A DNA stretch of 64,000 nucleotides from Dillenia suffruticosa. Its lineage: Eukaryota; Streptophyta; Magnoliopsida; Dilleniales; Dilleniaceae. The stretch is taken from contig JAVTVX010000029.1 in NCBI GenBank assembly GCA_033439265.1, positions 565,501 to 629,500 of the forward strand, in the 5' to 3' direction. The notes beneath the pieces were generated by a model that was not told the origin of the DNA, made no database searches, and saw only the letters and a program-made list of their open reading frames with translations. A program made the translations under genes and the position numbers. Positions 1-64,000 of this stretch are shown here, in pieces (positions within the stretch are counted from its first letter, which is position 1; each line of letters starts with the position of its first letter).

Positions 1-102
1 TTGTAGACTCCTGTCTCGTCCTTCACATATCCATTAACCAATCATCAGAGAGTGAGAGAGAGAGGGAGGGAGAGAGAGAATTTAAAATTGATCAAAACTT
101 AC

Positions 103-348
103 AAGAACTCTGGCAGTGAGAGACTTTGAAGGGCCTCTAGAGGAGAGACTATTCAGAGCAACTTCAGCCGCTGCATGTTCTGCCTGCCTTAAAGTGGTGC
201 AGTAGTTGGGGCTTTCAAAGATCTCACCATTGAAGTTCACAGAAGCTTTGAATCTGGGTGCATGATCTGGCCCTTCTCTTATGCAAGCATAAGAAGGCAG
301 ATTGAAACAGCTTCTCTGTGCTAGTTCCTGTAGCTGATTCTTATACAT
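103..348 (-). CDS. DRB: Double-stranded RNA-binding protein, DRB2/3/5 type (first coding exon only, gene continues off the left edge)
   Basis: The exon encodes 82 residues starting MYKNQLQELAQRSCFNLPSY and containing a whole N-terminal dsRNA-binding motif (alpha-beta-beta-beta-alpha; IREGPDHAPRFKASVNFNGE in the sheet, LRQAEHAAAEVAL in the last helix). This closely matches what I recall of Arabidopsis DRB2/DRB3/DRB5, which bind dsRNA and act in small-RNA pathways or antiviral defence. The ATG at 348 is chosen because the family starts exactly at MYKNQ. The exon ends after Arg-Val-Leu at a GTAAGT donor (positions 102-97, minus strand) in phase 0, the position where family members continue into the second motif; that exon lies outside the window. 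A 5'UTR intron is likely, with acceptor AG at 352-351 and donor GTGAG at 500-496. Which of DRB2, 3 or 5 it is cannot be settled from one exon. Confidence 0.88.
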
Positions 349-3300
349 TTCTGTGAAAAAGAAAAGATCAAAATCTAAGACCGAAACTACATGAACCCAT
401 TCAAAACCCATCAACCAAAAAACCCACAGAGCAGTTTCAAGTAACAAGCAATTTGAGTAAAAGAAAAATGAAGCCAAAACAAGAAAATGAGAGGACTCAC
501 CTACTTCACCTGCTTCCTCGCTCGGGCACTACATTGCCATGGAGATTTTGTTTATTGGGAAGAAAACAAGCAAAGCAAAATGGTACTAAAAATAATGTCT
601 TTGGAGAGGAGAGAAAGGGGAGTGGGGGGGGGGAACAAGGAAAGGAAGAGGGAGGGAAGCAAAGTATCTTCAAGAAGTAAAAATGTCAGAGTTGAACGTA
701 AAGGCTAAAGTTGCCCAACATGAAAATTTGACAAACGGTCTACCTTTAGACAAATTATCAAAATGGAGAAAGGAAAAAACTAATTAAAATTCGCGTTTCT
801 TTTGAAGGAAATTTCTGGTTCAGTGTACAAAGAGAAAGGAAAACTTTCTCATTAAATGCCTATGAGGTGAAATGACGTTTGTGCCCCTTACAAATTCAGA
901 AGTGGCAAACCGATCTAGGATTTGAGAAGCACAGAAAATCTTGAATTTAAAACCTAAATTTAATTTCAGACACATAAAATAAGATCAGTTGCTTTTTTTT
1001 TTTTTTTAATGCTCTTTTGGGTCTTGAAAAACAAAAAAGAACAGTTGGTTTTTCAAACCTAAATTCACTGAGTCACATCATTTTTTTTTTCATGTATTAA
1101 TTTCATATTTAAAAAAATGGAGGGTATGAGTAAGATCAGAATGATGATCCAAGATTTTTCGTAATTCCAATGATGATCAACAATGGAGAAAAGGTGAAAA
1201 TGATAGATGCAAATGAATTGTACTCCTAGAGTTGTTTGAGATCACTAAATTTACATTTACAGGTTAAAATTTAAAATTTTAGAAATCAAAAAATAAATAA
1301 TTAAATTTAAATTTTTAGGTTAATTATAAGCTAATTTCATTTGATATTCTAAAATACTAAATAATGCATATTATCCTTAAAAGAATAAAAATTAAACCCC
1401 TTTCAAAACTTCCCTTTCTCCCTCCTCCTTAGCTAGCTTGTAGGGCTGTTACCCTTACAAAAGCAAGAATTCGAAGGGTACCCCTTTGGCGTTTTAGTTT
1501 TCAGGGCTGATAAAGATTAATTAACGAATTTACCTTGACAAATATGACTCCCTGGGATTGTTTGGCAAAATAATATTATGTAATTTAAATTAAATATATA
1601 TATATATATATATAAGATTTTATAAATAAAAAATAAATTATATGTAATTTAAAATTATTATTGTAATTAATAATATGTTATATTCAAACGCTCCCCCAGT
1701 CGTAGACCTAGACAGCAAAGAGTTGACTAGACCGCACTTTTGAGTTGACTTTCAGGTGTAAGAATGGCTGGTGAGAGTGAAACACTGCTTGTGGGATTCA
1801 ATTCAATGCCAATCAAAAAGACTTCCCCAAGAATCAAGATACCAAGGCTTTAATATTTTTATGTTTTATATTTTTCATGTTACCATTTGTTTATATTTTT
1901 ATATGGTAGGCTTAACCTCTCTCTCTCTCTCTCTCTTAAAATGTAAAAATCCTAAATTTAGGATGCATAGCCATAGAGAGAGAAAATAAAATAAAAATTA
2001 ATTACACTAAATTTTACATTATAATTTATCTTAATTTATTTTAAATTTTTTTATTTAATTAAAAAATATTTTATTTATTTTATAAATATAGCTAATTTAT
2101 TTTGAATATATGGGCTATTTAATGCAAATTTTATTGCTATAATATCCTATTTATAAGAGAAACTCTATTAATTTTTAGAAATTTTCATATAAATTATAAT
2201 AAACAAATATTAAGAAGTGAAATAAAATAAAATGATATATCTAAATGTGAAGAGTCAGTCAAAAATTCTATAAAATGGTTTATCTAAATGTTGTCAGATA
2301 ATTCCTGACAAACCCAAATTAGCCGTTATATTCAAATTTAGTTCACTTGCTGTTACGTTATGATGCGAACTCATGTTTAGGAATTGAAGGAAAAAAAATT
2401 GCTCCACCGACAATTCAACCAATGAGACTTCCAGGTCTTCATATTTTTTGGTACCAAAGGAAAAACTTCACAAATCAATTAACCATAGCATATGATCAGG
2501 GTTATGGTTATGAGGATCCATTTGATTTGGTATGATATGAATTCATTCTTACAATGGTGCCCTACAAAACAAATAAAACTACTATTAGAATTTCTAGTAT
2601 GATTTCATTAACAAGATCAAAGCATTCAGACCAATGAGGAATGAGTCTCAAGGGATTTTTCCCTCTTCTCGTGCTTTTCCATTCACACCAACTCTCTTGA
2701 GTCTCTGTTTTCTCTCTCTTCTGCTCCTGCATGAGATCTTTATACCAAGTATTCTTACAAATCACAGTTCATTTTATCTAAATTGTCTTGTTTTATTTGA
2801 ACCTCTTAATGGGCTGCACTCAGACAGGGTCACTATATAGGAAATAGAATGGGCAATTTAGGGTTGGTCATACAATTTAACTACACTGATTTTTGGGCTG
2901 CCCACTAAAAACTGAAACATCAAAATCATGCAAAACACTTTCTTTTGCAAAATCTGCAGGTTGAACGTGCTCTATCCCAATTATGTTAGAAGTTCGGTTG
3001 TCACCTTAATAAGCAGTTTCAAGGGAAAAATAAAAAAGGTAATCGCTGGGTTTTGGGGGGGGGGACGATCGAGAGAGATCGTCGAGAACAGATTAAACAA
3101 CAATTAAGCACTAATTTGCACAAGTGCAACATTGCATAAATATTATATATGAAAAAGCTTGCAAACAACACCCAGATCACCCTTCTAGAAACACAATTGC
3201 CAAATCAACAGCTACATCCAACCAAAGCAAGTTCCCGCAAAACACAAATCAATAATCGGACGCTTGAGTTATGCACTGTGCCTCAACCAAGTCACACTGA

Positions 3301-3465
3301 CCAAATCAACACTTAAAATCTTGCCAAAGGGAGCCGAGCCTGAGGCAGAGAAATTTCGTGGTGCATGACTCTCAACCAATATATGGAACCACCAAATCTA
3401 TATTCAATCCCTCTTACATATGCATTCTGACTTCCGAGTCATCTCTTACTGGTCATTTATTATTG
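349..3465. other. Spacer between the DRB and DHHC genes
   Basis: Positions 349 to about 700 are probably the DRB 5'UTR, UTR intron and proximal promoter (GA- and G-rich near 600-660). The rest is AT-rich, with a short (TA)n run near 1595-1615, (CT)n at 1920-1935 and poly-A/T tracts. A 62-codon open frame at 2347-2535 (plus) has no recognisable domain. About 3300-3465 is probably the 3'UTR of the DHHC gene. I see no other gene. Confidence 0.5.
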
Positions 3466-6400
3466 CTAGGAATCTGCACGCCTCTCTCCAGTTGTCAGGT
3501 TGCCGCCGCCGCCGCCGCTCCCACCGACACGATTTGATTCCCCTACCCTGGCTGCCAAAGCAAGAACGTCGGGTGACATTTCCCAACTTCCACTTTTCCT
3601 TCCCCAACTTGACCGCCTGGGATGTATTCCTGCAAGCTCACCACTCTCCTCTGTAGGATTACTTAAATCAGGGGACACGCCACCTACTCCACCATCCTTA
3701 ATGTTCAGGCCATCATTGCGGCGAAGCTGTTCATCATCAACAATAAGCCCCGGATCCCCATATGTTGCTTTCCTGCCCATTTCAATGTCCCCTACAGCCT
3801 TCCCCATGTTTGGACTAACAAAACCCACACCAGTAGATCGAGATGGCAATGATGGCTCATTTGGCACCTTCGCCCTGAAGTTGTTCTTGGATGGCGGAAT
3901 ACTACTGAAGAATATCTCCTTAAAGTTCTTAATCACCCCTCTATTGTATGGATTGGCTCGTCGGTCATACCGATATCTAAAATTTTCGTAAGTTGTCTGC
4001 ACACACATATTTAAATCACCAAGAATCCTCTTTGTACACAATAACTTATTTGAATATTTCACACAAACTAGTTTAGATCTTACCTGGTTTGTGCTGATGA
4101 GATATAAGTGGAAGGCAGTAAGCCCACCAACAAACCACACTGAAATGAAGGTGTAAACAATTAACACAATGGAGGCAGGAGTCTTGATCATAGCCCTCCA
4201 GATAGTAATATGTTCAGATTCCTTGATATTTTTAATGTAGACCCAGCAGAACCCAAAAACATAAACACAAAGAAGGGTTGTCGAGAAGACAAACATGAAG
4301 AAGAACCGGTAATTCCGCTGCAACAAGAATCATGCACCATTTAGATTTAGAAATTGAAATTAAACTGTGATAAAAATAAAGAGACAATGATGTCTAAAGC
4401 AAATAAATAAATAAATAAATAAATAAATTCAGGATCATTCCTCAATATTTCTCCACCCCATGTGCATAAAGTTCTATTTCTCTTGACAATGTTCCCTAAA
4501 AAGTCCAAAACCAATAATTTGGCTTGCTGAGAGCAATTATTATTATTATTAAGAAGGAAAGCATGGTAAAATAAGCAACATTATTGGAAAAGTTTAAAAA
4601 ATGTACACTTGTCATCCTAACCGCTTCTATTATTAAAAATGATTATCTCATATTTTGCCAATTTAAGAAATGTGATACTCTTACTTCATAAGCTTAAGAC
4701 AATGGTAACTTGGTTTGCCATCACCTCAGCATATTCAAACCAACTTCATAGTCTCATCAGTCTGATCTCAATCTACAGTATACAGAAGCATGCCCATCAA
4801 TAACACTGTAGACTTATTGGCCACCGGCTACTATCAAACCAGAAAATTACTGCACTACCACTCATTCCAAGAAGTAGGCACTACCATTATACATCCAGTG
4901 AGCTCTATCCTTTTCAGACATGTTTCTTATACAAGTAATAGCATGAGACCAGACATAGGTAAGTCATCAATAAAGGACACAATCAGTGTCTACATCTAAA
5001 CAAGTCACGAAATTGATTAAATATTACAGGAACTCCAAGTTTAATCTTACTATGGATGACAATGCAGGATACAGAAATCAGAACAGATACAATAATGATG
5101 ATTTTTCTTTGAAAAGTCCATCAACCGAATATGTGCAAATGGGAGTCCTTACCAGCCCAATACACTGGCCAACCCATGGGCAGTGATGATCAAATCGCTC
5201 TACACAGTTGTTGCAGATTGAACAGTGTGAGCATCGAGGAGGTCTATAAAGCATGCAGGTGTCACAGTATTTGATCTTCACAGTAATTCCATTGACCTCT
5301 ACTTCCTTGATGCGAGGTAACCGCAACTGTGGTGTTTGACCACCTCCAGCTTCTGCACTGCCATCAAACCCCTCCAGCTCTGGAGGGTGTGCATTTTGCG
5401 GTATTATACCTGGATCTCGTCCAGAGGTTAGAAGGAGAAGAACTAATACCTGAAAGTTAATGGTAGCACAAATAAGTAATGTTACTTCTTCAATTCAAAC
5501 AAAGAAATCATTTTTCAGTGTTTTTTTTTTAATCTTTTAGTTTTGCACATTATACTGGAATAATGTTACATTCTTATATGTGAAGCAATTGATAGAGCTG
5601 CTAATCAGCACATCATACTATAGGAACCTCTCTTTTACTATTCAGCAAGCACAAACACATGCAACCTTGATTGGCACTTTTATGAAATTTTTGTCCAAAT
5701 CATTCCATGTAAGAAAAAATATATTGCTAGGACGAAGGAAAGGAGGAGGATTTAAAGAGGATAAGATATTCTCTGAGACGAGATTAAAACAGAAAAACAC
5801 AAAACAGAAGACAAAATCCATGCTGCAACAGATAAACTAAATTAGGAACTCTGAAATCATCAAGCATCCCCAACAACTCACTATTGCAAACAAAAAGAGC
5901 TCGGATATCCTGATTATGTCATCCATAGCCTAATTCTCCAAAACTTCATATACTACTATCTCCACATTAACTCATGAAGTCATGCCTTTCATCAGAACCC
6001 ATGCTTCACGCTAGAAGTCAGGATTTAAATTGGTCCCCACGTATCACCACCCGAATAAAAAGCATGTAATTCAGAAAAATTAAGAATAGTATCCCCCAAA
6101 CATATGTCCAACCATTTGCTAAAACAATAAAACTTAGGCAAGATTTTGACTACATGTTCAAGTTAAGAACTTGAGAAAATGAAGAAGATATATAAAGCAA
6201 TGGCCTATTTCCAACCATCAAGAGCCAACTAGCCTACTCATGTTCTACATAAATTGCACTAGATAGGGCTTTTGGTTTTTAATTTCATACCATTCTTTTT
6301 ATGTAACAAGGAATTCCCTTAGCAAGACATAATCTTGTTATACTTTACAGAGAGAGGTGCGTTTGATAGTTATACTTACAACGTTGATATCTTTGTTGGT

Positions 6401-6697
6401 GGCAAAACGTTTTAATGTTTTAAGAGCGTATAACTTATTATCCTCCACGACGCATTTTTTTTTATTATGCCCACTTCCCATTATAATACCTTCTGCTTGC
6501 AGAAACATTTTTTTTCTTGTAGGGTGTCTGTTGATGGATATATAAACTTTCATCACCAGTACATACGCATTCGGCAACACAATAAATTTCAGCTTGAAAT
6601 CTTTTCAACAAACATACCGTTCGTTATTCCACTATTAAGTCATCTGACAGGAGGAACTACATATGCATGCATATGTTTGTGCACATACTTAGGAGAG

Positions 6698-6730
<33 letters not shown>

Positions 6731-8828
6731 CTCACATAAAATGTGAACACAACAGCAACAACCATTACTGATATCCCCCAGTCACCGGAGAAGTCGTCCA
6801 TTAGTTTTCTAGCTACAAATACACAGAAGACAGCTACAGGAGCAACTATAAGGAATATAGTCAATGCCAAAGATCTTACATCAGGCCCAAATATGAATCT
6901 TCCTTGAAGGAAAAATATCTGCAAGTAAATGATTGTTAAGTACACTTGAACCATGATAGCAATACAGTATTGGCATTATAGTCAACAACTTAAACATAGA
7001 AACAACTGAAAGCACTTATACAATGAGGTAGAAGAACAATCTTAGTGGCATTAGGAGTCAAAAAACTTCAGGTTGGCATCAAATTTTAACATGCTTAAGT
7101 AGGAACCACCAAAGGATCAAGTGTAATCGATGCCTGAAGCTAGCAACAAAGGTCCTCATGCGAATTAGTCAAATGTAATCGATGCAGCTCAAAGGATCAA
7201 GTAATAACTTAGCTTTCACATATGATTAGTAACCTCAGATATCTATGTACTGTAGAACATGATCAGTCATTTCTTACAGATATATATGATGCATCGAGGT
7301 TGAATTACATGCTAAAGAGGGCTCAGAAGCCCAAATTCAAGGTTTCCAGTTTATACATCATTAGCTTTTAGATTTACTTGCAAAATATTATCTTTGCATC
7401 TAGCATTTGAAAATTTTGCCAACCACGCTAGAAAAACAAAACTTTGGAATAGCTGACCGCACATGATACCACTACGCCTGCAAAAAGTATTATAAGAGAA
7501 AAAACTGATACTCCACCAAGTCTAAAATATTCATTTATTCCAATATTAAGGGGGGCGGGGAAAGTCATTTATCTGAGTTCCTTTTATCTTACCATAGGGG
7601 GAAAAAAAAGACTACAAGAGTCTTGAGCTTAGAAACAAGGCCTCGGAGTTTTTCATCGAGCAACTGATCAGAATAAACATTTAGTAGCATAATGCCTTTA
7701 AACGGCCACTGAAGATCCAACAAGCTTCGGCAGTTAAAACAACATAGAAATGCTGTAACAATTCGGCCAATAAATTTAATAGGGCTAAACTAAGGGACAA
7801 TTGAACTTTATGCTAACCTTCCAACAAAGAAAAACAATGCAAAAAATTTCAAAACCCAGTTTAGCCCATTTATATTAAAGGAACTTTTATATCAAAATCC
7901 AAGCAAGTATCCGACAATACCCAGTGTCAAAGCCCAATGATCACCTACGATAATGTGACCCAACTTAAATAATCTTAAGCCCTAAATTCAACATATTTTA
8001 AGTAACCAGTAAACATACCCCACAATGGATATCCATCTTTCTTCTCTTTCACAAGTACATTCATGTTCAAATATAAAAACTTACTTGTGTCTCGATTTTT
8101 TTTTCCATTCTATATGTTCGCAACATACTTTAGAAGCCAAAAATTAGCCATATATAAACCATTCTATATTAAAGGAACTTTAATATCAAAATCTAAGCAA
8201 GTTTAACCAATCAGAAAATACCCAATGTAACGGTTCATTAATCACCTATGAAAATCTGATCCGACTTAAAAACTCTGAAACCCTATCAACAAATTTCCAG
8301 TAACCATTTATCATACCCAACCATAGTCATCCATCTCTCTTCTCTTCACAAGTACATTCAAGTTCCAATAACTCAAAATTCAAGCTTCCTCACTTGGGTC
8401 ACACCCTTTTTTTTTTTTTGCATTCCATATGTTTGCAACACACTTTAGGAGCCAAAAGTTAGCTATATATAAACCATTTTGCTTTGGAATGAAATTCACA
8501 AAATTCCCCATTTTCACCCCAAAAAATTTAATTAAATCCTCATAATACTAACTTCGAACTCATGATTCAACAAAAGGCATCTAAACCATTTCCAAGAAGA
8601 ATAATCAATGGTGAAGCCAAAAAAAAAAGCGCCAATTAATTCATACTAGGAACAGTACGGGAAACACAAGATTAAATTTTATAGAAATTTCTAAACTTTA
8701 GAAGAAATAAAGAAGGGATGCCCTAGAGAACTTACATTATTGCCTTTCCATGTCTGGTAAGTCCGAAGAAATTTATCACTGCCGTTGGATCCAGAACCTC
8801 GATCCGACGGCGGAGGCACCGCATACAT
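3466..8828 (-). CDS. DHHC-type protein S-acyltransferase (palmitoyltransferase), five exons
   Basis: This is an integral membrane enzyme that attaches palmitate to cysteines of target proteins. Coding exons on the minus strand are 8736-8828, 6736-6918, 5153-5449, 4084-4317 and 3466-3996; all junctions are GT-AG and in phase, giving 445 residues. Exon 1 begins [11 protein letters not shown] and ends [13 protein letters not shown]. Exon 2 has the first two membrane segments after [12 protein letters not shown]. Exon 3 holds the Cys-rich domain ([20 protein letters not shown]) and the catalytic DHHC (about residues 179-182, [11 protein letters not shown]). Exon 4 (RNYRFFF onwards) has the last two membrane segments. 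Exon 5 opens with the [18 protein letters not shown] block containing the family's TTxE motif (residues 270-273), followed by a polar cytosolic tail with a Gly run near the C terminus. Length and motifs resemble the Arabidopsis PAT05-PAT09 group. The ATG at 8828 is the first in a conserved N-terminal frame. Confidence 0.9.
7866..8473. repeat. Diverged tandem duplication (about 300 bp units) in intron 1 of the DHHC gene
   Basis: Positions 7866-8158 and 8159-8473 are two head-to-tail copies. Both start with a TATATTAAAGGAAC block, share 'cacaagtacattca' and 'ccatatgtttgcaacac'-like blocks in the same order, and end in 'tatataaa'. Scattered substitutions and small indels suggest an old duplication. 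No coding potential is seen. Confidence 0.75.
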
Positions 8829-11747
8829 CTCTCTCTTCTCTCTATCTCTCTTTCTCTCTCTACAAGTTTCAGATACTAGAAGGTATCTTATATACTTTTT
8901 CTAGGGTTTCTGATCCTGAATCAACACCATACTGAGTTCTCCTTCATAAATGTGATGTCATATTGCAAGATGTAGCCGGAACTCAGAACGGCACCGTTTT
9001 GATGGGGTCGGAGATGGAGAAGTAAGATGACAATGATTCGAAGCGGAAGGGTTTCTCTCTCTCTCTTCCTCTTTTTTGGTGTTTCGTTTAACGGAGATTC
9101 TCTCCCTTCGTTTTTTCCTTTTTGTTCTCTCTCTCTCTCTCTCTCTCGCTTTGCTGCGCATGGAGAGAGCTTTACCGGACAGTATGATGACGTGGCATAT
9201 TATGAATGGTCAGACACCAAATTTTTTTATTTTGATTTTGATTTTATTTTTCTAAGTTGTGGTGCGGTCCGATTGGGTCGACACTTTCAACCGGAGAGAA
9301 AGCGACTTCTCTCTCTGATGATTCGTTTCTCTTTCTAGTTCCTACTTGATTGATCAGGTTGGATTTAGGTCTATTTCATCCAACAAGCTGGTCCTTGCCC
9401 TACGAATGGCTTGTGTAAAATGCACGAGAGCCTTGCGTCCCTCGCAAAAGCCTTTGTGAGGTACCCAAAGATTGGGTTCGTTACATACAGTTTCACGAGA
9501 TACCTAAAAATATTCATGGGCATCTCTTAGAATCTTTTATTGTTATTTGTTGGATTATGATTATAGTTTTTTCTTGTTTTGTACTATGATTTCGAGCAAT
9601 GCTTTATAGATTAAATAAATCAAAAATTCAATCACTTAAATTTTATATATCAATTCGTATTAAGAAAAAAAAAATCTAAATCTTTTAAATTAACTAATTT
9701 TCTAATGGTCAAAATATATTTTAAATAAAATAAAAAAATAAAATGTGTTACGATAAATTGTCTTGTAAAATTTGATCAAAGTTGAACTTCGAATCATTTG
9801 AGCCGTTTTATATTATTGTATTGAGATCTTTTTCTTTTTTTTTTTTTTTTCTTTTGGGTTCTTCTTCTTCTTCTTTTACCTTAATCTCCACAAATACAAG
9901 ACTATGTATGTATCCAAAAGAATAAGGCTCTTCTTTATTCTTATTTATATAAATTTAGATGCGATTCAAATTGTGATCCGTATCTCTATAGTAGGTAAAC
10001 AAGAATTTTCATATATCTCATTAGAATTTTAGATTTGGTGTAGGTACAATTTTTATCTTTTTTGAATAATATGAAAAAATTAAATAAGTTAAAAATTATA
10101 TGACTTAACTATCCTAGCTCTAACCCCCCCCCCCCGGGATCTTCCTTTTTCCCTTTTTTCTTAAGAAAAATAGAAAACAAAGAACAGAGACCCACTCTAG
10201 AAGTTAGCTAGGTTCAAACCAGAGTCACAGAAGGACTTAAGAGGCAGCTAACCAGCAAAAGGTGAGAGGGGGGAGGATACCAATCGACATGGCTCAAGTA
10301 ATACAAGATTATGTATACTCGAAGAAATAAGGTAGTTGATCTTTCTAATTAAATAAACTTAGATTCAATCTACCTTATGATTTCGACAAATACGATATTA
10401 TGTATGTGTTCAAAAAATAAGGAGATTCTTGTTAGATAAATTCAGATTCAAGTTATCTTATGATTCGGATGGAGATAAAAATGAATTATTCTTTCTCTTT
10501 ATAATTTTTGGATTTGTTGAGTATATAAAATGCCTTTTCTTTTGTAAATCATCAAAGCACATAGAAATAAGGAAAAGAGCATTTGCCAAATTAAATTTAG
10601 ATTCCAAATACTTCTCCACACAAGGAATCCTTTTATTAATTAATAGATTATTTCCATTTTTTATGAGAAAGGGCTAATCATATTTTCTTTGGGAGAATTT
10701 GGAATTTTGAATCCAACCCATCTGCCTTCAAATCTTCCTAGTCCAATTTGTGTCAAACGAACCAAAAAAAAAAAAAAAAAAAATCAGCTTGATTACCAAT
10801 TTAAAATAATTATTATGCATGGATGAGCAAACATTTTGTGCTAGCTATGACTAATTAGTAAATTCGAAGGGGGTAGTAATTGAAATGTTTGAGAAATTTT
10901 AACTTGTTTCAACTTGATTCATTATTTTAAAATCTTTTTTTCTTTTTTAATTCTCACCGGAGGGAAGGAGAAGAGGAGGACATAAATCAGACACCATTAA
11001 ACTATTCTAGGGTCATATAAACGATATTTTTTTTACCATTCATAATATTTAAACTAATGTTTAATTATTTTTTTTAATAAATTAATGGATGATAATTGAA
11101 AATTTAATCAGAACCTGAACGGCAAAATGTAAAATATATATATATTTTTTTGGTTGTAAAATGTAAAATATTATGGATATCGAAACTAATATGCATCGGC
11201 TTAAAAGAAATTTGAGTCCCAAGTAAGTGCGGAGATAAGAAGCCTTGACCGCGTGCAGGCCGAAAGCTGGAAGCAAATTGACTGCCGAAGCAAGACAGCA
11301 TGCGCAGGACAGAATGTGACCAAGAACAAAGGAGAAAAGGCCTTTTGAGTTATGGCAAAAAGCTTCCGGTAAAGAAATGTTGGTGCAACAACTATGATGA
11401 CACCCCCTCACTCCCACAACGTTTTATGATGGTGGGCTCCTTAGGTCACCCAAATTCTCAAATGGGGTAGTGGTGACCTAACACCGTGTGCTGGATATTC
11501 GAGGTTTGGTCATGTGGTCCTCCACATAAACTCACAAAGGCCAATGGCGTTGTTTGATAAACCCACAAACAAAATTTTAAATTGAACAATATAGCTAAAA
11601 TTCTATTAAAAAGGGACTCGACTAGTTGCCTACACTATAGCCGGATTGACGAAATTTTGACCCCACATGGCTATTTAAAGTTCCACATTAACGAAATTTA
11701 TTAATTTCGAAGTTAGGAATCGTGTGATAAACAATAATCAACTGTCT
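8829..11747. other. DHHC gene promoter/5'UTR and AT-rich spacer
   Basis: Directly upstream of the DHHC start is a CT-rich leader (8829-8880 on the plus strand) and, near 8990-9003, a GC-containing element (aacggcaccgtttt). CT runs lie at 9050-9065 and 9127-9150. Beyond about 9350 the sequence is AT-rich and non-coding, with a C10 tract near 10126-10136. Three diverged copies of a block of about 90 bp built around 'aatacaagattatgtat' lie at about 9888-9990, 10300-10385 and 10386-10470. Confidence 0.5.
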
Positions 11748-11819
11748 GGTTCTATGGTGTAGTGGTTAGCACTCTGGACTTTGAATCCAGCGACCTGGGT
11801 TCGACTCCCGGTAGGACCT
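11748..11819 (+). tRNA. trnQ-UUG: tRNA-Gln (anticodon TTG)
   Basis: The 72-nt sequence folds as a canonical tRNA. The acceptor stem is GGTTCTA/TAGGACC (with one G-T pair), the D-arm region is TGGTGTAGTGGTTAGCA, the anticodon stem is CTGGA/TCCAG around loop CTTTGAA (anticodon TTG, Gln), and the T-arm is CTGGG-TTCGACT-CCCGG. Internal promoters are visible: A box in the D-arm and B box GGTTCGACTCC. No intron is present. A T13 run just downstream (11824-11836) is a strong RNA polymerase III terminator. The sequence looks intact, so this is likely a functional nuclear tRNA gene. Confidence 0.95.
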
Positions 11820-11861
11820 GTTGTTTTTTTTTTTTTCGTTTATTTTTCTTCAACAACGGTT

Positions 11862-12085
11862 TGACTTGGCTGCTCAAGAGAGCACGAGTCACCGTAAAAA
11901 ACTCTTTTGGTCCTTGTTGAGCCGTCTCATGTGGTGCTTTGACGGCCACAACCTGCAGAAAATCAAAGGGAAGTGGTGGGAAGCGGCTAAGATCACAGAC
12001 CTAGGAGCTTGAGATGAAACCTGACCGTTTGGTAGAGTATTCCTACTTCAGATCATTTTCTTCTGCCTAAGAATCAACAGCATTT
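11862..12085 (-). pseudogene. Detached fragment of a receptor-like cytoplasmic kinase exon
   Basis: Read on the minus strand, 11950-11860 encodes VVAVKAPHETAQQGPKEFF and about 10 further residues, matching kinase subdomains II-III (catalytic-Lys block AVK, then QG-KEF). The flanking non-coding bases also match: about 11865-12040 parallels 13475-13680 of the neighbouring kinase pseudogene, and 12045-12075 parallels 13315-13350 ('cattttcttctgcctaagaatc'). It is therefore a partial, rearranged second copy of the kinase locus, cut off next to the tRNA gene. No full kinase domain is present. Confidence 0.7.
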
Positions 12086-12140
12086 TTTTTGGGACAAGAA
12101 TCAACAGCATTTTTTTTGGGACAAGAATCAACAGCATTCA
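12066..12140. repeat. 27-bp tandem repeat, about 2.5 copies
   Basis: The unit 'agaatcaacagcatt' plus a T-run and 'gggaca' repeats head-to-tail at 12069, 12096 and 12123, the last copy being partial. It starts inside the segment shared with the neighbouring kinase pseudogene, so it probably expanded after that duplication. Confidence 0.85.
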
Positions 12141-12439
12141 TTGCTAAAATAAAGAGCACTACTTGATACCATGAACGTCAGACCAAAATTCAGGTTGATA
12201 GACATTATATTGACAAGAACATGAGGTTAAAACTACTAAGGATTTGAGATGATAACAAACGATTTGATTTTAGGATTTGTTGGTAAGGAGAAACGTACCC
12301 CTGCTTGTATGACTCTATTACAATTGAACTAACACAAAGGATAGCATAATTTGGTTCAGTATTTGTTCGTTTACTTCTTTTCAGTTTTAATGATATAAAA
12401 TATTTCTATCCAGTTGGAGCGCTCAACGATATACAAGCC

Positions 12440-14988
12440 GTGACAAGGTTAAATTTGAAAACTACATGGTCGGAAAGGTGCACTTCCAGCTTTTGTACTA
12501 TCCAGCTTGGGTTCCAGTGACACTTGTTTCGATCCCTCAGTCTGTGTTGATGATGTCTCTCCTTCAGCTTTGACGCCACTTGCACCAACCTCCTCAGCTG
12601 CAAGGTAGTTATAGAGCAATCACCACATCGCTCAAGTCAGGATGTATCTTGCGATCATCATCTGTGCACTTGGTTGCCAACTCTGCCAATCTTGTCAGCA
12701 TTTTTCGAGGGAAATTGCCTTCCACAGTTTTGTCAGCTAAAAGTCCAAGCCTTCTGATCTCCATATTTTCTAGCCTAACAAAAAAATGGATAACAACGGA
12801 TCAGCTATGGCAAACAGATTGTCAAGCACGCAGGTAAGTACTTGTCCACAAGCCCCAGCACACATGGGACATAGCACGGCACATACCCAGTGAGCAAGTC
12901 GCTTTTTGTCAGCAGGAGAAGTCTCATTAAAGTGTCACGTCATGTTATTAGTTCCAAAAGAACTGCTCCAAAATCATAGACAACAGATTGGGGGTGAGCA
13001 CTCCGGTTCTATGATACAGGGGGTCATAATAGCCAGGAGTACCAAAAATAGCAGATGGAAAAATAGACGAATCCTCCATATATATATGTAAGAAAAAAAG
13101 ACAACTAACCTGAAGTCAGAATGTTTTGGATTGAAGTCATCATCCAATAGTATATTTGCTGGCTTCATATCTCTGTATATAATTGGAGGATTTGCTTCGT
13201 TGTGCAAGTAATTCAGTCCTCTTGCTGCTCCAACTGCTATCTTCATCCTGGTCTGCCAATCTAAAGGGTCATAACTGCCTGCACATATATAAAAATGGTG
13301 AAAATGAAATGAACTTTTGGTCATTTTCTTCTGCCTAAGAATCGCAACATTCATATCCAGACATTACCACAAATGTTGTAATCCAAAGATCCAAATGGCA
13401 AGAGTTCATAGACAACAATGCGCTTGCTATCATGTTGACAGTAACCAATCATATGGACAAGATTAGTGTGTCGCAGTTGAGAGAGCACGAAAATTTCAGT
13501 CAAGAACTCTTTTGCTCCTTGGCGACCATCTCATCATGTACTTTGATGGCCACCACCTTCAGAAATTCAAAGGGAAGTAGTGTAAGTCACTAAGACTACA
13601 ATGTAGGAACATGAAATGAAACTTTTAAGCATAAAAATGTACTGTACCTGGCAGTTTGGTAGAGTTCCTCTGTAGAGAGGTCCAAATCCTCCATCACCCA
13701 AGAGGTTATTGTCATTAAAATTATCCGCAGCCGCGATAAGCTCCTCAACGGAGAGGCTCAAGTCTTATTAGTTTCAGAACCAGCAGATGACGCCTCATCC
13801 TTTTCCCATCTTGGTTGCCTTGGCCCACCCGTATTTTGTTCTTTAAAATCCATAAAATTCTGGATATAAACAAATGCCATATTTTGTTCATACACAACAT
13901 TATATTTTGATACAGTTCTGTATGATCATCACAGGCTCTTCGGTCCATAAATATCCTAAGTTTGTAGCAGCCAGAAAAAGATAAAAGAAGTACAAAATCC
14001 AAAGATTGAAAGCAGAGGCAGTTCATTGAGGGCATCTCACCATTGGCTTCGCATACAAGTTCTACTATTGAAAGGCCACAGCAAAGATCAAACAGTCAAC
14101 TCGATAGCCAAGAAATAGTACATGTTTTCTTTTGCAGTAACAGCAATTTACATCTGATCTCTCACTGCAAGCAATTTCCCACTTTGTAGCAAGAAGCTAG
14201 TCTTTACAAAGAATGGCATTGACCTAACATGCTTGCAATGAAAATCTTGGGTGATTAATAGCTTCTGCGCTAAATTCGCTCTCTTTAGTTTCAAAGAGAA
14301 AAGGTTTAACCGATTCAACTTAGTCAGATGATGGAATTCAATAAACAATAGACTGACGCCAGCCATGAATGGGAGAAAGAAAAAACCTATCTCAATGACA
14401 CCAATATACCGAAAGAAATGCACCAAAGTTAACTGCAAGAAACATAGTTAAGAGAGAGAAGACTGACTTGAGGATGGTCCTGGAGAGTCAGGTAGACTAG
14501 AAATTCGAGGTGGAGCAATGTCTTTTTCATCTTCAGTCTCCTGACGAGCCTTCTCCTGCCTCTTCAAATTAGCACCACGTGGACATGCATACCACCTTTT
14601 TTTTTTTTCCCTTTATCAGACTTTGTGCTCAGTTGAACGCTTGCTAAAGTTTGTTTCAAGAAACATACAAGTCATTGACTAATCTCCAACTAAAGTTGCA
14701 AAACAAAAGCTCCAACAGCTTCGGTGAATGGCTACAAACGCATGCTAAGTTTGCGCTCAGTTGTACAAAAGATGGTTCTTGTTTTGCTCCTGATTATGTA
14801 GAAACTTAAAGTTTAATCAAGATTTGAAGTAGTCAGTCACAAACTGACCAGCACAAGAACAGAATTTGAACATAAATAAACTAAGAAACAAGGGGAGAGA
14901 GAGAGGACTGACTTAGGGATGGACCTGCAGAGTTACGTCGGGGAGGAACATCATCCTTCTTCAAGCCAAAGCACAAAGGGCCCACCAT
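12440..14988 (-). pseudogene. Receptor-like cytoplasmic kinase (RLCK, PBS1-like) pseudogene
   Basis: Remnants of a Ser/Thr kinase gene lie in order on the minus strand. A start exon near 14988-14917 reads MVGPLCFGLKKDDVPPRRN. A related second N-terminal exon lies near 14570-14473. Next come a linker (about 13840-13755, NTGGPRQPRWEKDEASSAGS), the Gly-rich loop (LLGDGGFGPLYRG, 13760-13650), subdomains II-V (VVAIK ... HTNLVHMIGYC ... VVYELLPFGSL, 13565-13370), the catalytic loop ([15 protein letters not shown], about 13280-13105), an activation-segment/VIII-IX region (GTPGYYDP ... SVVYDFGAV, from about 13060) and a C-terminal tail to about 12440. Lesions: a frameshift between VVAIKVH and RQGAKEFLTEI; another before SLSVEELI; another between LTP and SVVYDFG; a TGA after LLELIT; and DFG apparently changed to DFR. 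It cannot encode a full active kinase. It is related to the RLCK VII immune-signalling family. Confidence 0.8.
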
Positions 14989-15983
14989 TTTTCTTCGACA
15001 GCAAAGTTCTCTCACTCCCTTCTCCAAGTCTTGAGTTGTTTCAAGAATACAACTCAGATATCTTCAATTCTCGCCAACAAACTACAAAATGCTACTAGTT
15101 GAATGCAAAAAGCTTCTCTCAGAGGGAGAAGAATGGTCTCTTGTTTTGGGTCTGGTTTAACTTTACAGAAACAGGTTTCTTGGGGGCTTTTCTGTCCCAG
15201 AAGTCTGCATCTGTGTCTGTTTATATGAGTCCCTTACTGGGGTTAAACATAACAAGTCACAAAAACTAAGGTTGCCCTATCTGGCTCACTCTTGTATTGA
15301 CATGTCAGCATGCCGGTGCCTACATATTCCCCCCAGGTCTCTGCACACTTTTCTTTACCCTGACAGGTTCAGGACATCTAACCCGCAAGGGCAACGACCC
15401 CATATTTGTTAATAGCAATGGAGACGGCAGTCAGCACAAATTTTGTTCATCTGAAGTTCTATAATTAAAAACAATTGTTGAAGCAGTGGAATATCGATAC
15501 ACAAGAAAACGGTAGAACGACCCCTAACTCTAATAATTCAAAAAATAAAAATAAATGTTAAGCGTATGAGCAGAAAATAAAATAGGAATCACGTCTTTTT
15601 ACATGGATTAACACCCTCCCCTGAGGCCCCCAAAATTTTCCTGCTTTAAGCCCTTCCATATATTAATTTTATCTACTTGATTCAGTTTTCAGGGAACTCT
15701 TAGTCATGTGGGTTAGGCACTTGCCTAGCAAGAAAAAAGAAAAAAATGCAGGTAGGCATTTAACTGCGGAGAAGCTAATCTGGCAAATTAAGGGAATGTT
15801 CCCCAAGAGTGGATTGGGAAGTCTAGTCCAGGAGATACCCATCATTGAGAGGTATGAGAACAGCCAAGCATAAGCGAACATAGGACATACCACACTGAAA
15901 GTGAAAGTTCAAATGAAATATATTACATTTGCTATATTAAAGGGAAAAAATTCTCATAAAAAGGAGAGAGCATATCGGAGATG
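14989..15983. other. Spacer between the kinase and glycosyltransferase pseudogenes
   Basis: Non-coding sequence containing the former kinase upstream region (CT-rich, 15000-15120) and the 3' flank of the glycosyltransferase locus. No conserved open frame is recognised. Confidence 0.4.
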
Positions 15984-18900
15984 TTACAGTGACGAAACTT
16001 GAACAGTTTTTATGGTATTTTTCCTAGTGTTACAGAACAATGCAAGATTATGTTCATCAAATGTGCCAAAATCAGTGAGATGAATGCCATACAAACTCAT
16101 TCTATGAATGTCTCTCGGACCAGGGGACTGCCAAGATCCATCCCACCACGCAAGAGGGAGAAGTGGCGTAAACGCACATTGATTGGACTGATTATGACAA
16201 CTCAGTGCACCAGCAAATCTATTCCAGGCATGTCCCCATCCAGACTGACTTCTTAGGCCCTCTGTTTGCAAGCCGCTTTGGAAGCTGCTGAAGAAGGCAA
16301 AGCTCGAGGCACTATAATTCTCACCTGAAGAAAGATATGAAAAGGATTATGCCAGGAGTAGTATTCAACGGGAACCCACAAGTCAGGAGGTGATGGACCA
16401 AGTACCTAGTTCATTTGCTGCAGCAAGTGCAGCAAGTGCAGCAAGAAGCTGAATGTAGGTGGTTGAAAGGCGCCTGTGAGCCCCAGAAACTACAGCATGC
16501 TTTGCCCGTAATGCAAGAAAGAAGTCCACAAATGCAACCCATCTTGGTGCTGGACCCCAATCCTTCATTCTGAAATCTAATAGTTGTGTATTATTTACAT
16601 CCAAGCTTAGTTTCCCTCTAAAGAGATTGTAGTCAAAATGAATAACCTGGGTCAAAGAATTGAATGAGAGATCCAAGAGGAAAGAAATGTCAATTTCACT
16701 AATTTAGATGACCATGGTTTAAACATCTGAATGCCTTGCGCAGTGGGAAAGGATAACTAACCATATAATGTATAAATGAATGGGAAAAAAAATTGTTACC
16801 TCTGCAAATTCGTTTACAACTGGTGCAATATCATTGATGAGGAAAGGAGTGTCTGAGACCACAACAACCTTGGGCCTTGATCCGACTTGCATATGCTGCA
16901 CGGTTTTTTAACGCAATACAATGCTGCTTGCATTGCTCTCAGGGATCTACAATAAGGAAATGCAAAACATATGCATCAGCAGTAGAATCAGATCTAATGC
17001 TTTCACATCCACAGAACACGGACATTTCCACAAGGCTGGATGATATTTAAGAAGGGTACATAAAACAATTTTCTTGAGTTTGCTTATAGCCACACAAATC
17101 AGTAAGCATGCTGAAACCCCTTTGCTGTCTTCTTACTCATTCAGTTTATCCAACATTGGAGCATTACCTTAGTTTAATCAGATTCTTTTTTTACTCCTTT
17201 CCAGCATTATATTTGTATCACATACTTATTCAGATATACACGGTTTTCAAAATAAGTTAAGAGTAGAAAGGAAATGTTTCTAATAGAGCAAAATAATCTA
17301 TATAATATCTGCAGGGGACTACCAAGAGAAATGTAAATTTTGAACAATCTTCTTAGCTGAATTCCTGAATATGATCACGTCCTATAAAGTAAGACAAGGA
17401 AATTTTTGGAGACTTAACTAATGTACCTGTTAGTGAGCATCTGCATGTGCAATGCAATGTCGGGTTTCATACCACCAAGAACCCAATTCACTCCTTCTTC
17501 AACATTTTCTGAGGGGGATTTAAGCATTCTCATAATTTCCCCAAAAACAATGGGCCTGGTATGAAGATTTTCTGGCTCTCCAAATAAATTTGAGGCAGCC
17601 TTTCTCATGTCAGGATGTAAGTTTTTCAAGAAAAATTGAACAGCAACTGCCTCCAATGCTCCATCAAACCTGATAATTCAAAGACAAATGAGCATCAGGT
17701 GAAGCCATTATGAGAAAATGGTTGACATAAGCAAGGGGACCTGCTCAAACCAAAAGACAGGCTGCTTCCACTCCATCCAGTGGCTGCAGAGGACACTTGT
17801 TTCTTCCAGGTTCTGGAAATCATCCAGCCTGACAACTAAAACCCTCCCATATTTTGTCTCACAATCATTTTGTTTCCACAAGTGCTTAACTTCTTTTAAG
17901 GTAAAAGAAACATTGGAATAAGAAATGTACTCCCCAAAAGGATATTTTCCTCTGAAAATAAAGAAAAATTTATCATTAGAAGCAAGATAATATCATGGGT
18001 AGGCAACAGGGTCAATAATAAGATTATTGTTCAATTTGCACTCGATATGCATCTAAAAATTGTATAGTTCAGAACTCTGTGAGTATGATAGTTGGCGCAC
18101 CCGACAAGATCATAGTATTGTCAAAAAACTGTCATGCTTAGTTTTCTACAAATGGGGAATTCAGCTATGCATAGACTTTTAGAAATTAATTCTTTTTTTT
18201 CCCAGGTAAGCTTTAGTTTGCATGAACCATAATGTGATATGTGGTTATTAAGCAGAATAGAAAGGACTGAGAGATAACCAATATGCCTGGTTTGCCCAAT
18301 TATCAGAGATCGGTTCAACATGATGCTCAATGCTGCTGCAGTTAAAAGCTTGTACATTTCATTGCCAAACCCAGCTTCCGATGCCTTTCCAACAACAAAA
18401 CCATGTCGACAGAATTCTTCAGGCTGAAGCCCCCGAACCCTTGCAGCACCTGAAACTGGCAAAATGTAGATGACCATCTCATAACAAGTGTTGCCACTGA
18501 GACATACTGTTACTGTTCAAAAACCAAATATGTTGAACATCTATGCGGGAGTCTCAGTGTTGCAAAATCCGTGAGTGGGTTTTGTTAAAGATACTAAAAA
18601 TATTAAATAGGATCTTTTTCTCTGTCAAGGTGCTATGTGGCACCTCAATCGAACACTAGCTAGAGAGAAAGAAAGAGAATTGATATCCTGTAATGTATAG
18701 GAATTAGTGAAAATGAGGAAGAGAGAGATTTTTTTTGTTCTGATAATAAAAATATGATCAATATATTAGTGCTCAAAAATGGCAATTACAACTTGTCACT
18801 TTAAATTTTGGTATAAATGTTACAAAATGTCACATTAAATCTTTAAACAAAGCAAAAATTCTATGTTATCATTACTAATTTATCCTAAAATTATTACAAT

Positions 18901-19500
18901 TAGAATTTTTTCTTTTATAACTTTCTCTCTTCCTATTTCAATCCCCTCTCTCTCTCTCAAATTGATCAAAATTAATATTAAATTTTTTATTGCATGTTAA
19001 GTTCCAGAAAAGGAAGTATTACTAATTATAATGATTGGAATAAAGTGAAAATATTTCTATACATGGATACTTATAATTACTCCATAGAATTTGTGACCTT
19101 CAACACATGTCAGAATCTTTTCAATTGCACGTGATCTTTGGCTTTGAGATTGAATTGTTTGCTTGTATGTGAGAAGAACTTCCAGATTAAAAGGGACTGT
19201 AATTATAATCAGCAATTACACTTGCTAAATTTGTATAATCACTGATATTAGGTCAAACCGTCCCTAAATTGCTTTCCATAGTGAATCAAGCTTCTAGACA
19301 AACTTGAAAATGCGTGAAACAAGAATGGTGTCTAACTTTAACTTTTTCTCTTCATATTGATAAGAAAAATTCTATTTTAGATATATTTATTTATTTATTT
19401 ATATATTTGTATTTGTATTTTATTTGTATTTGTATTTTATTTGTATTTGTATTTTTATTTTTTTAATCATTTTTAAATTTGTCTCTTAAATGATTGATCT

Positions 19501-19541
<41 letters not shown>

Positions 19542-20464
19542 ATTGTTATATTGATAAGAAAAATTCTATTCAAGATGGTGATTCAAGAACAGAAGATAGT
19601 GACAAGGTTTTATTTATTTATTCATTAAAAAAATTCATATGGTCCTCTCCGATTGTGTGCATGGCTTGTACACATTAAATAGCCACAATCTTGAAAAAGA
19701 TGATGATGATAACAGCAGCAACAATGGTATGATAATGTTTATGCAAGTGTGACATGATAGCGAAAATCATTAAGTGGGTATTCTATTTTGCGCAAAAAAA
19801 AAAAAAAAAAACACATATTTCAACAAAACAAAACTAACAAATGGCATTTTTGACTCAAGGAAACACAATCATTAGGATTACTACTGACACTGAGCATCTG
19901 AAGACGCCAATGAAGTACTCCCACATAAAATTTCCTTTAAAAGAACAAAAAACAAAAATCGAATTCAAGTAAGCACAAGCTAATGAATTTCCTAGACAAA
20001 AAGAAATTTTCTGAGCAAGTCAATCACGGTACCCAAATATAGTCTTCACAGAAAGCAAAACAAGCATATCCTCAATTTCAAAAAGAACCCAGATGATTAT
20101 TTTAGCCGAAAACCATAATAGAATCTAGAATCTAACAAAAATGGAAAAAAAGTGGTAACAAACCATTGAAATCGAAGTGATCCTTAATCAAATTTCTGAC
20201 TTTGAGGCTTTCCTTTGAAACCTCTCATTCAAAAATTTGACCCATCTCTTCAACCGTGGCACAAGATTTCCTTGACCCAGCGAGACGTATCGTGCTGGGA
20301 TTCTGGAAAACCGATCTGAACCCGATCCGATTGTGAAAGTTAGAAGAAATGGGATCATCGGAACTGAAACAGAGGGCTAAGAAACTGAACCCAAAACAGA
20401 TTAAACATAGTATCAGGATTATGCGAATGTGCAGTCTTAGTCTTCTCGAACAGTTTAACCACAT
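15984..20464 (-). pseudogene. Putative secretory-pathway glycosyltransferase (At5g12260/At2g04280-like), seven exons, disrupted by a stop and a frameshift
   Basis: Exons on the minus strand are 20164-20464, 18287-18449, 17751-17951, 17427-17669, 16800-16946, 16406-16646 and 15984-16324. The product would be about 545 residues: a short basic N terminus (MWLNCSRRLRLHIR), one hydrophobic signal-anchor, then a lumenal domain with FCRHGFVVGKASEAGFGNEM, LNRSLIIGQT, KVVVVSDTPF, DFRMKDWGPAPRWVAFVDFF, KHAVVSGAHRR, GWGHAWNRFAG and NQCAFTPLLP. As I recall, this family is annotated 'transferring glycosyl groups'; no substrate is known to me. Lesions: an in-frame TGA after EEMGQIFE in exon 1 (codon around 20225), and one base missing in exon 5 after LYCVKK (about 16900), which shifts VQHMQVGSRP out of frame. 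Intron 2 uses a GC donor (CCAG|GCATAT). Everything else is well conserved, so the loss is recent or a sequence error. The ATG at 20464 is the first in frame. Confidence 0.78.
19377..19547 (+). mobile_element. Very short 5'-truncated LINE (RTE-type) 3' end with target-site duplication
   Basis: A 171-bp insert in intron 1 of the glycosyltransferase locus consists of T/A-rich 3'UTR-like sequence ('tttgtctcttaaatgattgatc') ending in (TTG)n at 19501-19540. The same 3' signature ('tttgtctctcaaatggtcgac', then TTG repeats) ends the RTE LINE at 27.6 kb. It is flanked by a perfect 23-bp direct repeat (19354-19376 and 19548-19570), the mark of target-primed reverse transcription. Confidence 0.85.
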
Positions 20465-22657
20465 TTTTTGCACCGGGATCTTTACTGGATCACGAATCTG
20501 AAAGACAAATTTCGTCAAATTTGATGATCGAATAAGATTGTTAGCTCTCAGTTCTCACCTCCGCTCTCTCTCTCTCTCCATTTGCAGTAGAAAGAAACAC
20601 ATAAAAAACGCAGCTTTTCGGTTGCAAAACAAAAACGTAACGTCTCAATTTCATCGATACAAATTAAAGCGGCCGCCTTTCATGTGATGTCTGTCAACCG
20701 ACCCACACCATTAACCATCTACTTTTTTTTTATTATTATTATATACTATGTTTTAAATATAGTATGATATTTAAGATTTTATGATTTTATCTTGATTAAT
20801 CCAGATGAATCGTTGTAGTAACTCATTTCGGAAGACGGATCTCCTAATAAAAAATATTTCATACACATGAGAACTCGATACTCCCAATAAAAATCAATTT
20901 TTGATCATATTTAAACATACTTAACTCTACGCCTAACTGAGCAAAGACACCTCACTTAACCATCTACTTTTCTGCATCGGGAAAGTGTTAGATTATTATT
21001 TTAACAAATATTTTTCAAACCCTTTTATCTTTCGTATTTCTCTTTACTCTCGTCCTTTAGTTTCTTGAATTTAAATTTTTTTACAAATCATAAGTGTACG
21101 TATATCGAGAAAGTTATTAAAAAAAATTTCCTAAAAAATAAAATAAATTATATTTGAAATATTTTCATCAACTTTTTTATAAAGAAAATTTTTTAAGAAT
21201 ATTTTCTTTTTTTTAATTAAATTTCTTTTGAATTTTTTAAAGATTATACGAACAAAATTTACCATTTTACTTTTTAAAATTAATTTTTTTTATAATGAGT
21301 ATCAATTGTATGGACATTAAATGGAAATCCAACGACTCAATACTTTACACGAAATGTTTGTTTTAGTTTCTTTAGGAAACACTAATTCATATGTACAGAA
21401 TGCAAATTTATTTTTGCATTTTTTTGAATAATTTAGATTTCTTTTTTTTTTTTCCTTTTGCACTTTTTGTGTAATAAGGAAAAATGAGAAAGATTCAATG
21501 TACTTAAGGGGTTTTAAATAAAAAAAATACATTTATATTTGGTAGCAATAAAATAAATTATAGCGAAACAAATAATATGAATTTTAAAATCAATGAGATA
21601 CAAGATGTAAAAAAAAAAAAAAATCAATTTTTAAAGCTGTGGTGCAATAGGAAACACAATTTATTTTAAAGCGTTGAATATCATATTTTTTAAATTTAAT
21701 TAACAACATAAATGATAATCAAGAATTATAAATCAACTAATACCATTTTTTTTTCTTTAAAAATCTCGAACTTGAACATCTCATATGTATTAGAAAAAAA
21801 CAACATGAATGATAATAGATTTTTAGTATAATCAATCGGAATTCAGATTCATATTTCACTAATTCAATTCGAGCAGATTTAATTTATGAGAGATTTCTTT
21901 TAACGTTCTCAATTTTCGAATTTGATACTTACTTAATTTCAATGCATGATTCAACTCATTTCATCTAATGACATCATTTCTCGTGCATTCTTTTTTTGGT
22001 TGTAAAGAGACTTAAATTTTGAATTTCTAAGTTGGGAAGAGAGATTGTACCCACTAAGTTGTTCCTTGAGACTCATTTCTCATACATTCTATCCAATTAT
22101 ACCTCTAGCTTAATAACCATTCTGACGTGTGAATTGAATGATCTAATTTCTCTATCGGAAAATCAAGAATATAATTGATCCATCGTGCAAAATTTAAATC
22201 CCCTTATAAAAGGGGAATGATTTAAAAGTCTTATAATAGCTTGTTCACTATTTTTATAAGTATTTATAAGAGAGTGTATGCGATGCAACAAACCCTTTGA
22301 ACTTTCGTTATGTGAATGGGTAGATGTATGATTTGAAATTTGAATTTGGTAGACAAAGAAAGAGTTGCTACTATGAATACAATAAGATATTTGCAAGGGT
22401 CTCTCGTTATGGGAATACATAACATTCTAATTCTAGAATCAAAAGATGATAAAAGTTGTAGATCGGAGAGGCTCGAATCACATATCTTTTTGGGTAGGGA
22501 AACTTTTTAGAAGAAGTGCACATTGCATGTTTTCATAGATGGTTTAGGGTGCACGCTTGAAAGTCGTTTAAAATGCAAAATACATTGGCTAGGTTAGGCT
22601 ATGCCCTGCATGCCAAATTACCCAAAATTTTGATAACAAAATAAATCAAATTAAAAA

Positions 22658-22661
<4 letters not shown>

Positions 22662-22706
<45 letters not shown>
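22662..22706. repeat. (GA)n microsatellite
   Basis: An uninterrupted GA dinucleotide tract of about 22 units. Confidence 0.97.
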
Positions 22707-22708
<2 letters not shown>

Positions 22709-23365
22709 ATTTCCCAACAACAATGGCTTCCTTCTTGTGTTGGTCGGGTAATCAAACATGGATCCAAAAGTAAATTAAGAATCGGGCTCAAGCAGGAGCA
22801 TTCACCTTTTTATGACTCTTCACAAATATCATATCCAAATTCGAACACTCCATCTGATTGATAACAAGAGCCGATACCTCCATGTGTTTAAAAACGAGAG
22901 AAGTGATTAAAAATTTTAGACGATGGGAATCAATACTTACAACTCTATTAGATGATTCGAAAGAAAATACTTATCTGAATATATCACTTACCCTATCACT
23001 TTGACGAGTATACTCTACAAACCACCAAACAAACTCAATCCCAGTTCCACAGCAAACAAATCTTTGTTACCTTTTAAAGTTTCAATATTTACTCTCTAAA
23101 TCGGTTTAAATCAAACGTGAATAATTTATCATTTTAATTTTTTGTTATTAAATCTTCTTACCTCTTTATTATTTAAAATTTATCGATCCAACATAACTTA
23201 TTTTAAAAATATTTATTTCTTAAATTTAATACATATTATATTTATTCAAAATTTAATAATTCCAGTAATCAGATCGATTTTCGTTCATTATGTAGCATGC
23301 ATCAAAATCAGGCCGTTCCAGGAGGAGTAGCCGACCACCGTGCTGCGTAGCCATTAAATTTCCGC

Positions 23366-23379
23366 AAACGACGTCGTTT
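23366..23379. promoter_or_regulatory. 14-bp perfect palindrome with GACGTC core (bZIP-type box) in the CID-gene promoter
   Basis: AAACGACGTCGTTT reads the same on both strands and contains the ACGT core bound by plant bZIP factors (C-box type GACGTC). It lies about 0.2-0.35 kb upstream of the CT-rich leader of the CID gene; a TGGGCTTTTAAGCC-like element (site II/telo-type) lies near 23575-23590 on the other strand. Its regulatory role is inferred. Confidence 0.45.
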
Positions 23380-23706
23380 CGCGTGAGTGGAAGAGTAACT
23401 CATGATCTGAATCCGGAGCTGAAGTTAAATCCTCATTTGGAAAAGCACCTCCACTTGCGACGAAATACCCCAAACTAAAAGGGTATTTTTGGAATATTAT
23501 AAATATCCTCCACCCGTCTTTCTTCTCTCCGAGGCTATGCGCGAACCCGGTACTCGAAGCCCCGGAACTCCAAAGGCTTAAAAGCCCAATCTTGAAAAAT
23601 CTGGCTGCATATTCTCTCTCTGTCTCTCTCTCTTCAGTTCTGAGAAACTCCCCTTCTTGCACTCAACCCAACCAAAATTGTAATCGTCCTTTAGCTTCTG
23701 AAGTGA

Positions 23707-23861
23707 AAACCCTTAATTCCTCTCCTGGCTTTGCATGAAGAACTGATGTTCTGTCTTCGAAACCCTTAATTCCTCTCCTGGCTTTGCATGAAGGATTGAT
23801 GTTCGGTCTTCGATTCTGACGGCATCGAGATTTGGTTCGTTTTCTCCGCTCTCTATTCTCT

Positions 23862-23895
<34 letters not shown>

Positions 23896-24237
23896 CATTC
23901 TATCAGGACTTTTTCTTGTTTGAAATTTAAATTTGTTGGTTTGTTCTTTAGTTGTTCTGTGTTCGAGCATGTTGATGATTAGGGTTTTGTCGTCGTTTTT
24001 CTGTAGTGATTTGATCTTTTTGGCTTTGCATGTAGGGATTGATGTTCGGTCTTCGATTCTGACGGTAGCGAGTTTTGTTAGCAGGTTCGTTTTTTCTGCT
24101 CTCTCTCTCCATTCTATCAAGCCTTTTCTCGTTTTTGATTTGAGTTCGTTGGTTTTGTTCTTTTGTTGTTCTGTGTTCGAGCATGTTGATAATTAGGGTT
24201 TTGTCTTCATTTGTTCTCTAGTTGATTTAATCTTCTT
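23707..24237. repeat. Nested tandem duplications in the 5' leader/first intron of the CID gene
   Basis: Two layers are visible. A 53-bp unit (aaacccttaattcctctcct...) occurs at 23707-23759 and 23760-23812. A larger unit starting 'ggctttgcatg' occurs at 23780-24021 and 24022-24237; both copies carry 'ttgatgttcggtcttcgattc', a CT-rich stretch, and 'gttctgtgttcgagcatgtt' followed by 'attagggttttgtc'. The CT runs differ in length between copies. Confidence 0.85.
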
Positions 24238-26155
24238 GGCTTGTTTTTGAATATTCTTTTCTGGTTTCGTATGCGAATGAATGATTCATTGTATGTCAAT
24301 CTCTGGATTCTTTTAGTTAGGAACTTGAACTGTTGATATGAAATGTCTCATTTCTTTGTGTCATCAATGAAATTTTGGTGATCCTATGGATATAGGTAAA
24401 CAATCTAATGAAAGTAAGTTTAAATATTACCTGACCTTCGCACTCGATTTTGCCAAGTGTATTGACTTTGGTGTTGCGCGCTTTTTGTTGTGCACTAAAT
24501 TATTGGAGATTTGAGGAGTTAAGGATCTACTTGTACAATCCAGTGGAATTATGTTGCTCCTATTTGTTTGCTGGCTTCATAAATTGACCTTTTGTCTTGA
24601 TCGAAGTGGGTTGTTTTTGACTGCCGATTTTTTTGTTATAAGCTCTATCATTGTGAATGTAATTTTGTAAGGGTGTTTTACTTGTACCATACTGGAATAA
24701 AATTTGATTTGTTTAATGTATACTATGCGTTACTAAAATGGTGGGATGTCATTGCTCCCGCGACCGCACAATTTTACCACGCATACTTAATTTGAAAATC
24801 CGAATGTAGCATCTTTCCATTCTTAGTTGTCTTATTTGAGTTATTACGGAGAATGTATCTCACAGCAATTATAACTAATTCTCTAGATAATGCTCAAACC
24901 TAAGTGGGATTATGCTTGTGCCAACGTATGTATACTCAGAGATTATACATTGTGGGCTCTAAATAGGCTGTCAGTTTATAACTAAGTTTCTACAAAACAT
25001 TACTTCTATCTTGAACTCGATTGCTGTCTTTAGTCTTTAACACGGAAGAGAAAACCTAGAGTCAAATAAAAAGATTGAGATTCTGATGACATCTTACTTT
25101 TGGTTGTGCTAATGTACTTAATTTGGCTTTAATAATTTTGTTTCCATTTGAAATTAACTACCAGTTCTGATGTAACCTTGGAGTCATGACTCGTTGAGCA
25201 TAATTGTTCCTTGCTATTTTTGTTCTTTTTATGAGGCATTAAGGGTTCAACCGATATTACAATTTTCAGTGCATCGATGTAGATGAATTTGGAAAAGTGG
25301 TTATCTCATTGTTGTTATTGTGATTGCACCCATAAATATCATCTTGACTATAGGCTAACTTGGAAAAGGGATTGTGGCTATGATTGGTGTTTTGTGTGCT
25401 AGAGTGTTGATTGGTCATTAAATCATAAATATCCTCACCATTATATTTGAGATTTGGTTGTGTGGGGTTAAATAATGCCTAATCATGAAATTGACGTCCT
25501 ATGTGGATGGAACGGCTTACTAAGGTAGTTTAATAGTGGAAGGATTACTTGGAAAGTAGTTTACCTTTGCCTATAAGGCTATGTTCTCGAGATGTTATTA
25601 TCGAGGGCCCTTATATTTCTTTTATTGGTTTCTTGATGCTTTGAGCATTAGTTCATGGCTCTTTTGGGCTTAATTTGGAAATTGTCTTAACTTAATCCAT
25701 TGTCTTCCAACACTTTTTTCGGCTGCCCGGGGGGGTAAGTTCTTAAAAGTATTTACATAGATGGGAGAAAAGTCCTATTATAAATCAATTGTGGTTACCA
25801 TCATAATGAAATTGCCTCAGAAATTGTTGATGATAATTGTTATGTAATTCTATGTTTCACGTCACCGAGTGTTTTGAATCAACCTGATATATACTCTTAT
25901 GTCAAATGGTATTTGGGTCATCATTCTTTAAAAATATTCCAGAGTTAATCTCCTTGTAGATTTGGTTGGCCTCTGGAAGGAGCTTGATTCCCATGGTTTT
26001 TCAGTGTGGACTATTGGATATTGCTTTCTTATCATTAATATGTTAAATGTTGAGCCATATGTTATCAGTGAATCTGCATTAACCTGGTGTATTTCCCTTT
26101 TTCATTTTTAAGGTCTCTTCTCTTTTGAAGGCCTGCCAGTGAAGGTGTGCAAACC

Positions 26156-29100
26156 ATGGGCAGTACATTCAATGGACAGATCTTGGTGGAAAAGCTAGCC
26201 AAGCTTAACAGTTCCCAGCAGAGCATAGAAAGTATCCTTTTTTCATACTTTTTGAAGTTTATAATTCTTTGATCTCAATCTTGTTTCTTTTGTTTGGAAG
26301 TGACTCCACCTTTTTCAATTAGAAAGTTAGGGCAGCCCTCTTCCTTTAGATTTATAACTGGCAAAGCACTTTGGCTTCTTGATGACTAGTATGTTAATCT
26401 CTTATAGATTGCATAGACCAACACATTTATGGTACCTATGTCTGTTGTGAACTTTTTCCTTATGGAGGGATCTCCTCAAAATACATTAATCTCGTTAGAG
26501 ATATGTATGAGGGAGCTGTAACTAATGTAAGAACTCGTGGGGGTTTGAGCGATAGCTTCCCCATTAACATCGGACTCCATCAAGGTTTGGCATTAAGTCC
26601 CCTCCTCTTTGCAATAGTAATAGACGATGTTACAAAAAACATTCAAGATAAAATACTATGGTGTATACTTTTTGTAAATGATATAGTTCTAGTTGATGAA
26701 ACTATGGAGAGTATTCATGTTAAATTAGAGTTATGGAGGGTCACAATAGAGTTTAGAGGGTTTAGATTGAGTAGATCGAAAGCTGAGTATATGAGGTGTA
26801 GGTTTAGCAACAATCATCGAAACGATGAAGAAATGATTAGGTTAGATAGACAAGATGTACGTGAAAATGAACGGTTTAGATATCTAGGTTCCGTCATTCA
26901 AAATGATGGTAATATAGATGGAGATGTGAATCATAGAATTCAATCGAGTTGAATGAAATGGAGAAAGACATCTGGAATTCTTTGCGATCGCACGATACCA
27001 ATGCATTTTTAGGGAAAGTTCTATATAACCACGGTTAGATCTGCATTATTGTATGATACAAGGTGTCGGACTATTAAATAACAACAAAAACAAAAACAAA
27101 AACAAAAACAAAAAATGGTTGTAGCAGAAATGAAGATATTTAGGTGAATGTGTAGCAAAACTAGAAGAGATAGAATTAAAAATGAAGAAATTTGTAATAA
27201 GTCGGGAGTTATCTCAATTGTGGATAAGATATAAAAGTGTCACTTGAGATGGTTTGGACATGTGTAAAGAAGACTCAAGGACGCACCGGCTAGGAGAACC
27301 GAGAATTTAAATATGAGAGATTTAATAAAATGTAGGGGTAAACCGTTGAAAACTTGGATGCAAGTTATTAATAAAAATATGATAGCTAAGGATTTAGACG
27401 AGAAGATAACTTTGGATAAAAATGAATGGCGTAGAAGAATCCGTACAAATTAAACTAATATATTTTCGATATATATATTTATTGATTTATTTTACTTTTA
27501 CTTTTTTTAAAATTTTATTTATTTCTATTTTTGTATTTATTATTTATTTATTCTATATTTCTTTTTAATCATAATTTGTCTCTCAAATGGTCGACTCCAA
27601 ATTATTGTATTTAAGGTTCGGTCTGTTGTTGTTGTTGTATGGATGTATGTTTCTTTCAATCTGGACAGAACCGAAAGACCATGGAACTTTGGGATTTATA
27701 TCTCTGACTGTATCAGTGAGGGTTGCTAGTTTCCACACATATTGGATTTTCCGTTTGTGTTGGCACTGGCAGCAACTAATACCTTATAGTGGGCCTGAGT
27801 TTGATTTTTATATTAATCGACTCTTAACTGTGCCATTAAGTATGTTATTTGTCTCATTAGACAATTCATTATCTTTCCTTCATAGTAATTGTTTTCTTTC
27901 CTTCTCCTTAAAAATTAGATACGCTTCTCAAAATTTTCTCTTCGTTACCCTTACACTTTTAGCCTTTCTGATTGAATTATGTTGGATTTCCTGCTCTGTT
28001 TCCGTCTCTTGTGGATTAATTTGTATTTACAGGTTTAAATAGCTAATTCCCAGACTTTTAACTAGATATTGCCTATCTACTAGTACAGTGATTACTAATG
28101 CGATTATCTTGATTACTTAGGTCTTGGCTTCTAAATTTATGACATTTAACTTTGATAACTGGTTCTCTGTGCTTTCAAATACCGTTTCTTGCATTCCTTA
28201 ATGCAATTTAGCTTTGTCACATTGGTGTATCTTCCATATGAATAAAGCAAAACAAGTTGTTGAAACTTGGGAGAGGCAGTTCCACTGCTCCCCTCGTGAG
28301 CAGCGCTTGGCTTTCCTATATCTTGCCAACGACATTTTGCAGAATAGCAGGCGAAAGGGTGCAGATTTTGTTGGTGAGTTTTGGAAGGTTCTTCCCGACG
28401 CCCTTCGTGATGTGATAAACAATGGGGATGAGTTTGGGAGAAATGCCGCTTTACGACTGGTATGCATACTTTGAAGTTCCTTTTATATGTTTCAAGATTC
28501 AACTCCCTCCACCCCCCCCCCCCCGGGCCCAAGTTGTCAAGTATGAAAAGGAATCCAAATAAATATTTTCTTAAAACGTTTCAGATTTCCTTTGAATGGG
28601 AAGATGCAAACGGAAACAAATGTCCATAATTTAGCAGGCAATAAATATTTGAGGGCCTATGCATGTTTTATAATCCTACTGGATTGTGCAATGAGTTGTA
28701 TATTGGATATTATCTCCTCATGTTTTAGTATTTGCTGCAACTGTTGATAAGTTCTCATGTCTACATGCATTTCGCCATTATCCAGTAAGCTTTGCCGCTT
28801 TAAACGCATTTTGGTGATGTACTATTGGCTGTTAGTTTGGGATGCGAACATAAGAGCATTACAATTTTAGTTATTTTTTATGTATTATTCTGAGTTGACT
28901 AGAAGTTCCGTTGACTGCTAAAACCACCTATTTAAGTTGTGAACCAGCCTTGTCGAACCACACTACTTGTGGAACATGTAATCATGATTAAATGAAACAG
29001 ATAATAGCATGAAAAAACTGTCATTATAGGGAGCATGGTCCATCTAAATCTACGAAGGGTGTCCTGGCTTTTACATCATTTTGAGTAGCTTTAGATGCAT

Positions 29101-32100
29101 AATCAAAGCCAGATTGGCAGCTACCTGAGCTGAGATTTTTCCAATATTCAGCTAAAGCATCTCTCCCCTAGTTGGAATTTCATTGCATTTTTGGATCACT
29201 TCACAAATTGAATTCAGTCAAAGCCGGTATTTCTCAAATGAAAGGCAGAATGGGCCTCTTGAAATTAGCTACACAGAAATTAGATACACCTTGTGTCCCT
29301 GTTCTATTTTCAGTTGAGACAATTATATCTGTTCTTTCAAGTTGAACTTTATACCCTTTTGTGCAAGAAATATATTGCAATTCATGGTGGGCAAGTTTAT
29401 TGGGTTAAAGTGGATTGCTCTATCATCAGACTGGTGGATGAAATGAATTTTAGAGTATTATTATAATGGATCGTGGTCTTATCTGAATAACTAAACTTGA
29501 AACCTAACTTGTCAAATCCTTCCTTTAAATGGAGTGCAATCTGTCCTCTTTGATTTTGGCCTGTTAGTGAAGTATCATATTAACACCCTGAATTTGCATT
29601 ATCAGCATCTTCAATTAAAAAAGAGAGTGACCAACAAGAAAGTAATCGACAGTATTAAATACAATTACTCTTCATCATGCTGATTCTATCTATATTTTAC
29701 ATCCAGATAAATATATGGGAGGATAGGAAAGTTTTTGGTTCTCGAGGTCAAATCCTCAAAGAAGAGTTTGCTGGAAGACACCTGGATAGCAGCGGCAGAA
29801 ATCCGAAATTTTCAGGCTGCAAACTGGTAAGAAAATCTATTGCTGTGCTGCTGTACTTATGGGTATATTTTTGACTGATTCCTTTTCAATACCTGTAATC
29901 TGGGATGACTCCGTTTCTTTTATTTTCATCAATCAGAGACAGCCTGCGGGGAATGTGCTGGAAAAGTTAATTTCTGGTTATGAGGTTGTTTATGGTGGCC
30001 AGCTGGATGAAGATGTTATTTTAAGCAAATGTAGGAATTCTGTAAGTTGTGTTGAGAAAGTAGAGAAGGAGATTGCGGGGGATTTTACTTCAGGTATTTA
30101 TGCTATGCATTCCATTATTCTTAAATACCTACATTACTGTTCAATAATTGATGGTTGTGAAGATTAACCTGCTAGAAATGAATATACAAGCCCAAACGGA
30201 AGTTTAATGCAGACAATAAAATGTGAACTTGGACCTAGACCATTTATTTATCTGAAGGCCCAACCCAATGAGGCAGGCATCCTGTATGATTACATGGTTG
30301 GGATGGGTTTAAGGCATACTTTGAAGGAAAGTTTTGTGGGGTTTATACTTAGGCTGCATTCCCTGCATGATTTCTACTAATAAATATAAACTGCTGCGTC
30401 TCGCTTGCCAATGCCATCCCTTGCCCACTTTGGTTGCTCATGTACTGCCTTCTTTCTCTATGACTGCATTATTGTGGTGGCTTGTTCAGGTTCTCTTTCT
30501 TCAATTGAAACCTAATGTCTCTCCCTTTTTCATATCTTTAAAATTCAAAGCCAAGTCCATATCCTCTGGGATAAGCTGGAGATATTGTCTCTATTCTTTT
30601 GTTCTTTATCATTCTTGATCTTGATTACATTGCCTTATATCCCAGATGGACATTCCTCAGATTTGTTCACCATAACCACAAATTGATGATGTGTTTTATT
30701 TGTTGTCACTCTGATGTGCATTTAGTTTCTTAATAAATGAATTACATGTGTGTGTTAGAGTTGTGCTTTGACTAAAAAATCTATGAAGACATACATATGT
30801 AACATTAAAATATGGTTCCATCCTAAGTTTCAATTTAATGAGTTGGCTTCTATCTTAGCTTTTTTGTTTTCTTCTCTCGCTCTCTCTTTTGGGGGGTGGG
30901 GGGTTGATATATGCACCTAAAAGTCATATCTTATAATGTTTTCCCTGCTCATCCCGCCCTTAGCTTGGTGTCTTGGGCACAGATGTTTCGTTCTGCTCTA
31001 GTGGTGTTAGTGGGAAGGTGCCTATATCTCACCATTGACTATCCTGATGAGACTATGAAATGGGTTGATACAAGTTGGCCCTTAACTTAAAATATATTTT
31101 CGTTCTCCTCGAGTGATGTCTTGTAATTTTTTCTTTTGGAAATTTAATGAGTTATTCTGTCACTGTTGAATATCTATGCCTGTAATCCATGGTAAATTGG
31201 TGTTTCCATTAAATGCATCAGCCTTTATGGAAGCCAAACCTAGGGCTCATGCCTTTGATGTTACCAGCTTTGATGTAAGACAGTATGCAAATGCTTTTGA
31301 AGGGACGAGAACAATAGAAAGAGGAAGAGATTTGAATTTCTTCCTTGCATGTATTGTCAGGTGGATCTTTACATGGAAGATGTTATAAAGTGTCTTAGCT
31401 TTTAGTTGACATGTAAGTTCTCATCCTTTGTGGATGTTGTCATTTTTGTTGATTCCTTGGTCTTGTACACGGTGTGTTGGCACCTCCTTGATGCCCCTCC
31501 TTTATGCCCTTTGTTCTTTTTGTTTTAATGAAATCTTTCTCTCTTATAAAATTAAAAGAAAAAGGAAGAAAATTTTAAAATATGAGCATTGGTTTCATCT
31601 TCATCTAGCATTTGAGTTTCTGTTTAAGAGGATTTGACCATAGTTTTTTTTATTTTCATTTTATTTTTATTTTTATTTTTTTAAAAAAAGGAATAGGTCT
31701 GATCTGGCCCAAGACATCGTGGTTTCTGTATTGATTTATTTAAGTCAAGGCTTTCATTTGTCACTATGAACCATAAGGATAGAAGATACTTGTTTGTAGG
31801 CCTTGGAGGTGTCAAGCCGATCTAAAGATAATTATCTTGTATGCCTTCTCAGATTTGGCCAATTTTGCCTATGCTGCAAGTGAGGATGAAATTTTTACAA
31901 TGATTTGGCATTTTAATATTTACCTTTAGAGAAGTTTAATAATGTGTATATCTATATATTGCCAAGTGTTGTACATTTTGGATACTTACCCAAGCAGCTA
32001 CCAAAATTTGTGTTGTGATTTAGTCCTCAGAATAGGTGCACGTTTCCAGATCTTACACAGCCATCAATTGTGCATATTGAATCCTTCTACATCGTTTCAA

Positions 32101-34105
32101 ATGAGATAATTGTCTAAGCTATTACGAATCTTCAAAGAGAAGCCGATAGCATCTTACTAAGTATTTTTTGGTCTGTCAATGATGTGATTCCCTTGTTTGA
32201 TATCAATCTGTACATGCCATATCCCAATCTGGAAACAATTTTTAGTCCTACCTGAGTTATATGCTTTTTTTTTTTTTAAATCATTTGTCATTTCCTCTCC
32301 TTTGAACAGGGCAACGTAGTGGATCTAGAGTTGTTGAGGAGTTGCAGGGGCAGCATGCTGTGTTAAGGGATTGTGTTGAACAGCTAACAGCAATTGAATC
32401 ATCGAAAGCTAATCTGGTATTTCTTCTCAGAGAGGCTCTGGAAGAGCAGGTTGGTGATCATGATTGTGAATTTTAGGATTGTGAATTTAGCTTCATGTGT
32501 TATTTCAGCTTTTCCTCTGGTTCACCGTTTGCTTTTCGATTTTGTTGTCTTTTTTCTCAGGAGCTTAAGCTGGATCAAATCCGCAATCAACTGAAGGTAC
32601 CATTCTTAGCATTTCTATTAGTTTAGCATGAGGTTCATCCAACCATGTTCTACATGCATGCTATAAATCATGAAATAGTTTCTGCTTATCCAAATAAGAG
32701 TTCAAAATTCTGTGTTCTAGTGGCTTCAGTATAGTCTTATTGTTCGCAACCTTTTTAACGTTTTCTTTTCTTTGTTTTGTCTTGTAATGCGTGACGAGAA
32801 ATAGATACATGATGAGCATATACATTCATGGCTTAGTGTCAAAGAAGTATTTGCATTCTAATAGTAATGGAATTTTTTAGGAGAGAGTTTACAATTTATT
32901 TAATATGCATAGGAGAAGGTGTGGTTAGGTAGGTTTTTGACAGAATATGTGAAACAAATATCAGCGATAAGTCCACATATGAGTCGAAGATCAAACTCTA
33001 AGTCCATCTGTTCCTCCGGTATTCTTAGTTGTTCAAATTGTAAATTATCCCATGGCAACCCCAAAATAATAGATATGAGTAAAGACTAAATATATAAATT
33101 CACAAATAGAGAGAGGTAAGAGATGTGATTAGCACATACCTGTGGAATATGAAAACATTTCAGCCCAGTTTTAAGTCTTAGAGTCGGTGATTATGGTTAT
33201 TTTACTAGAGACTGTTCAGCAATCTGCTCATTAGAGTGTTTCATGTTTAGTTTTATCTGGAATGTAAATTATTAAGTGTTTCCAATATCTGTTCTGAACT
33301 CTTGTTCTAATGTGAGCCCATTGTCTTTCAGGCTGCTCAGTCTCACTCAGAACAGGTGAGCAGTATCTGTAGACAGTTGATGCAAGCTGATCAGAGTTTA
33401 AAGGAAGTTCACGTCTCGAAAGCACCTCCAAGCTTTATTGCAGGAGATGGAGAGCAGTCGGCACCAGTAATGTATACTAGACAGCTGCCTCTACCCGAAA
33501 AACCAGATATTGAGGATGGACCTAGAAAGTCTGCAGCAGCTGTAGTGGCAGCAAAGCTCACTTCATCAACCTCCTCAGCGCAGATGCTAACTTATGTCCT
33601 CTCATCTTTGGCATCAGAGGGGGTCATCGGCAATAATGCGAAAGAACCTTCCAGTGACGTGCCTCCTGAAAAGAGACCTAAGCTTGAGAATGACCAATCA
33701 GTTTATGTACCATCTCAGATTGCTCAGCCTCCAATTCCACCTTTCCCTTGTGCTGACTCTGTCCTGCATAATGTGCCAGAATCAAGTTCAAATCAGCAAC
33801 CTCCGCCGCCGCCGCCTCCTCTGCCATCATCTCCTCCGCCACTCCCCCCTCTACCCCCGCCAATGCCACCAAACCCAACAGTCCAGTTCATGCAGCCAGC
33901 TGGACAAATGACTAATGTACCATTCATCTATGGAAACAACCCACAGCAGCCTCCGCCCTTTCCTGGTTATCAAAATTTAGGTGCTTCTGTCACTGGATTG
34001 GCACCTTTTACTGCTCCGAATCCTTACCAGGGCTTTCAGGTACCAGAAGGTGGCTTCTACAACCAGCCCTCATCCCTGCCAATGGCACCAATATCTCGCC
34101 AATAA
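26156..34105 (+). CDS. CID/RPR-domain protein (RNA polymerase II CTD-interacting; RTT103/RPRD1-like), seven exons
   Basis: This is a nuclear protein predicted to bind the phosphorylated C-terminal domain of RNA polymerase II and to help in 3'-end processing or termination. Exons: 26156-26231, 28212-28459, 29707-29826, 29937-30093, 32310-32449, 32561-32596, 33332-34105; all GT-AG and in phase, 516 residues. The CID runs from MGSTFNGQILVEKLAKLNSS through LSHWCIFHMNKAKQVVETW, LAFLYLANDILQNSRRKG and INIWEDRKVFGSRGQIL (about residues 1-135). A coiled-coil segment follows (VVEELQGQHAVLRDCVEQL ... LREALEEQELKLDQIRNQLK). The C-terminal exon has AAVVAAKLTSSTSSAQMLTY, an EKRPKLE possible nuclear signal, and a Pro-rich tail with Pro runs. 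Domain order matches plant proteins annotated ENTH/VHS, such as At5g10060 and At5g65180. A long 5'UTR intron upstream of 26110 is likely (leader near 23.6-23.9 kb). Confidence 0.9.
26462..27638 (+). mobile_element. 5'-truncated, inactive RTE-clade LINE in intron 1 of the CID gene
   Basis: It encodes the C-terminal half of a non-LTR reverse transcriptase. From 26464 it reads ISSKYINLVRDMYEGAVTNV, then FPINIGLHQGLALSPLLFAI (RT motif with HQG-SPLLF) and CILFVNDIVLVDE, where the usual catalytic F-ADD is changed to FVND. GFRLSRSKAEYM and RYLGSVIQNDG follow. After a TGA near 26950 the frame continues, broken, through WMKWRKTSGIL, HLRWFGHV and DLDEKITLDKNEWRRRI. It ends in an A/T-rich 3'UTR and TTG repeats. 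A (CAAAAA)n tract (about 27080-27116) interrupts the coding part. The 5' end and much of the ORF are missing; several stops make it inactive. Target-site duplications were not clear by eye. Confidence 0.85.
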
Positions 34106-35198
34106 ACACGTAATGACTTATCTTGCATTCCCCCATTCCTGCTCCGGGGGGTGTTTTTCGAGTGATTGACAGAAGCATAATGCCATCTACAAAAGTAAAC
34201 AATAGCTTCTCTTGTCCTGAAATATAATGCCATCTCGAAAGTTAAACAATAGCTTCTCTTGTCCTTAGGCAGCCCTATTGCTAGGTGGCTTTCTGTACTT
34301 AATTTTATGCTATTAGATTCTGCAAATAGCATAGAAATTGTATGTAACCTTATTTGCCATTATTTTTAAATTTAATGGATTTGGCATAATCTTAGTTGAA
34401 TTTTTATTTTGAGACCCGGGTGGCGGGGTCGGGGGCGGGGGTGGGGGATCGAAATAATCGTTATAGAGATCTGTCTTCCACTGCTAGAGGATCCTATTTT
34501 GAGGATTTCTCCTTTTAGCTGCCAATAGTTTGACTCAATCTAGGCTGAGCTTTTCTAGGCTTTTAATTTGAAAGCAAGGCTTCACGCCTGTGCACCTGAG
34601 CCCCCTGAGCACAGGCGGTGGCTCTGTAGTTGTGACGTGTTTCTTCTAGGGTTTTTCTTTTAACTTATGATAATCTTCTTTTTTTAACTCTATTTTTGTT
34701 ACTTCTCAATTCAACCAGAGTATTTTCAATAAAAACTAAATAATTTTATAAAAAAGCATAATTTAAATACAAAGTCTTCCTCTGATAGCTTTTGGTGTCA
34801 AAGAAAAATGGTTTTAAATCACAAAGTCTCTTGTGCTGTTTGAAAAGATTGAAATCAGATCAGATGAAATTTTCTTGTAAAAAATAATAATATAATGATT
34901 GCGAAGAAAATTAATTCCTATTTGTTCAGTTGATGCAAAATATATGTGGGATTAGAGACTTGGTGAAGGTGCGCTGTAGTCGTACGTCTTTCCATGTTTT
35001 GTGACATGATCCATGCAAACTTCTCGTATCATATCTCAAGTAGTAGTTTTAGAGGGCCTTAGCTTTTCTTGTTTTCGCAGAACACTTTCGTTGTTTCGGA
35101 TCATTTCTGGGACTTTACGTCTGCCCCTTTAGCTTACACATCAAGTTTTAGAGGGCATTAGGAATATACTTTAAGCGCCTCAAGGATGTCACGTAGGG
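34106..35198. other. 3' flank of the CID gene
   Basis: It contains the CID 3'UTR, including two short near-identical 'aaacaatagcttctcttgtcc' blocks near 34196 and 34245, and a G-rich stretch (34413-34447). No coding sequence is recognised. Confidence 0.5.
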
Positions 35199-35680
35199 TG
35201 TCACGAATCTCATATCGGATTCTCAAGAAATTATAAAATAGTACTTAAATCTAATAGTTTCTCTCACCCAACAGATCAATTTTTTGGGCTAAGTTCTCTT
35301 ATTAAGTTTGAGTCCATCACTTGGATTCGTAATAATTAGTATTAGCTTCTCCGGTCTAACATAGAAAATGGCTATTTGGAAGAGCGTTACTTAGAAAATA
35401 GCTATGAGAGTCGTCCAAAATGGAAAAGAGCTATTTAGTGTCGGAGTGAAAACCGTCCAAAGAGAAAAAGAGCTACCCACCAAAATGAAAGCCGTTCAGA
35501 GCGAGAGTCATCCGTGGATGTCCGGTTTCTTAAGGGGAGGATAATGTTACGAATCTCATATCGAATCTCCAAGAAATCATAAAATAATATTTAAGTCCAA
35601 TAAGCTCTTTTACCTAATAGATTGATTTTTTAGACTGAATTCTCCTATTGGATTTGAGTCCATCATTTGGATTGATGACA
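35199..35680. mobile_element. TRIM (terminal-repeat retrotransposon in miniature), complete
   Basis: Two direct repeats of identical length, 35199-35334 and 35545-35680 (136 bp each, clearly alignable), start TGT(C/T)ACGAATCTCATATCG; the 3' copy ends in CA. Just inside the 5' repeat is 'agtattagcttc', a degraded form of the TGGTATCAGAGC primer-binding site (initiator tRNA-Met) typical of TRIMs. Just before the 3' repeat is a purine-rich tract, 'taaggggaggataa'. The 210-bp interior has no ORF. The flanks TAGGG (35194-35198) and CAGGG (35681-35685) form a 5-bp target-site duplication with one mismatch. The element is non-coding and would depend on enzymes of autonomous LTR elements; divergence between the repeats indicates age. 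Confidence 0.88.
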
Positions 35681-38600
35681 CAGGGGTACATAGTGGCCAG
35701 CGCCCAGTTACCTGGCCCTTGAATAAGAGATCCTGACTTTCTGGGTGGACCTCATGACAAAAATTTCAGGCTAACTCGGCGCAGTCAGCCCAATGTTGCC
35801 TCCCCTCCACCACTTGAGAATTTACACCAATTTTTTAACAGGGGTAGAAAATGTCAATTCACCCCTAGTGAAATAACCATTATGTTCCTGGAGTTTTACC
35901 GTCTCTTTCTCCTTAAACTCTCTCTTCTTTCTATTCGATTCTCACTACTCTCTCTCTCTCCTTTCTCTCCATCAATTTCTTTTCTCTTATTGACCGTTGA
36001 CGTGTATATAAATCAATTTCGAAGAGAGAAAATTGATCCATCGATTTTTTTAAGGGCAGAGAGGGCCCAGATTTTTTAATCGGGGAAAGAGAGGTGTGTG
36101 TCTCTTCATTTTTATCTTTATCCTTAATTCTTTTGAATTGAGTGATCGAATATTTTATTTTTTTAATAAAAAATTTTAAATTCAAATTCTGGAATAATAA
36201 AAAAGAATATAAAAAGTCAATTCTTAAAATTAATTTACAATATTTGAATCGAATTAATCGAATAAAACTTAAACCGTAATAATAAAAGAAATTACAACTG
36301 TTAAAATCAAATAAGAGAAAACGACGAAGATAGATCAATCTATCAAGGTCGAGAAAAGAATAGAAAGTCAATAGATGAAATGGTCATTTCACTAATAAGC
36401 AAAAGTATCATTTCATTTAAAATCGATACTATTTATTAATTTCTTGTCTAATTATAAAATAAAAAAGGGAAAAAAAAAAACAACAACCTGGTTTTGTAGC
36501 CCATTAAAAATTTTTTATTCTTCTTTACATGATAACTATCATTTTCCAAAATTAAAAAAAAAAAAAAAAAAAATCTCAAAGGGTGAAACAAAAATCACCT
36601 AGATTGTAACAGCAGAAGACATTCCCCCACAGGAGACAAAACACAAGGAGAGACAAAAGCACCGTCAGATCCCAATACCAATAAACCTTTTTTACGGCAC
36701 TTAAGATATAAAATTTGAACTTTGAAACCATTAATAGTCGTTTTATAATAAGTTAACTAGGAAACACAAACTTTGAACATTGAAGCTCTAAACCTTAAAA
36801 TAGATTGTGCAGACTTAATTCTAAAATCAAAAGGCAAAAGACAGAAAGCGACAAAGGGGTGGAGGAGGGCGCAAATTGTGAAAGAAGAGCAGTCAACATA
36901 GGGTTAACGTCAGCCGTTGGGGGACAAAGGCTGACAAAAGCCGTCATGTCGTCTGCTTTAACGACCGGAGGGTTTGAGTATTTCTAGTAAGGGATGGGTG
37001 CCTTCGTTTTTTTATTTTTTTGAAAAGGTGTGCTGTGCGTCAGGCTTTGCTTGCTCGCCGAAATCATGAGAGAGAGAGAGAGCGTGCCTATCAACGGGCG
37101 GACGGTTAACGAGTCAATATTAAATTTTTTAATTAAATTTTTAAATTTTAATTTTGATTTAAATTAAAAATATTATATTAAAAAATAATCTTTTTAAATG
37201 AGTTATTATAAATCTCAAATTATATTAATTAAAATATAAATTTAGATAAAAATTGATATAATTAAATAAAAGGAAGCGTGCTTTCGTCTTTGCCTAACCT
37301 CTTGGGTGGGATGGTTATAACGGGGGAGACCAAAAAACAGTTGATGACGTAATAAATAACTGTATTAACAAAAAAAATGTCGTAATAAAGAAAGGTGTGC
37401 TTTTCCTTTAGGACCCTCTGATTTCGCCGTGTCCGTACAAGACGCCCACCCTCTCGCACCTTCTGATCACCGGTTTTTGGTCTTCCATCAAAATGACCGA
37501 TGCTTGCCTATTCTCCGGTGGTGAATATATATTTCTATAATTTATTAACTTATCTAAGTTTTAATCGACTTAACTCTTTTCTATCATATAATATTTATAA
37601 TATTTTTCAATTAAAATAATTTTTTAAAATCTTACAAACAAAAGTTTAATATGAATTTAAGTTTTAAAAATAAAAAAATAAATATTTAAAAAAATAAAAT
37701 TTTAAATTAGGATCTATAACTATTTTAATTAAATTAATTAAAATTTTAAACATACGTCGTAAAGTTAAAAGGAAAATAAATTCCGACGGGACAAGTAATA
37801 TCATCCTCTCAAACACATCTACATTGTTTTGCTAAAGGCCAATCTTTGGAGCAGGCTTTGTCTCTCAAAGCCTAAAAGAGATTTTTTTTTTTTTTTTTTT
37901 AAATTGAAAGGTTTGATAAACAATGATTTGTATAAGCTAAATACTCCAAAAGAAAACAACAAATGGGCCGACATCGTAATACAGAGCTCATGATTCGAAT
38001 CACACCCACCTCAGCTTCACCGGCCTTTCACGGCACTATGTTTCTGGTTTGCCTCAAATTTTCCCAACATCAGAAGACTAAATTAATGTTCCAAACTCCC
38101 AAAAAAGCTTGTGCTTAAAATGTATACACATATATATTGTTGAATAATGCTGCTTCTTGGACCACTTGGCTTATGATAGCTAATGTGATTTTTTCATTCG
38201 ATATGATTAAATATAAGTCAAGACAAATTAAATTTTTAAAAAATAAAATTCTTAAATTCGAATTTAAGATTTTATTTTATAATATTAGTATTTAGTGACT
38301 AAATCAATTAATCATTGATATAACTAATGTGAATTTAAAGGCACGTAACTCTCTTCCTTCTTATAAATAGTATTATTCTTCTGGTTAACCACTAAAACCC
38401 TAGTTTTATCATTTTGAAAAGCATACATATTCATTTTTATGACCAAAAAAGTATTTTTCCGTAGTCTGTTTGGAAAATTTGAGTTTAAATGAAAATTTAA
38501 TGATTAAGATAAATTTAAGTGAAATTTTTATATAAAATATTATTATTGAAGTAATAGTGAAGAAATTTAAGTTTTGTTTGTATAAAAATATGTTCTATAT

Positions 38601-39016
38601 CATTTTTTTTATTTTAATTAAAAATATTATGTGTAGAATAAAACGAAATAAATTGAGTTAAGTTTGACCTTCCTAAAGAATCCCAAAAGGCCAGAATGTT
38701 CTCAAGTAAAAATACCCTCAAGTTGGGTGAAGAAAATTAAGGTTAAGTTTAGTTGAAATTAGGTGATTATTTATTAATAATAAAATAATAATTTTAATTT
38801 TTATACAAAATAGCATAAAATTAAAAAAAAAAAATGAGAAGGGATTTTCCCAATACAGCCTTAATCTCTTTTTCTACATGCGGTGGAGTTACCCCTTTTT
38901 GGGGTCTACGGTCAAAATGAAAGCGAAATGTGGAGACCGAAAGAGTGGAAAGAGGTAGAAAACTACTATCTCCGACAACCAAAATCGAATAATATCGTTA
39001 TCTGTTTCTACGCCCA

Positions 39017-39049
<33 letters not shown>

Positions 39050-39779
39050 GCTCTCCCCCCACCCCCCAAAAAAAAAAAAAAGTTAGTGAGTACATAACAA
39101 TCTTTATACCAAACCGAGTAACCCTTGACAAAGGCCATCTCTTTACTGACAAAAGCCAATGGTATATAGATAAAGATAAATCTCTCTTCATCGTATCTTG
39201 GTCGATGCCTAATGGATAAATATTCACAAAGCTAATAATGCCCAAATGAAATATAAAAATATATACTATAATATTTGTATGTAGGAACAATACGCATCAT
39301 CTCTTTATTACAAAGTAAAAGGTTAACCCCCCCCCCCCCAAAAAAACCATTTGCATTACACCAAAATATTCATTCAATCTACCTTAAACCTGATCAAAAA
39401 TTTGGGTTAGTGGCTCTCGACTTGATCCAAAGGGTTTGACCCCATTCACTTTAATGCCGCAAAACGATTTTTGTTCCATCTTTTCAAAGAATTTGAGTAT
39501 TGAAACAATATAAAAATATGAAATATTATTAATATCAGTTATTTTAATTAAATTATTATACCAGAATAAATATTTATAGAACGTTTATTCTTATGATTAG
39601 AAATATAATAATAAGAAAGGTAAATATTTGATTAAATTATTAATAATTTATTTAAATATTTAATATGTTTTAATAGTTTCATTTGGGGTTGGTTTAAAAA
39701 GTCAAAAAAATTAAATATTCAGAAATCAAGTTGATTTTGAAGGGTCGTTTGGCAAAAATATGGAAAGTGACTAGAGAAC

Positions 39780-39851
<72 letters not shown>

Positions 39852-40096
39852 GAAGGGAGGTAAACATGTGCATGAAGGTCACGTCAAAAGAACAAGAGTT
39901 GGTGATGGCCACGTTCTTCCTACTTTATTTTCTCTTCCGATCACGTAGGGCCGACAGCAAGGACGGATTCAGCCGTCTGACACTCCCCCTTCCTGAAAAA
40001 GCCTGTACCTCATGTCTCTCTATCTCTCTCTCTCTCTCTCTCGCGTAGGTACTTACGTCCGTGAGAGAAACAAGTTGATCCCAGAGAGACATAAGG
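35681..40096. other. AT-rich spacer with simple repeats
   Basis: No gene is recognised. CT/GA tracts occur at 35942-35975 and 37071-37082, poly-T/A runs are frequent (for example 36548-36570 and 37877-37898), a C10 run lies near 39330 and a long GA microsatellite at 39781-39848. Possible open frames here are low-complexity. Confidence 0.5.
39781..39848. repeat. (GA)34 microsatellite
   Basis: An uninterrupted dinucleotide tract of 68 bp, likely polymorphic in length. Confidence 0.98.
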
Positions 40097-41424
40097 AAAT
40101 TATATATCAAATTCCTAAATTTTATCATAAATTCATAATTAGTTTCTAAACTTCAAAATGTTTCAACATGATCCTTAAACTTTAAAAAATGTAATTGATC
40201 GATCCTTCCATTAGTGATGAAGTCGACCCAACCGTTAGCTGCTGACGTGACGAATAAGTTGATGTACAAATACTAACATGGTAATGTCGAGTCACCGATT
40301 TGCTGACATGACACTGTCACATCAGTAATTTTTTTCCCCAAATCAGTTAAGAAAAAAAAACTTCTCTCTTTCCCTCTCCCTCCCCTCTCCTCCCCCTTTC
40401 TCTCTCTTCTCTCCTCTCTCCTCTCTCACTAAAACCAAAAATTAGTCCATGAATTTAGGGACTCCACTAAAACAAAACATTATTGTCTCGTTGAAAATCA
40501 ATTAAGAGAAAGAGAAGATGGAACACTCCAAGAACATGTTTGGAGGCATCACATTGAACACCTTTTGCCTAGATCAAATATAGGTTTGAACATGGGTTCA
40601 ACGAACATCATGTTCTCCACCTAAATCAAAATCTCCACCCATATTCAATTCCCTGTCGCTCCAAGTTTATCAGTCGCCCTCGCTTTCTATTCGATTGTAA
40701 TTTCTGTCCAACCTCTCGCCTGAGAGTTCACCACTTCGATCAACCACAATCGCCACCATTTTATTTTGGATATTTTGGGTTTTTTGGGTTGTTCCCAAAT
40801 TCCAATTATTGATTTTTGGATTTCTCTACTCTGATTCCAATCAAATAGGTGAAGAGCATTTGAGCCTTCAAGAAAAATGACATCTCTCGAGTATGTAAAC
40901 AAAATAAAGCATCACTTTTCCCTTTCAGAAAACAATTTTTTTAAAATACATAATTTGTGATTTTGGAAGTTATTTTGGGTTGCAATTAGATAATTGTGTC
41001 TTGTGTAGAACTTATAAGAAAAATTCAAGTGCCCAAAAACCAACAATCTCAATCATGTCGAGCAAAGAACACAACCATCACAAGGGAGAGAGAGGAGTCT
41101 CTTTTTAGTTTTAAGTGAAAGAGGAGAGGAAAGAGAAAAGGGGGGAGAAGCAAATCGGTAATCTCTAGTACTATCATGTCATGTCAAATGCTGACATGGC
41201 ATCCAAATGTGTTTTGGGATGTTGATTTAGCACTGTTATGTGAGCATCCGTATATCTAACTTATTTGTCACGTCAATAGTTAACGAATAAATTAGCTCCG
41301 TCACTAAGGATCAATCGGTTGCACTTTTAGAAGTATGAGGAGCACATTGAAATATGTTGAATTTCAGGGATTAATTTATGAATTTGAGATAAAGTTTTTG
41401 AGACTTGAAATGTAATTTTCTATT
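40097..41424. mobile_element. Non-autonomous DNA transposon with long terminal inverted repeats (probably Mutator-like)
   Basis: The left arm (about 40097-40330) and the reverse complement of the right arm (about 41170-41424) share the same order of blocks: an A/T-rich tip, 'aaattcataa', 'tttcaa', a 'gtgctcct/atgatcct' block, 'gatcgatcc/gattgatcc', 'ttagtgacgga/ttagtgatgaa', 'gacgtgac(g)aataagtt' and 'ctgacatgac'. CT-rich (about 40360-40430) and GA-rich (about 41085-41150) stretches inside are also inverted partners. Flanks GACATAAGG (40088-40096) and GACATATAAAGG (41425-41436) resemble a 9-bp target duplication, as for Mutator elements, but imperfectly. There is no transposase ORF. Confidence 0.6.
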
Positions 41425-41699
41425 GACATATAAAGGAAAAAAGAAAAATTGAAACTAAACGACTGATATAACACATGACTCAGATTGGAAAGCAAAGGGT
41501 GAAGAAACATTCCTATGTTCTAAGGGCACACATTCGCTTTTTCCTTGGTCTGTCATTTGTATTTGGTCGCTTGCATGCGCTGACGAGGGTAGTACATCAC
41601 CGTCCAAATGACCAAATAGACCAAACTACCCGTTCCTTTTCCCAATATCAAAATAGAATTCCTTAAACAGGATTACTTCGTTTCACACGTTCCCTCCTC

Positions 41700-41706
41700 T
41701 ATAAAT
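41700..41706 (+). promoter_or_regulatory. TATA box of the glutaredoxin gene
   Basis: TATAAAT at 41700 lies about 120 bp upstream of the ATG, in a C-rich context (ccctcctctataaattgc). With a start site some 30 bp downstream it leaves a leader of about 90 nt. Confidence 0.6.
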
Positions 41707-41822
41707 TGCAGCGCAACCTCCTATCATTGCTCACTGCCTCACGCTTTTCTCTTGTGCTCACCAAAGATCATCAACTTTCACTTCAAATTTCCATCCAATT
41801 TTTCTCTGTGTTCTTCAAAAAC

Positions 41823-42197
41823 ATGCATTACCAAACACAGTCATGGGGTGCTTACGTGGCACCAAGAAACATGAGTGTCGATCCATTGGAGAGAATAGAG
41901 AAACTGGCTTCAGAGAATGCTGTTGTGATATTCAGCATGAGCACATGTTGTATGTGTCATGCGATTAAGAGGCTATTTTGCGGAATGGGTGTGAACCCAA
42001 CAGTGTATGAGCTTGATGAAGACCCAAGAGGCAAAGATATGGAAAAAGCACTCATGAGGCTTCTGGGTAGTTCCTCTGCAGTTCCTGTTGTTTTCATTGG
42101 AGGAAAACTTGTTGGGGCGATGGATAGGGTCATGGCATCTCATATTAATGGCACTCTTGTTCCTCTTCTTAAAGAAGCTGGTGCTCTTTGGCTCTAA
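41823..42197 (+). CDS. ROXY: CC-type glutaredoxin (ROXY class), single exon
   Basis: The product is 124 residues, beginning [11 protein letters not shown], with the plant-specific CC-type active site STCCMCH (CCMC at residues 42-45) in a thioredoxin fold. Other landmarks are VVIFSMS (strand before the site), [15 protein letters not shown] (the conserved cis-Pro/GG glutathione-binding region), [15 protein letters not shown] and the C-terminal ALWL. ALWL is the known motif for recruiting TOPLESS and TGA transcription factors. These proteins modify TGA factors in flower development, anther formation and stress signalling. The closest remembered relatives are Arabidopsis ROXY1/ROXY2, which start MQYQTESWG. 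The gene is intronless, as usual for the family. The start is the first ATG after the TATA box; open frame upstream has no ATG. Confidence 0.93.
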
Positions 42198-43863
42198 TTA
42201 TTATCTCTTCTTGCTCTTTTTTCCCATTTTGTATTTTTAATTTTTCGTTTTTGAAGAAAAGAAAAAATACGAGGAAGAGAATGGATTTTGAATGCGAGAG
42301 GAGCTTGGTTTGGTTGAGAGTCTCCTCCCATTTTGGCTTTGTTGAATGATACACTTAAAGTCACTGATGTGTCTCTTTTTCTTTTTCTTTTTTCTTTTTT
42401 TTTTTTTTTTGAATTTTGTCTTTTGACTTGTAGGTTCTTGAGTTGGGTATGTCTTGCTTTGTTTTGCCTTGCTTTGTGTTCTCGCTAATCTTTCTGACCT
42501 TGCAGAGAGAAAAAGAAAAACATGTAATTTGCAACCTTCTCTGTATAGAAAGATCAAGAAAATGAAAACTTCTTCTTTGTTAACAAGTCTACTTCACATT
42601 GGCATTACATACTAAACTGGCTACTTTTTTTGGTTTTTTTTTATGCGAATAGGTAAATAAATAGAACTTATTCTAAATGAAATTCAAAAAAGGATTTTTC
42701 TTTGCATAATGTGTAAATAATTTTTCAATTAAATCATATTATTTAATAATTAGTCAAATATTTATTTGAATTGATCAAATTTATTAATACTTAAATTGAT
42801 TAAATTAAATATTAACCATTATTTAATTTATTTAATATTTGTCGTTTTCTTTTATCTCTTTCTTTAAAAAAATAGCCAAAAAAATCTTTAAATAATTATA
42901 TTTATTATTATCATTACCTACGGGCCTGCCCACTTCAATCCTAGTCATATATCCGTACTTGACATGGGAGAATTTTAGGATGACGTGACGGTCAAATCTT
43001 TTCGCTAGGGAGGTCCACGTTCTGCGCAACACGTTGGCTTTTGATTTAGTGGCGTGACCGTGAGAGAGAGATTGGTTGTGCTTTCACTACGCCTTTTCGA
43101 CTGAGTAGTTGCCACATCATCTCCGAATCCTGAAACCTTCCGTGCATTGGTCGGCCCTCTTTAGTTTTTCTCTCTCCATTTTGGCTATTCTGGATCTGGA
43201 CCCGACAATGGGTGTCCTATTGACCAATGGGTATAATCCACGGTTGGTACGATCGCCACATCATATCAACTTTACATCATGCAGCAGCGCATGCGCTAAC
43301 GACAGTCAGACGCACTCCCTGAGCTCAAGAGGGAATTGATTTTCTTTTTTATTTTTATTTTTTTATTTTGGGGGCAAAATTTTTTTCAACTATCAAACTC
43401 ATTAATTTAATTTAAAAAGATTTCTCTTAACATAATTTTTTATATTTTAAAATTTAAATCTAAACTTAATTAAAAAAACTAATATCATTTCTTCTAAAAC
43501 AATTATTCATCGAATATAAAATTAAATATTTTTTCTCATTCTTGAACCCTTACATATATTTTACAGATCAATAATCAATTTATCATCTAATAATGTTCTA
43601 ATTTTATCAATATCAAAAATATTTATACTTGATTATAAAGCACGACACCTATTTAAAATTGTAATTATTGAGAATAAGTATAATTTTTTAAAGAATAAAA
43701 TATTTTTAATTTTTAAAATCATAAATAATCTTTTCACTTACCCCTCCCTTGGGGATTATGTGAAGTGTTTGGAAAAGTAAAGATTTGAGAAGAGAAAATG
43801 TGATATAATGACAATTTTGATTTGCTCTTTGGAAAATTTTAGCTGTTAATAGGTTGTGCCATA
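42198..43863. other. Glutaredoxin 3' flank and AT-rich spacer
   Basis: The glutaredoxin 3'UTR probably runs to about 42560 (T-rich, with 'gaaaatgaaa' near its end). The rest is AT-rich and non-coding apart from a more GC-balanced stretch at about 42910-43340, in which I recognise no product. Confidence 0.45.
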
Positions 43864-44430
43864 GCCAATTCTTCCTTCTTGGACCAGCCTAGATGGATAG
43901 GCCGGACCCCTCCTAGAAGAGGAGCTTTAATGCTGAACTCCCATGGGGCTTCTGATGGGTCAAGAGGAGGAGCAGGTAGCCTCATTAGGGATCACGAATG
44001 TAATTGGATTGCAGGATTCTTCTCATTGGTGGATTGCAGCAATATTCTTGCAGCGGAGATTAGAGGGCTGTGGGAAGGTCTTATGATGGCCTAAAGGCGA
44101 AATCTGAAAGATATAGCAGTGGAAGTGATGGTTGCTGAAGGAACCAATTTGGGGAATAGATTTCATAGGCAAATCGCAGAATGCAGACAGCTTATGCAAA
44201 GAGGGTGAGGTCCTAGGATTACAGCATGTTCTTAGATAAGGTAACCAGTGTGCTGACAAGCTAGCTAAAATGGGGATGAGGGCTCCTTGGATGTGACTTC
44301 CCGGACGATCCTCCTGCTCTCACTGTAAACCTTCTCATGCAGGACGTGAGGGTTGCTCTCCACCTTGGAGCTTAGTCGTTTTCTCTGATGGGCTTGGGCC
44401 GACTTTCTTTTTGTCTCTTGTTCACCAGAA
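43864..44430 (+). pseudogene. Degenerate RNase H domain of a plant LINE (RVT_3/At1g65750-like)
   Basis: Translation from about 43890 gives LNSHGASDGSRGGAGSLIRD, then HECNWIAGFF and NILAAEIRGLWEGLMMA. This is the N-terminal half of the RNase H fold found in plant LINEs and the many derived 'ribonuclease H protein' genes. The usual first catalytic Asp (LNxDGA) is His here. After a stop at 44092-44094 the remaining part continues in broken frames, with LQHVLR-stop-GNQCADKLAKMG near 44218-44280, the expected C-terminal block. It is an isolated, inactive remnant; no reverse transcriptase is found beside it. Confidence 0.75.
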
Positions 44431-46927
44431 AAAGGGCAACATATGGGCTTTCACAACAATTTGCAGAGCTTGACCATGATCAATTGGTATTTCCGTGCAA
44501 GGTTCAGGTCCAATATAGCAAACCATTGGAATAATAATAATAATAATAATAATACTTTGAGATAATTTCAGTTAATTTATGGCTAATTAGCAAAGATAAT
44601 ATGACAGAATAATATTTATAAGCATGTCAAAAAAATTATTAAACTTTCTTGGTGCGTGATTAAATTAAAATTGACCATTTGATCAAATGAATCTTATCTC
44701 ATAAACCTTCAACACGTCTAGAGTTCTTAGTCATGCTACAAAAATTTGGTAGCTACCCTTATACCATATATAAAAATTGAAATACTTAAAATTGTAGTGG
44801 GAAGAGTAGAAATATCACTTTATGTATTTTATTTTTTAACCATATCAATGGAAGTGTGCCCCATTTCGTATGTTTGGCTTGCCCTGAAATGACAACAGAG
44901 CCACCTACCCTAATATTATTCTTTCCCTCGTTAAGGTATCCCTCCATTCTTCTTTCACGAGAAAAATATCGAATATAGTTTTTAAGTTTTTGTCGGATTT
45001 TTAACAGATTTGGATTATTTTATTTACGCCAACGTTTTGTTATTTGCTAATTTATACTTTTTTTAAAAGTTTTTTAAGGCTCAATGTTTTTACCATGCGA
45101 AAATAATAAAAATAATAGTCATTTTGTTATGCTTATTATCCGTATTAGAAATTTAAAAATTAATTTTTATTTTTTCGCAAGTCAACTATAAGAAATTAGT
45201 CAACTTTTATAATGGCTTAGGTATCTTTCACCAAACAAAAATAATCAAGCAATACCATGTTTCTCTTCTTCCTTCCCCATCAACACGTAATTCTTGCTTT
45301 CCTCTTCTCCTTCTTTCCATTTCCGTTTACTTTCCATAAAACGATTGGACCAAATTCAAAAGACTTTCTATGTACCAAATTTATTTGACTGATTTCTCCT
45401 TTGGCTTTTTGTGCCAACGTGATTTTTGACCAAATGATGTTTCTATAACATACCCCTCTTGATAATTAAAAAAAAAAAATGGAGATGTAATGCAATTAAT
45501 TTTAATATGGTTATACATTGTTCAATTACTTTCTATTTTGACGTTACGTAAAACTTATTTTCGGTCGATGATATCTAATTAGTTTACCACTATTACATTA
45601 ACAATATCATTTTTTTTCGGTGATCGGAACTTAAACATTTCATGTAATATCAATCTGATATGAAAATTTTTATATTTTTTTAATTTTATAATTAAAATAT
45701 TTAAAAAATTAGCTTAAATAAGTAGATTTTAAAAAAGTTAATGTTAATATCGTTGTTCAATCATTCGATAAATCAAGATTGAAATCCTTTGACAAATCCT
45801 GATTCGTATATTAAATATTAATTAATTTCTATTTTGATATTATGTATAACTTATTTTTTTGTTTTCCGTTAATAATATTCTAGTCAATGTTATCTAATAA
45901 TAAGTTCATCGATTTTATATTAACAGTATTATTTTTATATTATTTATTAATTATTTTGATATAAAAATTTGATTTAAAATAAATATGATTTGACAATTAT
46001 TTATATTTTTTAATTTTATAATTTAAAATATGTGAAAAATTACCTTAAATAAATAGATCTTAGAAAATATAAACTTATTTCAAAGTATCATAGATTGATT
46101 TTGAACCAAAATTGTCTGCATTTTCGCGATCAAAGGTCCACGTTCACGTCCACCGACGCGTGACTAAAGATACGATCCCGCTAAAATTCGGTCAAGGTTA
46201 GGGAGCCTTGAATTTGAATGATTCTCCTCCGCGTCCGATCCGCGACGGGCCCAAGGGCGAAAGTAATCTACAGCCTCCAATCAAAAACAACCATGTCATG
46301 AAAGGAGGGTAGTTTGGTCATATTGTAATGACGTGGCATATAATGATTGCAAACTTTAATATAATTAAATTAGCTTAATGCAGATAATCGAAGAAGACCT
46401 TCCGCTTACATGTCGACATATCCTTTTAACTGACATTCGCAAAAGTTCTTTCTACTGTTGACAGACAAGATTCTAACTCAAAATCTCACTTTCCCGAATT
46501 TATTTTTTAATTAAAATAAAAAGACTAGAAAAGCAAAGGGAAAAAAAAGGAAAGTAAAAGAAAAAGAAGTTTTCCTGCTCTGTTACACACCGTCTTGTTT
46601 AACTGAGCGTGAAGATCGGGTCTAGGGTTCCACAGATTTAAACCTTTTTTCTCTCTCTTCCCTCTATTCATTTCTCTCTTTCTCTTTCTATCTACTGTAT
46701 CCGCTCGCTTTCTCTCTCTAAAAAATAATCATTCATTTATCAAAACTCTAAAGATTTTGGAGAAAAGTCTGTGGATTTGAAGCCTTTAAACCAATCAAGG
46801 TATGTTTTTTTGATTTCTTGAATCCGTAATTGGGTGTCTATTTTGGTTGATTTGGAGATGTTCGTTCAAATTGTAGATTGTGCGGGTGGATTTCGAGCCC
46901 TAGTTTTGTTGGTGATTTGAGTCTCAA
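44431..46927. other. AT-rich spacer and MUB promoter/leader
   Basis: It holds an (ATA)n microsatellite at about 44532-44554 and long A/T-rich stretches without genes. From about 46130 the base composition rises; 'cgacgggcccaagg' near 46244 carries a GGGCC site-II-type element. A CT-rich leader at 46650-46720 and a likely 5'UTR exon ending 'caatcaag' before GTATG (about 46799) precede the MUB coding region. Confidence 0.5.
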
Positions 46928-49900
46928 ATGCCGGAAGAGGATTTGGTTGAACTCAAGTTCAGATTAGCAGATGGATCGGATATTGGTCCGTTCCGCTACT
47001 CCCCTACTTCTACTGTTGCTATGGTAAAGGAAAGAATCGTCTCCGAATGGCCTAAAGGTTTGAACTGAACTTTGATTCTTTTGTGCAATTGTGGCTTCAA
47101 TTTGCGATTTTTCAGTTGTCGTGAAAAATTCTTGAGAGTAGGACTTTGATGATGTGCATCTGATCTTCTAGTATGGTTGTCGAGCCGTGTATTTTCAGAT
47201 TAGGACAAAGAAATTGATTGAGCGCTTTGAATTTAAGGAAAATAAATCTATAATCAAGCCACTTCAGTTGGTTAGATGGAATGCTTTTTATGTTATATTA
47301 AGCTTTAAACTTTTGATATGTTTGGATTTCGCGGTTATGAGGTTGAAAATAATTTTTTAGGCAATGTAATTGTGGCAGTTATAGGCATGATTTAGTGTGA
47401 GTATGTGTGTGCGCTGTTTAGATTAAGGATCAAGAAAAGTTTATGTGGTAATGGATGCATTGCTAGACTTTTTAGAAATCTAACTATTGGTTTGTCTTTC
47501 CTTTGGGATAATATTATTTTTTATGCATCTCTTTGGACTCACATATTTTAGTAGTCTTTAGAAATTATAGCTTCAGCAATTTGGAGAGGGATTGGAAAGT
47601 AGTCCTTCATTAGCTTTTGTTCTTGATATCTACTTGTTTTGGCATGGAGGTTTTGTCAACTTTAGGCCTTTTGTATATTCTCCTTTCCGTTTAATACAAA
47701 TTCTTTTGCAAATTGGGTTCTTTATTTCTGGTTGCTTTTCCATGGTTTCTCCTATCTATGTTTCTCAATCTATCTTGGTTCTCTCATGTCAACTTCTTTC
47801 TGTCTACAAGTTATTTGGTGGTGTTACACCACTTTTGTTATCAGTGCAGATCCTAATTCCCATTCTTTCTTGTATGGCCTCAACATTTCTGGAACATGGC
47901 CAACATGAAAGATAACTTACCATCTCTCAAACGAGTGCGTACTCACTTCTGAGTGCCACCTGCAGGCTGCCTCATAGGATGGCCCATATATCTTTGAACT
48001 CTACGAAAGTAACACCCACTATCTCTGTTCAGTGTTGTCAACCCAAACCGAGTGCTTGGTGCTTTCAGCGTAGAAATCTGACTAGTTGAAGGTGAAAAAG
48101 TACAATATCAACACTAATGAGATTCTTATTATATGTCGATGCCAAAGAAGGCACACATACCGACGTATGTGGGAGATCACAGTTAGAACCACATGGTCAA
48201 ATCACACCTCCAGCTGCCTCGTTTGTGCCACTTCCACCATCAAGGTTGATGCTTGCTTATTCTCCAGAGTTGAAACTGCAAGAACCTTGATCACCAGCTT
48301 TCACATCCATGAACTAGTGGTACCATGTGTATGTGGATATAATGTGTTGTATGTTTTAGCATGAATATAGGCCATTTTAATTGCTTCTAATGATTGGTTC
48401 TATCCATCTCCTGCCTCCTTCGGTCCCAGCCATTCTTGTTTCATTCAGTTCAACCAGTTTGAAGTTGCAATTGGGCCAGGATGAGGGCCCTAGTATCATC
48501 ACTTTTATTACAAGTCTTTTTTGGCGTTTTTTACCATTTTAATCATGCGGCATTTATGGAAACAAAGTTGTGAAGAGAGAATAAGTTAAGTGTGGAGTAT
48601 GAGAGAAGTATAAAGAGAGTGAATATAAGACAGGAAATGAACCAAAGAAAGAGAGCAAGAACAGTGCAATCCTCAGGATTAGTTCATCTATATGGCTTTA
48701 TGAATGTGGGTGTATGGAAACATTAAGACCATGTTGCAAGTGCACAATTTATGCTTGTTGATACACATTCACGCAAAACTCTCATACCATAAAGATGTAG
48801 TTTTGTTGTTGCCTTGAATGAGTTTTATCCTTCTAATTCCCTATTGACTCCTCATGGTCGAACTTGCTACTAAGCATCTCTGATTGTACCTATTGCTTTA
48901 ACTTCCAATTATGCAGTGTGCGAATGTTCAATACCGACATGATTTTCTTCAAATTTAATCTGATAAGAAAAATATGACAGATCCTTAAAATTCTCTTTTC
49001 TTTCTTTTCTTATCATTAGCTCTAATTTTTGAAGCAATATTGTTTCAGTTTCACATGCATGGATGGGCATGCTGGTTCTCCACTATGTTAACCTATTCTT
49101 ATGGTGTTTGAAACACAATGAGATTAGAAAATTTTTACGAGGGCAAGGAAAATTTGTCTTCGTGGATGGTAAACATGCTTTATTCATTTCATAATCACAA
49201 CAGGGTGCAGGCATCTACTGTTTCTTTCTACACTCCAAGACCTTTTGACTTTTAGTTATAGGAAATAAGATGGATTACTTTTGTAGTAAGAATGGTTCAA
49301 GAATTGAAGCTTGACTTGGTTTGAGGATGTCATATATGTGCACTTGTTTTGGGTAATATACTTGTAAAGTGCTCACACAAGTTGTTCCTTGAAGCTGGTC
49401 TTGAGGTGAAGTTCAAGAAAAATGCTTCAGCAGAATCCTTGGCTGGACACACAAACCATGTGTGAGTTGATCTTATGGTGATTAATGTCTCATGTTTGAA
49501 GTATGGACACTCTTGCACAATCCACATTTATTGACTGCTTTTACGAAATGTAAAGCATGTTGTTGCACTTACACTTATTATAGACCTTTGAACAGGGACA
49601 GATCCAAGGCGGCTCCCCCCCCCCAATAAAAACATTGACTTCCTAGATCTGTGCCTGCCTGTGAAGATCTTTGGCCGCAAAATTGTGTATTGTGATTGTC
49701 TACTGGTTTCCAATTATGATTATTCCTCCCATTTTCAAGGTCATTAAAATTTACTAGGTTAGCTAATGGATGGTTTAGTTTTGTCATCTCTTATATTTTC
49801 TTACAAAATGTATATATATATTTTGGGTAGCTACTGATTGATCTTGTGCAATCATTGCATGTATTATTTCCTTTTTTTCTTTCATTTTGTTTCATTCTAT

Positions 49901-52189
49901 CACACCACATTAGACCTTTTGTTTGAAAAGCAGTCTGTATTCGTGGTCACTATCCATGTAGAATAGACTGCTGGGCATCAATACTGGATTATAAGCTGCT
50001 ACTATTATCCACTTTGCAACTGGATTCAGTAATGATCCCATCTCTCCTTAGAGTAGCAGTTTTCTACATAATTTGTTTTTCCAGACATTGTTCTTGACAT
50101 GTTAAACATTGGGGTGAACATGATTCATCTCCCCATGGTGTTATCCGCAGTGTTAACTTTGTGTGACAACTAATGTTGGATTGTGAATGGCTTCAATTTT
50201 GCTTGGCATTTTGAATTTATCTTGTTTATTGCATGATATGATCTTTTGTGATAAATGGAAAATGCCATCCAACTCTTGTCCCACCTATTGTGTACATAAT
50301 CTTCTCTAAATGGCCCTTTTTTTTTTATTACTTCGACTGTATGCTTTTGGCACCTTTGTCTTCAACATACATTGTATGCTCCCTTTTCCTGACATCTTTC
50401 CCATTGCTTTGGTCGTAATTTTCTGTTTTTTGATTTAATTCCCTTCTTTCTCTCAGATAAAAAGAATGCACCCAAAGCAGCAAATGACATCAAACTGATT
50501 AGTGCTGGGAAAATTTTAGAAAACAACAAGACTGTTGGTCAGTGCAGAGTACCTTTTGGTGAGCTTCCTAGAGGAGTTATCACCATGCATGTTGTAGTGC
50601 AGCCATCTTTAACAAAGGCAAAAACAGGTATTTCACCTAAATAAGTCATAAATTCCACAGGCGCTTAGAGACTTATATTTAGCCACTTTTTATTTTTTAT
50701 TTTGTCTTCAAAGCAAGGTTTTATAGTTGTCCATGGTTGCTGATGCTTTATGGCATGCTTTGTGGAGTCAACACAGCTGATATCCAATTGTCTAGCATGC
50801 ATATGCCCCAATTATTTTCCATATGTTTAAAGCATTGCCAATTCCAAGTAGAATTTTACTGCTGGGTAGATTCTGGTAAAATCAGTCTTTTGATCCTCTA
50901 ATAGTGCACTCTCTGTACCTTCCTCTATAAATTTTTCTTTTGGGCCTTTTCCTTGTTTTTGAAAATAAATTTAAACACTTGGTTAAAGTTTCAGATACTT
51001 GGTTTCTTTGATCTTGGTACATATTATGCTAGTTTCCTTAGTGTTTCAAGATTTGATTATTCTTTATCGTTAGCCTTTCCCCGATCTGAGATGCCCCTCT
51101 TCACTGTTCGATTATTAAGTAATTCATTGTCTCCATTGGTTGTTTACACATGAATCTGAACCTCACTGGATTTCCTCGAATATGATCTCTCAGTATCTTG
51201 TATCATTAGATCAGACATGTGGGAAATGATAGAAAGAGATATGCAAATTCCTTACTGCAATAATAATCTGCAAGAGCTGCATGTGAAGTTGGACAATTGC
51301 ATGGGTTCCTTTTTTGATCTTTTGACTATGTGCAACTACAGTCCATATCATAATGGTTTTTCTCCTGGTGTCTTTTCTCCTGAGAGAAAGAGGCAATGCT
51401 GGTAAGCACATGGACAATGTGGGAAATCTTCAACCACATAATGGTTCTACAGTCCATATCATTAGAGACATCAGAGAAATGACACCAGGAGAAAAACCAT
51501 TATGATATGGACTGTGTGGTTAAGATTTTACATGTTACCCCCTTGCGCTTAACAGCACCGCCTCCCCCTCTGTTATAGTCTTAAGGGAAAGTTCACGCAC
51601 TATACACATGAAAATAAGAAACCCAAAATAAACGATACTCCCTTCTGATCAATTTAGGTCGCAAATTGTATTAGATGAGATTATTTTGGAAGCAGACTGT
51701 CAGGACAATCATGGTTGAGCCCATTTAGAGTTCACCTGTTGTTTGGGGTTCTTTTGTCATCACATGTAAAGCACCTAGTTTTCAACTAAGGCTTTAACAG
51801 ATACTTTGAGGGGGAGCACACAATGTTTATGCTATCGTGTTCTCAAACATAGGTGTTTATGTGCAAAATTTTAAACCCCTAGGTGGTTATGTTCAAATTG
51901 GCCAAGCTGCTGGGGATGGGGAGGGGGAGGCATATTTGTCTCTCGACTGAATCCACTTAATGATACTCATGTTGCATGTAGGTGTTTCTAAATTTACTCA
52001 TGATTAACAAATGTGGACTTCAATAGCTCTTTTTAATTGTTTGATGTGCTAATTCTTCTGGAATTTATATAACCTGCCAGATAATACATTACCTGACGAG
52101 CTACTGAATTGTGTTTTTTGCTCCCATGACCAGAAAAGAAGATTGATGATTCTCCCAAGAAGAATGTCTGTTCATGTTCTATATTGTGA
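46928..52189 (+). CDS. MUB: Membrane-anchored ubiquitin-fold protein (MUB), three exons
   Basis: Exons 46928-47057, 50457-50627 and 52134-52189 join in phase at GT-AG sites to 118 residues. The beta-grasp ubiquitin-like fold runs from ELKFRLADGSDIGPF through VAMVKERIVSEWPK, IKLISAGKILENNKTVGQC and GVITMHVVVQPS. The C terminus, KKNVCSCSIL, ends in a CaaX box (CSIL, Leu favouring geranylgeranylation) with another Cys two residues before it that could be palmitoylated. Plant MUBs are prenylated, sit at the plasma membrane and dock group VI E2 ubiquitin-conjugating enzymes there. There is no C-terminal Gly-Gly, so it is not conjugated like ubiquitin. Intron 1 is 3.4 kb and intron 2 is 1.5 kb; intron 2 contains a large hairpin-forming repeat. 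Confidence 0.9.
51338..51515. repeat. Perfect 35-bp inverted repeat (potential hairpin) in MUB intron 2
   Basis: Arm 1 (51338-51372, begins acagtccatatcataatgg) is the exact reverse complement of arm 2 (51481-51515). They are separated by 108 nt. The outer part of the loop continues with imperfect pairing (ttttctcctgag against ctcagagaaat-type sequence). A 16-nt piece of arm 1 (ctacagtccatatcat) is also repeated in direct orientation inside the loop (from about 51448). Transcribed within the intron, it would form a long stem-loop. Confidence 0.9.
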
Positions 52190-53079
52190 GGGTTGTCCAG
52201 TCCTCGGTTCTGGGCCAGAGAGACCTTGTGTCTCTTGGACTGCGGAACTGGGTTAGCTACTAAGGCAAAATAATTGTAGAATGATGCCATTGTAATTTGC
52301 TACATGCTGGCGGAGGGCATTCCCTTGTTACATGCATGCTGGTGAGGTGATGTATCTGTGCTTTATAAGATAGGGTATTAAATGTATTTTAGTTTTGCAG
52401 ATTTCAATCTATTAATTGTTCACGAGGCAAAATGGGGTTTGCATGAACTGTCTAATGCTCTTATATATTTGGTTTTTCCGGTACTGTATTTTAAGTGACT
52501 TGTTTGGATTCTAATTGTTCAACTTCAACATGGGCCGTACAAATATGTCTCTGTTTCTGCTGTTTTGGACCATAACAATGACTTAAAAGGTTGGTTCAAT
52601 GTAAGAAAAATGATTTCATCAGTGTGACCTTTTCCGTGACCAAATGTATTCTTCTATTCTCCTGTATCCATCATCTAGTTCTCGTCACCATTGCCCATCA
52701 TCAGATAATTTTTATTTTTATTTTTATTTTTTTATTTTTTTTTTTGTGGATGGCATCTTTATTTTTCGTTTGGAACTAATATTTGGTTATGCATCAGAAT
52801 TCAATCATCTGTCTTCTGTGATTCACCTTTACTTAAAATAGATTGCTTTCATCTCGTGCGTCGCTCTCTCTATTCATAGGATGGGAATCACACCCTCACC
52901 TCTACCTCCGAAAGATCTCTCTACATTTTCTTAGTTTTGGAGCCGGAACAGGAGCCTTATAAGTAACGTAATCCCAAGGAGAATCGTTCTGATAACCAAT
53001 AGGGTGGAGAGAGAGAGAGAGAGAGAGAGAGAATATCCTGAAGAAAAAAATAGGAATACTAACAAAAAACAGAACATCA

Positions 53080-55901
53080 TCAACGTCGCCAAGCAGAAGC
53101 TGCAAGGATGGCTCTATCTTGCCAGCCCAACAGTAAACAACCCTTATCCTCGGTCAACCTGTACCCATCACAGGAATACAAACCCAACAGTATCTTAGAC
53201 TGTGTCACTGCATTTGCGCTTAGCGGCACACCTTGAAAACCTTTCCCTTCCATCAATTTTCTCCACTTCTCCAACCTCTCATGTCTAAACACCCTCTCTG
53301 TTCCCTCGCTTGCCACTATATTCCTTATCTCGGGCGCAAATATGTACTGCTCCACCTTCGCCCTCTGCGCTGAATCGGCTGGAAACGTCGCATCCAATGA
53401 GTCAAAAATTGCAGAATAGAAATGCAAGGCCTCCAAGAACCTCCCCAAGAAGTAGGGTCCATTATGGCTTGCCTCTTTTTCAACAATGGTCACTATGTTT
53501 GGTGCTTGGTCTCTTATCATAGCCAACAATGTCCCCAGTGACTTTCCTGGCACACGGTGAAGCCGGTCAACTGAATTAACTGCTAGTGCTTCACCAACCC
53601 TTCTGTTGAACATGTGAGGTTTCAGGTCTTCTAGTTGCTCACCAACTGGGTGGAACTCAAATGGCACCTGGAGGGAATGGGCCAACTCGGCCAAACACCG
53701 GCCCGTCTCTCTGACAGACTCCGGTGATGGTCCAACTCCGGTAATCCGAAGAAATGGAGCACCACCGGGCCGGGCTGCCAGAGCTTGCATGAAAGCTGGC
53801 CATTGGTAGCCTTGGAGGATATCGAGGTCAATTACATGGACGCGCTCTTCGGCCTCAAAGGCCTCAAAGATGGCCTGGTTGGCAGTGAAATGAGCAAACT
53901 TTATGTAAGGACAAGCTTGGTAGAGAATTTGATAAATCTTGAGGATTTCTAGCGAGTTTGGAGGGAAAGGAGTGAAGGGTGTCTTTGGGGTGGAAGTGGG
54001 GGCCGGTGTGATGGCCAAGGTGGCAGCAAGTCGCGCGGAGAGGGCTTCGGTGAAGCAAGATGCGACGCGCTGCATGGAGTCGCCGAGAGGGGTCACAACT
54101 CGGTTGAGATGGTGGAGGTATCGTCTAGCCAACATGTAGTCTTCTTTTGCAACTGCTTCCGCACATGCGAGTAGGAGGTGCACCAGTTGAAGCCCACTAT
54201 CTTGTTCCTGTTGTGTTCATTCATCACATGAAAAAATAGTTTTACTTTGCAGGGACAACCGTAAAAGAAAAAAAAATGTACAGGTCTTAAAAGTGACACA
54301 TGGAATTGTGTATGATTATGGGACCACTACAAGTCGGGAGTGTTTTTAGGTATTGACAGCTATGGTATCGAAGACCTAAAAAATTAATATTTGAGGGGTC
54401 TGAATCAACCGTTACATTTCTTTTTTGGCCTTTGAGTATAATACACATGGTCACCTTAAAACGTTTATAAAAGGATAGTCTGGTAATCATAATCATCTTT
54501 TCTCAATCCTTAGATTTATGATTCAAATTCTTATATAACAAAAAAAAAAAAATACCTTAAAACAAACCATATTGCAAATCCGCTGCGGCCTGTTTAATAT
54601 TTGTTGTTGTTTGACCAAACTTTTTTTAATATAAGAAGGGCCCTTAGGCTTTGGATATTTTAAAGCATAATTAATATTTAATCATCTAATTATGATGAAG
54701 CAATTTCTTATTTTTATTAATAAAAAATAAATTAAGTTTTACATGATAATTTATATTATTGTGTCTTTAATTTAATTAAAAAGAAAACAACATATATGAA
54801 TACGAAATATTATATATAATTTGGTCCATTTAACATACTATTTATTTAGTGTACCCATTTTTTTTCTCCCTATCATGGTGAGAGAGAGTGAGAGAGATAA
54901 ACCTGGTCAGAGGAGCCAATGGAAACGGGACCCATCAAGCTGGTATTAAGATTTTGTCCGTGTTGCTGTTGTTGCTGTTGAGGAGGCTGTTTCTGTTGAT
55001 GATGTTGTTGTTGTTGTTGGAATCGTCTCTGCTGCTGTTGCAGTTGCTCTTGCTGCTTCTCCTGCTGTTTCTCTTGCTGTATTTGCTGAGACAATGGCGC
55101 AGTCTTACCTGCAGATGAGCCACCAGACCTAATCTGATGAACATCATCATCCTGAGTCACTTGCGAACTACCACCACCAGCCAAACTCACAGATTCACAA
55201 AACTTCGAAGAACATGAATTACTAGGCATTGCCAAGCAATCCAACATGGCAGGAATCGTGGTCGGCATCTCAAAACAGTCGGGTGAAAAGCTTCCCACCC
55301 CTGACATCTTCATCGTGGAGTAGGCTCCGAATCCATCCCTATGGTAGTCCTCCATAAACCCTTCGTAAATTGCTGGAGGGAGTGCGAGGCTTTCAGGTTG
55401 AATGAGATGGTTGTCGTTGTTATTGGAAGGAGAGTTACAAACCCTTTGAAGTGGGCTCTGACCTTTAACTTTGCTAGCAGTACTGAATGATCCTAATGGA
55501 GAGGACATGCGGGGCGGTGAGCAACCAAGCATGCTTTGTCCATGCATTGGATGCGCATAGTTGTAGTTGTAGTTGTAGTGTGATGTTTGTGGTGAAGGGA
55601 TGTTTCTAACTGGCGATGAGATCATGAAATCCGCATCGAGTTGATCAGAGAAGAATGACTCCCATATTGAGCTGTCTGGTGACTGAACTTCTATGTCCCC
55701 GTCCACGTCGAATTTGATTGGGTGCAAGTTGAGACTTGGAGGTATTAGTCCATTTTGTTCAATGTCCGATGAGTTTAGAGTTGTTGTGGATGACTTTTTC
55801 GATGCTGATATTGATGTTGATTCATTGGATGATGTTGGTAGCTTGGCGCATGAGTTTGCAGTTTTTAGACTTCCCATGCTACCGCAAAGGGAATTGATCA
55901 T
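53080..55901 (-). CDS. RAM1: GRAS-domain transcriptional regulator, RAM1 (REQUIRED FOR ARBUSCULAR MYCORRHIZATION 1) orthologue
   Basis: Two exons on the minus strand, 54903-55901 and 53080-54207, join in phase 0 (CAG|GT ... AG|GAA) to 708 residues. The N-terminal half ([17 protein letters not shown] onwards) is low-complexity: Ser-rich, a YNYNYNY stretch and a Gln-rich block (about residues 270-318). The GRAS domain follows: LHRI ([30 protein letters not shown]), VHIID as VHVIDLD (about 456), a PFYRE region with [13 protein letters not shown] and [15 protein letters not shown], and SAW ending ILAASAWRR. The N terminus and [19 protein letters not shown] match my memory of RAM1 rather than SCR, LAS or DELLA proteins; Medicago RAM1 is of similar length (about 680 residues). 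RAM1 acts downstream of CYCLOPS/CCaMK and drives arbuscule-branching and lipid-supply genes such as RAM2. Assignment was made without alignment. Confidence 0.82.
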
Positions 55902-56398
55902 GCTTTGTTTTCTTTCCTACCAGTAGAAGAAATAGAGAGAGAGAGAGAGTGAGAGAAAAAGAGAGAACAACAAAACTTGATACCAAGAAGCTCAAAGCTA
56001 TAATTATAAGCCAAAAAACACTACAAAAATAGAATATCTTTTATGTTATTCCAAAGCTCCCCTCAAAGTAACCTCAAGTTAACACATAGAAGAAAAAGCT
56101 GGAAAGCTTTGTGTTTTTCTCATCTTTTTTTTAATGGGAGAGATTTGTCAATATGTAGAGATTTGTTCTAAGAAGGAGAGAGAGTGATTCTAAAGACAAA
56201 ACCCAACACCAATTCCATGTTTGGAGTCTTGTGATTTTAGTTTCCTCCATTGTATCACCTTATAGTCGGTTAAGCTGTTTTCTAGAGTTTTATTTTTGTC
56301 CATACCCGTTTCAACTGCCTCTCATGTGTTTTGGAAGATTTGTAGGGTATGAAGGACAGATTTGATGGTCTGGGGCCCCTTTCCCCCATCTGCCTTGG

Positions 56399-56465
56399 GC
56401 CGGCTCAGCTGAGAACAAGGCATTCGGGGGAATAAAGGAGGATTTTTTTTTTCTTTTCTTGTTCT
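56399..56465. promoter_or_regulatory. Candidate mycorrhiza-responsive motif cluster upstream of RAM1 (GCCGGC and MYCS-like)
   Basis: About 500-560 bp upstream of the RAM1 ATG lie three motifs. GCCGGC (56399-56404) equals the palindromic core I recall for the CYCLOPS-bound AMCYC-RE of the Lotus RAM1 promoter. TTTCTTGTTCT (56455-56465) equals the MYCS motif described in mycorrhiza-inducible phosphate-transporter promoters. AGAACAAG at 56411-56418 is its inverted partial copy. The MYCS-like match sits beside a T-run, so chance is possible. Function is inferred from motif identity and position only. Confidence 0.45.
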
Positions 56466-57799
56466 TTAATGTTTAATAAATTCTCTGAATTATGATTACT
56501 TAGTCTAAGATGATTGGTTAATGCACAATGTATGATATGGTGAATGCTCGAGAAACACCATTCGAAAAGCCAAAATGACCTCAAAAGTCCTCATTGCGAG
56601 ATGGAATTTTATCATATTTGCTGAAGAGGCCCCTCAACTTTTACATATTTTGACTTCAAGGTTGCCAAGAATAAAAATTTTGTTCTTCCTACGTTACATT
56701 TCTCTTTTTTGAACAAATTAGTTAAATCACACACGGATCCACACGGCTTGGAAAAGACAGGATATTACAGGGCAAAAATCTTGAGCTTTAGGAGCTTTTA
56801 ATTCCTTCGATTTTTAATATTTTGAAAATTTTATTTATTATTGCTGAATGAAATTGTTAAATTATAAATTATTAAAAATTTTATAATAAGAATTTTCTAT
56901 AAAATGTTTCGGATAAAAGAATTGATAGACTAAAGCAAATCAATCCGATCCTATATGTTATTAGTTTGATTTAATTTTAAATTTTATAGAATCGTTGAAG
57001 TCTATTCTTAAAACCAATTCAAATTGCTTTATCCACACATTGCCCTGGCCCTTGTTGCTAGGTTTTCCTTACAGTTTTCTTGCCAATATTTTGGTGGAAC
57101 AGAGCCCTTTACCCCGGGATTATGCAGAAGATGATAATGAACTAGGACTTGAGTTTAGAAAGATTTACGAGAATTGAGGTTGTTCCTGCCAATATGCATT
57201 ATCTCAGGATCCCTTCTGCAATAAAGCGCTTAGATAAAAATGGGACTTTATTCGGGGAGGGGGAAAGGAAAAGAAATGATACGCGTGAAAACGATAGAGA
57301 AAAAAGTCAAGAGGAATAGGGACAAAATACAAGGCATTGGTCTCGTCGGACATGGCGTCGGTGACGCCGCCTATGCTTTGGATTTGCCAAAGGAACGAAG
57401 CGCTTGTCTCCTCTCCTCACATTTTCTTTTTTCTCAACACAACTCTCTCTCTCTCTCTCTCTCTCTCTGGTTTACAAACCAAAGCCCAAAGCAGGCCCAA
57501 AAGGAGACAAGGCAAACTAGAGCCTTGTCACTCTGTGTTTTTTTTTTTTAAAAATCTCAGGATTTGGTCCAATCGCTGAATATTTGAATCTTTACTCTGA
57601 TTAATTTCAGTTGAATTATTATCCATTTCCAATTGAAAAAGAGCTCTTCCAACGTCATTTTTATCACTATCAAAATTTAAACCCTAATTCTTAACGTAGG
57701 GTATTAATATTTTTTTCACTATACCAAACTCAATTTAAAATGTATCGGGACACGTGATAATCTAAACCACAAACTCTCCCCAATTATATTGAATTGTTC

Positions 57800-57800
<1 letters not shown>

Positions 57801-57861
<61 letters not shown>
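57801..57861. repeat. (CT)n microsatellite
   Basis: An uninterrupted CT tract of about 30 units. A shorter one lies at 57444-57468. Confidence 0.97.
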
Positions 57862-57863
<2 letters not shown>

Positions 57864-58696
57864 TATGAAGCTTGCATTATTGCAGACTGCCGATTGGTCA
57901 GCAATGTCTTTACAAAGAATTGCATCTTCGTCGCTTATTACTACATTACAAACTCCATTAATTGCAACTCTAATGTGTCAAACGCATTCTATAAGTTTCG
58001 GGTGACACCTTTTAATGTTTAACCATTATAATTTACATGGTAAAATCTTGAAAAAAAAAAGCATATCTAAATAATATATTCGTATTAACTATTTTACGAT
58101 AAAGAGATTTTTTATACGACAAAAATAACAATTGTAGTCTCTTTATCTTTTCTTTTATTAACAAAAAGAATAATAATTTCTATTTTAAATTTCAAATTAA
58201 CTATAGAAGTTATATATTTACATAATTACAGAATTTACTTTTAAAAATTACATTAGAACAACTTTCAATTCCTTCCTACAATAGAAGGATGACGACCGGT
58301 CGTTAAAATTTTTTTGGACAAAGTTATCCATAAAAAGAAATCAAATTTCTTTATCAAGAGATTATTGTAATAATAAATCTTTTTATTAAAAATATTATTT
58401 AATTTTAATAGAATCTAATCTTAATTTTCCCGAGCCTCCTATTAATATGTTATTTTTTTATTTTTTTTTGTTTTCTGGATTTGGTTCACCGTCGAGTATC
58501 CAGAGTTTTGCTTAGACTAATCTCGGTCGAATTGTTGTCGGGTTCTGATAGGGAGAGAGCTTTCCTAACATCGTTTTTACCGTTCCAAAAACTTGAATTT
58601 CAATTCTTAATATAGGATAATAGTATGATCAACGAAACGTTGGTATTGATATGTTATTATCATCGCCCATGATTTTAAATCTCGGTGTTATGGACT

Positions 58697-59263
58697 TTTT
58701 CTCCCTGTTGGAGCTGAAATGCCCGCCAATAAGGGCTGTTTTCTATCAGCATGACATTTCTATTTCAGGCTTTTAGGATGGTACCAAACAGGCTGTTAGG
58801 GCCCAATGACCTCTGCAGAAAGCTACCTGGTGCTGGTACCAAACAGCCTTTTCCTCCCTGCTGGACCCGAAATGCCCGCCACTAATGGGCTCTAGTTTTT
58901 TGGTACCTATATGGGTATTCGGAATTTATTCCAATTATTTTTTTCGAATGTCTAGGGAATCCTATTGAGGGTATAGTTTTCCTAATATAGTTTTTTTTAT
59001 TCTAAAGTTTTAAATCCAAATTTGCTAAGAAATCTAATATCTCATTCCATTATACCGACTATTGATGGGTTAACGTGCTCTGATTTACTATTATTACAAG
59101 AGCTGTTTGAAAACCAAAAAAAAATAAAAAAGCAAGAGCTGTTTTGCATCACCACGGCATTTTCATTTCAGGCTTTTAGGACAAATGGGCTAGGACAGTA
59201 ATCGTACCAAGCAGGCTGCTAGGGCCCAATGACCTCTGCAGAAAGCTACCAGGTTGCTGGTCC

Positions 59264-59265
<2 letters not shown>
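58697..59265. repeat. Direct repeats of about 110-125 bp in the RAM1-Ole e 1 spacer
   Basis: 58734-58840 and 59137-59262 share 'tttcaggcttttagga' and 'agggcccaatgacctctgcagaaagctacc' (given here as a described block beginning agggcccaatgacc). A third partial unit is the block around 'gaaatgcccgccaataagggct' (58716-58738) against 'gaaatgcccgccactaatgggct' (58868-58890). The copies differ by small insertions. Confidence 0.8.

Positions 59266-59267
<2 letters not shown>

Positions 59268-59311
<44 letters not shown>
59268..59311. repeat. (TA)n microsatellite
   Basis: An alternating TA tract of about 22 units, directly after the second copy of the spacer repeat. Confidence 0.97.
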
Positions 59312-59314
<3 letters not shown>

Positions 59315-59510
59315 TGGTATCCGAAATTAATTTGATCCGAGACTTACAATGACCCATTTAGGGGGTTATCCTTCTAACGTAATTTTCTCTATACTCAAGT
59401 CGTTAGTTAAACTCCTGATTTTGATTAAAAGACTTAATACCACATTTTATTAGATCAACGACCATTGATATGCTAGTCCACCTTTAACTATTCTCTTTCT
59501 TCCCCCCCCC

Positions 59511-59513
<3 letters not shown>

Positions 59514-59552
<39 letters not shown>
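59514..59552. repeat. (CT)n microsatellite preceded by a poly-C tract
   Basis: A C9-10 run (about 59503-59511) leads into about 18 CT units. Confidence 0.95.
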
Positions 59553-59555
<3 letters not shown>

Positions 59556-60450
59556 AAAGAGATCTTGCGTCCCCAACCTAGTGGTCCTGGTGGTCACAAT
59601 TTCCTGATCTCATATATGTGTATAAGAAAAAAAAAAAAGGAAAAGATCCTGCAAGAGATCCTTTCACAAAAGATCCAAACGAACAAGGTAAAAAGGCACA
59701 ATACCTTTCTTAACTGTGTAGAGAATGAGCTTTAAAACATGAGCTCCTGTCTTCCGGAATGTGAAAAGCTTGTCATATTATATTATTTTTTAAAACTTCT
59801 TCTATAAGTAATACTCTCATTCTATGTTCTTAGGACATCAAAATACAATCCTACAGATAAATCAAACATAGGTATCAAAGCAAAGCTACAAATTTAAAAT
59901 TATCGATTTCTATTTTTGGTCACTGTCTTGACATGTGCCGTAGTAAGGAGCACCACCGTTGGTGCTTAACATGAGCTTTTGAAAAATATATAAATGTAAG
60001 TAACCCAGAAAAGACCAGCTTCTGGGTAAATCAAGATTCGAAATTTCCCTTCGAGAAACCAACAAAAAACCTAATCTTTTGTGGGTAAGAAATGAAGTAG
60101 TTTAATTTCAGCTAGCTTTGTCTATTTTCTTATTTGGAAACTCAAAACCCTCCAATCCAATCATGTGTGCCCACACCTAAATACTCTCTCTCTCTCTCTC
60201 TCTCTCAGAGATCAAAATACGCCAAAACACGTTCACATGTTTTTGTTTGTTGTGACAGAAAGGTTCTCTCATCTCTCTACTCTTTATAGATCAGAGTTGG
60301 GGTTCTCCATCAATAACTTTGGCCTCACTATCCACTCACTTCTCCAACCATACACATGATAAGGCTCTTCTTTTGGAAGGCTTCTCCCCTAAAGTACTGA
60401 AATATCAACTCGCACATATACACAAAACATTTCATGTGGAACATCTAACT

Positions 60451-61041
60451 ATGTTTCCCATTCTTCTCTTTTTGCTTTCAACCCTTTTCACCCAATCATT
60501 TTCTACCCATAATGCACATCCTAAAATCATCAATCCGCAGATCGCAGTAATGGGTGTTGTTTACTGTGACATTTGCTCTAACAACACCTTCACTCGACAC
60601 AGCTACTTCATACCAGGTAGCCAAAGTTTCAAATTTCTCATACTTCGAGTTTGTCTGGGTACCCAAAAAAAATGAAGTTTGATGATGTAAATCTTGCGTG
60701 CAGGAGTTGAAGTTGAAATAAATTGCAAATTCAAAGCTGTTTCACCAAGAACTGTGGAGCAGATTGAGTTCTCAGTCAACAGAACCACAAACAGATTTGG
60801 AATGTACCACCTGGAAATACCATCTGTTGATGGAATTCAATGTGCAACAGAATCAGCACTAAAGTCTTCATGCCAGGCAAGTTTGATGTGGACTTCATCT
60901 TCATCATGTAATGTTCCTGGATATAGAACAACAACCAATGAGATAGCCATAAAGTCTAAACGAGATAATGTCTGCTTTTACAGCCTCAGTGCCTTGAATT
61001 ATAGACCGAATCAAAGAAATAAAGCTCTCTGTGGAAATTAG
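60451..61041 (+). CDS. Pollen Ole e 1 / extensin-like secreted protein, two exons
   Basis: Exons 60451-60616 and 60704-61041 (CCA G|GTAGCC ... GCAG|GA GTT) encode 167 residues. Residues 1-20 or so (MFPILLFLLSTLFTQSFS) are a signal peptide, so the product is probably secreted to the cell wall. The mature part starts its Ole e 1 domain with IAVMGVVYCDICSNNTFTRH, then FIPGVEVEINCKF, and carries the family's spaced cysteines (YCDIC, INCKF, IQCATE, SSCQAS, SSCNVP, VCFYS, LCGN). One Asn-X-Ser/Thr site is in NRTTN and another in NNTFT. The biochemical role of the family is not settled; members occur in pollen tubes and other walls. The ATG at 60451 is chosen because it gives the signal peptide directly. 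Confidence 0.85.
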
Positions 61042-61334
61042 GATAGAGAACTTTTGAATCTTCCTCTACCCTTGTGTGTGTCTTGCTTCAAAGTTCCATG
61101 GTTCTATATTGGCATTGCAAACATAATTTTTAAATTCTTCCTTGTGATATTGAGAAATTAATGTTATGGTTCCAAAAGGTTTCATGATATATATAATGTC
61201 TTAGTCTTTTTTTTTTCCGCAGAGGATATATAAATATTGTAGTAATGTTAGCGCTTTGTATCTATGTAGATTATCTAAACTAAAACCAAGGAGATCTTGG
61301 GGTGGGCCTTGAGGTGGGCCCTGTACATATCAAA

Positions 61335-61384
<50 letters not shown>

Positions 61385-61903
61385 CGTTCTCTGTAATCCT
61401 TTACCGTGTGCAATTTCTAGCTTTGGGTGTATCAAAGGTTTTGAGTCGCTCTTCTTTTCTCTGTATTTTCTCCTTCTTTTTCGACATAGTAAATTTGTCC
61501 ATCCGTGGACGTAGGCTACTTAGCAGAACCACACAAATTTACTTATCTCTATTCTTCGACTTGCATGATTTATTGTGTTGTTTGCATTTTTTTAGTTCTA
61601 ACAATATGAAGTAAGGCAAATACTGCTTGGCGAAAAACATTACTTTTGAGCAACCCAAAGTGTAATGGCAAAAGATAATACAATAAGAAAGTGCAGTATT
61701 CAGGATATATTATACTCAGCCAGAAACAAATATGAAATTTCATAAGTTTCTAATTTAAGGGTAAAATCTTAAAACTATTACACAACTCCTTTTGGTGTGC
61801 GCAAACACATACGAAGATACAAGGACAGATTAGAAAACAGTTGAATCCTGGTCTATAATACCATTCAAACAAACAACTGCTCTCTTGTTTCCAATTTGAA
61901 TAT
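61042..61903. other. Spacer between convergent Ole e 1 and HHT1 genes
   Basis: It contains the 3' flanks of both genes and a (GT)n microsatellite of about 22 units at 61339-61382. No further gene is seen. Confidence 0.6.
61339..61382. repeat. (GT)n microsatellite
   Basis: An uninterrupted GT tract of 44 bp, alternating purine-pyrimidine and therefore capable of Z-DNA. Confidence 0.97.
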
Positions 61904-63411
61904 TTAGATCTGCATAAGCTCTTGGAAGATTGTCATGGCAGAAGCCGGCAATCCAAGCAACACGTTTATGCTCTTCCTTTCTTTTCCATGAGATAGGAAT
62001 AAGGTCACTTCCTTCTCAGGCAAAGCCACAGGCCCCGACAACACAGGCTCTCCCCATCCAAAGTCTGTTGTGTGGAAAGAGAGTCTAGACCAAGTGGTGA
62101 TCAAAAGTGTGCAAGCCAAAGACGGCCTAGCTCTTGTCACTTCAAAATAATCAATCGCAGATCGCATGTAATCATCTGTCACCATCTTGATTGCCTTTTG
62201 AACTTGTCCAACTGCAAAGGAAAGTGGTTTTCCTAGTAGCTCACCAGCTTGGCATAAAGAGTTTGTCAGCACAATTCCATTACCAAAGTACCCACTTGGC
62301 AGAGGAGGGTCAAATTTAGCTCGTCCATCAACCGCAAAAAGAAGCTTTGTCTGTTGTTCAGGCTGCAAACTTAAAGCCTCAGTTCGAGCCCTCCACACAA
62401 AAGCAGATATGGCTTCAAATACAGAACATTTCTCCAAAACCCCATCTTCCAAGGCTTTCTTCTTGAGATTTTGGAGCATATCTGGCTCAAAACAAAAGGA
62501 CCTGTATTGCATTTCCTCTTTGTAAAGCTCTTGTGTGTTAGACATGTCTTCAATTTCTGCAAATTCATGATGTGGATATCCGATCTTGGGTGGACTCCGA
62601 GCTCGAAGAATGCTTCTGTCTAGGAAAGGCTTCACAGTTATTGGCACACTTCTGGCTGTTTCACCCCAAGAGTTCACAAACTCCATAGCTCCAAGCCCAT
62701 CAAACATACAGTGGTTCATTCCCAGGCCAAGAACAAATCCTCCGCACTTGAATCTAGTGACCTAGCACACAGGATCATAAGATACATAACATGTTTAATA
62801 AAAAGTTAAATATTTATCTCAAAAAAAAAAAGAAAGAAAAGAAAAGAAAAAACAGATAACCATAGTTACAGGTAGGCTATGTCAAAGTAATACATGCAGA
62901 GTTGCCTAAACTTGTCTAGTTGTAGCGAAAAGGACCAAGTACTAAGCAAATCTGCATTCAATTTAGATACCTGAGCAACAAGAGGAGGCATTTCCAATAT
63001 GTTCCTTGCTCCAGGAACATCATAAACAAGCTTTCCAAGAGTAACCGGGTCAGGCTTAGTTGTGTCTCCGATTCCATCCAAAGTGCAGTTTGCTTCAGCC
63101 TCCACAAAAACAGCACCCTCACCATTGCAGTCAACTATGAGCTTTCCTTCGGCACTGATTGTGAGCCTTCCAGCAAGTGGATAATAGTGGACAAGAACCT
63201 TTCCCAATGCCTCTCTAAGAACTTTTCCAGCTCTCTCATTTCCTTCCTTATCTGACCTGAAGCAATATATTGTCCGAACAATCACAGCGATGTTTTGATC
63301 AAGGTTTGAGAGGAAGTAGAGACCCTTTTCGGTTTCCTCTGCAGGAACAACAAGAGTTGGTTCTCCTTGCATCACCATGAGTTCAAATGCAGACCCCTTA
63401 CAGTTTTCCAT
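61904..63411 (-). CDS. HHT1: BAHD acyltransferase: omega-hydroxypalmitate O-feruloyl transferase (HHT1/ASFT), two exons
   Basis: The enzyme transfers feruloyl from feruloyl-CoA to omega-hydroxy fatty acids and fatty alcohols, supplying the aromatic esters of suberin in root endodermis, periderm and seed coat; it is cytosolic. Exons 62971-63411 and 61904-62761 (minus) join at CAG|GTATC ... TAG|GTCACT in phase 0 to 432 residues, the usual BAHD length. Catalytic HxxxD is HCMFD (residues 164-168, in [15 protein letters not shown]), and the structural DFGWG is intact at about 380-384 ([20 protein letters not shown]). The block [20 protein letters not shown] near the N terminus and [17 protein letters not shown] near the C terminus are characteristic of Arabidopsis ASFT (At5g41040). 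ATG 63411 is the first in frame. A 5'UTR intron is plausible (acceptor just upstream, donor near 63640). Confidence 0.9.
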
Positions 63412-64000
63412 TGCAAATGACTTTCTAAAAAACAGAACTTGATTGTCAAACAAGAAGAAAGAAATGTATAGATTGATATAAAAGAAGAGAAAAAGGCAAA
63501 TGAAAGAATAAGTCTACTTTGTAATTAATGACTAAAGGTAACAAAGCATGTGACAGCTCTGAAATTGCAGGGAATTAGTTTTCAGAAATTGAAACAGATT
63601 ACTTAGAAAAAGGTAAAATGAATTGGAGTAGCCGAATACCTAGAGCATTCAGATACAGATGGGCTGCATTGAAACCTGAGGCTCCTTCTAATTTTGGCGT
63701 GAGATATATAGAAAAAGGAGAAAGGCCTCAATAAAAGTTTTACTTCTTCAAGAAATTGAAAACAGTATGATATGGACAGGTGGCTGTTCCCATAGAGAGA
63801 GAGAGAGAGAGAGAGTTTTGGTTCAAAAACTGGTTTAGACATAGTCATAGTGTAGATCATCATACTGGTGAGAGTTGGCCACTGGCCATGGGCCCAAAAC
63901 ATGACACAGTCAAGCAGGTTTGGCGTAAGAGTATAGGGGTTTGGTGAGGTTGGCATCCGAAAACCTTTGCTTCATTTTTAGCGTGTTTAATATGTTATCT
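63412..64000. promoter_or_regulatory. HHT1 leader and promoter region
   Basis: Upstream of the HHT1 ATG is a likely UTR intron (about 63425-63640) and leader. A GA microsatellite lies at 63796-63815 and a GC-balanced stretch at 63860-63955. I see no conserved coding sequence; an open frame at 63603-63956 (minus) lacks recognisable domains. Confidence 0.4.

Follow-up and report, generated by a model that had tools for sequence, protein, structure and literature searches.

A probable CYCLOPS element with MYCS-like cores beside it, upstream of a RAM1-like gene in Dillenia suffruticosa

The question raised by this locus is whether a short group of motifs about 0.5 kb upstream of a RAM1-like gene acts as a symbiotic enhancer, and which of the motifs would contribute to it. 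For the window, i.e., the whole 64,000-nucleotide stretch of DNA analyzed here, the initial annotation had proposed that a GCCGGC palindrome, the core of the CYCLOPS response element, forms such an enhancer together with MYCS-like sites, which would add a second input not usually discussed for RAM1. GCCGGC, CTTGTTCT and an 11-mer were each found at the coordinates it gave, approximately 0.5 kb upstream of the ATG. The gene and the motifs are arranged as follows:

53080..54207, minus strand: RAM1 exon 2, the GRAS domain, which holds 14 of the 14 published WRI-contact residues
54903..55901, minus strand: RAM1 exon 1, with the ATG at 55901 and a RAM1-type N-terminal motif
56399..56404, no strand: GCCGGC, the palindromic core of the CYCLOPS response element (AMCYC-RE), spanning -503 to -498 relative to the ATG of RAM1
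56412..56419, minus strand: CTTGTTCT, MYCS/CTTC core in gene orientation (window letters AGAACAAG), -518 to -511
56415-56420: CCTTGT (cMYCS), overlapping the sense CTTGTTCT copy and using its preceding base
56455..56465, plus strand: TTTCTTGTTCT, the MYCS 11-mer as named in the initial annotation, antisense to the gene, -564 to -554

In terms of MYCS content, the cluster holds two copies of the CTTGTTC core, located 8 and 53 bp past GCCGGC, and one copy of TTCTTGTT, and all three motifs fall within 67 bp. The spacer is AT-rich as previously described, but this does not extend to 56351-56450, where the G+C content is higher (0.60 and 0.46 for two bins of 50 bp). The 11-mer TTTCTTGTTCT is located in a T/C-rich tract, where a sequence of this kind is favored. 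Its 11-letter form is that of the initial annotation, the cores given in the literature examined being TTCTTGTT or CTTGTTC.

The gene next to the cluster is, judged from its sequence, very probably RAM1. GT/AG splicing from 54903 to 54207 joins two exons in a single frame of 708 amino acids. Exon 2 encodes a GRAS domain (Pfam PF03514, E 2e-123) with SCARECROW as the top-scoring neighbor among solved structures, and an NCBIfam search with this exon returned no family. The 21-residue N-terminal motif of the RAM1 group printed by Cenci and Rouard (PMC5332381, Table 2) is matched by the window protein at 12 of 21 positions. QSPL is missing from seven other GRAS pieces of the same genome, although the N-terminal ends of these pieces may be incomplete. 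Furthermore, Paries et al. (2025; PMC12130850) list 14 residues of LjRAM1 as predicted contacts with CBX1, a WRI protein, and the window protein has all 14, compared to 7 to 12 in seven other GRAS proteins of this genome (L021-L027). As part of these sites is common to GRAS proteins generally, the complete set supports the RAM1 name without proving it. A search of the genome (596 Mb, 37 contigs) detected no second RAM1 copy, with no other GRAS match exceeding 51% identity, and hence no homoeologous promoter for a conservation test. The RAM1-like gene of the initial annotation is accordingly upheld as a two-exon gene, detected in one copy, with both the N-terminal motif and the contact residues. 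By eye, motifs in L021 and L023 resemble the printed RAD1-2 and RAD1-1 group motifs, respectively (PMC5332381), which suggests that the plant retains a mycorrhizal set of GRAS genes.

GCCGGC upstream of RAM1 has a published function. CYCLOPS activated by CCaMK, together with DELLA, activates RAM1 via the GCCGGC core of the AMCYC-RE (PMC12130850, PMC12830364). The same core is found in the promoters of CBX1 and WRI3, while those of WRI5a-c are said to be without it (PMC12130850). A motif spanning the CYCLOPS site in RAM1 promoters reaches beyond the nodulating clade (PMC12830364), and GCCGGC is over-represented in mycorrhiza-induced promoters of Medicago, mostly less than 500 bp from the ATG (Favre et al.; PMC4274732). 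The window copy is the same palindrome as the AMCYC-RE of the Lotus RAM1 promoter and lies upstream of the orthologous gene. It differs in having CTTGTTCT cores alongside, which are undescribed for RAM1 in the portions of the literature examined. PACE, the CYCLOPS element of NIN promoters, is similar in being a CYCLOPS-bound type of element upstream of a symbiosis regulator. However, PACE is described from NIN promoters of the nodulating clade only (PMC12830364), whereas the gene here is RAM1 and the core is of the GCCGGC type.

The published distribution of the core across WRI genes was compared with the WRI-like genes of this genome. Ten WRI-like loci were fetched and eight scored; L036 and L037 were left out, as the patterns used detected no exon 1 or M2 motif in them. 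Two of the scored loci are CBX1/WRI3-like:

C13 16719000-16725800: L028, CBX1/WRI3-like, encodes SALGLLLQSSKFKE, with upstream GCCGGC
C35 8847600-8854400: L029, CBX1/WRI3-like, encodes SALGLLLQSSKFKE, with upstream GCCGGC

In both genes, SALGLLLQSSKFKE is identical to the M2 helix of CBX1, and GCCGGC lies at -148 (L028) and -172 (L029) from the ATG, in a promoter block which is well conserved between the two. L028 and L029 are paralogues and perhaps homoeologous, and the two promoters must therefore be counted as one case. The four WRI5-like loci (L032-L035) have the M2 form LGLLLRSS[VI]F, or LSLLLRSSVF in L034, and the name of this class is interpretive. No GCCGGC was detected within 2.5 kb upstream of any of these four, nor within 2.5 kb upstream of the two other WRI-like genes (L030 and L031), in which M2 was not found. 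Among the eight loci scored of ten, the core is thus distributed as published, with both CBX1/WRI3-like genes carrying it and none of the six others. The flanks of GCCGGC in RAM1 and in the CBX1-like genes gave no significant best local alignment (114 of 2000 shuffles scored as high), and a longer element common to these sites was dropped as a candidate. Within the WRI5-like class, L032 (C24 3805500-3811200) and L033 (3856800-3862500) have a near-identical exon 1 and lie approximately 51 kb apart on the same contig, probably as a tandem duplication, and L034 on C26 is a third relative of this pair.

Taken singly, the motifs are close to what is expected in the 64-kb window, with 2 GCCGGC observed against 1.39 expected and 4 CTTGTTCT against 3.76, while the 11-mer was found once against 0.15. 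A genome sample of 249,036 bases, coding parts included, contains 18 copies of GCCGGC, which corresponds to a chance of about 4% of finding the palindrome in any 500 bp. Of five control stretches upstream of other GRAS genes (approximately 1.2 kb each), one contains GCCGGC, and this stretch, beside a DELLA-like gene, takes in some 250 bp of coding frame. The combination is far less common. GCCGGC with two CTTGTTC cores within 70 bp did not appear in any of 20,000 dinucleotide shuffles of the upstream 1 kb or, equally, of the upstream 2 kb, nor in 10,000 shuffles of the upstream 3 kb. With at least one CTTGTTC, the fractions were 0 (1 kb), 0.00095 (2 kb) and 0.0011 (3 kb). In 18 sampled genome stretches (180 kb), GCCGGC was found 10 times and CTTGTTC 23 times, with no occurrence of the 11-mer and no GCCGGC-CTTGTTC pair within 70 bp.

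Across the whole 596 Mb, GCCGGC and CTTGTTC lie at most 30 bp apart in 149 places (70 and 79 in the two orientations), or about 2.5e-4 per kb, and nine members of the group of 79 seem to derive from a single repeat. The backward-pattern controls gave 59 and 58, so that real pairs amount to 1.27 times the control, which is little excess. The full arrangement, i.e., GCCGGC followed by GAACAAG within 30 bp and by CTTGTTC after a further 20 to 50, occurs once in 596 Mb, at RAM1. A rough expectation, based on the 70 pairs and the sampled CTTGTTC rate, is about 0.14 such arrangements genome-wide. Its uniqueness is therefore not striking by itself; what is striking is that the single copy sits at RAM1.

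Based on the sequence, the stretch is probably a promoter-proximal symbiotic element of RAM1 with GCCGGC as the CYCLOPS switch. Two other explanations have to be weighed against this. GCCGGC is a palindromic form of the GCC element and can be bound by RAP2.11 (PMC4274732), and an ethylene-response factor, not CYCLOPS, could accordingly use it as a GCC-box-like site. We consider this improbable, as CYCLOPS-dependent activation via GCCGGC is published for RAM1, CBX1 and WRI3 (PMC12130850) and the pattern of RAM1 and CBX1-like genes recurs in this genome. Nor is it at all likely that the cluster arose by chance where a locally G+C-rich patch adjoins a T/C-rich tract. The near-expected counts of GCCGGC and CTTGTTCT in the window would fit such an origin, as would the 0.14 arrangements expected somewhere in the genome and the fact that the motifs were picked from several known ones after the sequence had been viewed. 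However, the motifs were never found jointly in 20,000 shuffles, pairs are as rare as 2.5e-4 per kb in the genome, and the cluster is located at a gene where the GCCGGC half is predicted.

The preferred reading is therefore that of a CYCLOPS switch, and the identification of GCCGGC as the AMCYC-RE core made in the initial annotation is backed both by the literature (PMC12130850, PMC12830364) and by the pattern in the plant's own CBX1/WRI3-like genes. We infer CYCLOPS binding and induction at this site from published work on Lotus and other plants. Upon fungal colonization, CCaMK-activated CYCLOPS, together with DELLA, would bind GCCGGC about 500 bp before the ATG and turn RAM1 on, and the CBX1/WRI3-like genes, with the same core near the ATG, would be switched on together with it. 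A CYCLOPS core in the RAM1 promoter is already known, and the window presents the expected element in a further species. This extends the published core to RAM1 of another plant, whose CBX1/WRI3-like genes show the same pattern, and the first wave of control over mycorrhizal genes accordingly looks intact there.

The MYCS-like half of the cluster is a different matter. The published MYCS/CTTC core is CTTGTTC or TTCTTGTT (PMC12130850, PMC4274732), and the extended GACTTGTTC is the form enriched in mycorrhiza genes (PMC4274732). The sites at RAM1 share the CTTGTTC/TTCTTGTT core with the MYCS/CTTC and cMYCS elements of the PT4, RAM2, STR and WRI5 promoters, and CCTTGT overlaps one copy. They differ in being an inverted pair, in lying in a RAM1 promoter and in lacking the longer GACTTGTTC, and should be regarded as candidate sites only. 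Of the proposed MYCS input, the exact core words are present, but GACTTGTTC is absent from the 64-kb window, and such sites are few in the WRI5-like promoters, with CTTGTTC in one of four (-1216) and TTCTTGTT in one of four (-1952). CCTTGT is found in three of these four promoters, nearest at -819, and AW-box matches in all four. L030 and L031 have one CTTGTTC each, at -2109 and -230. In 3 kb, the promoters of the CBX1-like genes (L028, L029) contain a single TTCTTGTT, in L029 at -1028, and CTTGTTC is absent from both. The two CTTGTTC cores upstream of RAM1 are plausible WRI/CBX1 sites on the basis of these words, but it is rather doubtful that they are functional.

The description of this second input as not usually discussed was partly justified. 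Mutual activation of RAM1 and WRI5a has been reported (PMC10505183, PMC8996055), so the input as such has been considered, whereas the portions of the literature examined do not mention a MYCS site in the promoter of RAM1. A review reports that the RAM1 promoter is AW-box-free and, for this reason, that the route between RAM1 and WRI might be indirect (PMC10505183, PMC8996055). The RAM1 promoter of the window differs, with four matches to the AW-box pattern in 3 kb. As the whole window has 29 matches, about 1.4 would be expected in such a stretch. Three of the four overlap at -1434 to -1468 (57335-57369, minus strand of the gene), in a G+C-richer patch outside the motif cluster, and the fourth is located at approximately -2.7 kb. 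The matches at about -1.45 kb may offer WRI proteins another route to RAM1, in which case WRI feedback on RAM1 would not need the MYCS pair. P1BS (GNATATNC) was not detected in the 3 kb upstream of RAM1, where a CTTC-P1BS module is accordingly absent. In rice, by contrast, PHR is said to target RAM1 (PMC9180548, PMC10505183).

Given these data, a composite enhancer in which CYCLOPS starts RAM1 via GCCGGC, and a WRI protein (CBX1, WRI3 or WRI5) together with RAM1 sustains it on the inverted CTTGTTCT pair, can be proposed only tentatively and is on the whole unlikely. Two CTTGTTCT cores and GCCGGC within 67 bp, seen in 0 of 20,000 shuffles and once in 596 Mb, are consistent with it, and one of the cores is inside the exact 11-mer while the other overlaps CCTTGT, the sequence through which RAM1-CBX1 activates WRI5b (PMC12130850). 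The window RAM1 also retains 14 of 14 WRI-contact residues, and the reported mutual activation of RAM1 and WRI5a, for which the review suggests a possibly indirect route, likewise fits (PMC10505183, PMC8996055). However, GCCGGC-CTTGTTC pairs are only 1.27 times as frequent as the backward control, the WRI5-like promoters are poor in sites and the CBX1-like ones have no CTTGTTC in 3 kb, while L031, a WRI-like gene without M2 and of non-mycorrhizal type, does have one at -230. The lack of GACTTGTTC from the window and the AW-box matches at about -1.45 kb also argue against the composite enhancer. Its temporal form would be a two-step latch, where CYCLOPS fires RAM1 via GCCGGC and RAM1-WRI complexes then hold expression via the inverted CTTGTTCT pair, and this we regard as speculative and somewhat less likely again. 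Should the MYCS pair be functional, RAM1 would sustain itself directly in arbuscule cells, and the feedback of WRI factors on RAM1 would become a testable question. The latch, if true, would provide a direct cis-basis for the positive feedback between RAM1 and WRI, which the review considers possibly indirect.

Some other features of the region were considered and set aside. The palindrome lies in the loop of a dyad:

56381..56432, no strand: imperfect dyad with 17-nt arms (56381-56397 and 56416-56432), 82% complementary, GCCGGC in the loop

One CTTGTTCT core extends into the right arm of this dyad. Comparable dyads were found in 12 of 64 one-kb tiles of the window and in 7 of 150 shuffles. 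Being this common, the dyad around GCCGGC is probably not meaningful, and it was rejected as a functional feature on these frequencies. A bacterial promoter scan of the region upstream of RAM1 was also disregarded, as it is not meaningful in a plant. Among viral contigs, the search for the sequence of relatives gave nine pattern matches, none of which was confirmed.

Further upstream of RAM1, at 2.8 to 3.4 kb, diverged direct repeats are found at 58695-58888 and 59134-59254. The repeat units are 48 and 54 nt, 83% and 93% alike and approximately 400 bp apart, and there is also a 41-nt pair 153 bp apart; these repeats may stem from an old duplication within the region. Across the RAM1 spacer, 60256-61041 (plus strand) probably is a gene of two exons, and its small secreted product resembles the Ole e 1 family. 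It is followed at 61904-63411 (minus strand) by a BAHD-type acyltransferase gene, probably of two exons, where Pfam assigns the Transferase family to 61904-62719. The only other GCCGGC of the window, at 61944-61949, is located inside this acyltransferase gene.
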